From assembly GCA_947174785.1 (NCBI GenBank), contig CAMWKG010000002.1, forward strand, positions 62,001 to 126,000: a DNA stretch of 64,000 nucleotides, read 5' to 3'. Position numbers and translations under genes: made by a program. Within the stretch, counting starts at the first letter, position 1, and every line of letters starts with the position of its first letter. Origin of the DNA: an uncultured Mollicutes bacterium. Its GTDB lineage: Bacteria > Bacillota_I > Bacilli_A > Acholeplasmatales > Anaeroplasmataceae. Of the stretch, positions 1 through 64,000 are shown one piece after another. Under the pieces are notes generated by a model. It made no database searches, was not told the origin of the DNA, and was given only the letters and a program-made list of their open reading frames with translations.

Positions 1-130
1 CTTTATACTTATTCTAGTCGTCCCAAATTATCTTAAAATTTATTTTTTAGAATAATCAAATGTTTGTAATTATTCTTCACAGTCAAACGTATGAAGATAT
101 TATATTAATACATATCAATTATACCATTTT

Positions 131-300
131 TCTACAAACAAAAAAAGACCAACCTAGTATTCCATAATTTGATCTTGTGTCAATAAATTTAAATATCAAC
201 AGCATATATAATATCTTTCTGGCTCACTTCGATTAGGGAAGAACTTCTATTTATGGTTTCTTCTGTATGTTTCAAATATATCAATCATAATAAACATTCT
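131..300 (-). pseudogene. Decayed 3' end of a serine recombinase gene
   Basis: On the minus strand this stretch matches the last ~50 codons and the terminator of the intact recombinase that ends at 3251. The peptide TQDQIME just before the stop is identical, NLL resembles the intact NLI, and HTEETINRS is identical in a second frame. The match is broken by at least one frameshift and several stops. The A-rich terminator flank and hairpin arms (131-175) are nearly identical to 3224-3269. It is therefore a dead duplicate of the recombinase end, or of another mobile-element gene carrying the same C-terminal module. The upstream part of the gene is not visible; the RES gene begins right after it. 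Confidence 0.75.
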
Positions 301-338
301 ACTTCTATCTCTGCTCGTCAAGAACTGAATGTCATTAA

Positions 339-1733
339 TCAATCCTCATAAAAAAACTTTAATTTCTTATCTGCATTTAATGCTGCTTCACAATCTTCTA
401 TATTTTTAAAATTATGAAGATAAAGTGGCCTTGTTAAAACAAATGCAGTCCCCAATAAACTGCAATATTTTTTCTCTTCTGTAAAACGCAATCCACTAGT
501 AGGAAAAACATAATTAAATCCCAAATCTGAAGATCTTTCGGAATAACAAGAAAAATATCTTAATCCTAAAAATTTATCTTCACTTCTATTATGTTTTCTT
601 AACCACTGCATTAACAACTGAGGGATAATGTATTCTGGAGCAAATGGATCTTTTCTATGAGCTCTTATAAATGAACAAGATGCAATCAAAGGATACCAAA
701 CAAGATAATTTTTTCTTACACTAGTATTATTTATCCATTTATTTAAATTCTTAATTCTTGCATTTTCTTCTAAAGTATTATCTCTCGCTTCTTCTTCGCT
801 AGAAAAATCTTGTGGTTTTATCCCAAGCTCAAGAACATTAATTTTCATTTCTCTACGATTATGATTTTTGCACACTTCAAACCTCGAACAAATAGAATAC
901 TTTTCATAAGGATTATTATGCATTTCTTCCAAACATAATTCTACAGATGTTCCAAGGTAAAGGCTAGGAAATCCTGCTATACTATATCTATTTGTAGATA
1001 CTTTTGAACTTAAATTATAAGGTGGGTGGAAAATTCTTTCCCTTAGATGAGTAACATTTTCCTCTACTGATACTGCCCTATAAAGTTTTAAGGAAGATGT
1101 ATCATAAAATTCTCCCAGCCAAGTTGATTTTTGATACTGACCTAGACTCTCATTGATAATGTTAGTCATCAGCACATCTATTCTATCATATGCATCAGAT
1201 GGAAAACCTCTTAAATAGTCAGTAACAGCTTGCTGAATTAGTGAACATGACATTGCTATTTTAAAATAAATATGTAAAAATTGCTCCAAATTATTTCTTT
1301 GCGAATTATTAACTTCATTAGAATATTTTTCTATTATCATATCGCAATAATATGCAATTGATTCTTTGCAAAGTCTAGCCATTCGCTCATCTTCTTCTGA
1401 AAAATGTCTCTGTCGACGCGGATCTTGAAATTTCTTTCTATACTCATCATAAAATCTATCCATTCGTTCATTAGCTCGAGCATAAGCCTTTCTTTTAGCT
1501 TTTAAAATAGCCTCACAATGACGTTCCATATTTATTGCACAATCATGTTTTATATTATTAATAGTATTAGAATCATTTAAATTAAATAAAACATCAAATG
1601 CATTATTTTGATATTTATTAAACAATTCACCTAATGCTTGCTCAAAATCCTTTCCGTCCCAACGCTTCGGCAAAAAAAACGATGTCTCATTAAAAATTTC
1701 TTTGAATTCCCTATCTCCTAAATTTACTATCAT
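339..1733 (-). CDS. RES-domain protein (putative NAD+-degrading effector)
   Basis: A protein of about 464 residues. The C-terminal half (roughly 215-415) reads as a RES domain. LYRAV is followed by an IAGFPSLYLG segment with a Glu shortly after it (LCLEEM), then a YIIPQLLMQW segment leading to GLRYFSCYSE, which supplies the Arg, Glu and Ser of the RES signature. The first ~200 residues are helical and charged, with no domain I recognise. RES proteins are known as NAD+ phosphorylases or glycohydrolases in toxin-antitoxin pairs; this one is about three times longer than the small toxins and has no adjacent Xre antitoxin. The ATG at 1733 is chosen because GGAGG lies 4 bases upstream; a longer frame to 1754 lacks a site. 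Its role as a defence effector is inferred from its neighbours. Confidence 0.72.
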   Translation of the reverse strand: MIVNLGDREFKEIFNETSFFLPKRWDGKDFEQALGELFNKYQNNAFDVLFNLNDSNTINNIKHDCAINMERHCEAILKAKRKAYARANERMDRFYDEYRKKFQDPRRQRHFSEEDERMARLCKESIAYYCDMIIEKYSNEVNNSQRNNLEQFLHIYFKIAMSCSLIQQAVTDYLRGFPSDAYDRIDVLMTNIINESLGQYQKSTWLGEFYDTSSLKLYRAVSVEENVTHLRERIFHPPYNLSSKVSTNRYSIAGFPSLYLGTSVELCLEEMHNNPYEKYSICSRFEVCKNHNRREMKINVLELGIKPQDFSSEEEARDNTLEENARIKNLNKWINNTSVRKNYLVWYPLIASCSFIRAHRKDPFAPEYIIPQLLMQWLRKHNRSEDKFLGLRYFSCYSERSSDLGFNYVFPTSGLRFTEEKKYCSLLGTAFVLTRPLYLHNFKNIEDCEAALNADKKLKFFYED

Positions 1734-1769
1734 AGTGCCTCCTATATATTTCATTCTATTATCATTTTG

Positions 1770-1778
1770 ATTATAGCA
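1770..1778 (-). promoter_or_regulatory. Extended -10 promoter of the RES gene
   Basis: On the minus strand TGCTATAAT lies about 37 bases upstream of the RES start codon. The TGn extension compensates for a poor -35 region. It lies downstream of the SEFIR terminator, so the RES gene is probably transcribed on its own. Confidence 0.5.
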
Positions 1779-1876
1779 TAAAATCTTTGGAAAAACGACA
1801 AAATTCGCCAGACAAATTTCGACAAAGGAATTTATTTAAGTTTACTTTGCGCTACTTTTTAATAGATTTGCAAATT

Positions 1877-1918
1877 AAAAAATGCTTATAAATACTTTTG
1901 TGTGTAAATAAGCATTTT
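1877..1918 (-). terminator. Rho-independent terminator after the SEFIR gene
   Basis: Perfect 11-bp arms AAAATGCTTAT and ATAAGCATTTT enclose a loop of about 18 bases, followed on the minus strand by a run of T. It separates the SEFIR transcript from the RES gene. Positions 1920-2100 show no gene or clear signal. Confidence 0.65.
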
Positions 1919-2102
1919 ATCTTGATATATTTTATTTATCTTTCGTATTTTCTGCTCTTATCAAACTTTAAATTACTTCAACACTATACTCCGATGTTTG
2001 AACTTTTTCTTAAAAAGATGCCAGTTTTCTAATCATCAAATCTATAAGTTCAAGCAGGTACCATTTTCGATAAAATCCGTTCAAAGCAATTAAACGAATT
2101 CA

Positions 2103-3173
2103 CTATAAAGGAAAATTTCTATTATACTTTGGCATAATGCAGCTTTCTAAATCTGTTTCCTTTATTTCACTTGCATCCATATAGCGGATATTCTTTGTAT
2201 ATATTTTTTTATCAGCATGTATAGCCATATTATCTAATGATAAACCACGTCTTGAATCTTTTAGGGTTATAGGCATAATGCATACTGGACATTTTGGATT
2301 GTGCTTTCTTGCTTCTTTTAATCTTTTAAATTGAAAAAAATTATCTTTAGGGTACATTCTTTGAAATCTTGTAATAGCCATAATAAAAACTTCTTCACTT
2401 TCATCAATGAATGATGCAGACTCTACCACTTTAGAAATGTTGGGAGAAATCAAACAAGTATAACCATTAGATGGCAAGCCGTCTATTTCACCTTCAATGA
2501 AGCAAAAATCAATGTAGTTATCAATTGTTTCATATTTTTGCCATTCTTCAAATATTTTTAAAGCAGATTGAGAATCTCCTTCGTATAGTAAACCTACCGC
2601 ACTTTCTGAATTTGGTGAAAATAGAAATACTACCCCTCTCCATTTTGCTCTATCCCACAATTCAATATTGATTGGAGAAGCCAAAAACATTGTTTTTCTT
2701 ATCTTCTTTGGAAGCGGTTCGAGAACAGGTGGTTTAATGGTGTTAGAAATACCCTTCAAACGATTTATAAGTTTTTGAAATTGGCTTTCGATATTATAAT
2801 TTGTATAAGGTTGTAGCGCTTTTAAAATAAACTGCTTATCATTTTCATCAAAGACTACTGGAATGAACTTGTCATTATGTCCTTTAAGATTATATAAACT
2901 CTGATATATAGAATTGACTTCCCAAGAAACACCTTTCCCTTCTTTAATTTGTTGAAATTTTTGAAAATAAGTTTTGGTTGAAACAACTAAGACATAATCT
3001 GAATCTTCTATTTGCTTCTCCATCCATATTGGCCATCCCATATCTGGATTTTCTTCATATTGATCTATATTTGCATCAATACCATTCTTTCTTAACTTAT
3101 TAGAAAATATAAGTATCTTTTTTGAAAATTCTTCATTTTCCCATGCATAAGAAATAAACACTTTTGGAATCAT
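2103..3173 (-). CDS. SEFIR (TIR-like) domain protein
   Basis: A 356-residue protein. Residues 1-145 form a SEFIR domain: VFISYAWENEEF at the start, then NGIDANIDQYE, a WPIWMEKQIEDSDYVLVV strand-helix-strand, and GVSWEVNSIY, which could supply the acidic residue used by TIR enzymes. Residues 160-356 are an unassigned C-terminal region containing a CPVC pair near residue 295. SEFIR domains are TIR relatives found in eukaryotic IL-17 signalling and in bacterial defence genes, where they are proposed NADase effectors. The gene lies directly downstream of the serine recombinase, past that gene's terminator, and next to the RES gene. It starts at the ATG at 3173 with GGGAGAAG upstream. The substrate and trigger are unknown. 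Confidence 0.75.
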   Translation of the reverse strand: MIPKVFISYAWENEEFSKKILIFSNKLRKNGIDANIDQYEENPDMGWPIWMEKQIEDSDYVLVVSTKTYFQKFQQIKEGKGVSWEVNSIYQSLYNLKGHNDKFIPVVFDENDKQFILKALQPYTNYNIESQFQKLINRLKGISNTIKPPVLEPLPKKIRKTMFLASPINIELWDRAKWRGVVFLFSPNSESAVGLLYEGDSQSALKIFEEWQKYETIDNYIDFCFIEGEIDGLPSNGYTCLISPNISKVVESASFIDESEEVFIMAITRFQRMYPKDNFFQFKRLKEARKHNPKCPVCIMPITLKDSRRGLSLDNMAIHADKKIYTKNIRYMDASEIKETDLESCIMPKYNRNFPL

Positions 3174-3232
3174 AATATTCTTCTCCCTTGTAGTCTATAT
3201 ACTATTATATATTATAACATAATTCTACAAAC

Positions 3233-3269
3233 AAAAAAAAGACCAAACTATTATTCCATAATTTGATCT
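3233..3269 (-). terminator. Terminator overlapping the recombinase stop codon
   Basis: AGATCAAA pairs with TTTGGTCT (one T-G pair) on the minus strand and is followed by eight T. The stem begins inside the last codons of the recombinase. The same structure is preserved in the decayed copy at 141-175. Confidence 0.6.
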
Positions 3270-5236
3270 TGTGTTATTAAATTAAAATGTTGAAAGGCAT
3301 CTATAATAGCTTTTTTCTTTTCTTCTGTCGGATGTGCACTTCTGTTTATAGTTTCTTCTGTGTGTCTTACACATTGCATATCAATTCCATAGTACCTTTT
3401 CATTTCAGCTATATAGGTTGTATGAATCTTTAAACCATACTTCTCTAGGATGTAAGCTTTTATATCCTTATAGGTTGCTGTCTTACGACTATACTGAGTT
3501 GGTCTTTCCTTTTTCACAATAGGCTTATCTTTACCTCTTGGAATATAAGTATAACTATGCTGTTGAATAAATACTGTTTCATCGTTTATATTGAAGGAGA
3601 TATTAAAGCATTGCACATTTTCTTTGTCGAATACTACATCTGCAAAACCTTCCTTATTTTTAGACACTGGAAACTTAAAATTAATTTCCTTTAATCTACC
3701 ATCTTCATGAAATAGAATTGAATCTATAATTAAAGACATCATTCTACGCTTCTCATCACCACTCATTTGACTGAATAGCTTATCAAAATTCTTTAGAGCA
3801 TTTTGGATTTTTTCTATGGTGATATCTTTATTTTTCACACCTAGAATCTTCTGTTTCAAATCCTCTATTCTTTCCTCTATTTCCTCAATCATGTCATACA
3901 TACCATATAATCTCTTGTTCATATCCGTTAGAGCCCTATCACGATATTTTACATCTAATGGTAATGAATCAATAGATATTTCTAAATCTGATTTGTTTTG
4001 AAATACTTGAGATAATTTCTTTTGATAGTTGCTCAATTCTTTTTCCATTTTAGTAGTATCAACTTGAGTGCCTATCTTTTCTTTTAGTTTATTTGCAAAT
4101 TCATCATTATAGACTAAATCCTTAATCAAATTGATAATATAAGGCTCTATTTCATAGTCCTTAATTCTGCCATGATAATTGCAGATATGTCCTTTATCTG
4201 TTCTTGTATAGACACAACCATATTCATAATAACGGGTAGAAACTCCATTGACATAGTGACTACCTTGATATCTTATATGCATAGGTCCACCACAGGAAGG
4301 ACATCTAAGAATGCTTGATAATAGATGAACATGATCAAAAGAATTATGGGGTTGTTTCTTCTTTCCTGCTTGGCGTTTAGCATAGGCTAAATTCCAAAGT
4401 TCTTCAGAGATGATTGCCTCGTGCTGTCCATCTCCTAATATAAAATCCTTACTCTCAAGAATTTGATATTGATTCTTTTTTCCTTTTACCTTTGTCTTTT
4501 TTCTTCTACCAAAAGCCACTTTACCTACATAGACAGGATTATCTAATATTCTTCTAACAGTATTTTGAGACCAATAATCAAGAGTATTATTTTGTCTTAG
4601 TTTTTTCTTAATCCCTTGATAGTTTAATCGAGTAGCTATATTATAAGTACCTATATCTTCATAGATATATAATTCAAAAATCATTTTAATGATATCTGCT
4701 TCATCTTCTGCAATCAATAATTTTCCATTTTCTAACTTGTAACCATAAGGAGCAAATCCACCATTCCAACCACCTTGTCTAGCCTTTTCTTTACGACCAT
4801 TCATAGTTTGTTCAATGATGTTCTCTCTTTCAATTTCAGATACAGCTGATAATACAGAGATGAGTAGCTTACCGCTGGTTTGTGAAGAATCTATTCCCTC
4901 TTCAGTTGCAATCAAATTAATATCATAGGACTGGATATATTCTATTGAGTTTAAGATATCGGCTGCATTTCTTCCAAAACGAGAGAGCTTATAAACCAGG
5001 ATATAATCAATGGATAAACCATCGCCTATATCCTTTAACATTTTTGTGAAAGCAGGTCTGCCTTCAATGCTTTTACCAGATTTTCCTGCATCTTCATATA
5101 TGTCTTTTACAATCATTCCCTCACGTTCAGCATAACGTTTTAGGATATTACGCTGTCCATCAAGAGAAAATCCATCAACTTGCATTTCTGTTGACACTCG
5201 AATATAGATGACACATTTCTTTCCTTCTCTGTTCAC
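3251..5236 (-). CDS. Large serine recombinase (integrase of the island)
   Basis: A 661-residue site-specific recombinase. The resolvase catalytic domain spans about 8-155, with the nucleophile Ser15 in YIRVST and an SRFGR motif. A recombinase domain follows (about 160-290). Next is a zinc ribbon with CPSC near residue 313 and two further cysteines in YEYGCV and HICN, then a coiled coil (about 390-475). The last ~80 residues form a separate module (TYKDIKAYILEKYGLKI onward) that I associate with mobile-element proteins in Clostridia. Such enzymes integrate and excise elements at short attachment sites. The start is GTG at 5236 with AGGAGG about 9 bases upstream. It follows the 39-residue ORF and the ImmA-like gene in one transcript. 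No attachment-site pair was located. Confidence 0.93.
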   Translation of the reverse strand: MNREGKKCVIYIRVSTEMQVDGFSLDGQRNILKRYAEREGMIVKDIYEDAGKSGKSIEGRPAFTKMLKDIGDGLSIDYILVYKLSRFGRNAADILNSIEYIQSYDINLIATEEGIDSSQTSGKLLISVLSAVSEIERENIIEQTMNGRKEKARQGGWNGGFAPYGYKLENGKLLIAEDEADIIKMIFELYIYEDIGTYNIATRLNYQGIKKKLRQNNTLDYWSQNTVRRILDNPVYVGKVAFGRRKKTKVKGKKNQYQILESKDFILGDGQHEAIISEELWNLAYAKRQAGKKKQPHNSFDHVHLLSSILRCPSCGGPMHIRYQGSHYVNGVSTRYYEYGCVYTRTDKGHICNYHGRIKDYEIEPYIINLIKDLVYNDEFANKLKEKIGTQVDTTKMEKELSNYQKKLSQVFQNKSDLEISIDSLPLDVKYRDRALTDMNKRLYGMYDMIEEIEERIEDLKQKILGVKNKDITIEKIQNALKNFDKLFSQMSGDEKRRMMSLIIDSILFHEDGRLKEINFKFPVSKNKEGFADVVFDKENVQCFNISFNINDETVFIQQHSYTYIPRGKDKPIVKKERPTQYSRKTATYKDIKAYILEKYGLKIHTTYIAEMKRYYGIDMQCVRHTEETINRSAHPTEEKKKAIIDAFQHFNLITQDQIME

Positions 5237-5261
5237 TCTGGCAGACCTCCTTTCCTTTTAC

Positions 5262-5381
5262 CTACTGTTTAGGTTTTCTTTTTCTTTGTTGCTTGCTGTA
5301 TTTTTGTATCATTAAAGCAAGGAAATCCAAAAATGATTCCTTATTTTTTTGATACTCTAAAGCAGTATTTTCTTCATTCAT
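5262..5381 (-). CDS. Small 39-residue charged protein
   Basis: This minus-strand frame begins MNEENTALEYQK and ends in a basic tail (KYSKQQRKRKPKQ). An ideal AGGAGG site lies 4 bases before the ATG, and the stop falls 25 bases before the recombinase start. It sits between the ImmA-like gene and the recombinase in the same orientation. The excellent ribosome binding site and operon position support translation. No family is recognised; a role as an excision accessory or a translational coupling peptide is possible but unproven. Confidence 0.6.
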   Translation of the reverse strand: MNEENTALEYQKNKESFLDFLALMIQKYSKQQRKRKPKQ

Positions 5382-5422
5382 TATTCCTCCTAGCTTGTGT
5401 ACTTACAAACTAGGAAGAATCC

Positions 5423-5941
5423 TTAAAATAAATACTTACTCATATAAAGGTTAATGACCTTTTCATATGTTTTATCATAATGAACAATCTCTTGGTTAAA
5501 CCATTCTTTCATTATGAATTTAGTAAAAGCATAAGCATCTATTTCAAGTATAGAGCATAGCTGGATAGAGGAATCTTGATACAAAATTTTAAACTCTTCT
5601 TTCCATTGTTCTAGCATTGGTTCACTTACATTGTTTGTAGATACACATGTATATTGATAGTGATGTCTAATTTCGTGGATTAAACATTTTAATGCTTCTA
5701 CCTCATTCATAATCACTTTGTCTGAAATAATGATGAATTGTTCTTTAGGATAATACCTGGAATCTTCCTTAATAGTTTCACAGATAATAGGAATCTCTTC
5801 TACTCCCAAATAGGAGCATAGACATTCGCTTACCTCTTCTAAAGTTGAAATCCTTTCTAACTGATTCCATTTATCCTCTCCAAACCATTTAATAAATTCT
5901 TCCTTAAATTCTTGTTCTGACATTTGTTCAATATGCTTCAT
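5423..5941 (-). CDS. ImmA/IrrE-like zinc metallopeptidase
   Basis: A 172-residue protein with the zinc motif HEIRH at residues 89-93 and a likely third ligand Glu133 in LEIDAYAF, the arrangement of ImmA/IrrE peptidases. ImmA enzymes relieve repression of integrative elements by acting against the neighbouring ImmR/XRE repressor. The divergent XRE gene 160 bases away, with operators between them, fits this. It is the first gene after a perfect consensus promoter. The N-terminal 50 residues are acidic and unassigned. The match is to the motif rather than to full-length ImmA, so regulation by cleavage remains an inference. Confidence 0.7.
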   Translation of the reverse strand: MKHIEQMSEQEFKEEFIKWFGEDKWNQLERISTLEEVSECLCSYLGVEEIPIICETIKEDSRYYPKEQFIIISDKVIMNEVEALKCLIHEIRHHYQYTCVSTNNVSEPMLEQWKEEFKILYQDSSIQLCSILEIDAYAFTKFIMKEWFNQEIVHYDKTYEKVINLYMSKYLF

Positions 5942-5956
5942 ACTTTTCTCCTTTTC

Positions 5957-6044
5957 TTTCCGTTTCGGAAACTTATGTCTTTATTATACTTTCCGAAACG
6001 GAAATTGTCAAGACTATTTTATAATTTTATTTCCGAATTGGAAA
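5957..6044. promoter_or_regulatory. Three repressor operators between divergent genes
   Basis: Three near-identical 15-bp palindromes are present: TTTCCGTTTCGGAAA at 5957-5971, TTTCCGAAACGGAAA at 5990-6004 and TTTCCGAATTGGAAA at 6030-6044. The first two are exact reverse complements; the third has one arm change. Their centres are 33 and 40 bases apart. The middle site lies inside the spacer of the minus-strand promoter, the first just downstream of its -10 box and the third upstream of its -35 box. The adjacent XRE protein is the natural binder. Confidence 0.8.
5983..6011 (-). promoter_or_regulatory. Consensus sigma-A promoter of the integrase operon
   Basis: On the minus strand TTGACA (6011-6006) is separated by exactly 17 bases from TATAAT (5988-5983), a perfect consensus. 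It drives the ImmA-like gene, the 39-residue ORF and the recombinase. An operator fills the spacer, so a bound repressor would block polymerase. Confidence 0.85.
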
Positions 6045-6074
6045 TTTTCTATTTAAAACCAAATCAATTTAAGG

Positions 6075-6080
6075 TATAAT
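6075..6080 (+). promoter_or_regulatory. -10 box of the XRE repressor gene
   Basis: TATAAT lies 20 bases before the XRE start codon. The -35 region 17 bases upstream is weak (TTTAAA). Operator 3 lies just upstream, which would allow autoregulation. Confidence 0.5.
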
Positions 6081-6100
6081 AGAAAATGAGGTAGTTGCAT

Positions 6101-6322
6101 ATGGGCTCAAGAGAAAATATTAAAGAAGTTTTAAAAGTTTTAATCAAGCATAAAGGAATTACACAAAAAGAATTTGCAAATGCAATTGGAGTGCAGGAAG
6201 CTGCAATCTCTAAATGGGTGAGTGGTATGCAGATTCCACAAGTTGAACTTTATGATACTATTTGTGATTATTTTGAAATATCATTAGATCAGCTTTTTGG
6301 TAGAAAGCCATTAGATTTTTAG
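6101..6322 (+). CDS. XRE-family helix-turn-helix repressor
   Basis: A 73-residue single-domain Cro/CI-type regulator. The helix-turn-helix is clear: GITQKEFANAIGVQEAAISKW, followed by VSGMQIPQVELYDTICDYFEISLDQLFG, the usual XRE continuation. The ATG at 6101 has GAGG 9 bases upstream; a TTG two codons earlier would be too close to it. It is divergent from the integrase operon and separated from it by three matching palindromes. By analogy with ImmR it probably represses that operon and itself, and the ImmA-like peptidase would be its antagonist. Confidence 0.88.
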   Translation: MGSRENIKEVLKVLIKHKGITQKEFANAIGVQEAAISKWVSGMQIPQVELYDTICDYFEISLDQLFGRKPLDF

Positions 6323-6345
6323 AAGGATTATTCCTTCTTTTTTTA
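6321..6345 (+). terminator. Terminator of the XRE gene
   Basis: AGAAGGA pairs with TCCTTCT around a 4-base loop and is followed by a long T run. It overlaps the stop codon. Confidence 0.7.
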
Positions 6346-6440
6346 TTTATCATTCTGATAACATTGTAATTTTTAATTGTTTTGTTAATTCATAATTTTC
6401 ACGTCCAATCTCTTTATCAAAATATCTAAAAATACAGCTT

Positions 6441-6493
6441 AGTCCCCAAGCGAGGGGCTATTAGTATAGCCCCCTCGTGGGGACTTGGGGACT
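6441..6493. repeat. GC-rich imperfect inverted repeat
   Basis: In a very AT-rich stretch, AGTCCCCAAG (6441-6450) is the exact complement of CTTGGGGACT (6484-6493). Nested inside, CGAGGGGCTA pairs with TAGCCCCCTCG with one bulge. TGGGGACT occurs twice on the right side, allowing alternative pairing. It could be a recombination or transfer site, or a remnant end of an element. No function can be assigned from sequence alone. Confidence 0.6.
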
Positions 6494-6540
6494 TTGACAC
6501 CTTGATTTTTTAATAGATATTTTTTGTGTTTTTTATTGTT

Positions 6541-6630
6541 CTTCAACCTACTGGACAATAATTTAGAATTTTGCACCTTATAAAATAGAAAAAAGTCCAA
6601 TAAAGTGATATTTCTTCACCTTACTGGACA
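6541..6630. repeat. Pair of 17-bp direct repeats
   Basis: CTTCAACCTACTGGACA (6541-6557) and CTTCACCTTACTGGACA (6614-6630) match at 15 of 17 bases and are 73 bases apart. The second copy forms the right arm of the hairpin at 6595-6629. Together with the GC-rich palindrome these are the only structures in the 500-base gap at 6323-6828. Confidence 0.5.
6589..6629 (-). terminator. Hairpin with T tract on the minus strand
   Basis: Read leftward, GTCCAGTAAGGTGA pairs with TCACTTTATTGGAC over 14 bp (two G-U pairs) around a 7-base loop, followed by six T. No minus-strand gene ends nearby, so it may insulate the integrase region from transcripts of the defence operon or terminate a lost gene. Confidence 0.5.
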
Positions 6631-6732
6631 GTTTTTAATATAAATGCAAGTATATACGAAAGAAAAAAGAAATATTTTATCTCTATTTATTGATTTATTA
6701 AAACAAATTACAACTTTTTTTTGAAATTATGA

Positions 6733-6761
6733 TTGACAAATAAAAAAATTAGTAGTATCCT
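6733..6761 (+). promoter_or_regulatory. Promoter of the nucleotidyltransferase-like gene
   Basis: TTGACA (6733-6738), a 17-base spacer and TATCCT (6756-6761) lie about 70 bases upstream of the start codon. The -35 box is perfect and the -10 box matches 4 of 6. Confidence 0.5.
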
Positions 6762-6828
6762 ATAACGATTTAGTAAACTCTACATAGCTAAATGGACGGA
6801 CAGGGTATTAAAAAGTGAGGGTGATAAT

Positions 6829-7488
6829 ATGTATTATTATGTAGAAGACAAAAATTTTTTAGATAAGGCTAGAAGTTGTTGTTCAAGATTACTAAAAGAA
6901 TTAGAGGAGAATTTGCGAGAAAAAGGGATAAACTCACAATTCTTTTTAGTAGGAAGTGGTGGTCGAAATATGATTACTCAAAACGAAAATGGACCGATCG
7001 ATTTTGACTATAATTTGAATATCATTTCCTGTCCAAGTTGGAATGATGCGAAGGGGATAAAAGAACTTGTCAGAAAAACTTTTAATCAGGTTATGAAAAA
7101 GAATAGTCTAAACGATGTTGATGATTCCACTTCTTCTTTAACATCAAAACCAATGCATTTTAGAGATGAGCCTAACACTCAATTTTCTATTGATTTATGT
7201 ATCGTAACAAAAGATACAGGCAATGAATGGCAAAGACTTATTCACGAAAAAACAGGTTATATAAATAATGATAAGTATTTTTGGAATACAGCTCCTAATT
7301 CAAAAAAATATTCTGACAAAGTAAAAGAGATTAAATTTGTTGGGAGATGGAATCTTGTTAGAGATGAATACTTGGATATTAAGAATCATTACTTAAGAAG
7401 AAATGATTACAACCATCCTTCTTTTGTTTGCTATATCGAAGCTGTAAATAATGTTTATAATCATTTGAGACAAAAAAGAATAATTTAA
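6829..7488 (+). CDS. Putative Pol-beta-type nucleotidyltransferase
   Basis: A 219-residue protein. VGSGGRN at about 41-47, followed by DFDYNL with Asp58 and Asp60 and then SIDLCIV with Asp122, fits the G-S ... DxD ... D pattern of the polymerase-beta nucleotidyltransferase superfamily. That superfamily includes CD-NTases, MNT antitoxins and tRNA-type transferases. The C-terminal ~80 residues are unassigned. It is the only plus-strand gene in this part of the island besides the repressor, has its own promoter and a GAGGGTGAT ribosome site, and shows no partner effector beside it. Whether it makes a signal nucleotide or modifies a target cannot be told from sequence. Confidence 0.55.
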   Translation: MYYYVEDKNFLDKARSCCSRLLKELEENLREKGINSQFFLVGSGGRNMITQNENGPIDFDYNLNIISCPSWNDAKGIKELVRKTFNQVMKKNSLNDVDDSTSSLTSKPMHFRDEPNTQFSIDLCIVTKDTGNEWQRLIHEKTGYINNDKYFWNTAPNSKKYSDKVKEIKFVGRWNLVRDEYLDIKNHYLRRNDYNHPSFVCYIEAVNNVYNHLRQKRII

Positions 7489-7506
7489 AGTAAAGATTTA
7501 TTTAAG

Positions 7507-7535
7507 AGAAAAAGCCTATAGTCTTTTTCTTTTTT
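7507..7535 (+). terminator. Terminator of the nucleotidyltransferase-like gene
   Basis: AGAAAAAG (7507-7514) pairs with CTTTTTCT (7523-7530) around an 8-base loop, followed by T residues. Confidence 0.55.
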
Positions 7536-7639
7536 CTTTGTAAACCCTCACCTTGATGCCTCACATTGACTATTTAGTACAAATTCTAAAAAGTCAATAG
7601 TCCTCCCCCTAAAATTAAGATTTTGCCTATATATTTAAA

Positions 7640-7663
7640 AGCCCCTGCATTAATGCAAGGGCT
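7640..7663 (-). terminator. Terminator of the Dnd-like/Dam operon
   Basis: AGCCCTTGCAT and ATGCAGGGGCT (minus strand) form an 11-bp stem with one T-G pair and a very short loop, followed by TTTT. It lies about 110 bases downstream of the last gene of the operon. Confidence 0.5.
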
Positions 7664-7773
7664 AAAATAGTTGCTTTATTTGTCCTCTATGCTCTAATAA
7701 ACTATTCAGCATTTGCGTTTGATGATATCATTTTAAAGTTTATTTTTTCTTAGCATTATATAACGAGACATAT

Positions 7774-8211
7774 TTAATATGAAACTCTATATTTTTTTAT
7801 TTCTATACACCAATTCTTCAAAGTACTAGCTCGTCTTTCTACAACAGCATCACTATATTCTGGATAATATTTTTTTATAATAAAACTAGCATATTTTTTT
7901 ATATCCTCCTCGAAAAATAGCATATGAGCAAATATTTTTCCTATTACTTCGTCTGAAATAATCCTCTCATATATTTTTTTCTTTATTAATGAAGGTTCAT
8001 CAAATAAAGATTTACCATATTCTGTCAATTGCAAATCCTCTGTGATCAAATCCAAGTAAATACAAGCACTTAAATAATATTGCGCTTGTCGAGGATCAAA
8101 TCCACAAAAATTAGCTATATCTTGTATTGTACAACCAACTTTATTTCCAAAATATATAAAAACTTTAATTACTGTCTCAAGATTATTTGCTTGAGGTAAA
8201 ATTTTTTTCAT
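7774..8211 (-). CDS. Winged-helix protein of the Dnd-like/Dam operon
   Basis: A 145-residue protein without a catalytic motif. Residues 10-70 look like a winged helix (GCTIQDIANFCGFDPRQAQYYLSACIYLDLI, then LTEYGKSLF). The C-terminus RRASTLKNWCIEI resembles the tail of the winged-helix segments I know from type II restriction proteins and AAA-associated families (DUF7226-like); this assignment is from memory. It overlaps the Dam-type gene by 4 bases (ATGA), so the two are translationally coupled. It is the last gene of the operon. It may confer DNA recognition or regulate the methyltransferase; no nuclease core is visible. Confidence 0.6.
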   Translation of the reverse strand: MKKILPQANNLETVIKVFIYFGNKVGCTIQDIANFCGFDPRQAQYYLSACIYLDLITEDLQLTEYGKSLFDEPSLIKKKIYERIISDEVIGKIFAHMLFFEEDIKKYASFIIKKYYPEYSDAVVERRASTLKNWCIEIKKYRVSY

Positions 8212-9056
8212 CGCTGTAATCTCCCTATTATAAATAATTCCGTTACTTCTCTTCTTGATTCACTCTTGGCTCCAATGGTTCTTCTTACTTTTAATTCGCT
8301 ATGCAATTCATAAAAATTATATGGATCATTTCCGTATAATTCTCTTATAAATCTTGTATTAGAATTACTTATGCCAACAGTAACACCCCTTTGAACAAGC
8401 AAATCACATAATTCTTTCAATTCTCTTTGATTATTCTGATTAAAACCACTTGCTGTATATCCCACAAATCCATTTTGACCCTCTTCTACATCATAAGGAG
8501 GATCAAAATACACAACATCTCCAGCTTGAGCCCTATTTGCCACTACGCGGTAATCATTCACTTCAAAAGAAACATTATAATCATTAAAATACTTACTAAC
8601 ATCTCTTATTTCATCGGCAGCCAAAATTTTAGGATTAACATATCTGCCAAAAGGGACATTATTTTGACCATTTTGATTGACACGCCAAATGCCATTAAAA
8701 CAAGTGTGATTTAAATACATAAATCTCGCTGCCCTTTCTATTTCAGTTAATCTAGAAAATTCAATCGGCTGTCGATCAATATTTCTAATTTGCAAATAAT
8801 CATGACTATTATTTTTATCAATATATTTCTGTAGTTCGACTATTAATTCTTCAGGATGATTTTTTACTATATTATACAGATTTATTAATTCTACATTAAT
8901 ATCACTACACTTTGCATTGCGCGGTTCCATATAAAGAAGTATCGCGCCACCACCAATAAAAGGCTCATAATAGTTATTAAAATTATTTCCTAGAAGTTTA
9001 GATATTTGTTGAGCAAATCTTCTTTTTCCACCTGCCCATTTAACTATAGGTTGCAT
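8208..9056 (-). CDS. dam: Dam-type (D12 class) DNA adenine N6-methyltransferase
   Basis: An alpha-class N6-adenine methyltransferase of 282 residues, the usual Dam/DpnM length. VKWAGGKRR near the N-terminus and EPFIGGGA (about 31-38) form the S-adenosylmethionine site, and YFDPPYD is catalytic motif IV. Close relatives methylate adenine in GATC, but target specificity cannot be read directly. The ATG at 9056 has AAGGAG 8 bases upstream; a TTG two codons earlier is too close to that site. It lies between the Dnd-associated protein 4-like gene and the winged-helix gene. In that place it would be the self-marking partner of the SMC ATPase and PLD-helicase. Confidence 0.9.
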   Translation of the reverse strand: MQPIVKWAGGKRRFAQQISKLLGNNFNNYYEPFIGGGAILLYMEPRNAKCSDINVELINLYNIVKNHPEELIVELQKYIDKNNSHDYLQIRNIDRQPIEFSRLTEIERAARFMYLNHTCFNGIWRVNQNGQNNVPFGRYVNPKILAADEIRDVSKYFNDYNVSFEVNDYRVVANRAQAGDVVYFDPPYDVEEGQNGFVGYTASGFNQNNQRELKELCDLLVQRGVTVGISNSNTRFIRELYGNDPYNFYELHSELKVRRTIGAKSESRREVTELFIIGRLQR

Positions 9057-9068
9057 ACACAAGACTCC

Positions 9069-9500
9069 TTATAATTTAAATCCATTCATCAATAAGTTCA
9101 TATAAAGTTTATTAAGAATGGTAATCCTATCATTTGATTTTTTATCTACAAAGTCAATTCCTAATTTATTTACCAATAAATCAAAACCACCATTTGCATA
9201 GTTTTCTAAAATTTCGTACTTCTCATTTTTCTTTAAAACAATTTGTTCTTTTTTATGAGCATAAGCAATAAAATCAATCATATCATAATCACGTTGAGTA
9301 AAGAATTGCATTAATACACCATCAGATGCAGGAGATTCAATTGGGATAAATAGCTTATTATTATAGCCAATGACAGCAGAAAGCATAATTATTTGACTAT
9401 ATGATTGAAATATTTTTAACTCCTGTATTAAGTATTGCATTTGTTCTTGTTGTGTTGCATTTCTCTTAATACGATACTTGGGGTCTGTGTAAATTGACAT
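9069..9500 (-). CDS. Dnd-associated protein 4-like small protein
   Basis: A 143-residue protein. The pattern of a conserved core (IIMLSAVIGYNNKLFIPIE), a middle acidic helix and the closing motif ILENYANGGFDLL resembles the small Dnd-system-associated protein 4 family, whose members end in a similar FEEYANGG segment. That identification is from memory of the family and should be checked with its profile. It starts 1 base after the DndD-like stop with a strong AAAGGAGGG site, and precedes the methyltransferase by 12 bases. No catalytic residues are evident; it is probably a structural subunit of the restriction complex. Confidence 0.65.
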   Translation of the reverse strand: MSIYTDPKYRIKRNATQQEQMQYLIQELKIFQSYSQIIMLSAVIGYNNKLFIPIESPASDGVLMQFFTQRDYDMIDFIAYAHKKEQIVLKKNEKYEILENYANGGFDLLVNKLGIDFVDKKSNDRITILNKLYMNLLMNGFKL

Positions 9501-9501
9501 C

Positions 9502-11601
9502 TTATTGTCCCTCCTTTACAATTGATAGGCTTTCATTTTCAACTTTAACCAAATGATTTTCACACCCTACATAAGGAATGATTGAATCTTTCACAGAAGC
9601 TAGTCCTTCTTCAGAAGACATTAAAATCACTTGTCCAGTAAAATTATGTAAATTTGCTGAGGACCTCATCAAATTATCATCTGTAAGTTCAGTAAAAGGA
9701 GAATCAATTAGAAATGGATAATTTTTTGTAATCTCTGTAGAGTCTACATCTCGAATCTCATTTGAATAATCTAAAATAGCCTTTGCAAAAGTTAGAGTAT
9801 TTATTTTGCTTTGACCAGTAGAATTAGATTCTAGTACTTTGAGTATAATGTATTCCTTTATCTCACTATCCGTCTTATCAATCATTTCTAAAGATTTAAT
9901 TGTACCATCATTAGTAAAATTCTTTAACATTTCTTCGTAATTTGACTGATAATAAGAAACAAGACGATATTTTTGAACAGGATCATATTGAACAATGTAT
10001 AATCTTCTACCATATGCGTGATCTTCCGACATCTGTGAATAAGCTTCGTTAATTTTACTATTAATATTTTCTAATGAAATTTTTTTGTTAAATTCATCAA
10101 TTTCATTTAAAGATTTCAAACATTTTTGAATATAATTATATTTTGCATTGAAAAATCTAACCTCTGCATCATTTCCTTTGCAGCTTTCTTTGTCTTTTTG
10201 TAATTGCTCTATTCTATTTTTAGTCCACCTAATATTATTCTCTAATTCAATTATATTTTTATTGAGAGCATCTTCCTCAATAACTAATTCTTTATTTCTT
10301 CTTTCCAAATCTTTAATTATTTCAGGAGCATCTTCAGAAATTTGGCTTGAGACATATGCCAATTCTTTCTTTATCTGTTCTATTTCTTTTTGTGTTTTTT
10401 CTATAGAATTAAAAGATGCTTTTAATACGTCTTTAACTTCATCTGAATGCATTTCATTTTGTCGCAACATTTCTCTAATTGTGCTACTAATATTATCTGG
10501 TGGAAGTGTTTCTAATAAAGCTTCCATCTTTTTTCTTGATTCATCATCTATATTATGACCACAAATACATGTTGGTCTAGCCAATATGCTTTTTACTGCT
10601 TCAACAGTAAGACCAAATGGAATATCATTATATTCTAATGAATTTAAAATATCCTCAAATAAACATTTAGAAATTAATAAATAACCCTCATAAAGATTTT
10701 TGTAAAATTCATCTGTTACGTTATCTAAATCCTTATTTTTATCGTCCAAACTTTTTTTATATTCAATTCTTCTCTCTTCATAAACTTTTGAACTTTCGTG
10801 TCTTTTTAATTCACTGGATATTTCTAGCAATTCAGATTTAACAATTTCCAAACGTTCTTTTTTAGCTTTCAACGTGGTCTCATCAACGTTTAGTTCACTG
10901 CCAAAACGTTCTAATTTATATACAACAGTTTCCAAATTACTATTTTTACTTTTCTTTGCAACTCGCCTTAGTTCTTTACTTACCTTATTATTTAAATCTA
11001 AAAACTCTGTTCTACACAATTCAAAAAGTTCTTCATTAGTGATGTGCTTTATAACACCTTCAACTGCTGTTTTTGATACTTCATCTACAGAGCTTAGTTG
11101 TTTCATGCGCTCACCATCAAAAATTATTCCATACAAAATGCTTTTGGGTATAATATCTGTCAATCTTTTCTCTACAATTTCCTTATCTCTTTCAGGAAGA
11201 CTTCTTTCCCCATGCTCATTAATAGTACTCAACTCTACAGTTTGTTCAGATTCAATTCCGTTTTTAGTTTTATAAAAAACTTCAATTCGCTTCATAATAT
11301 AAATCAAATCATTATATTCAAACTGAAGTTCCACAGAACAATCAAACTTTTGAGTTTGTTGTGGATCTTCAAGTTTTCTATATAATGCCGAATTTAACGC
11401 ATACGGAGTATCCTCCTTACCTTTTAAATCTTTAAAATTAAAATTATATAATACCCACCAAAAAGAAAAGAGCATTTCTGTTTTTCCCCCACCATTAGGA
11501 GCAACAATTAATGCAATATTCTTTTTTTCATCAGTTTTGAAGGACAACTCTGCATCTATAAAACAACGATAATTTTTATACTTAATTCTTAAAAATTTCA
11601 T
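9502..11601 (-). CDS. DndD-like SMC/Rad50-type ATPase
   Basis: A 699-residue ATPase with Rad50/SMC architecture. Walker A APNGGGKT is at 34-41, and long coiled coils span about 210-300 and 360-520. They flank a hook-like centre with CIC (345 and 347) rather than the usual CxxC. A C-terminal Walker B FLIDSPF and a following ILMSSEEG stretch match the DndD pattern. DndD normally supplies ATPase activity for phosphorothioate modification, with DndC. No DndC (PAPS-reductase-like), DndB or DndE gene is present here. The start overlaps the preceding small gene by 170 bases less than its length (20 bases in total), with GAGGTAG upstream. It could load onto or scan DNA for the PLD-helicase. Confidence 0.82.
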   Translation of the reverse strand: MKFLRIKYKNYRCFIDAELSFKTDEKKNIALIVAPNGGGKTEMLFSFWWVLYNFNFKDLKGKEDTPYALNSALYRKLEDPQQTQKFDCSVELQFEYNDLIYIMKRIEVFYKTKNGIESEQTVELSTINEHGERSLPERDKEIVEKRLTDIIPKSILYGIIFDGERMKQLSSVDEVSKTAVEGVIKHITNEELFELCRTEFLDLNNKVSKELRRVAKKSKNSNLETVVYKLERFGSELNVDETTLKAKKERLEIVKSELLEISSELKRHESSKVYEERRIEYKKSLDDKNKDLDNVTDEFYKNLYEGYLLISKCLFEDILNSLEYNDIPFGLTVEAVKSILARPTCICGHNIDDESRKKMEALLETLPPDNISSTIREMLRQNEMHSDEVKDVLKASFNSIEKTQKEIEQIKKELAYVSSQISEDAPEIIKDLERRNKELVIEEDALNKNIIELENNIRWTKNRIEQLQKDKESCKGNDAEVRFFNAKYNYIQKCLKSLNEIDEFNKKISLENINSKINEAYSQMSEDHAYGRRLYIVQYDPVQKYRLVSYYQSNYEEMLKNFTNDGTIKSLEMIDKTDSEIKEYIILKVLESNSTGQSKINTLTFAKAILDYSNEIRDVDSTEITKNYPFLIDSPFTELTDDNLMRSSANLHNFTGQVILMSSEEGLASVKDSIIPYVGCENHLVKVENESLSIVKEGQ

Positions 11602-11770
11602 TCTTTACTACCTCGTCTACTTGTTCATTTATATATGATTGAAGATTATCCTTTTTCCCTTGCTGACAAAGTTTTGCATAATTAATTATGTTTTTAAAAG
11701 ACTCCGTTTCTTGTTCATCAAATTGTTCATTTTTTAGCACTTCTTCTATAGGATTAGTTTTTGTATTCAT
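11582..11770 (-). CDS. Small acidic protein coupled to helicase and ATPase
   Basis: A 62-residue, highly charged, helical protein (NTKTNPIEEVLKNEQFDEQE onward) with no recognised domain. The ATG at 11770 has GGGAGG 9 bases upstream and lies within the last codons of the helicase, while its own end overlaps the start of the DndD-like gene by 20 bases. Overlap on both sides shows it belongs to the operon. It could bridge helicase and ATPase or be a small regulatory subunit. Confidence 0.7.
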   Translation of the reverse strand: MNTKTNPIEEVLKNEQFDEQETESFKNIINYAKLCQQGKKDNLQSYINEQVDEVVKNEIFKN

Positions 11771-13817
11771 TATCAAATTCCTCCCTTACAACACCATACT
11801 CATCAATATATTCATTTATTTTTCCTTGTATTTCATCTTTGTTATCTGCAAGTCTTGCATATTCTAAAACTCTACCAAACTCTGTAATAATTAATGCATG
11901 CGGAACATCATAAATGCCAAGAGGTGGCAAAACAACCATATCAAAAATGTTAGCAATTGTTTTACCAGTTTCTCTACATTTTCTTAGCACCCTGCCACGT
12001 CTTTGAACCGTCTGTCTTAATGAAGAATCACTTGCAAGAATATAGATTTTATCTAATTTGGGAACATCAACACCCTCATCAAAGCATTTTATAGCTACAA
12101 GCGTATCATAATAATTATTTTCAAATTCATATAAAACTTGTTTTCTGTCTTTCGTTTTACTAGTAAATTGTGAAACATCATATTTACCGTTCAAATAAAG
12201 AATTTCAGTTACTTTATCAACAATAGAACTATCTTCGTCTTTTCCTTGACCACAATAAACCACAGAATTTCTAAAGTCATATTCATCCATCATCTTTTCT
12301 AATTCAGTAAGTTTTATATTAGCTTGTTTTAAAATTAAGCATCTTTCATTTGCCAATCGGCTAATTGCTTCATCATATGTATGGTCATTCTCATCTTTTC
12401 TTGATGCAAGATATTTACCTAAAACTTTTGATTTAGCAACATATCTTTCATAATCATCAAAACTTAATCTGACATATATCGGATGATAATTATAATGAGA
12501 TAAAAATCCATTTTCGATAGCTTTTTCAATTCCATAAAAATAAGGTTCAATAGTTCCTTCTGTAAAATAATTTATAATAGCTTTTTCTTCTCTAGGATTA
12601 AACCTTTCTATTGTTGCACTTAATCCCAATTTCATCTTTGCAGATTTAGGCAATTTCTTGATTTGATTGTAATTCAAATTGTGTGCTTCATCGAATATTA
12701 CAAATAAATTATCTATATTTTCGCATTTATCGTATACTTTAGAAAAAAAGGTATCATATATTGAAACGCAAATAATTGTTTCTTCACTAGAAAACCAATG
12801 GATTATTGCTTTGGTAATATTGTCATCTGTTTGTTTAGTATCAGACTCTCCTCCAAAAAATAGAATTTCTTCAAATCCCTCATCACACAAAGCCCTATAC
12901 CATTGATTCTGAAGATCAATTTGAGGTACACAAATTATTACAAATATTTTTTTATTATATTCTTGTACTTTTTTTATAGTTTTAACTGAAGTGAATGTCT
13001 TTCCTGTTCCTGTTGCCATTTCATAAAAATGCCTATATCCATTTTTGATAAATTGCTCAATAGCTATTTCTTGGAATGGATACAACGTCTTAGATTTGAT
13101 CTCTTTCTTATCCTGATATCTATGGATTGCCTGTTCTAATGATTCACTTACTTTATATGCTGTAAATATTTTTTCTTCTAATGCTTTAGGAAAATCATAA
13201 ACAATAATACGTTTATTATCAATTTTATTTTCCCATAAATTATCAAAATATTGCTTTTCATTTTGGATACTTATTCTTGCTTTTTCGTTATCCCAAGAAG
13301 TAGACACCATAAAACTTTCAAAATTTTTCTTATTGGCACTAATTGTCGAATTGTTTGAACCATTAAAATATACATTCTCTCCCTCTGCATCTGTAAAGAT
13401 ACCAAATTTTTCATGATATACTCCATCAGGCATAAATGCTATTTTTATTTTGAGACGACCAGCTGCGATCAAGTTACAAATGATGTCCATTTTTGTACTT
13501 TCAGCCTCATTTAATTCTTCATATGTAAAGGAATTTATAAGATCAGCTGTAGTTCTTTTGTCATCTATTAATAATCCACGAGCAATTAGTTCAATGTCAT
13601 CATTAGACAGTTCTGGATTACAAATCAGCCTGATATTCCCACCATTTCTAATAAACTTCAACAATCCTTCCATCGACAAAACTAATGACTTTAAAGAAAA
13701 GTAACCTGAACCTCTATCAAAACTAATACTTTCTGCATAAGAAGGATTTAAAAACTCGTTATCAAAATCATTGAAAGTACTTCTATAGATATCTAAATAC
13801 TGATTTCTTTTTAACAT
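11754..13817 (-). CDS. PLD nuclease fused to SF2 helicase (restriction enzyme)
   Basis: A 687-residue fusion. Residues 1-200 form a phospholipase-D-type nuclease domain with HEK at 135-137 and NGSNNS at 152-157. From about 245 an SF2 helicase follows: Walker A MATGTGKT (267-274), DEAH (376-379), motif III LSAT and motif VI QTVQRRGRVLRK. Helicases of this make-up serve as nucleases of Dnd-linked restriction and of ATP-dependent restriction enzymes such as NgoAVII. It is the first gene of the six-gene operon and starts at the ATG at 13817. One HKD-type motif per chain suggests it acts as a dimer, as many PLD nucleases do. Confidence 0.85.
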   Translation of the reverse strand: MLKRNQYLDIYRSTFNDFDNEFLNPSYAESISFDRGSGYFSLKSLVLSMEGLLKFIRNGGNIRLICNPELSNDDIELIARGLLIDDKRTTADLINSFTYEELNEAESTKMDIICNLIAAGRLKIKIAFMPDGVYHEKFGIFTDAEGENVYFNGSNNSTISANKKNFESFMVSTSWDNEKARISIQNEKQYFDNLWENKIDNKRIIVYDFPKALEEKIFTAYKVSESLEQAIHRYQDKKEIKSKTLYPFQEIAIEQFIKNGYRHFYEMATGTGKTFTSVKTIKKVQEYNKKIFVIICVPQIDLQNQWYRALCDEGFEEILFFGGESDTKQTDDNITKAIIHWFSSEETIICVSIYDTFFSKVYDKCENIDNLFVIFDEAHNLNYNQIKKLPKSAKMKLGLSATIERFNPREEKAIINYFTEGTIEPYFYGIEKAIENGFLSHYNYHPIYVRLSFDDYERYVAKSKVLGKYLASRKDENDHTYDEAISRLANERCLILKQANIKLTELEKMMDEYDFRNSVVYCGQGKDEDSSIVDKVTEILYLNGKYDVSQFTSKTKDRKQVLYEFENNYYDTLVAIKCFDEGVDVPKLDKIYILASDSSLRQTVQRRGRVLRKCRETGKTIANIFDMVVLPPLGIYDVPHALIITEFGRVLEYARLADNKDEIQGKINEYIDEYGVVREEFDNEYKN

Positions 13818-13867
13818 TTATAATCACTTCCTCATACATATTTGCGAAAAGAAATAACCTATTTTAC

Positions 13868-13876
13868 ATTATATCA
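13868..13876 (-). promoter_or_regulatory. Extended -10 promoter of the Dnd-like/Dam operon
   Basis: TGATATAAT on the minus strand lies about 50 bases upstream of the helicase start. A TTGATA sequence exists but is too far away to be an ideal -35 box. Confidence 0.5.
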
Positions 13877-13994
13877 CAAATTATGTCATATTTTTATCAA
13901 TATTTCAAAAAAACTAATATATTAAAAGATAATATACTAAATTTTCTATACAAAACTGCTTAGAACATCGCATATCATAGTTTACATTACATTT

Positions 13995-14021
13995 AAAAAG
14001 GACTAGTCTGTGAACTAGTCC
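13995..14021 (-). terminator. Terminator of the YhcG-like gene
   Basis: GGACTAGT and ACTAGTCC form a perfect 8-bp stem with a 6-base loop, followed by five T on the minus strand. Confidence 0.8.
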
Positions 14022-14048
14022 CTATAAATGATTATTTAATTCTTATAA

Positions 14049-15068
14049 TTAATCAAATTTAGCTTTAGCCTTTGCAATTGATTCTTTTAGCTTTTGTTCT
14101 AGCAATTTCATATCTGGCAGCTTGGTATAGTATTCAGCAACTCTTATATTGCTATCTTCTAATTGCAATAATTCCACATGTTCTTCATTTTTTTCTGAAC
14201 AAAGTATTAAGCCAATTGGAGAATTTTCTCCTTCAACTTTTTCATACTTCTCTAGCCATCTTAGGTAGAGTTCCATTTGTCCTTTGAATCCAGCTTCAAA
14301 TTTTCCTAGTTTCAAATCAATAGCAACTAGGCATTTTAGTCTTCTATGATAAAACAGCAAATCTATGTAATAATCTTCATTGTCAATGGTAATCCTTTTT
14401 TGACGTGCCATAAAGGCAAAATCAGAACCAAACTCTACAATGAAATCCTCTAATTCTCTTAATATAGCAGATTCTAAATCTTTTTCACTATAAGTATCTT
14501 TCAAGCCAAGATTTTTTAAAATATATGGATCTCTAAAAACTAAATCTTGAGTTAGCTTATCTTCTTTTTCTAATAAAGCTAACTCCTGTTTGATTGTTTC
14601 ATCTGGCTTCTTGCTAATGGCAGTTCTCTCATAAAGCATTGAATTCATTCTTTCTTTTAGAGTTCTTGAACTCCAATGACCAAGTTTACACATTTCAATA
14701 TAAAAATCTCTTTTCAAAGAATCTTCGATATACATAAGCATTCTAATATTTGTCCACGTTAATTCTCTACGCACTGCGTATAGTTTTTCTTCAGTAAATG
14801 TTTTAGCAAAATGAATGCATTGCCAAAGTTGTTGTGAACTCCAACCACTACCATATTGCATTGTTAAATTTTTAGATAAATCTTCTATGATGTTTTTACC
14901 ATATTCAGCATTAGAATCCATTAAAATATCTTGATTGATTCTTTTACCGATATTCCAATATAAAGTGGTTATTCTATCATTAACAACTTTTGAAAAATCA
15001 GCTCTAGCATTTTTTATTAATTCATCAATATCTCTAAACAAATCCTTTTCAATTTTAATGATTTCCAT
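14049..15068 (-). CDS. YhcG-like PD-(D/E)XK nuclease-domain protein (DUF1016)
   Basis: A 339-residue protein of the YhcG/DUF1016 family. The N-terminal half (LYWNIGKRI, YGKNIIEDLSKNL, GWSSQQLWQC) is the helical DUF1016 N-terminal domain. The C-terminal half holds a PD-(D/E)XK fold with YYIDLLFYHRRLKCLVAIDLK, giving the Asp and the DxK catalytic pair. Family members are common in defence islands and beside type I restriction genes; their biochemical role is not settled. The ATG at 15068 has GGAGG 5 bases upstream. A 19-bp palindrome lies just upstream of the ribosome site and recurs inside the gene. It has its own terminator and is the last accessory gene before the core rlmD. Confidence 0.85.
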   Translation of the reverse strand: MEIIKIEKDLFRDIDELIKNARADFSKVVNDRITTLYWNIGKRINQDILMDSNAEYGKNIIEDLSKNLTMQYGSGWSSQQLWQCIHFAKTFTEEKLYAVRRELTWTNIRMLMYIEDSLKRDFYIEMCKLGHWSSRTLKERMNSMLYERTAISKKPDETIKQELALLEKEDKLTQDLVFRDPYILKNLGLKDTYSEKDLESAILRELEDFIVEFGSDFAFMARQKRITIDNEDYYIDLLFYHRRLKCLVAIDLKLGKFEAGFKGQMELYLRWLEKYEKVEGENSPIGLILCSEKNEEHVELLQLEDSNIRVAEYYTKLPDMKLLEQKLKESIAKAKAKFD

Positions 15069-15082
15069 ACTTTCCTCCAATT

Positions 15083-15101
15083 CTATACGCACTGCGTATA
15101 G
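15083..15101. promoter_or_regulatory. 19-bp palindrome upstream of the YhcG-like gene
   Basis: CTATACGCACTGCGTATAG has perfect 9-bp arms around one base. It lies between the presumed promoter and the ribosome site of the YhcG-like gene. A second copy with one change (CTCTACGCACTGCGTATAG) occurs inside the gene at 14765-14783. It looks like an operator, but no regulator gene is adjacent. Confidence 0.55.
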
Positions 15102-15174
15102 TATCTTTTATACATATTTTATCATATTTTTTATATAAATGCGATGCTTTAATTATAATTTTGACTTATATTAT

Positions 15175-15206
15175 AAAAAGACTAACTCTTTTGAATGAAT
15201 TAGTCT
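15175..15206 (-). terminator. Terminator of the rlmD transcript
   Basis: AGACTAA and TTAGTCT enclose a 14-base loop and are followed by TTTTT on the minus strand, just after the rlmD stop. Confidence 0.55.
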
Positions 15207-15221
15207 GATTAGTAAGTAGAG

Positions 15222-16580
15222 TTATTTCGTTTCAGTTCTTAAGACAAGGGAGCAAATGCTCTCCGTTAAAGCGGTCTGTGGAAACATATCTAAAGGTGTG
15301 ATATGATTCACTTGATAAACCTTACTAAGCTTTTCTAAATCCTTGGCTAAAGTTGCAGGATTACAAGATACATATACTACTCGTTTAATTTTAGATTGTA
15401 ATAAAGCATTGATAAATTTTTCCTCTAGACCTGTTCTTGGTGGATCAACAACTACTACATCAAATGTACCTTCTTCTAAAAGTTTTGGCAATAGCTGTGC
15501 AGCATCTCCTTGGATGAATCTTGCATTTTTAATTTTATTCATTTCTGCATTCTCATTTGCTGCTATAACTGAATCTTTATTATATTCTATACCTATAACC
15601 TCTTTAGCCATATGAGCTAAATATAAACCGATTGCACCAACACCACTATAGGCGTCAAGTACACGTTCTTTAAAGGAAAGCTTGCATGCCTTTAGGATGA
15701 TATCCATCATATTTTTGGCTTGCTTGGTGTTAAGCTGGAAAAATGTATTTGGATAAATTCTATAAGATATTTTACCAAGCTTTTCTATAATATAAGGCTT
15801 ACCCTCTAAAAGCTTAGGATCTGTACCAAAAAAGCCAATATCCTTTTTAGAATCATTAAAAGATTCATAAACTCCGACTACACCATCAATAGTAATCACC
15901 TTTTTAGCAAGGTCTTTTATCTTATTGCTCTTCTCACCACAAACAATACAAACTAGTGCCTCATCCTGTTCATTCACACGAGTAACTAGATATCTTAGAA
16001 TACCTCTTCCAAATTTAGAAATATAAGAGTTTATTCCTAGTTCATCTGCATACTCTAAAATCTTAGAATTGATCTCATTAATTTTTTTCTTTTGAACAAG
16101 ACAGTTTTTAATAGGAACAATATGGTTTGAATTTGGTTTTAACATACATACGTATGTTTTCCCATCTACACTTTTAACTGAAAGCTGACTTCTGTTTCGA
16201 TAATGAAAAATATCCTCAGAAGGTACAGTTTTTCTAATCTCAAAAGATTTTGGATTCAATGTTGTATATCTGCTGATAGCTTCTACAAGCGAGTCTCTTT
16301 TAAATTCAAGCATTTTCTCATAGGCAATATGAGAAACATTACAACCACCACATTCTTCATAATATGGACAGCTTGGTTTAACTCTATCCTTTGAAATATG
16401 CTTAATTTCCAAAGTTTTAGCAAAAGCCATTTTGTTATCTTCTTTTACAACCTCAACATTATGGCCTTCTCCTGGGATAGCATTTTCAACAAACACTGCC
16501 TTACGATTATAAAAGCCAATACCTTCTCCATTAATGCCTAAACGTTTAATGTCTAATATAAAATTATCCTTTTCTTTCAT
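15222..16580 (-). CDS. rlmD: 23S rRNA (uracil-5-)-methyltransferase RlmD
   Basis: A 452-residue RumA/TrmA-family enzyme that methylates C5 of a uracil in 23S rRNA. An N-terminal TRAM domain (about 5-60) is followed by cysteines for an iron-sulfur cluster (SCPYYEECGGC). Next come the methyltransferase core with DAYSGVGAIG for S-adenosylmethionine, VVVDPPRTGLE and the catalytic Cys in YVSCNPATL. Its start overlaps the end of the GH43 gene by 17 bases, so the two are co-transcribed. In Bacillota such enzymes may modify U747, U1939 or both; which one applies is not readable here. Confidence 0.92.
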   Translation of the reverse strand: MKEKDNFILDIKRLGINGEGIGFYNRKAVFVENAIPGEGHNVEVVKEDNKMAFAKTLEIKHISKDRVKPSCPYYEECGGCNVSHIAYEKMLEFKRDSLVEAISRYTTLNPKSFEIRKTVPSEDIFHYRNRSQLSVKSVDGKTYVCMLKPNSNHIVPIKNCLVQKKKINEINSKILEYADELGINSYISKFGRGILRYLVTRVNEQDEALVCIVCGEKSNKIKDLAKKVITIDGVVGVYESFNDSKKDIGFFGTDPKLLEGKPYIIEKLGKISYRIYPNTFFQLNTKQAKNMMDIILKACKLSFKERVLDAYSGVGAIGLYLAHMAKEVIGIEYNKDSVIAANENAEMNKIKNARFIQGDAAQLLPKLLEEGTFDVVVVDPPRTGLEEKFINALLQSKIKRVVYVSCNPATLAKDLEKLSKVYQVNHITPLDMFPQTALTESICSLVLRTETK

Positions 16581-18066
16581 TGGTATTCACAGCCTTTACC
16601 TTATAATACTTAAATCTTGCATAACCAGAAGATTGTTGTTTTTCTCCTCTTGCATAAATACCAACCTTTCCTCCAATCCAACGTCCTGGAAGAGCTTGAT
16701 ATTCATTTTTAAAAATAGTTTTATTAAATCCAAGTTGATATTTTCCTGGATAAGTAAATTTCAAGATGAATTCAATTTCATTGTTTTGATAGATGGAATC
16801 AAAGAGAACTACATCTTCTGTTTGGTTAAAGGCGCCAGTTCTTACCTGAAGATGATTTTTCCCTTGAATTCGTTTTACACAAATATAGCTATAGCTACTT
16901 CCCATATAGCATAGTCCAACCTCATCTCCATCCTCAACTAATCTTAAAGCACAGAATGCAGTTGTTTTAAAGGAAGGATAGGCAAGCTTTGTTAAAAATA
17001 AATTTGGTGTTTGATTCAAAGCTAAATCCGCTTTTTTAGAATGATGATAACAGGATAAGACTAAGCCATTATCTAATTTATACCAGCCTGATTGTTTATT
17101 GGCTGGAGTTTGCCACATAAGGTTAAGCTTGTCCTTATGGAATAAATCACTTGTTTCAGGTTTAAAACTAGATTTTTTATCAACTAGATATTCATGCTTT
17201 GAAACAGGAGTTCCAGCTAAAAGCTCATCTCCAACTCTTCCACAGATTGGCCAGTCATTAATCCAGGTAACAGGCTGTAGGTGCGTAATTCTTCCATAGC
17301 ACTTCATATCCTGGAAATGGATAAATGCCCATTCATCATTTTTAAGTTCAATAAGAGCTCCTTGATGTGGACCATTCACATTAGAATCTCCTTGCATTAG
17401 GACTACTTTTGGTTCATAAGGTCCATAGATATTTTTACTTCTAAGACATACCTGCCAGCCTGTTTTTACACTACCCGCAGGAGCCATAATATAAATCCAA
17501 CCATTTCTAGTGTTGAACTTAGGTCCTTCTATTGTAGGATTCATATGATGGCCATCATAAATAATAGTATAGGTATCTGATATCTTCTTTTTTAAATCTG
17601 GAGTAACCTCATATAATCCTAGACAGGAGTTAAAGCCTGCACGACTCTTGGCAAAGGCTAAAACCAAATAACATTTCCCATCTAGCCAAATAGGACATGG
17701 ATCTTCCAATCCTTTGCCTTCAATTAGACACCAAGGCTTAGTCCAGTTTCCTTTTTCGATATCTGTACAAGTACTTACATAGATACCCTCATCAGGAAAA
17801 GGAATACATGCATAATAGATTCCTTTATAAAAACGAAGAGATGGTGCCCATGCACCCTCTCCGTGATATACATCCTTAAAACGTTCCATTGGAAGAGTAT
17901 CAAAGACATACCCTATCATCTTCCAGTCAACTAAATTCTTACTTTTTAAAACAGGAACACCAGGAGTATGATTAAAGCTAGAGGCAATCATATAAAAATT
18001 ATCCCCTTTACGGATTACATCTGGATCAGAAAAATCCTGAAATAGTATGGGATTGGTATAGTCCAT
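16564..18066 (-). CDS. GH43 family glycosidase (beta-xylosidase/arabinofuranosidase type)
   Basis: A 500-residue glycoside hydrolase of family 43. FSDPDVIR near residue 13 holds the catalytic base Asp, the EDPCPIW segment holds the second Asp, and PTIEGPKF holds the general acid Glu. Residues 1-300 form the five-bladed propeller. The remainder is a beta-sandwich of the kind found in xylosidase subfamilies. There is no signal peptide, so it acts in the cytoplasm on imported plant oligosaccharides such as xylo-oligomers. It sits 6 bases after rseP in an otherwise housekeeping operon, with no sugar transporter nearby, which is unusual. Confidence 0.85.
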   Translation of the reverse strand: MDYTNPILFQDFSDPDVIRKGDNFYMIASSFNHTPGVPVLKSKNLVDWKMIGYVFDTLPMERFKDVYHGEGAWAPSLRFYKGIYYACIPFPDEGIYVSTCTDIEKGNWTKPWCLIEGKGLEDPCPIWLDGKCYLVLAFAKSRAGFNSCLGLYEVTPDLKKKISDTYTIIYDGHHMNPTIEGPKFNTRNGWIYIMAPAGSVKTGWQVCLRSKNIYGPYEPKVVLMQGDSNVNGPHQGALIELKNDEWAFIHFQDMKCYGRITHLQPVTWINDWPICGRVGDELLAGTPVSKHEYLVDKKSSFKPETSDLFHKDKLNLMWQTPANKQSGWYKLDNGLVLSCYHHSKKADLALNQTPNLFLTKLAYPSFKTTAFCALRLVEDGDEVGLCYMGSSYSYICVKRIQGKNHLQVRTGAFNQTEDVVLFDSIYQNNEIEFILKFTYPGKYQLGFNKTIFKNEYQALPGRWIGGKVGIYARGEKQQSSGYARFKYYKVKAVNTNERKG

Positions 18067-18072
18067 AAAAGA

Positions 18073-19779
18073 TTACCCCTTTCGTATCATTCTAACAATG
18101 TCATTATAGGTAACATAAACAAACAATATCATCAGCAGGATAAAGAACACATTGTTGATGATGTTTTCTACTTTCTTACTTGGCTTCTTTCTTGTAACTA
18201 GCTCATAGCCTAAGAATACAATTCTTCCACCATCTAAAGCTGGAATTGGAAGTAGGTTCATCACTCCAATATTTACTGATAGCATAGCCATAAATGCAAG
18301 TAAGGATAAAAGTCCTGAGCCTACAAATGTCTTAACTAAATCAAATATACCAACAAAGCTGGATAAATCATTTACTCCTACCTGACGTATACCACTGCTA
18401 CCAGGGAAAATAAGCAAGCCTATTGTTCTAAAAATTAAAGTGAAATCATCCCAGAAATCCACAAAGGCATTTCCAATACATCTAAAGAAATCAAATTTCA
18501 TTACTGGAGAAAAACCAATTTTCACTTCAATCTTATCTATTCTTTGATTATTTAAAACATCATTTCCATAGGTTTGTAGCATTGCACAATCCTCTAAGGA
18601 AACAATACCTTCTTTTTTATAAGAGTAATATTCAAATTGTACATTTACAATATCTGCATCTTTAAATAAGGCAATCAATTGATCCCAGGATACAATATCT
18701 TCTTCAATGGTCTCAGTGGTATTGACCTTCTGCATACGAATCTTAGTTAAGATATCCCCAGACTGAATAGGGTAGTCTCCCTTTTTACCATCATCTAAAT
18801 ACCGTATACCAATAGCTCCTAAACGAACACCATTTGTAACGCCACTAGGGAAATCCTCATTTTTAACCTGCATATTGGATATACCCAAAGATACAATATA
18901 GGTATAACAATCAAGATTCAATGTGATTGGGGTAGCTTCATTTTTTCTTTCTACCTTTAGTTCAACCTTTGTAGTTGCAGTATCTAAAAGCTTATCCAAT
19001 TCCTTACTCAAATCTGTCCAAGTAGCAACCTTTGTTCCATTGACCTCTAGGATCTTATCGCCCTTTTGGAGCTTTGTCGTAACCTTACCATCCTCTTCAA
19101 CAAGCATACTGGAATTCACTGTAGACACAGAGCCTACTACATTCGAATTGTAGTTTGGAACTCCTGTTGCAAAGCTGACAATAAGATAGATAATAATTGC
19201 TAAAATAAAGTTCATCAAAGGCCCTGCAAATAAAGTTAAAAATCTTTGAAGTAAAGTTTTAGATTCAAAGCTTCTATCATAAGGTGTTATCTGTAGTTTA
19301 GAATCCTTTTTTAAAACATAAAAGGCATCCTCTAAAACCTCATAGTATTGATTTTGAAAGCCATCATTAATTGTGATAAAAAGAGGGTTCCCATCCTTAC
19401 CATATAGGTCTAAATCAACAACCTCTCCACGAACCTGTGCCTCACTATCCTCAACGGTCACAATTTCACTAACCTTACCATCAATGATATTAAGACCAAT
19501 CTGCTGACCTATTTTTACGAGTTCACTAGTGACCTCTTCCCCGGCCATAGAAACATATCCACCAATAGGAATGGCTCTAATACAGAAGGTAGTCTCACCA
19601 AACTTCTTTTTGTAGACTGCAGGTCCCATACCGATTGAAAATTCATGACAAAGAATCCCTGCTCTTCTTGCAAAGAAGAAATGTCCACCTTCATGTATAA
19701 TGATGATAATACCTAAAATCACAATAAAGGCTATAATACTAACGATTACCAAAGGTACTCCTGTAAGTGCTAAAATCAT
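18073..19779 (-). CDS. rseP: RIP metalloprotease RseP (site-2 protease)
   Basis: A membrane-embedded zinc protease of 568 residues, longer than the usual 420-450. HEGGH (29-33) lies in the first membrane helix and NLLPIPALDGG (508-518) provides the third zinc ligand. A PDZ domain lies around residues 210-290. Extra soluble segments at about 85-165 and 320-440 account for the length. RseP homologues cleave anti-sigma factors or remnant signal peptides in the membrane. The gene overlaps dxr by 4 bases, the common cdsA-dxr-rseP order. Confidence 0.92.
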   Translation of the reverse strand: MILALTGVPLVIVSIIAFIVILGIIIIIHEGGHFFFARRAGILCHEFSIGMGPAVYKKKFGETTFCIRAIPIGGYVSMAGEEVTSELVKIGQQIGLNIIDGKVSEIVTVEDSEAQVRGEVVDLDLYGKDGNPLFITINDGFQNQYYEVLEDAFYVLKKDSKLQITPYDRSFESKTLLQRFLTLFAGPLMNFILAIIIYLIVSFATGVPNYNSNVVGSVSTVNSSMLVEEDGKVTTKLQKGDKILEVNGTKVATWTDLSKELDKLLDTATTKVELKVERKNEATPITLNLDCYTYIVSLGISNMQVKNEDFPSGVTNGVRLGAIGIRYLDDGKKGDYPIQSGDILTKIRMQKVNTTETIEEDIVSWDQLIALFKDADIVNVQFEYYSYKKEGIVSLEDCAMLQTYGNDVLNNQRIDKIEVKIGFSPVMKFDFFRCIGNAFVDFWDDFTLIFRTIGLLIFPGSSGIRQVGVNDLSSFVGIFDLVKTFVGSGLLSLLAFMAMLSVNIGVMNLLPIPALDGGRIVFLGYELVTRKKPSKKVENIINNVFFILLMILFVYVTYNDIVRMIRKG

Positions 19780-20927
19780 ATTATCTCTCCATATTCTTTT
19801 AATATTTTTAAATATACTTCTTTCCCTACTGTAATACGCTCCTCTAAAGAAGGAGTATAGCTTCTTTCATAAACCAAACTACTTATCTCTTTTTCAATAA
19901 TATGCTCAATCTCTAAAAAAGATATTTTCTTATTCAAAAATAAATAAACTGCAGCCTCATTACTGGCATTTAGAACAGCTAAATAAAGTCCACTTTTTTT
20001 TGCTGCCTCATAGGCATAGCCTAAACAAGGATATCTGTCCTTAGATAATTCTCCAAAATGTAGAGAACATCCTTTTAAATCTAATCTCTCAACCTCACCA
20101 TTTAGATGTGTCGGATAAGCAAGAGCGTACGCAATCGGAATCCTCATATCAGAAACTCCAAGTTGAGCTTTAATAGAGCCATCTTTAAATTGCACTAAAG
20201 AGTGCACAATACTTTCAGGATGATATATGGCTTCTATATGCTCATAATCGATATCAAATAGATAATGGGCTTCAATGACTTCAAATCCTTTATTCATCAT
20301 AGTTGCAGAATCAATGGTTATCTTAGGACCCATACTCCAATTTGGATGTCTTAACGCATCCTCAACTGTAACGTTCTCTAATTCTTCTCTTGTCTTATTT
20401 CTAAAGGATCCACCACTAGCAGTAATAAGGAGCTTATCAATATCCTTATGCTCTTCTCCTCTTAAGCACTGTAATATTGCAGAGTGCTCTGAATCAATTG
20501 GAACAAGTTCTACTTTATATTTCTTTAAAAGTTCATTGATGATATCTCCAGCCACAACCAAGGTTTCTTTATTTGCTAGGGCAATCGACTTTCGTGCCTT
20601 TATCGCAGTCACTGTAGGTAGTAGGCCTACAACACCAACTAATGCATTGACAAGCCATTCGTGTCTATACCCACGATATCTTGAGATAGCAAGTAAGCCC
20701 TCATCTCCATAAACAACAATAGGTTTATAGGATATAGAAAAGATATGCTCCTGTTTACGGAAGCATACAATCTCTGGTTTAAACTCTTCAATTAATTTTT
20801 TGGCAAGCTCTAGGTTAGACCCTACGCTCATACCCACAACCTTGTATTCCTCTTGATGCTGTCTTACAACATCTAAGGTTTGGGTTCCAATTGAGCCACA
20901 GGCTCCTAATATATATAAGTATTTCAT
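19776..20927 (-). CDS. dxr: 1-deoxy-D-xylulose-5-phosphate reductoisomerase
   Basis: A 383-residue Dxr, catalysing the first committed step of the MEP isoprenoid pathway. NADPH binding is seen in YILGACGSIGTQTL, where the usual Ser-Thr pair is Ala-Cys. Metal and substrate motifs are ANKETLVVAG, PIDSEHSAI, TASGGSFR and NWSMGPKITIDSATMMNKG. The stop overlaps the rseP start. Isoprenoid made here supplies the undecaprenyl carrier, consistent with cdsA next door. Confidence 0.96.
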   Translation of the reverse strand: MKYLYILGACGSIGTQTLDVVRQHQEEYKVVGMSVGSNLELAKKLIEEFKPEIVCFRKQEHIFSISYKPIVVYGDEGLLAISRYRGYRHEWLVNALVGVVGLLPTVTAIKARKSIALANKETLVVAGDIINELLKKYKVELVPIDSEHSAILQCLRGEEHKDIDKLLITASGGSFRNKTREELENVTVEDALRHPNWSMGPKITIDSATMMNKGFEVIEAHYLFDIDYEHIEAIYHPESIVHSLVQFKDGSIKAQLGVSDMRIPIAYALAYPTHLNGEVERLDLKGCSLHFGELSKDRYPCLGYAYEAAKKSGLYLAVLNASNEAAVYLFLNKKISFLEIEHIIEKEISSLVYERSYTPSLEERITVGKEVYLKILKEYGEII

Positions 20928-20930
20928 AAA

Positions 20931-21890
20931 TTATCCTAAGAACATAAATTCAGGTAAATCAAATGCGATTCTTACGATAGTTAGGAAGCATAGGAATACG
21001 ATGCTTGCGAAAAGAGCTGAATCAAATCTATCCAATATACCACCATGTCCTGGAAAGACTTGTGAAAAGTCCTTGATACCATAGGTTCTTTTAAATTTAG
21101 AACATATCAAATCACCAATCTGAGAAGCAATAGAAATCATAATACTTAAGAAAATAATAAAGAAAACTAATGCAACTGTAGGCATTCTATCCACATCAAA
21201 TACACCATCGAAGAAACGAATCGGTTTCACTTCTGCACCTATTACAAAATAGTGCCCAAAATGATGATAGAAAATTGCAAACAAGCTACCAACTAATACA
21301 GCAACTGCAGTACCGCCTATCGCACCCTCCCAGGTTTTCTTTGGAGAAATTGTAGGACACATCTTATGCTTTCCAAAATTGACACCAAAGACTAACGCAA
21401 AGATATCTGTAAAGATTGAGATTAAAATCATATAAATGATAAAACGTAATCCATTAAATAATAATATCGTAATGGATGAAAATCCTAATGAAATATATAA
21501 GATTATCATAAAACAACGTCCAACATCTGCTGCATCAAAATCATGAACAAAAATTTGACATGCAAAGACTAACGCACAAACTAAAGTTAATGTTGTCAAA
21601 ATACTCAATTTAAAATCAAATCTTGCCATAAATTGATAAATTAAGGAATTTTTACAAGCTGGATCCTCATTCACTATACCAAAATAAATTAACAGTGTCG
21701 ATATGATGACAATGATTTTAACTCCCATTTTCATAGGCTTAGTCTTTTCAACCATGTGAATCATTTCAACTGTAGCTATTACACAAAATAGGGTAATTAC
21801 ACACTGTAAGAGTGGGAATAAAGAACGTACGATTAATAAAGGAACTAAAATAATACCTAAGAGAATTCCTGTTATGATTCTTTTCTTCAT
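20931..21890 (-). CDS. cdsA: Phosphatidate cytidylyltransferase
   Basis: CDP-diacylglycerol synthase of about 319 residues with multiple membrane helices. The family signature is seen in SPKKTWEGAIGG and SQIGDLICSKFKRTYGIKDFSQVFPGHGGILDRFDS. It makes CDP-diacylglycerol for phospholipid synthesis. The ATG at 21890 is preferred because AGGA lies 6 bases upstream; the ATG two codons earlier directly abuts that site. It lies 3 bases before dxr. Confidence 0.95.
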   Translation of the reverse strand: MKKRIITGILLGIILVPLLIVRSLFPLLQCVITLFCVIATVEMIHMVEKTKPMKMGVKIIVIISTLLIYFGIVNEDPACKNSLIYQFMARFDFKLSILTTLTLVCALVFACQIFVHDFDAADVGRCFMIILYISLGFSSITILLFNGLRFIIYMILISIFTDIFALVFGVNFGKHKMCPTISPKKTWEGAIGGTAVAVLVGSLFAIFYHHFGHYFVIGAEVKPIRFFDGVFDVDRMPTVALVFFIIFLSIMISIASQIGDLICSKFKRTYGIKDFSQVFPGHGGILDRFDSALFASIVFLCFLTIVRIAFDLPEFMFLG

Positions 21891-21928
21891 ATCCATTCCT
21901 CACTTTCTATAGTCTAAAATATATATAC

Positions 21929-21934
21929 ATTATA
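21929..21934 (-). promoter_or_regulatory. -10 box upstream of cdsA
   Basis: TATAAT on the minus strand, preceded by TGA (extended -10), lies about 40 bases before cdsA and downstream of the frr terminator. The -35 region is poor. Confidence 0.4.
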
Positions 21935-21974
21935 TCACTTAAGAGACAAAAAGGAAAGAAAAAACTAAAAGAAA

Positions 21975-21996
21975 AGCCTAAGCAAATGCTTAAGCT
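21975..21996 (-). terminator. Terminator at the end of frr
   Basis: AGCTTAAGC and GCTTAGGCT pair over 9 bp (one T-G) around ATTT and are followed by TTTTC on the minus strand. Confidence 0.6.
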
Positions 21997-22546
21997 AAAT
22001 AGACATAACATCCTTATTCTTCTTTTCTGTGATTTCATCAATCAACGCTATCTTTTGATCCGTAAGCTTTTGAATATCTTCTAAAGCTCCCTTTTCATCA
22101 TCTTCAGGTAAATCAAGCTTCTTTACCTCATCGTTGGCATCTCTTCTCACATTACGAACAGCTACCTTAGCTTGTTCTTCCATCTTGCCAACAACCTTTG
22201 TAAGCTCACGTCTGCGCTCCTCTGTCATTTGTGGTAAAATCAAACGAATACCATTGCTGTCATTTTGAGGAGTTAATCCTAAAGAGGAAGCTGATATAGC
22301 TCTTTCAATTTCCTTACAGATTGATTTATCAAAAGGCTTGATATAAAGCTGATTTGCCTCTGGAATAGTTATAGAGGAAACCTGCTTTAAAGGTGTCATT
22401 ACTCCATAATACTCAATTGAAATTGAATCCAATAATGAAGCATTTGCACGTCCTGTACGAACGGTAGATAATTCTCTTTCAAAAGAAGCTAAAGCCTTAT
22501 CCATCTTATCTTCAGCTTCTAATAATATCATTTCTAATTCTTCCAT
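21995..22546 (-). CDS. frr: Ribosome recycling factor
   Basis: A 183-residue RRF, the standard length. LSTVRTGRANASLLD, YYGVMTPLKQVSSI and the C-terminal ALEDIQKLTDQKIALIDEI are characteristic. It splits the post-termination ribosome together with EF-G. AGGAGG precedes the ATG by 5 bases. It follows pyrH by 9 bases in the rpsB-tsf-pyrH-frr order. Confidence 0.97.
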   Translation of the reverse strand: MEELEMILLEAEDKMDKALASFERELSTVRTGRANASLLDSISIEYYGVMTPLKQVSSITIPEANQLYIKPFDKSICKEIERAISASSLGLTPQNDSNGIRLILPQMTEERRRELTKVVGKMEEQAKVAVRNVRRDANDEVKKLDLPEDDEKGALEDIQKLTDQKIALIDEITEKKNKDVMSI

Positions 22547-22555
22547 TTTGTCCTC

Positions 22556-23266
22556 CTATTTTACTTTAACGAAGGTACCTATCTTTTCGCCTTTCACAGC
22601 ACGAACGATATTTCCTTCTGTATTCATATTAAACACGATAAGGTTTAAACCATTATCCTTACACAAAGATGCAGCTGTAGCATCCATAACCTTTAAATCC
22701 TTAGCTAAAATCTCTGAGAAGGTTAATTCATGATATAACTTAGCATTAGGATTTGTTCTAGGATCAGAATCATAAACTCCTTCTGTTTTATTCTTTGCCA
22801 TTAAAACAATTTCAGCACCAATTTCTGTAGCTCTTAAAACACAAGCTGTATCGGTTGAAAAGTAAGGGGAACCAATTCCACCTACAAAAATACAAACACG
22901 GCCCTTTTCCAAATGACGTACAGCTCTTCTTCTTATATAAGGCTCTGTGATTTCATTGATGGTTAAAGCTGAAAGAACACGTGTTGGAACTCCAATTTGT
23001 TCTAAGGCATCTTGAACAGCTAGTCCATTCATAATAGTTGCAAGCATACCCATATAATCTGCCTGAGCACGCTCCATACCTAATTCAGAAGCTGTTTTAC
23101 CACGCCAAATATTTCCACCACCAACAACAATACCAATTTCTACACCTAAATCATGAGCTGCCTTGATTTGTTTCGCAATAGACTGAACTGTCTTCGAATC
23201 AATTCCAAAGGATGTTTCTCCCTTAATTGCTTCACCACTCATTTTTAATAAAACGCGTTTGTACAT
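22556..23266 (-). CDS. pyrH: UMP kinase
   Basis: A 236-residue bacterial UMP kinase of the amino-acid-kinase fold. [21 protein letters not shown] and the uridylate-site segment [11 protein letters not shown] are visible. It phosphorylates UMP to UDP and is normally controlled by GTP and UTP. The ATG at 23266 is chosen because GGAGG lies 8 bases upstream; the earlier ATG is part of that GGAGG stretch. Confidence 0.96.
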
Positions 23267-23292
23267 ATTCTTATCCTCCATATTTTATATAC

Positions 23293-23321
23293 AAAAATAA
23301 GGAAGGCCAGTAGCCTCCCTT
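23293..23321 (-). terminator. Hairpin between tsf and pyrH
   Basis: AAGGGAGGC pairs with GCCTTCCTT around a short loop and is followed by ATTTTT on the minus strand. With only about 30 bases to pyrH and no clear promoter between, it probably acts as a partial terminator that lowers pyrH-frr relative to rpsB-tsf. Confidence 0.65.
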
Positions 23322-23326
23322 AAAAA

Positions 23327-24235
23327 TTAATTATTGAAAGCTGCTGACTGTGCTGCAACCTCAGCGGCAAAATCATTCACTTGTTTTTCAATACCTTCGC
23401 CAACCTCAAGACGTGTAAAGAACACAACCTCAGATTTAGCACCCTTAACATATGCTTCAACAGTTTGATCAGGATTCTTAACGAAAGCTTGAGATAATAA
23501 GCAAATCTCCTTTAAGTTCTTTTCAAGACGTCCTGGTACAATACGCTCAGCAATAATGTTTTCAGGTTTAGGTTTAGCTGCTTGTGCATTTTCATTTAAT
23601 GCAGCTGCTAAAATAATTTCTCTTTCCTTTGCGATTTCCTCAGCAGGAATATCAGCACTAGAAATATATCTAGGGTTTAATGCAGCAACATGCATAGCAA
23701 TGTCTTTAGCTACAACATCATCATTACCCTTTAATACAGCAACAGTAACGATTCTACCCTTCATATGCTTATAAGCACCAAATACTTCATCGCTCTTCTT
23801 ATTAATTACACCAACACGACGTAATGTAATCTTTTCACCTATAACTCCAGATGCCTCTAGAATTACAGTATTTAAATCCTTACCATCAACAGGTAAAGCT
23901 AAAGCCTCTTCTGTATTTGTAGCATTTGAATTAGCGATAACCTCGCCAACCTTATCTAAAAGATTTAAGAATTTTTCATTTTGAGCAACAAAGTCTGTTT
24001 GAGAGTTTAACTCAAAAACAACACACTTATTGCCAGAAATACGATAAGAGCATAGACCTTCTGCAGCAACAGCACTTTCCTTCTTAACTGCCTTTGCAAT
24101 ACCCTTTTCACGTAACCAAGTTACAGCCTCTTCCATATTTCCGTTAGTTGCATCAAGTGCCTTCTTACAATCTAGCATACCAGCAGATGTTTTTTCACGT
24201 AATTCTTTTACCATTTGTGCAGTAATATTTGCCAT
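23327..24235 (-). CDS. tsf: Elongation factor Ts
   Basis: A 302-residue EF-Ts, the nucleotide exchange factor of EF-Tu. VKELREKTSAGMLDCKKAL is the N-terminal signature, followed by TDFVAQN and the core domains. The ATG at 24235 is preferred over an upstream ATG that overlaps the GGAGG site. It lies 15 bases after rpsB. Confidence 0.97.
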   Translation of the reverse strand: MANITAQMVKELREKTSAGMLDCKKALDATNGNMEEAVTWLREKGIAKAVKKESAVAAEGLCSYRISGNKCVVFELNSQTDFVAQNEKFLNLLDKVGEVIANSNATNTEEALALPVDGKDLNTVILEASGVIGEKITLRRVGVINKKSDEVFGAYKHMKGRIVTVAVLKGNDDVVAKDIAMHVAALNPRYISSADIPAEEIAKEREIILAAALNENAQAAKPKPENIIAERIVPGRLEKNLKEICLLSQAFVKNPDQTVEAYVKGAKSEVVFFTRLEVGEGIEKQVNDFAAEVAAQSAAFNN

Positions 24236-24250
24236 AATTTTATCCTCCAA

Positions 24251-25081
24251 TTATTCAGCTGGGGTTACTTCTGCCTTAGCAGGCTTCTTAGCAGCTGGCT
24301 TTTTTACCTTTGGTGCATCCTTAGTGCTTGGCTTTTCTTTAGAGATTTCTTCGCTTAAATTAACCTCTTCTGGTTCATTAAACTTTTCAACCTCTCCACC
24401 ATTTGCCTCAATTACAGCATTAGCCATTACCCAAGTAACAAGCTTAACTGCACGGATAGCATCATCGTTTGCAGGAATAACATAGTCAACATCATCAGGA
24501 TCACAGTTTGTATCAACAATACCGAATACTGGAATGTTTAACTTACGAGCTTCTAAAATTGCATTACGTTCCTTACGAGGGTCAACAATAAATAATGCAT
24601 TTGGAAGCTTTTGCATATCCTTAATACCACCTAAAAACTTTTCAAGCTTAGTACGTTCAGCAACAAGCTTAATTACTTCCTTCTTAGGTAACTTTTCAAA
24701 TTCACCATTTTCTTCCATCTTGTAAAGATCATGAAGCTTATTAATTCTTCTCTTGATGGTCTTAAAGTTAGTTAATGTACCACCTAACCATCTTTGATTA
24801 ACATAGAATTGACCAGAACGAGCTGCCTCTTCCATTACAGCCTCTTGAGCTTGCTTCTTTGTACCTACAAAAAGTACTCTACCATCATTTTTTGCGATTT
24901 CAAGTAAAGCTGCATATGCACTTTCAATTTGGCTTGCAGTCTTTTGTAAATCGATGATGTAAATCCCATTTCTAGCTGTAAAGATATACTTTGCCATCTT
25001 AGGATTCCATCTACGAGTAGCGTGTCCGAAATGAACACCTGACTCTAATAATTGTTTCATTGAAACTACTGATTCAGACAT
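24251..25081 (-). CDS. rpsB: 30S ribosomal protein S2
   Basis: A 276-residue S2. [48 protein letters not shown] and FIVDPRKE are diagnostic. The last ~40 residues are a Lys/Pro/Ala-rich tail beyond the usual end. AAGGAG precedes the ATG. It heads the rpsB-tsf-pyrH-frr transcript. Confidence 0.97.
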
Positions 25082-25203
25082 TTTTTTCTTTCTCCTTTTT
25101 ATTTTTGTTTTTGTCCTCTGCCCTCTTCAACGTCAGCCTCCATCAATTTTACTTGCACACGACGACCAACTCCAAGAACATGTGTATTTTTTGTGCCTTT
25201 GAT
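25082..25203 (-). promoter_or_regulatory. Leader RNA of the rpsB operon
   Basis: The distance from the predicted start of transcription to rpsB is over 100 bases, more GC-rich than other intergenic DNA here, and can fold locally (GCACA with TGTGC). This is what an autoregulatory ribosomal-protein leader looks like. The stretch also contains an open frame at 25099-25209 whose peptide [17 protein letters not shown] resembles the end of an S1 domain, so a gene remnant is the alternative. Neither is proven. Confidence 0.4.
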
Positions 25204-25232
25204 ATAATATCATATTTTTATCTAAATTTCAA
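25204..25232 (-). promoter_or_regulatory. Promoter of the rpsB operon
   Basis: On the minus strand TTGAAA (25232-25227), a 17-base spacer and TATTAT (25209-25204) form a good sigma-A promoter. Confidence 0.65.
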
Positions 25233-25270
25233 GTGTTAAAAACCAATTCAAGAAGATATTTATTCTATTA

Positions 25271-25299
25271 AAAAAGAGACTAGCAAATCGCTAATCTCT
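25271..25299 (-). terminator. Terminator after the lipoprotein gene
   Basis: AGAGATTAGC and GCTAGTCTCT form a 10-bp stem (one T-G) with a 5-base loop, followed by a T run on the minus strand. Confidence 0.8.
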
Positions 25300-25315
25300 A
25301 AACAATATTCTTTAC

Positions 25316-26008
25316 TTATTCTGCTGACTGACTAGGTAATAATCCATCTTCTGTTAAAGTAATCTGATAATTCTTCATTCCTGCTGTATAGCTAGATAAG
25401 GAAGAATTGTATGTGAAGGCATAATAGATTGGTACTAGAATAAATACTCTAGTATAGTCCTGTGTGCCATCATTATAGATACCATAGATTGGAAGATAAG
25501 CAACTACTAATTTAGAAGGATCATTGTCCTTAAGCTTGTAATCCTTTGGAATAGTAATACTATGCTTTAAGGATAGTTTTCCAAATAAAGTATCACTCAT
25601 TTTTTCCGTTTTATTAAAGCTTATTCCTATTTTTTCTTCAGTTAAGCCATACTCCTTATTGTTCATTTCTTTTAAAAACTCTGTAACATCATTTGAAGGA
25701 GCCTTACCATTAAAATATAAAACCTTAACATCTATCTGCTTTAAGCGGTTATTCATATATTCATCTAAATCAATTGTCTGATAAAAAACTGAAGCCTTTG
25801 CATCTGCTGCAAGCTTTACATCTGAATATGCCTTAGTACGGTCTAGATTTTTGTTTAAGCTTGTACCATTTGCTACATCATCTAAAAGTAAAGCTTCCTT
25901 AATTTCAGCTGCTGGATTATCACGAACAATCTCTCTTTTTGCTTTTCCACCACAGCTACATAAAACTATTACCATAAAAATGGATAACACCATTGCTAAT
26001 TTTTTCAT
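25316..26008 (-). CDS. Putative lipoprotein of unknown function
   Basis: A 230-residue protein. MKKLAMVLSIFMVIVLCSCGG is a lipoprotein signal with LCSC as lipobox (Cys19). The mature part is soluble, with mixed helix and strand; no family is recognised. The ATG at 26008 has AAAGGAG 8 bases upstream, whereas the longer frame would disrupt the signal peptide. It lies about 70 bases after xerC and ends in a strong terminator. It is expected on the outer face of the membrane. Confidence 0.7.
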   Translation of the reverse strand: MKKLAMVLSIFMVIVLCSCGGKAKREIVRDNPAAEIKEALLLDDVANGTSLNKNLDRTKAYSDVKLAADAKASVFYQTIDLDEYMNNRLKQIDVKVLYFNGKAPSNDVTEFLKEMNNKEYGLTEEKIGISFNKTEKMSDTLFGKLSLKHSITIPKDYKLKDNDPSKLVVAYLPIYGIYNDGTQDYTRVFILVPIYYAFTYNSSLSSYTAGMKNYQITLTEDGLLPSQSAE

Positions 26009-26081
26009 TCTATCTACTCCTTTTTCAAGCATTAAAAATTATATCAAAAAACTAAGATTTATACAAGCAAAATATAATAAA

Positions 26082-27011
26082 CTATTCCTTTGTTTCTTTT
26101 TTCGAAGCTCTAGGATGACTTAATTCATAGGATTTTCGAACACTTTCAAAAGAAACATGTGTGTAAATTTGCGTCGTAGACAAATTCTCATGACCTAGCA
26201 ATTCCTGTACACTTCGTAAATCAGCACCATTATTCAATAATGCAGTAGCAAAGCTATGTCTTAGCATATGTGGAGATAAATGGAAGGTCTCGCCACAATC
26301 TGCAATTAATTTATTTAATATCACACGTACTCCACGAGGCGTTAAGGTTGTACCATTCTTATTTAGGAAGACATGTCTATTTTCATGGTCGTTAGAAAGA
26401 TATAACAGGTCTAATCGATAGGTAGATAAATATCTTCTTAAGTCCTTGGCCATATCCTCAAACATAATCACAACACGGTCTTTACTTCCCTTTCCATGTA
26501 CAACAATAGATAGATTATTAAAATCTATGTCCTTTATCTCTAGACTACAAAGCTCGCTTACACGTAGGCCACAGCCATATAATACTTCTAATATACAATA
26601 ATTTCTTAAGCCTAAAGGAGTATTTTGATCACAGACATTAAAAAGCATTTCTATTTCGCTTTCCTTAATCATCTTAGGTAATCTTTTTGGTGCCTTAGGA
26701 GCCTCCACCTCATCAAAATAATTTGTAGAAACTTCCCCGTTTTTCAAAAGAAAATCATAGAAGCTTCGTAAAGAAGATAGCTTTCTATTAATACTTGTAG
26801 AAGCCAGATTCAAACTTGATAAATAGGAAATATAGTTTTTGCAAACACGATTATTTCTAATTTGTAAAAGGCCTGCTGCCATACGCTCAGAATGGATAAA
26901 CTCACTAAACTCTAATAAATCCTTATGGTAGCTGATAACTGTATTAGAAGAATAATATTTTACATTTGCTAAATAATCCATAAATTTAGCGATAGCTTCT
27001 GTATCATTCAT
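26082..27011 (-). CDS. xerC: Tyrosine recombinase XerC/XerD
   Basis: A 309-residue Xer recombinase that resolves chromosome dimers at dif. The SAM-like N-terminal domain is followed by the catalytic set: Arg in CGLRVSEL, Lys in [18 protein letters not shown] and the nucleophile in THVSFE context (TQIYTHV). Position next to trmFO (8-base overlap) matches Bacillus xerC (codV), although the sequence also resembles XerD. The chromosomal partner gene is not in this window. Confidence 0.88.
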
Positions 27012-28299
27012 AACGTTTCTTCTCCTCTGCCATAGTCTCTAAAGCACGCTTAGCATAAAGTGCCTTCCTATCCTTTTTCTTATGAGGAATATTCAAATCC
27101 TCCATAATCCCAAAGTTTGCATTCATAGGCTGAAAGCCTTCGGGACTTGCATTACAGATATAGTTTGCCATACTTCCCATTACTGTAGTAGAAGGAAATA
27201 CAACCAAATCCTTTCCCTTTAAAAATCTATCCATATTGATGGCAGCATAAATTCCACTTGCAGCTGATTCAACATATCCTTCTACTCCACTAATCTGTCC
27301 TGCAAAAAATAGGTTAGGATACTTCTTCGTCTGAAAGGTTGGATTTAATATTTTAGGAGCATTAATATAGGTATTCTTATGCATTCTTCCATATTTGGCA
27401 AATCTGGCATTTTCAAGTCCAGGAATCATTTGAAAGACTCTTTTTTGCTCGCCAAATTTCAAATGTGTCTGAAAGCCTACTAGATTATACATTTCCTTCG
27501 CTGCATCATCCTGTCTTAATTGAACAACAGCATAAGGCTTCTCTCCTGTAGGAGTCTTTAATCCTACTGGCTTCATAGGTCCAAAGGTTAAAGTCTGTGG
27601 TCCACGCTTAGCCATAATCTCGATTGGCATACAGCCTTCAAATACTTTAATCTCAAAGTCCTTAATCTCAACCTCTTCTGCGGTAATTAATGCAGTATAG
27701 AAACGTTCAAATTCTTCCTTGGTAAAAGGGCAGTTATAATAGGAAGGAACTCCTTTATCATAACGTGACTTTAAATATACCTTTGAATAATCAATAGAAT
27801 CTGCATAGATAATGGGAGCTTGCGCATCAAAAAAATAAAAGTCTTCTGCATCAAATAATCTTTTTATTTCTTGACATAATCCATCTGTTGTCAAAGGTCC
27901 TGTTGCAATTATGGTCGGAATGTTAACATCCAAAGAAGTAATTTCATCGTAGATAATATCAACATTTGGTAATGCCTTGATAAAGTCAGTAACATAATTG
28001 GCATAGCCTTCTCTATCTACTGCCAAAGCCCCACCAGCCTCTACTGCATGCATTCTTGCCGCTTTGATAATTAAAGAATCCCATAATTCCATTTCTTTTT
28101 TTAGTATGCCGCATGCATTTTCTAAAGAATCACTTCTAAGTGAATTAGAGCATACAAGCTCTCCAAACTTATCTGTCAAATGGGCAGGTGTCATCTTTTT
28201 AGGGCGCATTTCATACAAGTGAATGGTATATCCTTTTTTTGATAAATAGTAGGTCGCCTCACATCCAGCAAGGCCAGCTCCTATAATATTGATTTCCAT
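27004..28299 (-). CDS. trmFO: tRNA m5U54 methyltransferase TrmFO
   Basis: A 431-residue folate- and FAD-dependent enzyme that makes ribothymidine 54 in tRNA. The FAD site is [36 protein letters not shown] holds the catalytic region, and [15 protein letters not shown] is the C-terminal signature. The ATG at 28299 is chosen because the FAD-binding strand follows at once and GGGAAG lies upstream. It runs into xerC. Confidence 0.94.
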
Positions 28300-28312
28300 A
28301 TGATTCACTTCC

Positions 28313-28939
28313 CTATTCCATAAATAAGTCATACTTTAAGTCATCAATAAAGTTCTTTATAAATACTTTTTTGTTTTCCCAAATTTCCTTGGCAACTGGA
28401 GTCACCATATAATTTTGATCTAATATATGTGCCGAATGCATCATAATTTCATTAAAGACAGAATCATAAGAATCTGGACATTTAAAGCCTTCTGCAAGCA
28501 AATCAAAGACAACTCCTAAGGCACCTTCTTCATCAATCAGATCAGCTTCTAATAAAACAATCATTTCAATAGGTGTATTCTCCTTTTGAATCAATCCTTT
28601 ATTAGAGTGATTTAAAATCATCGTATAAATTGTATTTGTAAAGCCTTCTTCAAAATTATGCTCTCTTGCATACTCTAAAAATAGATTTGCTCCTAAAGTA
28701 GCATGAGCCTTTTTGGATTCATTTGTGTAACCACAGTCATGGAAGATTGCCGCAGTCAAAACAATCTCTTCATCACAGTTTTCTACACCTTCCATAATTC
28801 TTTTTGCCCAGCCATAAACACGTTTAATATGTTCAAAACGATTTCTAAAATAAAGCTGTGGCTTATGACTTCTGATTCCTTTATTTTCAATCAATATATG
28901 CTTCACATATTCTAGCATATCCTCATAATTTAATTTCAT
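28313..28939 (-). CDS. HD-domain phosphohydrolase
   Basis: A 208-residue HD-superfamily protein. [14 protein letters not shown] carries the first His, [11 protein letters not shown] the HD pair, and [13 protein letters not shown] a further His. Such proteins hydrolyse nucleotides or other phosphoesters; the substrate is unknown. The ATG at 28939 has GGGTGAG upstream. It lies 13 bases before trmFO and is the first gene of that transcript, behind an extended -10 box (TGTTATAAT at 28956-28964). Confidence 0.75.
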
Positions 28940-28955
28940 AATCTCACCCAATCTC

Positions 28956-28964
28956 ATTATAACA
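28956..28964 (-). promoter_or_regulatory. Extended -10 promoter of the HD-trmFO-xerC unit
   Basis: TGTTATAAT on the minus strand, 17 bases before the HD gene. The -35 region falls in the upstream terminator and is weak. Confidence 0.45.
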
Positions 28965-28966
28965 CA

Positions 28967-28994
28967 AAAAGACACATCTTACGATGTATCTTTT
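28967..28994 (-). terminator. Terminator of the giant repeat-protein gene
   Basis: AAAAGATACATC and GATGTGTCTTTT form a 12-bp stem with one wobble pair around a 4-base loop, followed by T on the minus strand. Confidence 0.8.
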
Positions 28995-29000
28995 CATTTT

Positions 29001-32000
29001 TTAGATAGAAAGAATTGTATAAACACTCTCTACAATAGATTTTGTTTCTTCAACTATAGAATTAGGAACATTATTACTATTATAATTGTGCTTTGTTAAA
29101 TTCCATTTGTAGGCAAGCCAATCTCCCACATTAAGAGTACTATTAGGTAACATATGGAATTTTACATTCTTAGCATACCCTTGGTTAGTTTCAGCCTTGC
29201 TTACAACATCCATATAGAATGCATCTGTAGCAACATTTGTTAATGTACTTGGTAAATAAACTGCCTTTAACATATTACTATTCTTAAATGCATTGGTAGC
29301 AATTTCAACTAATCCTTCATGAAGAATTATCGTTTCTAATTTATGATGGTAAACTGTCTGCTTATTGAAAAGCTTGCCTGTTTCTTCTGCACCAAAGAAG
29401 GCACTTGCACCTATTACAGTAACTAAGGATGCCTTACCATCGTGGTAAACATATCTAGGTGTGATTAGTTTTGTAACTGTAGTATCAAATGTAAAGCCTG
29501 TTATCTTAGCTGTATCATTTATCTCAAATATCAAATCCTTTTGAGGTGTTGAGATATAGAAATCTGTATAAGATACATTTTGATTTGATTTAGCTAAGAT
29601 ATCAAACCAGCTATAATAGTTACCATAAGAATCAACCCAAGCGTTAATTTCATAGCCTGCAACCTGTTCAAGAGGAATACCCTTAGCTTCTAATTCACTA
29701 GAAAGGATATACCCCATAATACTTAAACTATCATCTATTAATGTAGAAATATATGCATTAGAGATGGTTTGGAATACCTCTAATTCTAAATGGTTTGTAG
29801 TTCCATTGTAAACGAAGGAGGAACTAAACATATTTAAGATATAGCTTGGTGTTAATACAGCACCAGGATATCCATAATAAATAGTTGAGGTACTGCTTCC
29901 AAGATTTATGTTTGCTGGAACATAATAGATATTACTTAAGAAGCTAGAACTATCTTCTGTTGATAATAGATAACTATTTTGATTATCTATTAAATAGAAT
30001 TGAACCTCATTCCAAACGGTTTCTAAGATAACTTCTTTTTCAAGGATAGTATCATACGCATAGGAGAATCCTTCAAAACGATACATTTTTCCATCAGCTG
30101 AAGCCAAATCATATATGCTTAGATAATTGCTGATATCAAAGCCTATGTAAGAAGTTAAGATAATATCTTCATGATATGGAGATTCAATCGTTACAGTTGA
30201 AGTAATATCCTGATATTTTGCATAGAAGGTTCTATTCTTATCCTGCATTATCCAGTCTTCTTCACTAGCTAAGGTTAAGTAAGAAGCATCTAAATACCAG
30301 CCTTTAAATTCATAGTATTTAACTGTTCCATCCTCTAAAGTTACTTCAAGAAGTTCTTCTAAGCTAGGTGGAAGGATTATATCATCCTTCGCATAAGCTA
30401 TGGTTTGATTTTCAAGCTTTGTGTTGCTTGTTGCTAAATCAAAGGTTACCTTATGCTCAATACTACTTGCCTTTACCCAAACCCCATTTTTCAATTCGTA
30501 GATAATATCACTTTGAAGAGGATTTCCTTCATTATCTAATTCTTTATTGTATTCTTCTGTAAAGAATTCAATAAAGGATACATCTATTGCGTTATAAATA
30601 CCTTCCTTATCAATATTATCTAATACTAAATCTGTACTTGATAAAGTGATTACCTTTACCATCTTAAACTCAAAATTATTAATTCTATGAATCATTGGAA
30701 CTAAAGAGATACTTCCATCAGAATTCTTTTGGTATACCATAGAAGTTCCTAAGCTAATAAATAGATCTTCTAAGTTAAAGTTATCTGCTAACTCACCCAT
30801 ATTAAGACCAAATTCAAAAATATCTTTTTGAATATTGATAGAATTAATACATTTAGCTGCATCAACGAAGCCATCACCCTCTACAGGCTTTTCAATCGCT
30901 TTTAAAATTGTATCGCTTAAGCCCATACCAAAGTCTAATAAATAGTAAACGAGATTATCCATAAATTCATTAATATGAACCTTGACTCTCTTCACTGAAC
31001 TACTTTCAGTTCTTTGGATATAGACATAGTTCTTATAGTAGTATATATCTACTGTCTTCTTAGAAGCAAGTATAGCACCAGCCTTTAGATTATTCATATC
31101 AATATGAACATGAACTGTAGGTTCTCCGTTTTCTTCTACTCCTACTTTAATTTTTACTGGAATAGATTCGGTTATTGTAAATAGGACCTTAGCCTTTAAT
31201 ACAACATTTCCAGAAATAGAGAATGTTCTTTCTAAGGCATTATGATATAGTGCTTCAAATAAATTAGAAATTTCTGAAATATCATAATACTCTTGAAGAG
31301 CCTCAGCAGAAGGAACATCAAATTCCATTTGTCCTTCTTCTAATGTTACTTCTAAAGCATCTAGCTTAGTATACTTCATCGTATTTGTATAAGATACATA
31401 AATATTATCTGCAAAAATACCAGTCAACTTAGAATCCTGGTTCTTTGTTAAAGTGATATGCATGATCTGTCTTTCATCTAACATAGAGGCAAATAAGAAA
31501 TTCGCTTCTATACCTAAAGAAAGACTATTCTTTTCTACATGAATATAATCAATTAGAGAACGTATATCCATAGTTGAAGTATTTGCAGAACTTGACAAGC
31601 TAGGAATCTCTAAATTCATAAGTTGTAAGACTTTTTGAATTAAATCCTCAATTCCTGTGTAAGTAGATTTAACTTTAATTACTGCATTTAAATCATCAGG
31701 ATTATTTCCATAGATAGCATAGAACATTGCCATACCTACACTAGAATCCAAAGTGTTCATTGTAGTTAAAGAAATCACCTGAACATCCAATTGATGCCAG
31801 CCTATCTGACTGTTGTCCTTATATTCATGAACAATAAGACTTAAATGAGCATCAAATTCTTGATTTTCAAGAAGCTTAATATAAACATTTCCTTCTATTG
31901 TTGCAACGACTTCTCCATTTGTATGAATAGATGTAGAAATAGAAAGATTAAATTCATCCTTTAAAGACAATTCATAAGCTTCTACTACATAAGTTAATAT

Positions 32001-35000
32001 TTCTAATAAATCATCCTTTGAAAGTGCATTAGAAGGAAGTTGAATTTCTTCTACCTCACTAGCAGAAATAAGGATAGGTGCTTCTAAGTGAATAAGTTCA
32101 TCATAAGAAACATTCACTAAAGTATTCAATCCATTCTCAACTAAACTGAAGGATACCAAAAGTGTACAAGCCTTACCAACAATTGCCTCTAAGGAAGCTC
32201 CTATAGACTCACTTGTAAGGATAAATCCTAAATCCTTTAAATTGAGTTCAAAGTTACTATTATCCATACTTGGCATATCTAGACTTACCATTGGAGATAA
32301 GATTTCTATTGCTTCTGCAATGAAATCATCTATTTCATTTAGTTTTAAAGAGAAAGTTTGATTAGACATCGTTAAGTAAATGGTATTATCCACTAAGATT
32401 AAACTAATCTGGGCAACAATACCAGCACCATCTACTAACAAGCTTCCTACAACCTGATATCCTTCTTCATTCCATAACAAATCAATAGAACCATTTACAG
32501 AAATGCTTTCTACTTGATTGTTTATTGTAATATCAAGTGAAGCATCTGCGATTTCAAAATGTATTGCATTTCCTTTTATAAGTTCTAATACATAAGAAAC
32601 ATGATCTAATAGCACAAATAAGTCTTCTTTATTTAATGTCGCCTGTGGAGCACTTATCTCTTTATAAGGAATTGTAGAAAGATAAAGAGTAACATCTAAT
32701 ACATTATCTTGATTTACTCTAAATTCATATCCACTATCTAGCTTAGTATACGCGAATACAAGATGTGTAAATAAAGAAATATATTGATTTAAATTCAATT
32801 CAATTGAATTATCTAATAAGTGAATTGCCTTAGTGAATTTGACAAGTGTATCTGCCGATATAGATGTTTCTGTTTGTTCTAAGGAGATATTGAATTTCTC
32901 ACAAACAACAGAAATTACCTCTTCAAATTCACTTGCAGAAATTTCTATAACAGTATCATACAATTCTATATAAAATTTATCGTCTACATAGGTCAACTTA
33001 ACTTGAGCTGTTATATCAGATGCAATAATATTTAAAAGTATAAAAATATCATACTTAGAAGCTTCTAGATTATACATCAACTCAAAATCGCCATTAAATG
33101 CTATTGGCATAGTATCTAAATAATATGTTCCATCAATATGAACTCCTAAAGACTCTTTATTAATGATAGACATAATGTATTCAACTAAATCTATATATCC
33201 TTCTACAGTAGAATACTCACTATCGTTTACTTCTATCGCTTCTGTTTTAATAACATCTAGGCTTAAGTTTATATCATATAAATCCATATGGAGATCAAAT
33301 CCAACTAAAGTATCTGTAACTACAAGCGCAGTTTCACTCATTCCCTCTAGGAAGACTCCTAGGTTAAGTAATATACTTATCTTATCTTCCGTAATGGATA
33401 GCCCTTTGACTACCTCTAATACCTTTGTCAATACCTCTTCAGAATTTGAAGCTGATAAGGATGGTAGCTTATCTTGAATCAATTCCTTTATTGTAACTTC
33501 ACTAATCTTAACTTTTATATTCTCATAAGCTACATATATCGTTTCATTACTATAAATTATATCTAAGGTCAAGGTTTGTCCTTCATATATCACTTGAATT
33601 GTTCCCTTAGCTTCGAGTGTATCCTTCCAGTCAACATATACGTTTCCAGATAGTTCTATACCCTCATACTTCCCACTAAAGCTGATATACCCATACTTTT
33701 GATGAATCATAGTCATAACGTCTTCAACATAATTCATTAAGCTTAAGATATCTTTTTCATCATAGTATTGGTTAGGTGTATCAATCTCTTTATATTCAAT
33801 CGGAGTAACATTGGCATTTAGCTGAGCTAAACTACTCTTTACTTCAAGGTTTAGCGTAGAATTGTCTAAACTAAAGCTTACTCCTACAACTCCAAGAATT
33901 TCTATGATTGAGCTTAAATCAACCTCTAATGATGAAGAGTTTAGTTTTAATGTAGAAACTAGTTTAAGAATATCTTCTAAGCCAATTTGCGGAGTTTCCA
34001 TTTTTGGAAGCTCAACTTTAAGTTTTCTTGTAATTTCTTCTACTGTTGAAGAAATTGTATCTAGGTTAATCTTAATGGTATTACCTAGTACACTTATATA
34101 AACATCCTTATCAAGAACGATAATTCCTACTTCTATTTGTTGATCTAAATAGGAAACTAGCACTTTTCCATCTATAGTATAATAGGTATCCTTTAGATAT
34201 AAGTTAATATCTCCTAATACCTTTATAGCATATGCCTCATAAGTTAAATCTCCATCAATATGAATGCCTAGAGATTTTTTGCCTACGTTTTCTGCAATAT
34301 AATCAATCAAGTGTAAGTATACACTCATATCTACATAACTTGTACTATCATATTCAATTGAAAAATCTGTTATAGTGTCTAAGTTGATTTCAATATCATA
34401 AAGATTTGTTTTTAAACTAAATCCTTCTTCTGTATCAGAAACTGTCAAGTCAAGAACAGAAAGTTCTTCTACCAAGGAAGACAGATCTAGAGAAACAAAT
34501 ACTTCATTTTGATTTATTGTAAGATTTTGAAGAATTGCTTTAAAATCTATGCTAGAAATTGTTTCTAAAGTTTCTGCAAGATCAAACTTAGGTATTTCTT
34601 TTTGAATAGGAATATATTTATTTATAAATTCCATTAACTCCAATGAAGATAATTTTAATTTAATGTCTTTGTAATTAACATAAAAAGCATTAGCATCATA
34701 AATGATAATGAAAGATTCATTTAATCCTAATTTTGTATTTTCAAGAGTTAAATTGATTTGAATAGGATCATTCTTGTTTAGACCTATCTTGGCAGTACCT
34801 GAAATAATATAGTCTTCATAGTTTAAACTAAAAGATACACCCAATTTTTGATTTTTCAAAATATTTGTTACATCTTTAACAATAAAATTGATATCCTTTA
34901 AATCACTGTACTCACCATCTATAGGACTAAACTCTATAGATTCATTTTTATCAATGCTAATTTGTATTTCTGTTCCATCAAATGATAGGTTAGACTTTAT

Positions 35001-36377
35001 AGACTGCAAATCTAACTTATCTTCATTTTTATTTATATCGAAAATAAGCGGTAAATTTAATCCCATTAAATTCAATGTCAAATCTAAATTAACCTTATTC
35101 TCAGTTTCAACTACTGTAGCCTGATTTAAGTCATTCATAATTTGATTTAAATCCAATGCCTCTGTTGGACTAGAAGCTGCAGAACTTCCTAGTACAATCT
35201 CTGCAAGTAAAGGCTGTAATACTTCACTGATTTCATCGACATTACATTTTATTTTTAAAGACCCATAATCTACATAAACCTGATCATTTTCATATACAAC
35301 CTGTAAGTCTTCTAAACTAACTTTTACAATTATACTTGTTAAATTTGAAATGTTTAAAAGAAGCTTACCTTTTAAAGTTTGACCATTAATTTTGATTGTT
35401 ACATCAAATGTTTTTTCTTTATTAGTTCCGCCTAGTAAGGACCCTGTAATATAAGACAGTGGTGTTTGTTTTTCTGGTTCCTCAGAGTTTGAACTTCCTA
35501 CTGGTATCATATCTCTATATTGATTAAAGAATTCCATTGCAGAAGCATCAAATTCCCAAGTAGTGTAATCAAATGTTTCTTTTATATTTGTTTCACAATC
35601 TACAGTAATTGGCGCCACCTTTGGTGTAACCTTATATTTTTCTTTTGTATTTACCTGTTGAATCTGCCAATCATCATTAAAAATATATTCAATAACGATA
35701 GAAGAAAATACAGGCTTGGTCACAGAGGATGCATTTGTTTTAATCTCTCTTTGATACCAGAAAGGAGCATACTCCTCATCTGGATTTAAAGAAACTGTGA
35801 TGGAATATAGTCCATTTTCTAAAATAGTAACCTCTGTAATGTCTAAAATTGTTTCCTCACATATTATATAAGCCGTAGCCTGTGTAGGAAGCCAACCATA
35901 TCTTTCTTTATAAACATCCTTCGTGATACATTCTGGTTCTTCTGTTTTCCACTGAATGTCATCACCCTTTTTAGAAATATAATCTCTAATTAAAACCTTA
36001 TCGTCTAAGAAGTACTTCTGTTTCCCTAAAGAAACTAAGCCTCCTGAAATTGTATCTACAAGCTGTTCATCACCATTTACTCTACGATGATTATAAATCG
36101 TCTGAATTTGCCCTACAGAAACCGCAGTACCTTCCGTAAGAGATGTGTACTGTTCTGTATGCTCTAAAACCCATAAGATATAAGCAATATTGTCATAAGA
36201 ATTATGGTCTATCGGTGTAGTTCCATCCGTTGGAGCAGGTGCAGTATATGTTTTATATCTTGCCACATTAGCAAAAACTACATCTTTTCGATGTGTTTGA
36301 GTATAGTAAAAAATGCCTACTCCACCAATAGCTAATAATAATATGAAAATGGATAAGAATATGATTTTTTTCTTCAT
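29001..36377 (-). CDS. Giant membrane-anchored extracellular repeat protein
   Basis: A 2458-residue protein. One membrane helix (5-25) acts as an anchor or signal, with no LPXTG. Residues 30-290 are unique. About eight related modules of roughly 190-240 residues follow, starting near 285, 492, 684, 873, 1058, 1248, 1452 and 1697. Each begins with a short helix (for example YIDLVEYIMSIINKESLGVHIDG) and continues with alternating strands ending in IYV-like edges. An InlB-type repeat (about 1975-2055: KVTFDLATSN, FKGWYLD, FYAKY) and a short BspA-like leucine-rich segment (about 2310-2390) close the protein. The module layout recalls LppX/LprG-like lipid-binding folds, which is only a suggestion. 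Likely roles are surface adhesion or envelope function. It is monocistronic. Confidence 0.85.
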   Translation of the reverse strand: MKKKIIFLSIFILLLAIGGVGIFYYTQTHRKDVVFANVARYKTYTAPAPTDGTTPIDHNSYDNIAYILWVLEHTEQYTSLTEGTAVSVGQIQTIYNHRRVNGDEQLVDTISGGLVSLGKQKYFLDDKVLIRDYISKKGDDIQWKTEEPECITKDVYKERYGWLPTQATAYIICEETILDITEVTILENGLYSITVSLNPDEEYAPFWYQREIKTNASSVTKPVFSSIVIEYIFNDDWQIQQVNTKEKYKVTPKVAPITVDCETNIKETFDYTTWEFDASAMEFFNQYRDMIPVGSSNSEEPEKQTPLSYITGSLLGGTNKEKTFDVTIKINGQTLKGKLLLNISNLTSIIVKVSLEDLQVVYENDQVYVDYGSLKIKCNVDEISEVLQPLLAEIVLGSSAASSPTEALDLNQIMNDLNQATVVETENKVNLDLTLNLMGLNLPLIFDINKNEDKLDLQSIKSNLSFDGTEIQISIDKNESIEFSPIDGEYSDLKDINFIVKDVTNILKNQKLGVSFSLNYEDYIISGTAKIGLNKNDPIQINLTLENTKLGLNESFIIIYDANAFYVNYKDIKLKLSSLELMEFINKYIPIQKEIPKFDLAETLETISSIDFKAILQNLTINQNEVFVSLDLSSLVEELSVLDLTVSDTEEGFSLKTNLYDIEINLDTITDFSIEYDSTSYVDMSVYLHLIDYIAENVGKKSLGIHIDGDLTYEAYAIKVLGDINLYLKDTYYTIDGKVLVSYLDQQIEVGIIVLDKDVYISVLGNTIKINLDTISSTVEEITRKLKVELPKMETPQIGLEDILKLVSTLKLNSSSLEVDLSSIIEILGVVGVSFSLDNSTLNLEVKSSLAQLNANVTPIEYKEIDTPNQYYDEKDILSLMNYVEDVMTMIHQKYGYISFSGKYEGIELSGNVYVDWKDTLEAKGTIQVIYEGQTLTLDIIYSNETIYVAYENIKVKISEVTIKELIQDKLPSLSASNSEEVLTKVLEVVKGLSITEDKISILLNLGVFLEGMSETALVVTDTLVGFDLHMDLYDINLSLDVIKTEAIEVNDSEYSTVEGYIDLVEYIMSIINKESLGVHIDGTYYLDTMPIAFNGDFELMYNLEASKYDIFILLNIIASDITAQVKLTYVDDKFYIELYDTVIEISASEFEEVISVVCEKFNISLEQTETSISADTLVKFTKAIHLLDNSIELNLNQYISLFTHLVFAYTKLDSGYEFRVNQDNVLDVTLYLSTIPYKEISAPQATLNKEDLFVLLDHVSYVLELIKGNAIHFEIADASLDITINNQVESISVNGSIDLLWNEEGYQVVGSLLVDGAGIVAQISLILVDNTIYLTMSNQTFSLKLNEIDDFIAEAIEILSPMVSLDMPSMDNSNFELNLKDLGFILTSESIGASLEAIVGKACTLLVSFSLVENGLNTLVNVSYDELIHLEAPILISASEVEEIQLPSNALSKDDLLEILTYVVEAYELSLKDEFNLSISTSIHTNGEVVATIEGNVYIKLLENQEFDAHLSLIVHEYKDNSQIGWHQLDVQVISLTTMNTLDSSVGMAMFYAIYGNNPDDLNAVIKVKSTYTGIEDLIQKVLQLMNLEIPSLSSSANTSTMDIRSLIDYIHVEKNSLSLGIEANFLFASMLDERQIMHITLTKNQDSKLTGIFADNIYVSYTNTMKYTKLDALEVTLEEGQMEFDVPSAEALQEYYDISEISNLFEALYHNALERTFSISGNVVLKAKVLFTITESIPVKIKVGVEENGEPTVHVHIDMNNLKAGAILASKKTVDIYYYKNYVYIQRTESSSVKRVKVHINEFMDNLVYYLLDFGMGLSDTILKAIEKPVEGDGFVDAAKCINSINIQKDIFEFGLNMGELADNFNLEDLFISLGTSMVYQKNSDGSISLVPMIHRINNFEFKMVKVITLSSTDLVLDNIDKEGIYNAIDVSFIEFFTEEYNKELDNEGNPLQSDIIYELKNGVWVKASSIEHKVTFDLATSNTKLENQTIAYAKDDIILPPSLEELLEVTLEDGTVKYYEFKGWYLDASYLTLASEEDWIMQDKNRTFYAKYQDITSTVTIESPYHEDIILTSYIGFDISNYLSIYDLASADGKMYRFEGFSYAYDTILEKEVILETVWNEVQFYLIDNQNSYLLSTEDSSSFLSNIYYVPANINLGSSTSTIYYGYPGAVLTPSYILNMFSSSFVYNGTTNHLELEVFQTISNAYISTLIDDSLSIMGYILSSELEAKGIPLEQVAGYEINAWVDSYGNYYSWFDILAKSNQNVSYTDFYISTPQKDLIFEINDTAKITGFTFDTTVTKLITPRYVYHDGKASLVTVIGASAFFGAEETGKLFNKQTVYHHKLETIILHEGLVEIATNAFKNSNMLKAVYLPSTLTNVATDAFYMDVVSKAETNQGYAKNVKFHMLPNSTLNVGDWLAYKWNLTKHNYNSNNVPNSIVEETKSIVESVYTILSI

Positions 36378-36421
36378 ATCTACACACTTCCTTTGAAAAT
36401 ACCCACAATTTACATTGTACC

Positions 36422-36450
36422 ATTATACTAAAAAAAAGAAAAAATGTCAA
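36422..36450 (-). promoter_or_regulatory. Consensus promoter of the giant gene
   Basis: TTGACA (36450-36445), a 17-base spacer and TATAAT (36427-36422) on the minus strand match the sigma-A consensus perfectly. An 18-bp inverted repeat covers the -35 box. Confidence 0.85.
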
Positions 36451-36462
36451 ATTCGTTTGACA
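36445..36462. promoter_or_regulatory. Inverted repeat over the -35 box of the giant gene
   Basis: TGTCAAATTCGTTTGACA has 7-bp arms around TTCG. One arm is the -35 box, so a protein bound here could control the gene. No regulator can be named. Confidence 0.45.
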
Positions 36463-36546
36463 AAGAAAGCGCTTCGTATAGCTTTTCACTAGGTAAAAAC
36501 AGATAAAAATACCCTATTTAATGGCAAAAATTGTAAGAAAAGAAAT

Positions 36547-36572
36547 AAAAGGCCTAAAAATATAGACCTTTT
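36547..36572 (-). terminator. Terminator after ackA
   Basis: AAAAGGTCTA and TAGGCCTTTT form a 10-bp stem with one wobble pair, followed by TTATTTCTTTT on the minus strand. The rest of the 320-base gap holds the giant gene's promoter and nothing else recognised. Confidence 0.6.
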
Positions 36573-36699
36573 ACCATTGGGAGAGTTATAGTTTGCTTAT
36601 GAAAAAGCTTCTATCTTAATAGGGAAAGATAGTTTGTCTTATTTCTAAGACATCTATAGTATAACCCTGTATTTTTTATTTTATACAAATTTATAAAAA

Positions 36700-37893
36700 T
36701 TATTTTATTTTGGCAACACGTACAGTATCTCTAGCAATCATTACTTCTTCATTTGTAGGAATGATATATAGCTTAATCTTAGAGTTTGGTGTTGAAATAA
36801 TTCTTTCATCAGAGAAGGTATCATTTAATACTTCATCAATCTCAACACCTAGAGGTGCTAATCTCTTAGCAACATTTAAACGTAAATGCTTTAGGTTTTC
36901 ACCCATACCTGCTGTAAAGCAAATTGCATCACAGCCACCTAGATATAACCAATAGGAAGCTACATAATCAGCAATTCTCTTTGCTTGTACATCGAAAGTT
37001 AATTTACATCTGTGATCTCCTGCATTCATTCCTGCAGTTACATCACGAGCATCATTAGAACGTCCAGACATTCCTAAATATCCTGACTTCTTATTTAAAA
37101 TATTCACTACCTCACCAGCAGTCTTTCCTTCCTTATCACAGATATAAGAAACAACTGTAGGGTCAATGTTACCAGTACGAGTTCCCATAGGAATACCCTC
37201 AAGTGGAGTAAGACCCATAGAGGTATCCTTACATTTACCACCATCTACTGCTGAAATAGATGCACCATTTCCTAAGTGACATACGATAATCTTAGTATCC
37301 TTTAAAGGCTTACCCATAATCTGTGCACAACGCTCAGAAACATACTTATGAGATGTACCATGTGCACCATATTTACGAATACCATATTTCTCATACCACT
37401 CATATGGTACTGCATACATATATGCCTCTTCTGGCATAGTTTGATGGAATACAGTATCAAATACTACAACCTGTGGTACCTTTGGTAAAGCCTTTTGGAA
37501 AGCTTTAATACCAATGATATGAGCAGGATTATGTAGAGGTGCTAAATCAGCTAACTCTGCAATCTTATTGATTACGGTTTCATCTACTAAACAAGAATCC
37601 TTGAAATATTCTCCACCTTGTACAACACGATGACCAACACCTGAAATTTCCTTTAAGTCCTTTACGATTCCCTTTTCAACTAAAGTATGTAATAATAACT
37701 CTACACCTTCAGCATGAGTAGGTAGAACTGGATGTGTCTCTTCCTTCTTACCATCATATTTTAGAGTGAAAATACCTTCCTCTAAACCAATACGCTCCAT
37801 TACTCCGGATGCGATTACTGCTTCTGCTGGCATATCTAATAATTGAAATTTGATAGATGAGCTACCAGCGTTTACTGCCATAATTTTTGCCAT
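36700..37893 (-). CDS. ackA: Acetate kinase
   Basis: A 397-residue acetate kinase converting acetyl phosphate plus ADP to acetate plus ATP. NAGSSSIKFQLL, VGHRVVQGGEYF, HNPAHI, GAHGTSHKYV and CHLGNGAS are family signatures. It provides ATP in fermentative growth. The start overlaps the end of ytxK by one base. Confidence 0.97.
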   Translation of the reverse strand: MAKIMAVNAGSSSIKFQLLDMPAEAVIASGVMERIGLEEGIFTLKYDGKKEETHPVLPTHAEGVELLLHTLVEKGIVKDLKEISGVGHRVVQGGEYFKDSCLVDETVINKIAELADLAPLHNPAHIIGIKAFQKALPKVPQVVVFDTVFHQTMPEEAYMYAVPYEWYEKYGIRKYGAHGTSHKYVSERCAQIMGKPLKDTKIIVCHLGNGASISAVDGGKCKDTSMGLTPLEGIPMGTRTGNIDPTVVSYICDKEGKTAGEVVNILNKKSGYLGMSGRSNDARDVTAGMNAGDHRCKLTFDVQAKRIADYVASYWLYLGGCDAICFTAGMGENLKHLRLNVAKRLAPLGVEIDEVLNDTFSDERIISTPNSKIKLYIIPTNEEVMIARDTVRVAKIK

Positions 37894-38846
37894 TATTTGT
37901 TCTCCTCACTTCTATTATTTTTATTTTTCTCAAACCACGCCTCAATTTCAAGTAAGGACTGATTAAATTCCTTAACATCTGTGAAGCTTGGTAGTTTGAC
38001 CATAAAACAATTCTTTTTATCCATAATACACTTTTGTATAACCAGGATAATTTTAGGTTTTGCAACAAACATACTATCTGGAAGTTCAACTAAGCCAATA
38101 ATCGAACACTCCTTAAGAAGCTGCTTTTTAAATTCTTGATTCTTGTCATAATTAAAGAAATCATTACTTAAAATACCAATCATAGCTCCATTATCCTTAA
38201 GCATTTTACTATAATGCAAAATGGCTTCATATGGAAAATATGACTTATCTTCTTCTAGTACCGCATTTGGCATATCAAATACAATACAATCTAGATTTTG
38301 CATAGATAAATTCCTTGTATCCTGCAAGAATAATTCTACATCTATAGAAAGCAAATCACTAACCATTTTTGTAAGCTTAATCATCCACTCATTATTGTCA
38401 CAAGCAAAAGCCTTACAATCCTTATCTAAATGATTCAAAATGGTATGTAAAAGATTTCCCGTTCCACAAAGAGGATCTAAAATTGTCATTTCCTTAGATG
38501 TATTCAATTTCGTAATTAAATAGGCAATGAATATTCCCAAAGTATCAGGAGTTGTATTTCCATTGGCAATGCGCATCTCTTTAAATCCTTTTAAAAGAAT
38601 TGCTTGCATAGCCTTACGAACATCTTCTACAGTAAAATCTACATCGGCTAATTTATCATAAACCAAATTTAGTTTTCTTGTAGTTTCCTCATCGCAATCA
38701 CAAACCACATCAGAGGCTAAAATATTTTCTACAGTCATTTCAATTAATTCAAAATAGGATTTATGAAATGCATCATATAGTATATTGTTTGATTCATCAA
38801 CACAATCGTAGAATAACTCTAGATGGTCTGTTTTAATATCTTGCAT
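37893..38846 (-). CDS. ytxK: YtxK-like N6-methylase-fold protein
   Basis: A 317-residue class I methyltransferase-fold protein. DPLCGTGNLLHTIL is the S-adenosylmethionine loop. Motif IV reads DMPN instead of the (N/D)PP(Y/F) expected of active adenine methylases. Its place directly before ackA is the same as ytxK in Bacillus. Function is not established; loss of a standard motif IV argues against DNA methylation. The ATG at 38846 has GGTGA upstream. Confidence 0.8.
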   Translation of the reverse strand: MQDIKTDHLELFYDCVDESNNILYDAFHKSYFELIEMTVENILASDVVCDCDEETTRKLNLVYDKLADVDFTVEDVRKAMQAILLKGFKEMRIANGNTTPDTLGIFIAYLITKLNTSKEMTILDPLCGTGNLLHTILNHLDKDCKAFACDNNEWMIKLTKMVSDLLSIDVELFLQDTRNLSMQNLDCIVFDMPNAVLEEDKSYFPYEAILHYSKMLKDNGAMIGILSNDFFNYDKNQEFKKQLLKECSIIGLVELPDSMFVAKPKIILVIQKCIMDKKNCFMVKLPSFTDVKEFNQSLLEIEAWFEKNKNNRSEENK

Positions 38847-38863
38847 AGAATTCACCATTCATT

Positions 38864-38892
38864 ATTATAACAAATTTACCAATTCTTGTAAA
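38864..38892 (-). promoter_or_regulatory. Promoter of ytxK-ackA
   Basis: TTTACA, a 17-base spacer and TATAAT on the minus strand, about 18 bases before the ytxK start. Confidence 0.65.
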
Positions 38893-38894
38893 CT

Positions 38895-39545
38895 TTATTC
38901 CTCATTTATTTTTACCTTAGGTAAATTTAGTTTAAAATGGAAAGCCAAATATCTTATCCCAACTACCAAAGCAATCGTTAAGATTGCTGCTAAGGAATAC
39001 ATATTGCTGTAAAGGGTTATAAGATAAAATAAGAGTGCGCCTATAATTGCTGCCACACAGTAGATATGTTTTCTAAAGATTGCTGGAATGTGAGCAGACA
39101 TAATATCTCTAAGCATTCCTCCACCTACTGCAGTTAATACTGCACAAAAGATAATTAAAAAATGATTGGTGATCCCAAATTCCTTAGTAAGTGTGGCTCC
39201 TACCACGACGAAGACACCTAAACCTAAGCTATCAATTATATTATACACAATTTGATAAGCCTTACTCTCAACCACCTTAATATCCTTTAGAATATACATC
39301 ACCACAAAAACAATGATTGTTGTTGCAGCAGCTACTATCACATAGCTAGGATTTTCAAACATCAAAGGCATTGGTCTTCCAATAATTAAATCTCTAAATA
39401 AGCCACCACCTACTGCAGTGGTACAACCTAATATCATAACTCCTAAAATATCCATTCGGTTCTCAATTGCAATTAAAGCACCTGATATGGCAAAAGCAAT
39501 TGTACCAATGTATTCTAATATAGTTATCATCAAATCTATATCCAT
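38895..39545 (-). CDS. TRIC-type cation channel family protein (UPF0126)
   Basis: A 216-residue membrane protein with about seven helices. Two halves each carry the family motif: TAVGGGLFRDLIIGRPMP and TAVGGGMLRDIMSAHIP. Prokaryotic TRIC homologues are trimeric monovalent-cation channels. It lies 1 base after the HAD gene, in one transcript with the HAD and NUDIX genes. Confidence 0.88.
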   Translation of the reverse strand: MDIDLMITILEYIGTIAFAISGALIAIENRMDILGVMILGCTTAVGGGLFRDLIIGRPMPLMFENPSYVIVAAATTIIVFVVMYILKDIKVVESKAYQIVYNIIDSLGLGVFVVVGATLTKEFGITNHFLIIFCAVLTAVGGGMLRDIMSAHIPAIFRKHIYCVAAIIGALLFYLITLYSNMYSLAAILTIALVVGIRYLAFHFKLNLPKVKINEE

Positions 39546-39546
39546 A

Positions 39547-40188
39547 TTAATTCTCTCCTATATATTTTAATAATCCTAATGGTGTATCAACAATTCTATT
39601 CGTAAGTTTAGAAAGGACTTCTTTACTTCTAAAGCCATAAGAAACAAAGACACCATCGATTAATGCATTATTACAGGTTGTTATGTCAACTTCACTGTCT
39701 CCGACATAAAGAACTTCTTCTTTTTTTAAACTATATTGTTCTAAAACAGACAATAAGAAGCTAGCATCCGGCTTTCTTGATCTTCCTGTAACCTCGCCAT
39801 AAATAAACTCCATTTGGTTAGGAAAATGTTCTTCTACAAGCTTTCTAGCAATATCCTCTACCTTGTTTGTTAATACACCTACAAGAATATCATTATTCTT
39901 ACAATAGTTTAACACTTCATCTATTCCTTCATATTTTCTTGTAAAGTCATTATAATGTAGAGAATAGTAGGCTTTAAAGGATACTAAAATGTCATCTATA
40001 AATAAACTGTTTTGAGAAGCTAATAAAAGTAGATTACGAATCCCATTTCCAATATAGCTTTTGGTCTGTTCTAAGTTGATGGGCTGAAGATGAAATTGTT
40101 TTAAAGCAAAATTACAAGCTTCCTTCAAATCCTCTAATGTATTTAATATCGTTCCATCTAAATCAAAAATAACGAGTTTATATTTCAT
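39547..40188 (-). CDS. HAD phosphatase, phosphoglycolate phosphatase-like
   Basis: A 213-residue HAD hydrolase. IFDLDGTILNT gives the nucleophile and acid Asp, GVLTNK the motif II residue, and YVGDSEVDI the metal ligands. It resembles Gph and PpaX enzymes; the physiological substrate is unknown. Its start overlaps the NUDIX gene end by 11 bases. Confidence 0.85.
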   Translation of the reverse strand: MKYKLVIFDLDGTILNTLEDLKEACNFALKQFHLQPINLEQTKSYIGNGIRNLLLLASQNSLFIDDILVSFKAYYSLHYNDFTRKYEGIDEVLNYCKNNDILVGVLTNKVEDIARKLVEEHFPNQMEFIYGEVTGRSRKPDASFLLSVLEQYSLKKEEVLYVGDSEVDITTCNNALIDGVFVSYGFRSKEVLSKLTNRIVDTPLGLLKYIGEN

Positions 40189-40675
40189 GATTCTTTACCT
40201 TATTATAAAATAGCATATAAAACTGTTCTGCCAAACTTCCCTTTGCTATTTTTTCTTTCCCTTCTTCTATACTAAACCAAGCATAGTCATCAATTTCATA
40301 ATTAGAACAAACATTTGTATTCTGAACTACTGCAATAAAATTAATCATTAAAGTGTTAGATTTTTCATAATATTCTGTTTTTTGAAAAATTAAGCGGTTT
40401 ACCTTTAGTCCAACCTCTTCTTGTATTTCTCGCCTTGCTGCATCCTCTGCATTTTCCCCTTGATTAATATATCCTGCAACTAATATATGCTTTTTTTTAC
40501 CGTATTGTTCAATCAATAAAACTTTATCTAAATCCTTTGTAGTAATTATCATACTTACTGCCGTATTAAAAATCTTAAAACGATATTCTTTACAACTTGG
40601 ACAATAAGGAATGATTCCCTCATGCTCTAATTCCTTTTCTATAAGCTTTGTTCCACAATGTATACAATACTTCAT
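40178..40675 (-). CDS. NUDIX hydrolase with N-terminal zinc ribbon
   Basis: A 165-residue protein. CIHC and CPSC pairs in residues 4-30 form a zinc ribbon as in NudC-type enzymes. The Nudix box GYINQGENAEDAARREIQEEVG is complete across residues of about 68-90. NudC enzymes hydrolyse NADH and remove NAD caps from RNA; the NudC-specific motif is not clearly seen, so the substrate is left open. First gene of the NUDIX-HAD-TRIC unit. Confidence 0.85.
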   Translation of the reverse strand: MKYCIHCGTKLIEKELEHEGIIPYCPSCKEYRFKIFNTAVSMIITTKDLDKVLLIEQYGKKKHILVAGYINQGENAEDAARREIQEEVGLKVNRLIFQKTEYYEKSNTLMINFIAVVQNTNVCSNYEIDDYAWFSIEEGKEKIAKGSLAEQFYMLFYNKVKNHEI

Positions 40676-40757
40676 AATCTACACCTTCACAATCGCTTTT
40701 ATTTTACCACCATATCACATTTTTTTCTATATAACACCAACAAAATAAAAAAAATAA

Positions 40758-41198
40758 CTATTTTTCAATAATTATTTTCTCTCCTACGACTAATAATTTA
40801 TTTTCATTGAGTTTTAATAAATCTAGTGGAGATAATTGATATCTTGCTAGAATATCTTCTATACTTTCACCAGGTCTTACTGTATGAACCTTATCCGTTC
40901 TAAAAGGTATAGTTTGATTTGGAGCTACCTTTAAATTAGATATGTCCTTGAAATTCAAGTTATACTTGTTGATTAATCCTTCCACACTATCACTTGATTT
41001 TGTAACATAATCCTGTCTTTTTGGAATAAACAAGATTTGGTTCGGATAAATCATATTAGACACTAAATGATTTGTATTTTTTAAATCCTCAACACTAACT
41101 CCATATTTTTTAGCAATTGTGTATAAGGAATCATTTTGTTTTACGACATATTGATCATATGTACTATAATTTGGATTGTAATAATTCATTTTTTTCAC
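40758..41198 (-). CDS. LysM-domain protein
   Basis: A 146-residue protein made of two clear LysM domains (about 15-58: VKQNDSLYTIAKKYGVSVEDL; about 102-146: VRPGESIEDILARYQLSPLDL) and a degenerate one between. There is no signal peptide or membrane helix, which is unusual for a peptidoglycan-binding protein. It resembles small SafA- or YkvP-like LysM proteins of Bacilli. It follows ung in the same direction. Confidence 0.75.
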   Translation of the reverse strand: MKKMNYYNPNYSTYDQYVVKQNDSLYTIAKKYGVSVEDLKNTNHLVSNMIYPNQILFIPKRQDYVTKSSDSVEGLINKYNLNFKDISNLKVAPNQTIPFRTDKVHTVRPGESIEDILARYQLSPLDLLKLNENKLLVVGEKIIIEK

Positions 41199-41213
41199 CC
41201 ATTCTATACTATG

Positions 41214-41241
41214 TGAAAAAAAGGCCTTTGATTAGGCCTTT
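41214..41241 (-). terminator. Terminator at the end of ung
   Basis: AAAGGCC and GGCCTTT enclose an 8-base loop and are followed by a T run on the minus strand. Confidence 0.7.
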
Positions 41242-41882
41242 ACCCATTTTATAGGTTCAATATGATTTTGGATTAAAAATTGATTCGTTCTAGAAAAAGG
41301 TCTAGAACCAAAAAAACCACGATAAGCTGATAATGGAGATGGATGAGCAGATTTAATAATGAAATGCTTTGGATTATTTAAAAAGCATTGTTTAGATTGT
41401 GCTGCTGAACCCCAAAGAATAAATACAATGGGTTGATCTAAGGTATTTAATTTTTGGATAGCATGATCCGTAAGTATTTCCCAACCTAATCCTCTATGGG
41501 AAAAGGCTTGTCCTTCCCTAACAGTTAACAACGTATTTAATAAGAGCACTCCTTGTTCTGCCAAATAATCTAGGTTCCCATCTTGATTTACAAAAACCCC
41601 TAAGTCAGTACTCATCTCTTTATAAATGTTTTGTAAGGAGGGTGGTAACACAGGACATAAAACAGAAAAAGCTAATCCATGAGCTTGATTCACTTCATGA
41701 TAAGGATCCTGTCCTAAAATCACAACCTTGACATTTTCCATTTTCGTTTTTGAAAAGGCATGATATATTTTTCTATAATCCGGAAAACAACGATATGTAG
41801 CATATTCCTTATCTACTGCTTCCTTTAAACTTTGATAATATGGAAGCTTTTTTTCTTCTTCAATAAATTCTTTCCAACCCAT
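41232..41882 (-). CDS. ung: Uracil-DNA glycosylase
   Basis: A 216-residue family 1 UDG that removes uracil from DNA. GQDPYHEVNQAHGLAFSV carries the catalytic Asp, LLLNTLLTV follows, and HPSPLSAYRGF is the DNA-intercalation loop. The ATG at 41882 has AGAGGT upstream; a longer frame begins six codons earlier without a site. Confidence 0.96.
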   Translation of the reverse strand: MGWKEFIEEEKKLPYYQSLKEAVDKEYATYRCFPDYRKIYHAFSKTKMENVKVVILGQDPYHEVNQAHGLAFSVLCPVLPPSLQNIYKEMSTDLGVFVNQDGNLDYLAEQGVLLLNTLLTVREGQAFSHRGLGWEILTDHAIQKLNTLDQPIVFILWGSAAQSKQCFLNNPKHFIIKSAHPSPLSAYRGFFGSRPFSRTNQFLIQNHIEPIKWVKA

Positions 41883-42009
41883 TTTGATTACCTCTTGCAT
41901 ATTAAAGATTTTACCACAAATATTGACAAAAGCCTAGCCCTATGTCATAACAAAATGTACAAATCTCAATTAAATACGGATATGCCTCTAAGGAACATAA
42001 ACTATCCTA

Positions 42010-42045
42010 AAAATATCGATATTTAGATATTGTTGGAATCTCCAA
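42010..42045. repeat. Two adjacent small palindromes
   Basis: AAATATCGATATTT (about 42010-42023) is a perfect palindrome, and GTTGGAATCTCCAAC follows within 20 bases. They lie between ung and the gapA terminator. No gene is here; their role is unknown. Confidence 0.3.
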
Positions 42046-42083
42046 CTTTATTTAATCGTTAAGATGAATAAACAAAAATAAAA

Positions 42084-42115
42084 AACTGTGAGAGTTTTAA
42101 AAGCTCTTCACAGTT
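42084..42115 (-). terminator. Terminator of gapA
   Basis: AACTGTGA-AGAG and CTC-TCACAGTT form a long stem with one bulge and are followed by TTTTATTTTT on the minus strand. Confidence 0.85.
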
Positions 42116-42132
42116 TCTTTTTTTTCAAATAA

Positions 42133-43164
42133 TTACTTTAATTCAGCAAAATATTTGATTGTTCTAACCATTTGGCTAGTGTATGAATTTTCATTGTCAT
42201 ACCAAGATACAACTTGAACTTCATATAAATCATCAGTAAGCTTAGCTACCATAGTTTGAGTTGCATCAAATAAAGAACCATATCTCATACCGATAACATC
42301 AGAAGATACGATTGGATCTTCATTATATCCAAATGACTCAGAAGCAGCAGCCTTCATTGCAGCGTTAATTCCATCAACAGTAACGTCCTTACCCTTAACT
42401 ACTGCAGTTAAAATTGTAGTTGAACCAGTTGTTACAGGAACACGTTGTGCAGAACCAATTAGCTTACCATTTAATTCAGGAATAACTAAACCGATTGCCT
42501 TTGCAGCACCAGTAGAGTTTGGAACGATGTTTGCAGCACCAGCACGTGCTCTTCTTAAATCGCCCTTTCTATGTGGTCCGTCAAGAATCATTTGGTCTCC
42601 TGTATAAGCATGAATTGTGCTCATAATACCAGATTGGATTGCAGCATACTTATTTAAAGCATCAGCCATAGGAGCTAGACAGTTTGTAGTACAAGAAGCT
42701 GCAGAAATAATAGCATCATTCTTTGTTAAAGTCTTTTCATTAACTCCGAATACAACTGTTGGAAGATCATTTCCAGCTGGAGCTGAAATAACAACCTTCT
42801 TAGCACCAGCATCGATATGAGCTTGTGCCTTTTCCTTCTTTGTGTAGAAACCAGTACATTCTAATACAACATCTACACCTAACTTACCCCAAGGTAGGTT
42901 TACTGCATCCTTTTCAGCATAGATAGTGATTGTCTTTCCATCAACTGTGATTGAGCCTTCTCCTGCTTCTACAGTATGTAAGCCTTCACCGATGTGTCCA
43001 CAATATCCACCTTGTGCAGTATCATACTTTAATAAATTTGCTAACATCTTTGGATCAGTTAAATCGTTAATTGCAACAATTTCATAACCCTTTGCACCAA
43101 ACATTTGTCTAAAAGCTAAACGTCCAATACGTCCAAATCCGTTAATTGCTACTTTAATAGCCAT
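42133..43164 (-). CDS. gapA: Glyceraldehyde-3-phosphate dehydrogenase
   Basis: A 343-residue GAPDH of glycolysis. [13 protein letters not shown] binds [15 protein letters not shown] holds the catalytic Cys, and [14 protein letters not shown] is the C-terminal signature. It is preceded by an AGGAGG site and its own promoter. It stands alone rather than with pgk and tpiA. Confidence 0.98.
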
Positions 43165-43204
43165 ATTTTAAATTCCTCCTAAAATTGAATTTTTTACATC
43201 TATT

Positions 43205-43233
43205 ATTTTACCACTTTATTTTTTTATTATCAA
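43205..43233 (-). promoter_or_regulatory. Promoter of gapA
   Basis: TTGATA, a 17-base spacer and TAAAAT on the minus strand, about 40 bases before the gapA start. Confidence 0.55.
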
Positions 43234-43316
43234 TATATTTTCTCTCGACAGTATCATACAAAAAAATGTAAACGTTTTTGGTAAGATATGGAAGGACGAA
43301 AGAAAAGGTGAATAAA

Positions 43317-43886
43317 ATGAATTATATTCCATACGTACTAGAAAAAGGATCAAATGGAGAAAGAAGCTATGATATTTACTCTAGACTATTACAAGATAGA
43401 ATTATTCTTTTAGTAGGAGAGATTGATGATCATATGTCATCCTTATTGATTTCTCAGCTACTATATTTAGATTCTGTAAATCATGAGGATATTGATATTT
43501 ACATTTCTTCTCCTGGAGGTTCTATCACTGCAGGACTAGGCATATTTGATACCCTACATCACATCAGTTCTAAGGTCAATACGATTGTTGTTGGGATGGC
43601 TGCATCTATGGCTGCATTCCTACTTGCCAGTGGTACGGGAAAAAGATATGCTCTTCCCCATGCAGAGGTAATGATACATCAACCCTATGGAGGGATGCAA
43701 GGTGTAGTATCTGACATTGATATTCAAGCAAAACGCCTGTTAAAAACAAAAGCTCTGATGAATGACCTACTTGCCGAACTTACACATCAAAGTGTAGAAC
43801 GCATAGCTCACGACACAGAGCGAGATTATTATATGTCAGCCACTGAAGCACTTGAGTATCATATCATTGATGAAATTCTATCTTAA
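43317..43886 (+). CDS. clpP: ATP-dependent Clp protease proteolytic subunit
   Basis: A 189-residue ClpP. The catalytic Ser lies in VGMAASMAAFLLASG, the His in HAEVMIHQPYGG, and the C-terminal RDYYMSATEALEYHIIDEIL is standard. It forms the barrel of the ClpXP or ClpCP protease. The ATG at 43317 has AAAGGTG upstream; the 13 extra codons in the longer frame have no site. Divergent from gapA. Confidence 0.93.
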   Translation: MNYIPYVLEKGSNGERSYDIYSRLLQDRIILLVGEIDDHMSSLLISQLLYLDSVNHEDIDIYISSPGGSITAGLGIFDTLHHISSKVNTIVVGMAASMAAFLLASGTGKRYALPHAEVMIHQPYGGMQGVVSDIDIQAKRLLKTKALMNDLLAELTHQSVERIAHDTERDYYMSATEALEYHIIDEILS

Positions 43887-43902
43887 TGGATAGAATTTTT
43901 TC
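43873..43902 (+). terminator. Terminator of clpP
   Basis: AAATTCTATC and GATAGAATTT form a 10-bp stem across the clpP stop codon, followed by T residues. Confidence 0.7.
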
Positions 43903-43903
43903 T

Positions 43904-44671
43904 TTATTCTGTGATAAAGGTTCTTCTTATTCTTTCTACAAACGAAATATCCTTTGGATGAGCCAAAGATATTTTATTTGGCTTCAGTTTTATATGAGCA
44001 CTACAAAAATTCTTCAAATGGTAGGATAAATGGTCAATGGTAACAAAAACCTCTTCTGGTTGCTTGACCTCTAAAGTTACTGTTCTTTCTTGGGATAATA
44101 ACAAGGAAGCAGAAAGTGTCCGATATTGATTCGAATTAATCCCTGCAATTTCCGTAATTTGAAAAGCCTTAAGATTTGGTTCTACAACTGCTCCAAATAA
44201 TGATTTATTATACGCAGTGGATCCATAGGCAGTGGAAATACACAAGCCTGTCCCTCTGAAAGTTTCTAGCTTCTGCTCATCTATATTTACATCTAGAATT
44301 AAAGTTTTGGGGGGTGTAATAATTGTCATTTCATTAATTGCAAAGGCAAAAATTTTTTGTTCTAAAGTAGTTAATTCACAATCGATTACATCAACCTTTT
44401 CAATATGATAGGTTTCGTTATTTATATCCTCAATAAGCTCAGACAAAGTATCTAAAGTATAGTTTGCATAAAATCCTAAATGCCCTGTGTGAATTCCAAA
44501 GAAGATTGCATCAGGATATTGGTGTACAGCCGAAATAAAGGTTCCATCTCCACCTACAACCACAATTAAATCGGGGTTTGCTTGATTTAATTCAAAATGA
44601 ATTTTTTCTGTTAATTTTTCCCTTATTCCACAAGATATTGCATCATCCTTGCTTACAATCCAATATTTCAT
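43904..44671 (-). CDS. nadK: NAD kinase
   Basis: A 255-residue NAD kinase making NADP. VVVGGDGTFISA is the signature, followed by GIHTGHLGFYANY, INEMTI and GLCISTAYGSTAYNKSL. It is convergent with clpP and divergent from the CYTH gene. Confidence 0.95.
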   Translation of the reverse strand: MKYWIVSKDDAISCGIREKLTEKIHFELNQANPDLIVVVGGDGTFISAVHQYPDAIFFGIHTGHLGFYANYTLDTLSELIEDINNETYHIEKVDVIDCELTTLEQKIFAFAINEMTIITPPKTLILDVNIDEQKLETFRGTGLCISTAYGSTAYNKSLFGAVVEPNLKAFQITEIAGINSNQYRTLSASLLLSQERTVTLEVKQPEEVFVTIDHLSYHLKNFCSAHIKLKPNKISLAHPKDISFVERIRRTFITE

Positions 44672-44713
44672 TTTATCATTCCTATTCTTTTTTATAATAT
44701 TTTATCACAACAC

Positions 44714-44742
44714 TTGATTTTTTTAAATAAATATTAGATAAT
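44714..44742 (+). promoter_or_regulatory. Promoter of the CYTH gene
   Basis: TTGATT, a 17-base spacer and GATAAT lie about 32 bases before the CYTH start. Confidence 0.55.
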
Positions 44743-44774
44743 ATTTATATATCGTTTCAAAAGAGGTATGTGAG

Positions 44775-45317
44775 ATGAACAAAAACAAGGAAATAGAATT
44801 CAAAACATTTATTTCAAAAGAAACATACGAGGCTCTCTTAGAAGAGTTTAACCTATCGAACAATATCTTTCCTCAAACAAATCATTATTTTGATACAGAG
44901 GATACGAAGCTGATGGGAGATCAAACTGTACTTAGAATTCGTCAAAAGGGAAATAATTTCAAGCTTACTAAAAAAACAAGATCTAAGGTTGGAGCAGATG
45001 AAACACACATTTTTATTACCAAGGAAAAGGCATTAGAAATGTTGGAAAACGGCTTTGATGCAAGCATTATAGGACTTCCTTATCAGGTAAAAAAGATTGC
45101 AGAGTTAACCACCTATAGAGCATCCTGTCCTTACAAGGATGGAACTATCTTCTTCGATCGTAGTGAATACTACGGAAAAGTTGACTATGAGATAGAATAT
45201 GAAGTAGATGAAATCAAGCAAGGATTAAAGGATTTTAGAGAGTTTTTAAAATATTACAATATTGAATATAAGGAATCAATAAGAAAAAGTAAACGTGCTT
45301 TTGACAATAGAAAATAG
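44775..45317 (+). CDS. CYTH-domain protein (YjbK-like triphosphatase)
   Basis: A 180-residue CYTH-superfamily protein. EIEFK at residues 6-10 is the ExExK metal and phosphate signature, and YFDTED, RIRQK and YEIEYEVDE are the tunnel strands. In Bacillota this is the YjbK group, near nadK (ppnK) and relQ in many genomes, acting on triphosphates or polyphosphate. Exact substrate unknown. Confidence 0.85.
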   Translation: MNKNKEIEFKTFISKETYEALLEEFNLSNNIFPQTNHYFDTEDTKLMGDQTVLRIRQKGNNFKLTKKTRSKVGADETHIFITKEKALEMLENGFDASIIGLPYQVKKIAELTTYRASCPYKDGTIFFDRSEYYGKVDYEIEYEVDEIKQGLKDFREFLKYYNIEYKESIRKSKRAFDNRK

Positions 45318-45349
45318 GACATAGCCAGATAAAGGGCTATGTCCTTTTT
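45317..45349 (+). terminator. Terminator of the CYTH gene
   Basis: GGACATAGCC and GGCTATGTCC form a perfect 10-bp stem with an 8-base loop, followed by five T. It may serve both strands. Confidence 0.9.
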
Positions 45350-45350
45350 A

Positions 45351-48005
45351 TTAAATATCATATTTTGAGCATATCTCTGATGGTGTTTTTCTAAGTAAAA
45401 ACAAAATCGGTAAAACTCCAATAAACAAATTCAAAACATAAATAATTAAAATTCCTAAAGCAAATAATCCATTATGAATTCTAAACATATTCTGTTTTAA
45501 TATTGAATTTATTGAAGAGGATGCTATATTATAAATAAACAACATTAAGATATATCCTATAAAAGTAGTACAGGTCGTTATTCCAAACGAATCTCTTAAA
45601 TGAGAACCGATAATACGCATTCGTGATGCGCCTAAACAACGATACACTCCAATCGAGTAAATATCAGATATCATACGGCTTCTCATAGTAAAGTAAATAA
45701 ATATAGAGCTTATGATAATCAAAATGAACGATAATAATTCAAACAAATGTAAATTTGATTCCTGCTCTTCTAAGCTAATTTTACTTAATCTTTGATATAA
45801 AGATAAAAGTACTTCTTCTTTTTCTAATATGATATCATCAGATATGGTATCAAAGGCTATTTCATCATAGTCATAGGAATTGATGATATACCCATCTAAA
45901 TCCATAACCATAGATGTTCCCAATGCCTCTGTAGTACCATTATATTTTCCAACAATCAAAACATCTCCAAAGCGAGAGGACTTATAAGAGCCAACAGATT
46001 CTTTACTATAAACAGGAACCATACATTCTTTGATTCCAACAGGAACTCTTCCCTCTACGACCTCATATTGATATGGATTTAATGTAAGCATATGATAATC
46101 TAGTATTCTAGGGCTAATATTGAAATTCGTTATTATTTCATCGTAGGCAGTTTCGTAATCTGCAAGATAATCATATTTACCAACTACTTTAAAAATGATA
46201 TTTCCCCATTCCTTACTATAAACCTCTACTTCATCATAATGCTCATATTTTCCACCCTTTTTTACTAGAACCTCGTAATTACTTTCTCTATAGCTGTAAG
46301 GATGTAATTCTTCTCCTTCTACTACAGAATAAAAATAATCACCATTCATATTCTTTTCATTTAGATAATACCTTACAGAACCGAAAGAATTAGTTCGAAT
46401 TTGGCATACCCACAAGGTGTACAATTCCTTAGAACCAAGCACGGCATATTGACAATGATTCACAATGCCACATATTGAAGCCTTAACATAATTTTTACCA
46501 GTAGAAATTTCTATTACATTTCCCATGATATCCTCATAGGTGGCTCTAACTCCAACTTGTTTTCTAAGCTCTTCTGCAGTAACCTTATCAATTACGATTT
46601 CATTTATAGTTTCAGGCTTTTTTCCATATAAAATTTCATAATCATCCTTATATAAGCCAACTGTAACCTCATTTAAATAATTAATGGTTTTAGTAAAGGT
46701 AAGCTGTTTTTTCCATGTAAGCATACTTGAAGGCTGATAAAGACATAAATTTTTAATCTTGTCATTTTGAAAATTTGCAGAAATGCTATAAATAGGATCT
46801 TGAGGAAAATAATGATTTTCTACATTGATTTGATAAGTGTCCTTTGTATAAATAAAATCCTTTGTATCTGCCGTAGCAAAATTAATCATACAAATGATAG
46901 AAGCACCTAAAACGAGTCCTATAAAGAAGAAAGCAATATTGAGCATTTTTCCTTTCTTTCCAACATGCCATATATTTTTAAAGCTAACATATAAGTCCTT
47001 AAAAATTCTTTTAAGCTTTTGTTTGAAAGGCAAATCCTTTTTTTCATACCAGGAAGTATCAAAATTGTTATCTTCTACTGTTTCCAAATCCAAATCCTTA
47101 TAATGGTCATCAATTAAGGTTAAATTAGATGTTTCAACTAGATGTAGTTCTTTATCTGATTTAATATAGATATTATTATTTCTTATAATAATCTCCAAAT
47201 TCACCTTTTGCTGTTGATCTGTATCCTGATATATAGATAATTCTCCTAATGGCGTTTCAGTTTGCTGAAGATGCATATCCTTTAAATAAATGGTATTACT
47301 ATTATTACGAGCCAATGTTCCTGCAGAATCATTGTTATACTCCTTTTGGATTACACCATCCTTTATTTCAATTATTTTATCAGAATAAAATTTTGCAATA
47401 TTGACATTATGTGTAACTAAAAGAACTAAAGAAATTTTGGATATTTTTTTCAAAATATTCATTACCTCAATGCTATTTTCACTATCAAGGTTTCCCGTAG
47501 GTTCATCTGCAATAATGATTTTAGCATTCTTTAATAAAGCTCTCGCAATAGCTACTCTTTGTTGTTGTCCACCAGATAAGGCATAAGCCATCTTTTTACG
47601 ATATTTATACATCTTTACAGCTTTTAAAGTATATTCAATACGTTTCAAAACCTCGGATTGCTCTGTAACTCCTATCATTTCTAAAGCAATCTCAAGATTT
47701 TCATAAACTGTCTTATTTGGCAATAGGTTGTAGTTTTGGAAGATATAGCCTATTTCATTTTTTCTATACTTATCAATTTTATGCATTTGATAATTCTTCA
47801 TCTGCAAAGAATCATACTGTAGCTCTCCTTTGGCTTTATCCAATCCACCTATAACATTAAGCAAGGTGGTTTTACCTGATCCAGATTGTCCCAAAAAAGT
47901 GACAAGTCCAACAGAAGGAAGTTCTAAATTTGCTTCGTTTATGACATGAATTTGATTCTTCTTTCCTTTGTTATAATACTTATTTAAGCGATTGATCTTA
48001 ATCAT
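45351..48005 (-). CDS. MacB-like fused ABC ATPase-FtsX permease (second of pair)
   Basis: An 884-residue fusion. Residues 1-220 are an ABC ATPase of the LolD/MacB class (GQSGSGKTT, LSGGQQQR, IIIADEPTGNLD). After a linker, one membrane helix (about 350-375), an external domain of about 370 residues and three C-terminal helices with an FtsX core (IGVYRCLGASRMRIIGS) follow. Proteins of this type act by mechanical coupling in export, peptide resistance or sensing. The ATG at 48005 has GAGGTGG upstream and overlaps the end of the partner gene by 8 bases. Confidence 0.85.
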   Translation of the reverse strand: MIKINRLNKYYNKGKKNQIHVINEANLELPSVGLVTFLGQSGSGKTTLLNVIGGLDKAKGELQYDSLQMKNYQMHKIDKYRKNEIGYIFQNYNLLPNKTVYENLEIALEMIGVTEQSEVLKRIEYTLKAVKMYKYRKKMAYALSGGQQQRVAIARALLKNAKIIIADEPTGNLDSENSIEVMNILKKISKISLVLLVTHNVNIAKFYSDKIIEIKDGVIQKEYNNDSAGTLARNNSNTIYLKDMHLQQTETPLGELSIYQDTDQQQKVNLEIIIRNNNIYIKSDKELHLVETSNLTLIDDHYKDLDLETVEDNNFDTSWYEKKDLPFKQKLKRIFKDLYVSFKNIWHVGKKGKMLNIAFFFIGLVLGASIICMINFATADTKDFIYTKDTYQINVENHYFPQDPIYSISANFQNDKIKNLCLYQPSSMLTWKKQLTFTKTINYLNEVTVGLYKDDYEILYGKKPETINEIVIDKVTAEELRKQVGVRATYEDIMGNVIEISTGKNYVKASICGIVNHCQYAVLGSKELYTLWVCQIRTNSFGSVRYYLNEKNMNGDYFYSVVEGEELHPYSYRESNYEVLVKKGGKYEHYDEVEVYSKEWGNIIFKVVGKYDYLADYETAYDEIITNFNISPRILDYHMLTLNPYQYEVVEGRVPVGIKECMVPVYSKESVGSYKSSRFGDVLIVGKYNGTTEALGTSMVMDLDGYIINSYDYDEIAFDTISDDIILEKEEVLLSLYQRLSKISLEEQESNLHLFELLSFILIIISSIFIYFTMRSRMISDIYSIGVYRCLGASRMRIIGSHLRDSFGITTCTTFIGYILMLFIYNIASSSINSILKQNMFRIHNGLFALGILIIYVLNLFIGVLPILFLLRKTPSEICSKYDI

Positions 48006-50112
48006 TTTTAACCACCTCACTTTTCAATGAATGTTGAGCAGTAAATTTGAAGAGACGCTTATTAAATCTTCTAGCAATAAAATAAGAGAATAAAAGAATA
48101 ATTCCATAATATAATGCAGTAATACCCAAATTATTATAGATGATTACATTCAAATATTCAAATCGTAAAGAATAATACAATATGTATAATAATGCAAAAG
48201 CAAATATAGATGCAATTAAAGAAATGAATAGAATCTCAGTTATAACAATATGCTCCATATTTTTCTTAACAACACCAAGCGTTCTTAAGACGGCATACTC
48301 TTTATTTTTAGATATATAAACTCTAGAAAGAACAATATAGGAAACAAAACAAAATACAAATATAATTACGGTTGAAATCAAAACATAGGTATAAAACAAG
48401 AGTTGATTTTTACTTACTGATTTGAAATCTACAGAAGGTCGAATCACATTTAATCCAGCTGATTTTAACCTGCTCATTTCTTTGGTTGGATTCGTTGAAT
48501 ATACAGTCAGTTCATATATATGTCCATAATTAAGCTCTTGATAAGTCGGAAGTGTAAAATAAAATGTATTTGAAAAGGTATACACTATTTCATAGTCATC
48601 AGGCATAACAATTGAATACAAGTCCTTCAAAACAAAATCAAACGTAAATTCCTCTTGAAAATCCTTTAAAACATATGGAACATAAATCGTTAATTTATCA
48701 GAAATATATTTAGAACGATTAGGGACATTAAAGCTTGCCTCTAAAGAAGGAATCGTAAGCTCCATAGTTAAATCATTCTTTACTGCAGTATAATTGACAT
48801 GATTACTTATATCTTTTTTCGTTTGAATAACTGGCTTTGACAAATATTCAGATGATCCAAATCCTACAAAATCAAAGGATATATTGTCAATTAGAAATTG
48901 ACATTTTCTCTCTAAAATAGAGGAGTATTGGATTGAATATTCATCCAAAGTGGATTTAGGAAAAATAATGTACCCGTCATTTTCTCCTTTCAGTTCTTCT
49001 CCAGCAATATGTTTATAGCTTAATGCCTGAGGAGTATATGCAGCTCTTAAAATGCCTTGACTATTTTCTACATTATTTTTATAGAATTTAATTGAAAATA
49101 AATAATCTTCATAAAAGGAATTGACATAATACTTCCCAGAAACATTCTTTAAAACTCCTTCTTCAATGCCCGAATGGTCATGCATATATGCAATCAACCG
49201 ATTATTCTCATGGTTAACAAATTGGGAATCGGGATCAAAAAAGCTTACCTGTGAACTAGCCATACAGGATAAATAAAGATAAAAGGCTATTAAAGACATT
49301 ATGACAAAAACAATAAATGTAAATATAGTTTTCTTTGGTGTACTTAAAATATTTTGAAATCCAAAATTAAATATAGTAGCAGGCTTTACTTTTTTATCAG
49401 TAAAGGCTACAACCTCATTCTCATCCTCTGGAATCTCATCAAATTTAACATCCTCAACGATTCTTCCATCTGCAACTTTAATCTTTCTGGTAACAATATC
49501 CTTAACCTCATCATAATTATGTGTGACAATAAGGACTAGCTTATCCTTTGCAACCTTATGAATCAATTCAATGATTTCCTTACCACTTTTACTATCCAAG
49601 TTTCCTGTTGGCTCATCGCAGGCTAAAATTTCACAATCGGAAGCCAAAGCTCTTGCTATAACACATCTTTGCTTCTCTCCTCCAGAAAGCTTAACGCCCT
49701 TATTATGAATTCTATGAGATAATCCTACCTGGTCAATTAATTCTGTAGCGCGTTCCTTAGCCTCTTTTTTACTAAAGCCTTTAATTTGAAGAGGAACCAT
49801 AACATTCTGCAAAACAGTATAGGAATCCAAAATATTATAATTCTGGAAAATAAAACCGACATGCTCCTTACGATAATTATCCATATCTGTTTGATTAAAA
49901 TATGAAGTCTCATTTCCTTTAAATAGAAGCTCTCCATCATCATAGGAATCTATTCCACAAATGACATTGAGTAGCGTGGATTTACCTGCACCACTATCTC
50001 CAACTATAGCAACGATTTCATTCTTATTTAATTTCAAATTAACATTAGATAATCCTAAAGTTACAACGTTATCTGTATTGTAGTATTTACTTAAATTTTT
50101 AAGTTCTAACAT
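47998..50112 (-). CDS. MacB-like fused ABC ATPase-FtsX permease (first of pair)
   Basis: A 704-residue fusion with the same plan as its neighbour. The ATPase has GDSGAGKST, LSGGEKQR and ILACDEPTGNLD. The first membrane helix is near residue 275, an external domain follows, and FtsX helices with YAVLRTLGVVKKNMEH sit near the C-terminus. The two genes overlap and probably form a heterodimer, each giving one ATPase and one permease. There is no two-component system nearby that would name it a BceAB-type resistance pump. It lies just downstream of the terminator of the opp operon. Confidence 0.83.
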   Translation of the reverse strand: MLELKNLSKYYNTDNVVTLGLSNVNLKLNKNEIVAIVGDSGAGKSTLLNVICGIDSYDDGELLFKGNETSYFNQTDMDNYRKEHVGFIFQNYNILDSYTVLQNVMVPLQIKGFSKKEAKERATELIDQVGLSHRIHNKGVKLSGGEKQRCVIARALASDCEILACDEPTGNLDSKSGKEIIELIHKVAKDKLVLIVTHNYDEVKDIVTRKIKVADGRIVEDVKFDEIPEDENEVVAFTDKKVKPATIFNFGFQNILSTPKKTIFTFIVFVIMSLIAFYLYLSCMASSQVSFFDPDSQFVNHENNRLIAYMHDHSGIEEGVLKNVSGKYYVNSFYEDYLFSIKFYKNNVENSQGILRAAYTPQALSYKHIAGEELKGENDGYIIFPKSTLDEYSIQYSSILERKCQFLIDNISFDFVGFGSSEYLSKPVIQTKKDISNHVNYTAVKNDLTMELTIPSLEASFNVPNRSKYISDKLTIYVPYVLKDFQEEFTFDFVLKDLYSIVMPDDYEIVYTFSNTFYFTLPTYQELNYGHIYELTVYSTNPTKEMSRLKSAGLNVIRPSVDFKSVSKNQLLFYTYVLISTVIIFVFCFVSYIVLSRVYISKNKEYAVLRTLGVVKKNMEHIVITEILFISLIASIFAFALLYILYYSLRFEYLNVIIYNNLGITALYYGIILLFSYFIARRFNKRLFKFTAQHSLKSEVVKND

Positions 50113-50134
50113 TATAACAACTCCTTAAAAAGTA

Positions 50135-50157
50135 AAGACCTAGTTTTACTAGGCCTT
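50135..50157 (-). terminator. Terminator at the end of the opp operon
   Basis: AAGGCCTAGT and ACTAGGTCTT form a 10-bp stem with one wobble pair and a 3-base loop, followed by TTACTTTTT on the minus strand. The ABC pair begins 23 bases later, so partial read-through is likely. Confidence 0.65.
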
Positions 50158-50554
50158 ATACACAATAATATAAAATATAAAATAATATTGCAAAAATCAT
50201 ATAAAAGCCACCGCTAAGTAAACCACCTATATTTGTGCTTTTTCTTTTTTCAGCCTTAGCACGCTTATAATCATAGTAATTGTCTGTGGAATTATTTATT
50301 CTAGGAAGAAATTTTCCTATCACAAAATGAACTGAATAAGTAATACCATCAAAAAAACCTTGATGAGCAATGATTGAAAGCAAATATATTCCGATTAAAA
50401 CTACTGAAGGAATGATAAAGCTATCAGAACAGTAACGGTATGCATCCTTTGTACTCTCAGCTGAATAAGGCTGTTTAAGAAAGAATGCAGTTAGCCATAT
50501 GGCAAACCCAACTGCCAAATAGATTCCAAAATCAATTAAAATCTTTTTCTTCAT
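50156..50554 (-). CDS. DUF3899-type small membrane protein
   Basis: A 132-residue protein with three to four membrane helices (about 7-25, 47-65 and 108-130) and a central segment FFDGITYSVHFVIGKF followed by a basic loop. It resembles the DUF3899 family of Bacilli, which has no known function. It directly follows oppF (1-base overlap), suggesting a role with the peptide transporter. Confidence 0.65.
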   Translation of the reverse strand: MKKKILIDFGIYLAVGFAIWLTAFFLKQPYSAESTKDAYRYCSDSFIIPSVVLIGIYLLSIIAHQGFFDGITYSVHFVIGKFLPRINNSTDNYYDYKRAKAEKRKSTNIGGLLSGGFYMIFAILFYILYYCV

Positions 50555-51846
50555 TAGTTTTTCTCTAATATTTTCTTATATTTTTCAAATTCCTCAGTAT
50601 TACAAGAAACAAAATGTCCTGGTGCAACTTCTCTTAAAGTTGGCTGTTCTGTTTGATAGTTATGCTCAGCTAATGGATTATAACTGAATCTCTTTCTTTG
50701 CTTCTCATAATGAGGATCAGGCAAAGGAATTGCTGAAAGCAATGATCTAGTATAAGGATGCAATGGATGAGCAAATAATTCATCTGATGTTGCAAGCTCA
50801 ACTAAGTTACCATAATACATTACACCAATTCTGTCAGAAAAGTATTTTACAACAGACAAATCATGAGCTACAAAGAGAATAGTTAATCCCATTTTTTCTC
50901 GTAATTCATTCAAAAGATTAATAACCTGTGCCTGAATAGAAACATCTAGGGCTGACACTGGTTCATCTGCAATGATTAATTCTGGATTCATGATAATTGC
51001 TCTTGCAATACCAATTCTTTGACGTTGTCCACCAGAAAATTCATGAGGATAACGGTCTGCATGATCTCTAACTAAACCAACTAGCTCAAGCATTTCGTAT
51101 ACTCTTTCCTCAATAAATTTCTTATCCTTAACTCCTTGAATAACTAATCCTTCAGAAATAATATCCTTAACAGTCATACGAGGATTTAAAGAAGCGATTG
51201 GATCTTGGAAAATCATTTGAATTTGTGTTACTAAACGCTTCTGTGAAGCAGTCTTTCTTTCCTTTTGATATTCTGCCTTAACCTTAAGAATTTCTTCTTC
51301 ATTTGTAAGCTTAGCTAATATTGCTTCATATTTTTCATCAACAGCTTTAACTTCTTCAGCAATATAATCCTTATCACAATATTTTTGGTCATGCTTTGCA
51401 GAAGCAATTTTTTCTTTTAAAACAGAAACCTTTGCATTTCTTTCTTCACAAATAGCAGTAATTTTTTGATTTGCTTCTGTTTTATATTCTTCTTCTCTTT
51501 CAGGAGTCTTTTCAATCAACTCCTTAAGATTAGCTTTTTCAGCATTGATTTGTGCTCTTGCTTCTTTACGGATAGCAGCAATTTCTTCGCGATAGTCTTG
51601 AATACCAGCAACAATTCTTCTACCCTTGAAAAATACATCACCAGTAGAAGGATTATAAATTTTTATAATGGTTCTACCTGTAGTTGTTTTTCCACAACCT
51701 GACTCACCAACTAAGCCGAATACTTCTCCTTTATGAATATTAAAGGAAACATGATTTACAGCCTTTAATGTTCTACGTCCCAATTTGAAATACTGAGATA
51801 ACTCTTTAACTTCTAGCAATACTTCATCCTTATTGTACTGTTCCAT
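50554..51846 (-). CDS. oppF: Oligopeptide ABC transporter ATPase OppF
   Basis: A 430-residue ATPase. Walker A GESGCGKTT at 47-55, Q-loop FQDP near 213, signature SGGQRQR near 271, Walker B LIIADEP, and the OppF C-terminal extension with HPLHPYTRSLLSAIP. About 120 charged, helical residues (82-202) are inserted between Walker A and the Q-loop, which makes it longer than the usual 320. It overlaps oppD by 17 bases and works with OppD to energise peptide import. Confidence 0.92.
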   Translation of the reverse strand: MEQYNKDEVLLEVKELSQYFKLGRRTLKAVNHVSFNIHKGEVFGLVGESGCGKTTTGRTIIKIYNPSTGDVFFKGRRIVAGIQDYREEIAAIRKEARAQINAEKANLKELIEKTPEREEEYKTEANQKITAICEERNAKVSVLKEKIASAKHDQKYCDKDYIAEEVKAVDEKYEAILAKLTNEEEILKVKAEYQKERKTASQKRLVTQIQMIFQDPIASLNPRMTVKDIISEGLVIQGVKDKKFIEERVYEMLELVGLVRDHADRYPHEFSGGQRQRIGIARAIIMNPELIIADEPVSALDVSIQAQVINLLNELREKMGLTILFVAHDLSVVKYFSDRIGVMYYGNLVELATSDELFAHPLHPYTRSLLSAIPLPDPHYEKQRKRFSYNPLAEHNYQTEQPTLREVAPGHFVSCNTEEFEKYKKILEKN

Positions 51847-53983
51847 CTGAAGTCACCCCAACTTTCTTCATGTTTTCGATTCTGTCTACTAATGTTTTTG
51901 GCAATTCTACTTTTGGAGCAGATGGATGCAATAACCATGTAGCAGCATAATGAGTATCAGAAACTTTAAACAATGGTGGTTGTTTTTCAAAATCAATCTT
52001 CATTGCATATTTATTTCTTGCGGCAAATGCATCTCCAACTGGAGGATTTATCATATTTGGTGGAGTACCTGGAATAGAATCTAGCTTCTCCTTTGTATCC
52101 AATGATGGCATAGAAGATAATAATGCCCATGTGTATGGATGTCTTGGATCATAGAATATATCATCACACGTACCTGTCTCAACAATTTTACCAGCATACA
52201 TAACAGATATTCTATCAGCCATATTGGCAACAACACCCATATCATGTGTAATAAAGATAATAGAAAGATTACGCTCTGCTTTTAACTTATTAATCAATTC
52301 CAAAATTTGTGATTGAATTGTAACATCCAATGCTGTTGTAGGCTCATCACAAATTAATATTTCTGGATTTGCTGCAAGTGCAATAGCAATAACGATTCTT
52401 TGTCTCATACCACCTGAGAACTCAAATGGATATTGTCTATAACGCTTATAAGGCTCTGGAATACCTACTTCTTCCATAAGCTTTATTGCCTTTGTTTTTG
52501 CGCTTTGTCTTGTTACCTTATAGACAACATTAGAAGCCTTTTCCTTGAAATAATCAATAATATCAATAGCTTCTTTTTGATAATCTGGTTCCTTTGATTC
52601 AACAAAAGAATTTAAATAATCAATTATAGCTTGAATATTTTCAACGATATCATTTTTAATAGAATCTCTATTCCAAAGTGTAATTGGAATTAAATTCCAA
52701 TTAGGTGTTTTCCCCTTTTCAGTAATACGATTGTAGGCAGCTACCTTCTTATCATATTTCTTTTGCATATCCATATTAAGCTTATCTGCCTGATAATAAA
52801 GATTTAAAGAATCAAATATACTAGATTTAAAAACATATGCTGGACTTGTACGATAAATATCAAGTTTATCAATTGAATTTTCTACAGCAGCAATTGCTTC
52901 TTTTTCAAGAAGTCTAATGTTCTTTTTATCTTCACTATTCTTATTAAACTCATCTAATAATTTTTGACAAGCTGTGATAGCTAGCTTAGAATTTTCAATA
53001 GATTCCTTATGGCTTATTTCTAAGGCCTTACGAGTTCTATCGATAAATTCTAACATGAACTCTTCATCCAAAATTTTTCTAGTAAGCTTATTTAATTCAG
53101 CAACAGTCTCATTTGGTTTTTCTGGATTCACAAAAGTTAAATAGTATGCAAGGGAAAAGAAATTTGGTTTATCTAGCTTTTGAGCTTCCTTAATTTCTGC
53201 ATCAATAATTTTTACTGCAGAAATAATCTGTGCATAGTCTGAATTCTTAATTGAATCCTTTTTAATTGTCTTAATTAATTCAACCTGTTCATTAATTTTT
53301 GTGATATCCTTAACGAAAAATTCATTTTGCACTAATGGTGCATATTTGATAATTTCATTAATATATCTTTTACAATTTGAATAGGATAATTTTTCAACCT
53401 CAAACAATAGGTTTTCAATAATAGTAGCAACATCATCAGCACTTGCAACAGCCGTATTATATGCATTTTCCAATTCAAGATCCTTAAACTCAAATTTGTT
53501 AAAATCAATAGACTTTTGCTTGTTGCTGATTTCATATTGCTCGCCAGTCATATCCATATACTTAACCAATTCAGCCATTAATGAATTGAATAGCTTACGG
53601 CTTTCTCTACGGCTAGCTCTATTCTTAAGAATCATTGCCTCTGTCAACTGTTTACCTATACGCATAATAGGATTTAAGCTTGAAAGAGGATCCTGGAAAA
53701 TCATTGCAATTTTGTCACCGCGGATTTTATGAAATTGGTCTTCAGAAATTTTTAGTAAATCCTTGCCATCATAATAAATTTTTCCACCCTTAACAATTGC
53801 ATTATTAGCTAAAATACCTAATATTGCACGAGAGGTAACAGATTTACCAGAGCCGGATTCACCAACAATAGCCATTGTTTCGCCACGATATAAATCAAAG
53901 CTTACATCTCTAACGGCTTGTAGCTGACCATTAATGGTTCTAAAATTAATTTCTAGATTTTTTACTTGTAAAACTTTTTCCAT
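51830..53983 (-). CDS. oppD: Oligopeptide ABC transporter ATPase OppD
   Basis: A 717-residue ATPase, about twice the normal length. Walker A GESGSGKS is at 41-48, Q-loop FQDPLSSLNP near 96, signature FSGGMRQR near 522 and Walker B LICDEPTTALD near 543. The C-terminal DPRHPYTWALLSSMP and PPVGDAF regions are normal. About 350 helical, charged residues (roughly 135-490) are inserted before the signature motif. Enlarged OppD proteins are known in mollicutes. All catalytic motifs are intact. Confidence 0.92.
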   Translation of the reverse strand: MEKVLQVKNLEINFRTINGQLQAVRDVSFDLYRGETMAIVGESGSGKSVTSRAILGILANNAIVKGGKIYYDGKDLLKISEDQFHKIRGDKIAMIFQDPLSSLNPIMRIGKQLTEAMILKNRASRRESRKLFNSLMAELVKYMDMTGEQYEISNKQKSIDFNKFEFKDLELENAYNTAVASADDVATIIENLLFEVEKLSYSNCKRYINEIIKYAPLVQNEFFVKDITKINEQVELIKTIKKDSIKNSDYAQIISAVKIIDAEIKEAQKLDKPNFFSLAYYLTFVNPEKPNETVAELNKLTRKILDEEFMLEFIDRTRKALEISHKESIENSKLAITACQKLLDEFNKNSEDKKNIRLLEKEAIAAVENSIDKLDIYRTSPAYVFKSSIFDSLNLYYQADKLNMDMQKKYDKKVAAYNRITEKGKTPNWNLIPITLWNRDSIKNDIVENIQAIIDYLNSFVESKEPDYQKEAIDIIDYFKEKASNVVYKVTRQSAKTKAIKLMEEVGIPEPYKRYRQYPFEFSGGMRQRIVIAIALAANPEILICDEPTTALDVTIQSQILELINKLKAERNLSIIFITHDMGVVANMADRISVMYAGKIVETGTCDDIFYDPRHPYTWALLSSMPSLDTKEKLDSIPGTPPNMINPPVGDAFAARNKYAMKIDFEKQPPLFKVSDTHYAATWLLHPSAPKVELPKTLVDRIENMKKVGVTSDGTVQ

Positions 53984-53985
53984 AT

Positions 53986-55536
53986 TTAATCCTCCGTTCC
54001 TCTTAATGATGGATTAAATGCATCTCTTAAACCATTTCCAAATAAATTGAAGGTAATCATCAATAAGGAAATGAATATTGCTGGGAATAAAATAACATGA
54101 GGGAACGTTGTTAAATACGTTCTAGAATTAGCTAACATAGTACCAATAGAGGTTTGTGAATCTCCATCTAGGTTTACAATTCCTAAATATGTTAAAGAAG
54201 ATTCAGAGAAAATAACGCTTGGAATAACTAATACTGAACTTGTAATGATAGTTCCCAAAGCATTAGGGAAAATGTGTTTGAACATCAATCTCTTATTCTT
54301 TGCACCTAATGTACGAGCTGCTAAAACATACTCTTGGTTCTTATAACGATAGAATTGCATACGAACCGTACTAGCCGTACCAATCCATCCAGTAACAACG
54401 AATGCTAATAGCAATGATGGAATAACTCCCACTTTACTTGCTAAGTGGAGCTGGAATAACGTAGTAACAATCATAAATGGAATGTTTCCTAAAACGTCTG
54501 TTATACGCTCCATAATTAAGTCAGCGGCACCACCAAAGTAACCTGAAATAGAACCCCAAATAGCACCAATAACTAAATTGATACTTGCTACGAAAATAGC
54601 CAATAGAAAGCTCAAACGTGCACCACTACCTAAACGTGTAAAGATATCATAGCCATGACCATCAGTACCAAAAGCAAAACAAGGCTCATATCCATACTTA
54701 TAAATAAAGTAATTATATAATAAAACTCTACAATAGAAGGATGGTGCTTCTGCTGTTCCTGAAAGAACTGCATACTTATATGTACCATCATCAGATGAGA
54801 TTCTCATTTTAGAAGTATAATCATCATCATAGGTATAGCCATTAGAAGCTTTTCTATAAATATCAACATACTTACCATTCTTTAAATCCGGAGTACCATT
54901 TTCTTTATGCTCATACCAAATGTTTGCACCTGCACTATTGTCATTTAAAGTAGCAAAATGATTTAAGCTTGTAACTGCAGGGAAAATAATCTGTAAATTA
55001 TTTTCATCTTGATATTTCTGAATAGCCTGATATTGATCTAATGTAAAAGTCATATAAAATAAACCTAAGCTATTATAAGTATCTACACGAACATTATAAT
55101 AATCTAAGCCATTAAACTTATACTTCTTATTTAATTTTGCAATAGGATCTAGACCTGTTTCTATACCTAATGCAACATATTGATTATATCTACCAGAATT
55201 GACACTTTCATTTTTAGTTCCATCCCAAAAGCCTGAGCCTTTGAAAAGATTATTTTTAGGAAGTAACAACTGATACTTTTGACAATCGTTATCTCCTCTT
55301 GAACGTGTATATGTTGTACCAGCAGCCTCTGGAGCAATGATGGCAAATAATACCATAAATAAAATAATACAAGCTGCAACTATAGATGCCTTATTTCTAC
55401 AGAAACGAATCATAGCATCTTTAAAGTAACCTATTCTCTTTGTTGCCATCTTTGTATCTGTGATTCTAGAATCATATTGAACGAATTCAAATAAAGATGG
55501 GTCTAATGCTTCAATTTTTACATCATTTTCTTGCAT
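53986..55536 (-). CDS. oppC: Oligopeptide ABC transporter permease OppC
   Basis: A 516-residue permease. The first membrane helix (about 47-68) is followed by an external domain of roughly 230 residues. The DppC/OppC core then begins near ARLSFLLAIFVASINLVIGAI, with the ATPase-contact segment EYVLAARTLGAKNKRLMFKHI. Typical OppC is about 300 residues, so the external domain is extra. The ATG at 55536 has GGGGGAAAG upstream; it lies 1 base after the oppB stop. Confidence 0.9.
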   Translation of the reverse strand: MQENDVKIEALDPSLFEFVQYDSRITDTKMATKRIGYFKDAMIRFCRNKASIVAACIILFMVLFAIIAPEAAGTTYTRSRGDNDCQKYQLLLPKNNLFKGSGFWDGTKNESVNSGRYNQYVALGIETGLDPIAKLNKKYKFNGLDYYNVRVDTYNSLGLFYMTFTLDQYQAIQKYQDENNLQIIFPAVTSLNHFATLNDNSAGANIWYEHKENGTPDLKNGKYVDIYRKASNGYTYDDDYTSKMRISSDDGTYKYAVLSGTAEAPSFYCRVLLYNYFIYKYGYEPCFAFGTDGHGYDIFTRLGSGARLSFLLAIFVASINLVIGAIWGSISGYFGGAADLIMERITDVLGNIPFMIVTTLFQLHLASKVGVIPSLLLAFVVTGWIGTASTVRMQFYRYKNQEYVLAARTLGAKNKRLMFKHIFPNALGTIITSSVLVIPSVIFSESSLTYLGIVNLDGDSQTSIGTMLANSRTYLTTFPHVILFPAIFISLLMITFNLFGNGLRDAFNPSLRGTED

Positions 55537-55537
55537 A

Positions 55538-56488
55538 TTATCTTTCCCCCATTCTAATTCTAGGATCAATAAATCCATAAGATAAATCTATTACAATATT
55601 AGAAGTTAAACCAATCAAACAATAGAAACAAGATAATAGCATAAACATATTATAGTCTAATGCTGTAATAGATTCTATGAATAACTTTCCAACTCCTGGA
55701 ACACTGAATATATTTTCAATAATCAAACTACCACCAATGATACCAATAAATTCACCTAAAATAGCTGGGAAAATAGGAACCATCGCATTTCTTAATGCAT
55801 GACGTGTAGTTGCTTGTGCCTTTGTTAATCCTTTTGTTCTTGCTAGTAACATAAAATCACTAGTTAATACTTCTGTTAATTCTGCACGGGTATATCTTGT
55901 AAGACCAGCAATAGTACCAAATGACAAAGAAAATACAGCTGGTAAAACGGATAAGAACATACTCCACGATAAGAAATTATACCCTGAATTCATCTGTGAA
56001 GGGAACCATTTCAATTTAAAACAGAAAATATATTGAACTAAAAATGCGTAAACATAGGAAGGAACAGAAATAAATAGCATTACCACAATATTAATAACAT
56101 GGTCCTGCCATCTGTTTTTCTTCAAAGCTGCAAATATACCTAAGCCTAAACCTAAAGGTACACTCACAAACATAGATAAGATATTTACATACATAGTAGC
56201 TGGCAATTTAGAAATAAAAACTGCCCAAACTTCACTACCACGATACATATTTTCTCCAATACCCCAGTCACCGCCAAGTAAGGATTTTCTTATAAAAATA
56301 AAATATTGCTCTATAAGAGGTTTGTTGTAGCCTAATGCTTCTCTTCGTTTCAATATTAATTCCATGTCTTTACCAAATTGTTCAACAGGAAGATTTGGTA
56401 GTAATTTAACAAGGAAAAAACTTATTGAAATAATAATTAAAAATGTAAAAATCATTAATATTAATCTTTTAATTACATATTTAATCAT
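55538..56488 (-). CDS. oppB: Oligopeptide ABC transporter permease OppB
   Basis: A 316-residue permease of normal length with six membrane helices. FMLLARTKGLTKAQATTRHALRNAMVPI is the ATPase-contact motif, and IIENIFSVPGVGKLFI is diagnostic of DppB/OppB. It follows oppA after a stable hairpin. Confidence 0.94.
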   Translation of the reverse strand: MIKYVIKRLILMIFTFLIIISISFFLVKLLPNLPVEQFGKDMELILKRREALGYNKPLIEQYFIFIRKSLLGGDWGIGENMYRGSEVWAVFISKLPATMYVNILSMFVSVPLGLGLGIFAALKKNRWQDHVINIVVMLFISVPSYVYAFLVQYIFCFKLKWFPSQMNSGYNFLSWSMFLSVLPAVFSLSFGTIAGLTRYTRAELTEVLTSDFMLLARTKGLTKAQATTRHALRNAMVPIFPAILGEFIGIIGGSLIIENIFSVPGVGKLFIESITALDYNMFMLLSCFYCLIGLTSNIVIDLSYGFIDPRIRMGER

Positions 56489-56518
56489 TGTTTACACTCT
56501 CCTTTCTATATATGATAA

Positions 56519-56553
56519 ATATGTAGGCAGAGTTAAGCCCTCCACCTACATAT
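56519..56553 (-). other. Hairpin between oppA and oppB
   Basis: ATATGTAGG and CCTACATAT form a perfect 9-bp stem around a 17-base loop. The T run is short, so it may protect the oppA message or reduce read-through, a common way to make more binding protein than permease. Confidence 0.55.
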
Positions 56554-56588
56554 CTCATACTAAATCTGTGTATTAGCCAAACAACAAA

Positions 56589-59129
56589 CTAGCTATAATT
56601 TAATGTACCGCCTTGTGATTTAACAAAAGATTTCCATTGTGCATCATCATAGTTATAAGTCATATACTTAACACCACCACGGCCTACACCATAGATATAT
56701 TCTTCAGTGTAGAAATTAACCTTCATACCCTTTAAGGATGCTGTAGATTGATCATCTAGTGGAAGCATTGTATATTGCTCTAATACTGCAGCTTCTACTC
56801 CATATAGAATTAATGTTCTATTCTTGATATCTAATGAAGTACCACCGTTGATATATACTCTATCGCCAGTTTCTTCGCCAGTTGTAGGATCAACTACAAA
56901 TGTAGGAGTATCTACACCACCTAAGCAGTAATAAGACCAATATAATACGTTAGTACGTAATGTAATATCCTTGTGTTCTACACCATCAGCGTCTACGATA
57001 GAATCAAAGTGAATATCTCTCATAACACTTGAATAATCAATAGCTGGGTCGTATTGTTGAGCAGGATATGTATAAGCACTTGACAAGTTGAATGGGTCAA
57101 GAGCAGAACCAGTCCAACCTACTCCGAATAGTACATCAACTTGGTTATCTCTTAATGCATCAGCAAATGCATTACCAATTGTATCATCCTTAGTAAATGT
57201 TAACTTACCTTCTAATTTTGTACCCTTTACAGCTTCAGTCCAACAATTTGATAGATAAGTATAACCATCTTTGTAGAATGAGAATTCAGGATCAGCTAAA
57301 CCGATCTTAATTTCAACTACATCGTCAGAATCCATTAAACCAGCTGCAATAGCCTTATCATATGCTTCATCAAATCTAATCTTAGCTTGTGCTAAATCTA
57401 CACCAGTGATTGCAGAAATTGCTTCATCCTTTGTAGCATATCTCTTACCAGGACCAACTTGATCAGCTAATCCCCAGAAATTAAGGATAACGTCTTTTGC
57501 TTCTTCGCTATCACGATATCTTTGACCTGTTTCAGGGTCAGAAACGATTAAGTCGTTGAATACAGCCTTAGATGGCTTACCTGTAGGATCACATGCTAAA
57601 CAGAAATCAACTCTGTTCAATGCTAATGATAATGCTTGACGGAATTCAAGAATTGTAAGAATTGTCTTATTCTTATTAGCACCTGCAGCTACTTGTGCAT
57701 TTGTTAATCCTTCTAATGATGGGTTAAGTGCAACGAAGAATGTAGAAGCACCTTCAGTATAATACTTATAATCACTTGTTGCATATCTTCCCATTGTATT
57801 CTTAGATAATCCGAATGAATCAAGTTCACCTTGTAAGAACATTTGTTCTCTTGTTGCCTCTTCAGGAACACTGTGGTAAACAATTCTAGTTGTTTGGTAT
57901 GTAGGAATTGAACTTTCATCATTATATTCATAATAATACTTGTTCTTTACGAAACGCATTTCCTTATCAGCTTGGAAGAACTCTAATTGATAAGGACCAT
58001 AACTACTATATGTGTCAACTGATGTACCATAAGAGTTATTATATACACCATCTTTTACACTTTCACAGCTCTTATAAAGATCTGTTTTAACTAACCAAGT
58101 ACTTGTTAGGTTATATAATAGATAGAAACCAGAAAGAGGCTTTTGAAGAATTATAATTAAATCGCCATTGTCTTCAAACATTCCAACCTTATCAAAATCT
58201 AATTCAGGATAATCATATCCCTTGAATGCGAACTCTTCCCATTCAACATATGCATAGTCTCCTGCCTTTGCTGCATAATCTGCAACAGTATCAAAGCCTT
58301 GTAAGCAAGCAATACATAAAGATAAGTCATCAACTAAACTCTTAGTTAAAACAACTACGCCATCCTTATCAGCTGCTGCAGCTAAACGCTCATATGCTGC
58401 TTTTGCAGCTGCATTTTCATCAAGATATCCAGCATCTGCATATCTCTTTAAGCCGTTAGAGCTCCAGTTACCACCATTATTAAGCTTTAAAGCGAAGTCT
58501 ACTCCATCTGCTGTAAGGTATTTTCCATCCTTTTCAACAAAGGTATCCATCTTTGGATAAGCATCACCATTACCTACAATATCTTCAGATAAGAAAGCAT
58601 CCTCATAAGCATGTTTTCCTTGATATAGATATTCTTTGGCATTTTTTACTACGAAACTACCACTATATAAGCTGTCTGCACGGTAGTTTGAAGCAATAGG
58701 ATTTAATAATAATTTTGCAGACTCTACAAAATCATCAGCAGTAATTAAAGTACCATCTTGCCATTTAATATCGTTTCTTAATTTGATACGATATGCTTGA
58801 GCAGTAGCACCTTCCTTAATACCCCATTCATCACCAACATAGTCTTTAGTAACATCAATTGGTTCTTGTGTTGCCATATCAGGTACAACCTTGTATGAAT
58901 CTTTAGCATCATTATAATCAAATGTATAGAAACCTGGAGTTGTATATCCTAATACTTCGGCATCAGTATTTGTTTGATATGTGTGTGGATTCCAGTTAGT
59001 AGGGAATACAGACATTGCTACATTATATGTATATTCGCCTACGCCTTCTTTGCCACCACATGAAGCTAAACTTACAGCTGCAACTACAGCTAAGCTAGCT
59101 AAACCTAGTTTTTTAAATTTCATTTTCAT
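56589..59129 (-). CDS. oppA: Oligopeptide-binding lipoprotein OppA
   Basis: An 846-residue extracellular solute-binding protein of family 5. The signal peptide ends in the lipobox SLASC (Cys24 from the chosen start). NWNPHTYQ, IKWQDGTLITADDFVESAKLLLNP, PLSGFYLL and FRQALSLALNR belong to the family. At 846 residues it is longer than the usual 550. The ATG at 59129 is chosen for AGGGAAGAG upstream; the ATG two codons later is possible. First gene of the opp operon, controlled by a promoter with a cre site. Confidence 0.9.
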   Translation of the reverse strand: MKMKFKKLGLASLAVVAAVSLASCGGKEGVGEYTYNVAMSVFPTNWNPHTYQTNTDAEVLGYTTPGFYTFDYNDAKDSYKVVPDMATQEPIDVTKDYVGDEWGIKEGATAQAYRIKLRNDIKWQDGTLITADDFVESAKLLLNPIASNYRADSLYSGSFVVKNAKEYLYQGKHAYEDAFLSEDIVGNGDAYPKMDTFVEKDGKYLTADGVDFALKLNNGGNWSSNGLKRYADAGYLDENAAAKAAYERLAAAADKDGVVVLTKSLVDDLSLCIACLQGFDTVADYAAKAGDYAYVEWEEFAFKGYDYPELDFDKVGMFEDNGDLIIILQKPLSGFYLLYNLTSTWLVKTDLYKSCESVKDGVYNNSYGTSVDTYSSYGPYQLEFFQADKEMRFVKNKYYYEYNDESSIPTYQTTRIVYHSVPEEATREQMFLQGELDSFGLSKNTMGRYATSDYKYYTEGASTFFVALNPSLEGLTNAQVAAGANKNKTILTILEFRQALSLALNRVDFCLACDPTGKPSKAVFNDLIVSDPETGQRYRDSEEAKDVILNFWGLADQVGPGKRYATKDEAISAITGVDLAQAKIRFDEAYDKAIAAGLMDSDDVVEIKIGLADPEFSFYKDGYTYLSNCWTEAVKGTKLEGKLTFTKDDTIGNAFADALRDNQVDVLFGVGWTGSALDPFNLSSAYTYPAQQYDPAIDYSSVMRDIHFDSIVDADGVEHKDITLRTNVLYWSYYCLGGVDTPTFVVDPTTGEETGDRVYINGGTSLDIKNRTLILYGVEAAVLEQYTMLPLDDQSTASLKGMKVNFYTEEYIYGVGRGGVKYMTYNYDDAQWKSFVKSQGGTLNYS

Positions 59130-59156
59130 CTCTTCCCTTCTTTGAAATTTATTACT

Positions 59157-59185
59157 ATTATACTCACTTTCAAAAATCAAATCAA
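59157..59185 (-). promoter_or_regulatory. Promoter of the opp operon
   Basis: TTGATT (59185-59180), a 17-base spacer and TATAAT (59162-59157) on the minus strand, about 28 bases before oppA. Confidence 0.7.
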
Positions 59186-59210
59186 CAACTATCCTATACT
59201 TTTTACGACT

Positions 59211-59224
59211 TGTAAACGGTTTCA
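59211..59224. promoter_or_regulatory. CcpA (cre) site upstream of oppA
   Basis: TGTAAACGGTTTCA fits the catabolite-responsive element consensus TGWAANCGNTNWCA at every position. It lies 26 bases upstream of the -35 box of the opp promoter, a position from which CcpA can activate or repress. Confidence 0.65.
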
Positions 59225-59336
59225 TTGCGATTTTTACTCAAAAAATCAATTTTTTAATTATTTTTCTTTATTTTTTGTAAAATATATTTAACTACAAGGC
59301 TTTTTTATTGAATTTTATTCAAAAAAGCGCATAAAT

Positions 59337-59374
59337 AAAAAATCCATTTAAACACAATGGTCTAAATGGATTTT
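59337..59374 (-). terminator. Terminator after the DUF885 lipoprotein gene
   Basis: AAAATCCATTTA and TAAATGGATTTT form a 12-bp stem with a 12-base loop, followed by T residues on the minus strand. Confidence 0.7.
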
Positions 59375-59378
59375 ATTA

Positions 59379-61946
59379 TTATTTCAAATTGATATTATAA
59401 GTGTGTGCAACATCACGAATATAAATATCAAATGTTTGTCTTAATTTTCCTAAAGAAGTCCAACCTTTTGACAATAAAATTGTATTTAATTCTACTTCAT
59501 CATAATATCTACCAAGCTTCTTCTTTGCTTCTTGATGAAGATTATAGAAGAATAGCTTTCCATAACCATAAGCAGGATATGAAGCTGGAGTTTCTATAAG
59601 TAAATTATAAATACTTTGAGCTGCTCCACCATTAAGTCCGTTATCATCTAAGAAATCTGCAACATCTTTAACGGAATATCCTGAATAATGAATATATACA
59701 TCTAATAGAGTTTCTAACAAGAAGGAAGATAGATGATCATAATATAAATAATTACATACATCAACAAGAGTTTCATCCTTGCTTGTATCCATAATATATT
59801 CGTAAAGCTTTAATTCAACATAAGTTGCCCAACCTTCTCCGTGTGCTGTTGAAGTCATAATTCTTGTTATATTATGTAGATCAAGCTGTTTAGTGAAAAT
59901 ATAAGCATATAAATGTCCTGGATATCCTTCATGAGAAAGTGTTCCTATAACATCATTTCCTGAACCAACCTTTAAAGGATTTAGAGTGATAAATTCAGCT
60001 TTATCATTATCTAATGCAGATTTCATATAGTATGCAACAGCATTAGATACCTTTGCAGAAGCTTTATCCATTTCCTTAATTGTGATTTCTGGAGTATGTT
60101 CTAAAGTAGGAACAACACTTCTAGCAAATTCTTTTAAGAACTCAAGCTTTTCTTCAGGTGTTCCTGCAAAAATCTCTGTTTTTTGTGTCAATCTTTCTAA
60201 GTCTAGATAACTATTTACTGGATAATTACTAAATAAATAGTCTTGAGCTGCAGCAGATTTTTTCTGAGCATCTGCATAAGCATCCTCTAATTCAGCAATA
60301 TAGGAATCAATGTTAAAGTTATTTAAACCTAATAAATCATTCAATTCTAATAGATATAATTGCTTTCCTGCTTCTCCATATGCAGCATAATATCCTTCTT
60401 TATCTTTAGCTAGTTTTCCAACATAATTTAGAAGTCCATCCTTAAGCTCTTGAACTCCTACCTTGAAGGAATTATCAAATGCATCAGCTAAAGCTTGAGT
60501 ATAGCTTGTTTTTTCTGCATCATTTAAGAAATCTAAGGCAGCAATCTTAGCAGATAGCACATCCTCTAAATAGTAGTTTCCATCCTTTTCCATAGAGGAT
60601 AAAACTTCACCTAAATATTTAGACATTTCAGTCAAAGTATAATCAGAAAGAGGATATCCAGCCTTTACCTTATCATCAAGATATTTTAAATAAGATGGGA
60701 AAGCTGTTTTAGTAGAATTGATAAAATCAATAACATCCTGAACTTCTTCTTTACCTCTTAAGCTATATGCTTCCATATATGTTCCAAAGTCAGCAACATA
60801 GCCTCCAAACTGATCAACATAATAATTATTCATAAATTCAACATCTTGAATAGAATAGAAATCTCTTTGATAAGTTAAGAATTTTTCAATTTGTTCATAA
60901 GCGATTTGCTGTCTGTCACTTAAGCTACTCTTATTATAAGCATGAAGCTCAGTAAGCATTTCTTTAAACATTTCTACTGCTTCTGAATTATCATCGGAGG
61001 ATCCAGAACCAGAATAGGTGTACCATTTTGCTTCATATCTTTCAAGACCAAAGTCAGAAGGATTTTCACAGAAAATATTTACAGATAATTGGTCACCTTC
61101 TAAATACTCTACAAAGAAAGCATCTAGATAAGCTTCAAATGCTGTATCATTAGGATTATCTAAGGTTAATACAGCTCTATGAACTTCAACCGTTGTTCCT
61201 GCACTATCCTTAATTGTAGCAACAGCAAAATATTTTCCTGCCTCACTACCACTATTATTTGAATATTCTACAGTATAACCAGCAGGAAGTGTACCGGTTA
61301 ATTCTAATGTTTTAACACTTCCATCAATTACCTTAGTTTCGCTATTAAAAGCTACACCAAATTGGCTTTCTTTTACAGTAAACTTAACTTTAACATGATT
61401 ACTTTCAGCATAAACTGTGGATTGTGGAGCATAAAGCTCAAGTTCATATGTTCCAGCTCTGTTAATAGAAATATTATCAACAAAAGCTCCATCACGTTTA
61501 ACAATACATACAACCTCTTGCTCAGTATTGTTTAAAGTATAGCTTGGGAAAACTGCTTTATCCGTATTCACATATCCTACTTGATTATCCTCTACAGTAA
61601 GAGTTGAGGTCTTGTAGGTTATAGTCATAAAAGCACTCTTAGTTATACTACGGTCCTTATAAGTGACTTTTGCCTTTACATTATATTTTCCCGGATTGAT
61701 TTGTGCATTGTTTTTGTATTCTACTGATGCACCTTCAGGTAAATCTCCCTCTAATAAAATGCTGTGTGGATTTCCATCATACTCAAAGGTTTTATCAGAC
61801 ATAGATAGACCATCAAAAACCTCTTGTACGGTTGGTTCTTCTTTCTTAGACTCTCCCTTATTACAAGATATTAATGTCATGCTTAAAGCACATACTAATA
61901 ACATTACTGTAAGAATGGAGAAAATCTTTTTAAACATTCTTTTCAT
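59379..61946 (-). CDS. DUF885 metallopeptidase-like lipoprotein with N-terminal MBG repeats
   Basis: An 855-residue lipoprotein. The signal ends in LISC (Cys28). Residues 43-110 and 196-262 are MBG-type beta repeats (TFEYDGNPHSILLEGDLPEG; LELTGTLPAGYTVEYSNNSG). From about 265 a DUF885 domain follows, with HEGYPGH at 672-678 and a downstream AHGEGWATYVE that supplies a Glu, giving a gluzincin-like zinc site. DUF885 proteins are proposed peptidases. Attached outside the cell next to the Opp operon, it may cut peptides for import. The ATG at 61946 has GGGGG 7 bases upstream. Confidence 0.85.
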   Translation of the reverse strand: MKRMFKKIFSILTVMLLVCALSMTLISCNKGESKKEEPTVQEVFDGLSMSDKTFEYDGNPHSILLEGDLPEGASVEYKNNAQINPGKYNVKAKVTYKDRSITKSAFMTITYKTSTLTVEDNQVGYVNTDKAVFPSYTLNNTEQEVVCIVKRDGAFVDNISINRAGTYELELYAPQSTVYAESNHVKVKFTVKESQFGVAFNSETKVIDGSVKTLELTGTLPAGYTVEYSNNSGSEAGKYFAVATIKDSAGTTVEVHRAVLTLDNPNDTAFEAYLDAFFVEYLEGDQLSVNIFCENPSDFGLERYEAKWYTYSGSGSSDDNSEAVEMFKEMLTELHAYNKSSLSDRQQIAYEQIEKFLTYQRDFYSIQDVEFMNNYYVDQFGGYVADFGTYMEAYSLRGKEEVQDVIDFINSTKTAFPSYLKYLDDKVKAGYPLSDYTLTEMSKYLGEVLSSMEKDGNYYLEDVLSAKIAALDFLNDAEKTSYTQALADAFDNSFKVGVQELKDGLLNYVGKLAKDKEGYYAAYGEAGKQLYLLELNDLLGLNNFNIDSYIAELEDAYADAQKKSAAAQDYLFSNYPVNSYLDLERLTQKTEIFAGTPEEKLEFLKEFARSVVPTLEHTPEITIKEMDKASAKVSNAVAYYMKSALDNDKAEFITLNPLKVGSGNDVIGTLSHEGYPGHLYAYIFTKQLDLHNITRIMTSTAHGEGWATYVELKLYEYIMDTSKDETLVDVCNYLYYDHLSSFLLETLLDVYIHYSGYSVKDVADFLDDNGLNGGAAQSIYNLLIETPASYPAYGYGKLFFYNLHQEAKKKLGRYYDEVELNTILLSKGWTSLGKLRQTFDIYIRDVAHTYNINLK

Positions 61947-61979
61947 TTCATAACCCCCTAAATTTTGTTAATCAAACTA

Positions 61980-61985
61980 ATTATA
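61980..61985 (-). promoter_or_regulatory. -10 box of the DUF885 gene
   Basis: TATAAT on the minus strand, 33 bases before the start; no clear -35 box. Confidence 0.4.
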
Positions 61986-62082
61986 CAACAAAAATCGAAA
62001 AAGAAAACATTTTTTGTTACAAAATAAGGCTAAACTTGATATTTTTGTTTTTTATTTCCATTTTTAACCAAAAAATGTTTCT

Positions 62083-62412
62083 TTATCTTAGTTTTTCATT
62101 GATAATACCCTCAATTCGTTCACAAACCATCATTAATCTACTATTTACTACTTCTAATAATTCAGTATATTCTTCAACAAATGGAAAATCCATAATTTGA
62201 TTATATAAATCATCATATTCCTTTTTATATAAAGAATATTGTTTAGGCTGATTATATTCTTTGGCATTTACCATTTGCTTTTGAACTGATTTCAAATTAG
62301 ATAACAATTCATTTAATGTTTCATTTTTATCTAAAATAGCTTCTAACTCATGAATTCTTTGAACCTCAGGCATTTGAGAAAACTCTTCCTTTAATTTATT
62401 CACAAAGCTCAC
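62083..62412 (-). CDS. ymcA: YlbF/YmcA family protein (RicA-like)
   Basis: A 109-residue helical protein of the Com_YlbF family. The pattern of IHELEAILDKNETLNELLSNLKSVQKQMVNAKEY fits YmcA/RicA. It overlaps the end of miaB by 17 bases, the same order as miaB-ymcA in Bacillus subtilis. There RicA acts with RicF and RicT to direct RNase Y processing of mRNAs such as that of gapA. The partner genes are not in this window. Confidence 0.8.
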   Translation of the reverse strand: MSFVNKLKEEFSQMPEVQRIHELEAILDKNETLNELLSNLKSVQKQMVNAKEYNQPKQYSLYKKEYDDLYNQIMDFPFVEEYTELLEVVNSRLMMVCERIEGIINEKLR

Positions 62413-63829
62413 CTATCATAAACCATGTTTTTGCTTCTGTGACCTTCACCTTAACGAGCTTTCCAACTAAAGATAAATCCTCACTTTTGAAATGGGTTAG
62501 CTTTAGATGAGGTGTATATCCACACATCATTCCTTCTCCATTTTTTGAAGGACCATCAACCAATACCTCAACAATTTGATTTAAAAAGCGCTTGTGTCCT
62601 TCCAAGTATCCCTGATTGATATAAACATTGAGTTCTTCTAATCTTCTATGCTTTTCTTCATCAGTCACCTCATCAGGCATACTTGCTGCTGGAGTTCCTT
62701 CACGCTTAGAATAAATAAATGTAAAGGCGCCCTCAAACTTAGCATTTTGAACAAGCTTAAGAGTATTTTCAAATTGCTCCTTTGTTTCATTTGGAAAACC
62801 GACAATAATATCTGTTGTTAAGGCAATGTCTGGAACGAGTTCTCTTAGTCTATTTACCTTAGTCATATATTCATCATAAGTATATTTACGATTCATTTTC
62901 TTTAAAACTTCATCATCACCAGACTGAACAGGTAAGTGAAGCTGTGGCATTACACTCTTACAGTCCCTCATAGCTCTCATTGTCTTTTCATCTAAATCTC
63001 TTGGATGTGAGGTCGTATAACGAATTCGCTTAATTCCTGTCTTGTCTAAATCATAAAGTAAATCTCCAAAGGTGTAATCTCCCTTTAAATCTTTCCCATA
63101 GGCGTTAACATTTTGACCTAATAAAGTAATCTCAACATAGCCTAAAGAAACAAGCTCTTCAACTTCCTTAATGATATCCTCTTTGGCTCTACTTCTTTCT
63201 CTACCTCGAGTATAAGGCACTATACAGTAGGTGCAAAATTCATCACAGCCATACATAATATTCACCCAAGCCTTGTGATGGGATTCTCTTATTTTAGGAG
63301 CATCCTCTAGAATTTCCCCTTCACTAGAAATAACCTCTACCACCTTAGCTTTGCTCATATAGGCTTCATATAAAAGCTTAGGCAAATGATTCTTATTGTG
63401 GGTTCCTATAACTAAATCAATAAAGCTATAGGATTCTAAAATTTTATTTGTTGCATTTTCTTCCTGTGGCATACAACCAGCAATACCAATAATCATATCT
63501 GGATTTTCTCTTTTTCTCCCCTTTAGCTGTCCTAGTACACCCCAAATACGCTGTTCAGCATTTTCTCGAATGGCACAAGTATTTAAAATAACCAAATCTG
63601 CATTCATAGGATCATTGGACTTTGTATATCCTATTTCCTCTAATATCCCTGCCATAACCTCACTATCTGCTTCATTTCCTTGACAGCCATAAGTGAATAT
63701 TGCATAGGATTTATTTACTCCTAGATTTTTATATTTATTATCTAATGTATATCTTACTGTTTGAATCTCTTTATTTTTACGCATCCTTGCATCCTTTAAG
63801 GATGGCAAAGCCAATTTTATATTTTTCAC
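62396..63829 (-). CDS. miaB: tRNA-2-methylthio-N6-dimethylallyladenosine synthase MiaB
   Basis: A 477-residue radical-SAM methylthiotransferase acting on A37 of tRNA. Three N-terminal Cys (YGCQGNEADS, LNTCAIRENAE, GIAGCMPQ) hold the auxiliary cluster, CDEFCTYC binds the radical-SAM cluster, and a C-terminal TRAM domain ends the protein. The GTG at 63829 is preferred because AGGTGAT lies 4 bases upstream; a GTG at 63838 lies within that sequence. Confidence 0.95.
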   Translation of the reverse strand: MKNIKLALPSLKDARMRKNKEIQTVRYTLDNKYKNLGVNKSYAIFTYGCQGNEADSEVMAGILEEIGYTKSNDPMNADLVILNTCAIRENAEQRIWGVLGQLKGRKRENPDMIIGIAGCMPQEENATNKILESYSFIDLVIGTHNKNHLPKLLYEAYMSKAKVVEVISSEGEILEDAPKIRESHHKAWVNIMYGCDEFCTYCIVPYTRGRERSRAKEDIIKEVEELVSLGYVEITLLGQNVNAYGKDLKGDYTFGDLLYDLDKTGIKRIRYTTSHPRDLDEKTMRAMRDCKSVMPQLHLPVQSGDDEVLKKMNRKYTYDEYMTKVNRLRELVPDIALTTDIIVGFPNETKEQFENTLKLVQNAKFEGAFTFIYSKREGTPAASMPDEVTDEEKHRRLEELNVYINQGYLEGHKRFLNQIVEVLVDGPSKNGEGMMCGYTPHLKLTHFKSEDLSLVGKLVKVKVTEAKTWFMIGELCE

Positions 63830-63847
63830 TTTTATCACCTAAAGCGT

Positions 63848-63876
63848 ATTATATACCAAAAGGCTATATATTTCAA
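63848..63876 (-). promoter_or_regulatory. Promoter of miaB-ymcA
   Basis: TTGAAA, a 17-base spacer and TATAAT on the minus strand, about 19 bases before the miaB start. Positions 63877-64000 hold no recognised feature. Confidence 0.75.
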
Positions 63877-64000
63877 ATAAAGAAACAAAAATGTAAAATT
63901 TTATTGCTTTTTAAGTGTAAAGACATTATAATAAAAACAGTACTTATAGAAGTCCCTTTCATAAGCGAATGATGGATAGTGAGAGCATCAATATACTTCT

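What the first reader, a model, noticed from the sequence alone, without database searches (positions are those of the whole stretch)
7640..13876. Dnd-like restriction module joined to a Dam-type methyltransferase
One compact operon holds a PLD-SF2 helicase, a small acidic protein, a DndD-like SMC ATPase, a Dnd-associated protein 4-like protein, a D12-class adenine methyltransferase and a winged-helix protein. The first, third and fourth resemble parts of phosphorothioation-linked restriction, yet the sulfur-transfer genes (dndA, dndC, dndE) are absent. The simplest reading is a restriction system that senses N6-methyladenine status instead of phosphorothioate. The genes overlap or nearly touch, share one promoter and one terminator, and sit in a defence island. 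I do not recall a named system with this exact set.
Basis: partly seen in the sequence, partly recalled or inferred. Interest (0 to 1): 0.85.

Follow-up and report, generated by a model that had tools for sequence, protein, structure and literature searches.

The report
PbeABCD defence operon paired with Dam
This is a bacterial anti-phage operon whose DNA-attacking half is a known system (PbeABCD) normally paired with sulfur tagging of DNA, but here it is paired with an adenine methylase and a winged-helix protein, which suggests it tells self from foreign DNA by methylation instead of sulfur.

Summary
The operon is real: six intact, overlapping or nearly touching genes at 13817→7774 (− strand). 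The first four are a named system: PbeA (HKD nuclease–SF2 helicase), PbeB (small acidic protein), PbeC (CxC-hook ABC ATPase, DndD sister clade) and PbeD (DndE fold). PbeABCD is known as a phosphorothioate-linked defence module, and solitary pbeAC near methylase genes was already published. No sulfur-transfer gene was found in this genome; its only PAPS-reductase-like hit is TilS. What appears undescribed is the partner: a D12/Dam methylase, nearest in PDB to the GATC enzyme DpnM, plus a DUF7226 winged helix. The pairing recurs. Of 78 PbeA+PbeC loci, 5 carry Dam; 4 of those have DUF7226, against 0 of the other 73. A single origin of the four Dam+DUF7226 loci is rejected. DUF7226 looks Dam-dedicated: in a 392-genome sample every genome that has it has a Dam-type gene beside or fused to it, alternately with a type II nuclease, the PDC-M33 candidate system, or Pbe. 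Best reading (inferred): Dam marks self at GATC-like sites and PbeABCD attacks unmarked DNA. Verdict: new variant of a known kind. Methylation site, reader role and phage protection are untested.

The parts
11754..13817 (-). pbeA: N-terminal HKD (PLD-like) nuclease fused to SF2 (ResIII-type) helicase, 687 aa
   Evidence: PADLOC PbeA 1.9e-167, TIGR04095 3.6e-92, PLDc_2 + ResIII; H135, K137, D143, G153-S154, N156 and Walker/DEAH residues invariant among 13 homologues
11582..11773 (-). pbeB: small acidic protein, 63 aa, overlaps both neighbours
   Evidence: position and size; comparable 45-72 aa ORFs in the same place in L041, L042, L044, L045, L070; no specific family match
9502..11601 (-). pbeC: DndD-sister ABC ATPase with CxC zinc hook (C345, C347), 699 aa
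   Evidence: PADLOC PbeC 2.7e-56; Walker A, CxC and D633 conserved in the alignment
9069..9500 (-). pbeD: DndE-like double ribbon-helix-helix protein, 143 aa
   Evidence: TIGR04062 4e-11, below cut-off; AF2 pLDDT 88.7; best PDB folds are DndE 5wtu, 7x4e, 4lrv, target-normalised TM 0.6-0.7, E not significant
8208..9056 (-). D12-class (Dam family) N6-adenine DNA methyltransferase; probable start ATG 9056 (282 aa); the ORF tool starts at TTG 9062
   Evidence: TIGR00571 above cut-off; best solved relative DpnM 2dpm 6.7e-60; DPPY and the RVNxxGxNxPxG hairpin conserved
7774..8211 (-). DUF7226 winged-helix protein, 145 aa; its ATG overlaps the Dam stop (ATGA)
   Evidence: PF23871 6.6e-15; AF2 pLDDT 95.7; weak MarR/MntR-like wHTH matches
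7640..7663 (-). hairpin downstream of the operon, possible terminator (short T-tract)
   Evidence: -17.7 kcal/mol, z -3.26; not called by the terminator scan
13880..13908 (-). promoter-like site TTGAAA-17-CATAAT with extended TG
   Evidence: not above chance expectation

Best explanation
A PbeABCD (CxC-ABC-ATPase) restriction module that uses N6-adenine methylation instead of phosphorothioation as its self mark. The Dam-type enzyme methylates host DNA at a short site, most likely GATC. The PbeC-PbeD pair (DndD/DndE-like scanner), helped by the DUF7226 winged helix as site or methylation reader, surveys DNA. When unmethylated target sites on incoming DNA are met, the PbeA HKD nuclease-helicase is licensed to cut or to block replication, with PbeB as regulator. 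Shown: gene content, folds, intact active-site motifs, absence of detected sulfur-transfer genes, recurrence of the pairing. Inferred: methylation site, DUF7226 as reader, attack on unmethylated DNA, phage protection.
For: Four genes match PbeABCD by profile, motif, position or fold. No DndC in the own genome; the only PAPS-like hit is TilS. L041 carries the same six-gene set in the same order; L042 has a Dam::DUF7226 fusion upstream of pbeABCD plus a second DUF7226 at the operon end; L073 has DUF7226 directly before pbeA beside a Dam + DUF7226-REase pair. Of 78 PbeA+PbeC loci: 40 with sulfur-transfer genes, 5 with an N4-type methylase, 5 with Dam (none of which also has a DndC hit), 28 with none seen; DUF7226 in 4 of 5 Dam loci and 0 of 73 others, Fisher 3.5e-6. 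Holding window+L041+L042+L073 as one clade is rejected, p 5e-5. DUF7226 is otherwise a Dam partner in type II R-M and PDC-M33 loci. Published precedent: PbeABCD is modification-dependent and spares phosphorothioated virus; its haloarchaeal PT motif is GpsATC, the same tetranucleotide as Dam (PMC6459918). Winged-helix domains can read Gm6ATC in DpnI and fusion enzymes (PMC11037411).
Against: GATC specificity rests on similarity to DpnM and E. coli Dam only. GATC is depleted in this genome (0.49 of expectation) but equally in same-genus genomes without a D12 methylase, so depletion is not diagnostic. Only five Dam-linked loci were found, two of them (window, L070) are long branches in the tree, and L070 lacks DUF7226. 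DUF7226 shows no DpnI match among the listed folds and could be a regulator. No expression, methylome or phage data. PbeABCD was reported to act without visible DNA cleavage (PMC6459918).
Confidence: 0.62

Rival explanations
1. The Dam methylase and DUF7226 are a remnant of a type II R-M system (Dam + DUF6996-DUF6997-DUF7226 nuclease) that lost its nuclease and lies beside a solitary PbeABCD; the two halves do not cooperate.
For: DUF7226 is often the C-terminus of such a nuclease next to Dam; Xiong et al. raise the possibility that solitary pbe modules are inactive.
Against: Same strand and overlapping genes; the same six-gene order in L041; DUF7226 directly within the Pbe operon of L073 and L042, separate from the Dam unit; intact catalytic motifs; single origin of the four Dam+DUF7226 loci rejected.
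Confidence: 0.17
2. Abortive-infection system: PbeABCD cleaves host DNA when a phage blocks or alters Dam methylation or the PbeB/DUF7226 regulator; the methylase acts as a guard rather than as a phage-exclusion mark.
For: Rakesh et al. propose suicide via the HKD nuclease with the small protein as negative regulator (PMC10853773).
Against: Haloarchaeal PbeABCD blocked viral DNA replication at an early stage and let PT-modified virus through (PMC6459918), which fits discrimination of incoming DNA.
Confidence: 0.12
3. DUF7226 is a transcriptional control protein of the operon, not a DNA-target reader; the rest works as in the best explanation (this rival concerns one step and overlaps the best explanation).
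For: Winged-helix fold with weak MarR/MntR-like matches; small size.
Against: It is fused to the C-terminus of methylases and of nucleases, and the helix-3 motif RQxxYY is conserved across R-M, M33 and Pbe loci, unlike what a promoter-specific repressor would need.
Confidence: 0.25

Closest known systems
DndCDEA-PbeABCD (Xiong et al. 2019, PMC6459918)
   Same: pbeA-B-C-D content and order; dependence on a host DNA modification is expected
   Different: no sulfur-transfer (dndC) gene detected in this genome; a D12 N6-adenine methylase and DUF7226 follow pbeD instead
CxC-ABC-ATPase/DndE systems with cytosine methylases (Rakesh, Aravind, Krishnan 2024, PMC10853773)
   Same: HKD-SF2, small protein, CxC ATPase, DndE cognate and a base methylase in place of PT genes
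   Different: the methylases described there are C5 and N4 cytosine enzymes, often with MTaX1; here it is Dam-type with DUF7226
Type II R-M with D12 methylase and DUF6996-DUF6997-DUF7226 nuclease (PADLOC REase_II PDLC03513)
   Same: Dam-type methylase next to a DUF7226-containing protein
   Different: the nuclease domains are missing; DUF7226 stands alone and pbeABCD takes the restriction place
Dam::DUF7226 with PDC-M33ABC candidate defence system
   Same: Dam plus DUF7226 coupled to a multi-gene effector
   Different: unrelated effector genes

Membership tests
PbeABCD / CxC-ABC-ATPase system | PbeA: HKD nuclease fused to SF2 helicase | tested here: met
   PADLOC PbeA 1.9e-167; HKD and helicase residues invariant
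PbeABCD / CxC-ABC-ATPase system | PbeC: ABC ATPase with CxC zinc hook | tested here: met
   PADLOC PbeC 2.7e-56; C345 and C347 conserved
PbeABCD / CxC-ABC-ATPase system | PbeD: DndE cognate with two ribbon-helix-helix units | tested here: met
   AF2 model, DndE structures the best PDB folds though E-values not significant; TIGR04062 hit below its cut-off
PbeABCD / CxC-ABC-ATPase system | PbeB: small disordered protein between pbeA and pbeC | tested here: met
   63 aa ORF overlapping both neighbours; judged by size and position only
Phosphorothioate-based DndCDEA-PbeABCD | linked sulfur-transfer genes (dndC, PAPS-reductase family) | tested here: not met
   no DndC in the own genome, only TilS for PAPS_reduct; assembly 96.3% complete
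Canonical Dnd modification system | DndD equivalog | tested here: not met
   TIGR03185 48 bits against a cut-off of 246
Type II restriction-modification | cognate stand-alone restriction endonuclease next to the methylase | tested here: not met
   DUF7226 present without the DUF6996/DUF6997 nuclease part
Dam family methyltransferase | score above TIGR00571 cut-off, DPPY motif | tested here: met
   249 bits against 115; DPPY in the alignment
Dam family methyltransferase | methylates GATC | not testable with these tools
   closest solved relative DpnM; K8, R127 and P137 conserved at positions that contact GATC in E. coli Dam (the contacts are from my own knowledge)

The most novel reading that the evidence does not exclude
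PbeABCD modules recognise one short site, GATC in some lineages, and accept chemically unrelated self marks on it: a sulfur in the backbone (GpsATC) in archaea, an N6-methyl group on the base here. DUF7226 would be an exchangeable reader that couples Dam methylation to unrelated effectors (type II nuclease, PDC-M33, Pbe).
Probability: 0.33. Interest if true: 0.75.

Novelty: new variant of a known kind. Interest (0 to 1): 0.5.

Why it matters
It gives a concrete, testable case for a 2019 proposal that PbeABCD can run on methylation instead of phosphorothioation, and it names a partner domain, DUF7226, for which no paper was found and which travels with Dam between unrelated defence effectors. 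If true, how one restriction engine reads different chemical marks becomes directly testable by swapping modification modules.

Tried and rejected
A GATC-depletion test: depleted, but genus-wide and also without a D12 methylase, so uninformative. Viral contig search with the methylase: no relative. Plasmid search with PbeC: only distant matches. Phage search with the DUF7226 nuclease: none. Literature for DUF7226 and DUF6997: nothing held. The 2020 CxC ATPase paper is not held, so whether adenine methylases are listed there is unknown, and the supplementary list of Xiong et al. could not be read. A clade of window + L073 alone is not rejected (p 0.14), so the number of independent origins is at least two, not surely three or more. 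Labels in the first tree missed divergent DndC homologues and marked many sulfur-linked loci as 'none'; the tally uses a looser threshold.
Full report
OBSERVATION. The six genes exist as described on the minus strand, 13817 to 7774, all intact. From the sequence, pbeA/pbeB and pbeB/pbeC overlap by about 20 nt, pbeC and pbeD nearly touch, pbeD and the methylase lie a few bases apart, and the methylase stop overlaps the start of the last gene (ATGA). The methylase start is more likely ATG 9056, 8 nt after AAGGAG, than the TTG listed. A stable hairpin follows the last gene, although the terminator scan does not call it, and promoter matches are at chance level. 'One promoter and one terminator' is therefore plausible but not shown.

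WHAT THE GENES ARE. Profiles put the first and third genes in PbeA (1.9e-167) and PbeC (2.7e-56). TIGR04095, the 'DNA phosphorothioation system restriction enzyme' domain, matches the helicase. The PbeA alignment keeps H135, K137, D143, G153-S154 and N156 of an HKD nuclease and the helicase motifs. PbeC carries the CxC zinc hook (C345, C347) that separates this clade from DndD; the DndD model itself scores far below its cut-off. The 143-residue protein hits Dnd-associated protein 4 below its cut-off. Its predicted structure (pLDDT 88.7) has DndE structures 5wtu, 7x4e and 4lrv as best folds, with target-normalised TM about 0.6-0.7 but non-significant E-values; this agrees with PMC10853773, which calls PbeD the DndE cognate. 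The methylase is a Dam-family D12 enzyme whose nearest solved relative is DpnM. The last protein is DUF7226, a confident winged-helix model with only weak matches to MarR/MntR-type repressors.

NO SULFUR CHEMISTRY FOUND. The own genome (96.3% complete) has no DndC match. Its single PAPS-reductase-family hit reads as tRNA-lysidine synthase. The window methylase is the only strong D12 match in the genome; two weak ones exist.

RECURRENCE. From 395 genomes of the class about 20 PbeA loci were taken, and 80 loci came from the genome collection, most of them PbeA. Locus L041 has the same six genes in the same order. L042 has a Dam::DUF7226 fusion upstream of pbeABCD and a second DUF7226 after pbeD. 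L073 (Oceanobacillus) has DUF7226 directly before pbeA, beside a Dam gene and a DUF6996-DUF6997-DUF7226 nuclease. L070 (Saccharibacteria) has a Dam gene without DUF7226. Among 78 loci with both PbeA and PbeC, 40 have sulfur-transfer homologues, 5 an N4-type methylase, 5 Dam, and 28 none detected (some are truncated contigs). DUF7226 is in 4 of 5 Dam loci and in none of the other 73 (Fisher 3.5e-6). This p-value is optimistic: L041 and L042 are related, and the window, L041 and L042 were the seeds of the Dam and DUF7226 profiles, so only L073 came in afterwards. In the PbeC tree the N4-linked loci form one group (support 94) and Dam-linked loci are scattered. Forcing the window, L041, L042 and L073 together is rejected (p 5e-5); the window with L073 alone is not (p 0.14). 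So Dam linkage arose at least twice. The window row is a long branch and its place is unsure.

DUF7226 IS A DAM PARTNER. In 392 genomes of the phylum sample, 18 had DUF7226. In each of these genomes a D12 methylase was detected beside or fused to a DUF7226 copy, though several mycoplasma-type loci are broken into pieces by recoded or degenerate frames. Three kinds of partner appear: a type II nuclease that ends in DUF7226; Dam::DUF7226 fusions next to PDC-M33ABC; and PbeABCD. On plasmids the same nuclease family lies by DNA adenine methylases in several records (neighbouring coordinates). Where Pbe loci hold two DUF7226 copies or more (L042, L073), one belongs to the methylase or nuclease unit and one to the Pbe operon. 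Helix 3 carries a near-invariant RQxxYY motif across all three contexts. This fits a shared target reader and fits less well a promoter-specific repressor, but it is not proof.

MECHANISM. Published: haloarchaeal PbeABCD stops viral replication in a modification-dependent way and spares PT-modified virus; its PT motif is GpsATC (PMC6459918). Winged-helix domains in DpnI and several fusion nucleases sense Gm6ATC (PMC11037411). Inference: Dam marks self at GATC-like sites, PbeCD with DUF7226 scans, and PbeA acts on unmarked DNA. The methylase family keeps K8, R127 and P137 at positions that, from my own knowledge of E. coli Dam, contact GATC. Genome GATC depletion was tested and is not diagnostic.

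NOVELTY. PbeABCD is known, and solitary pbeAC near methylase genes was reported and interpreted as possible methylation-based modules (PMC6459918). PMC10853773 describes cytosine methylases with these systems. In the text I could read, neither describes a Dam-type adenine methylase with DUF7226; the 2020 source paper and the supplements were not available. I therefore rate it a new variant of a known kind.

Noticed in passing
L150, L151, L152, L153 (and L158 nearby): Dam::DUF7226 fusion genes lie next to a three-gene set; in L150 all three match PDC-M33A/B/C, suggesting the Dam-DUF7226 unit also serves that uncharacterised candidate defence system.
   Followed up: partly
L073:5629-8774: Oceanobacillus locus combining a Dam + DUF6996-DUF6997-DUF7226 type II R-M pair with a separate DUF7226 gene directly before pbeABCD; may be an intermediate of module exchange.
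   Followed up: partly
window 6829-7488 (+): 219 aa protein with a nucleotidyltransferase-like GSGGRN...DFDxN motif (by eye), no Pfam or PADLOC match, downstream of and convergent to the operon; a relative (2.9e-10) sits near the Pbe locus in L036:844-1533.
   Followed up: partly
window 2103-3173 (-): bSEFIR-type (TIR-like) defence protein, PADLOC 1e-46.
   Followed up: no
window 3251-5236 (-): large serine recombinase (Resolvase/Recombinase/Zn ribbon) in the island, a possible integrase of a mobile element.
   Followed up: no
window 14049-15092 (-): YhcG-family PD-(D/E)XK nuclease, PADLOC PDC-S02 3.5e-121; a further DUF1016/YhcG-like ORF (by eye) lies beside tilS in L164:2090-3064.
   Followed up: no
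L031, L036, L051 and relatives: Many Bacillota PbeABCD loci sit by a divergent PAPS-reductase-like gene, a ~280 aa DUF4007-like protein (by eye), a ~1150 aa ATPase-like protein and, in L036 and L051, a cysteine desulfurase-like gene: apparently an alternative sulfur-modification set.
   Followed up: no
L041:4572-4877, L042:5217-5749: small PC4-like genes directly after DUF7226 in two of the Dam-linked Pbe operons.
   Followed up: no
window and 400 kb sample of G000 (L168-L187): GATC, CATG and GGCC all at about half of Markov expectation, similar in same-genus genomes with and without a D12 methylase.
   Followed up: yes
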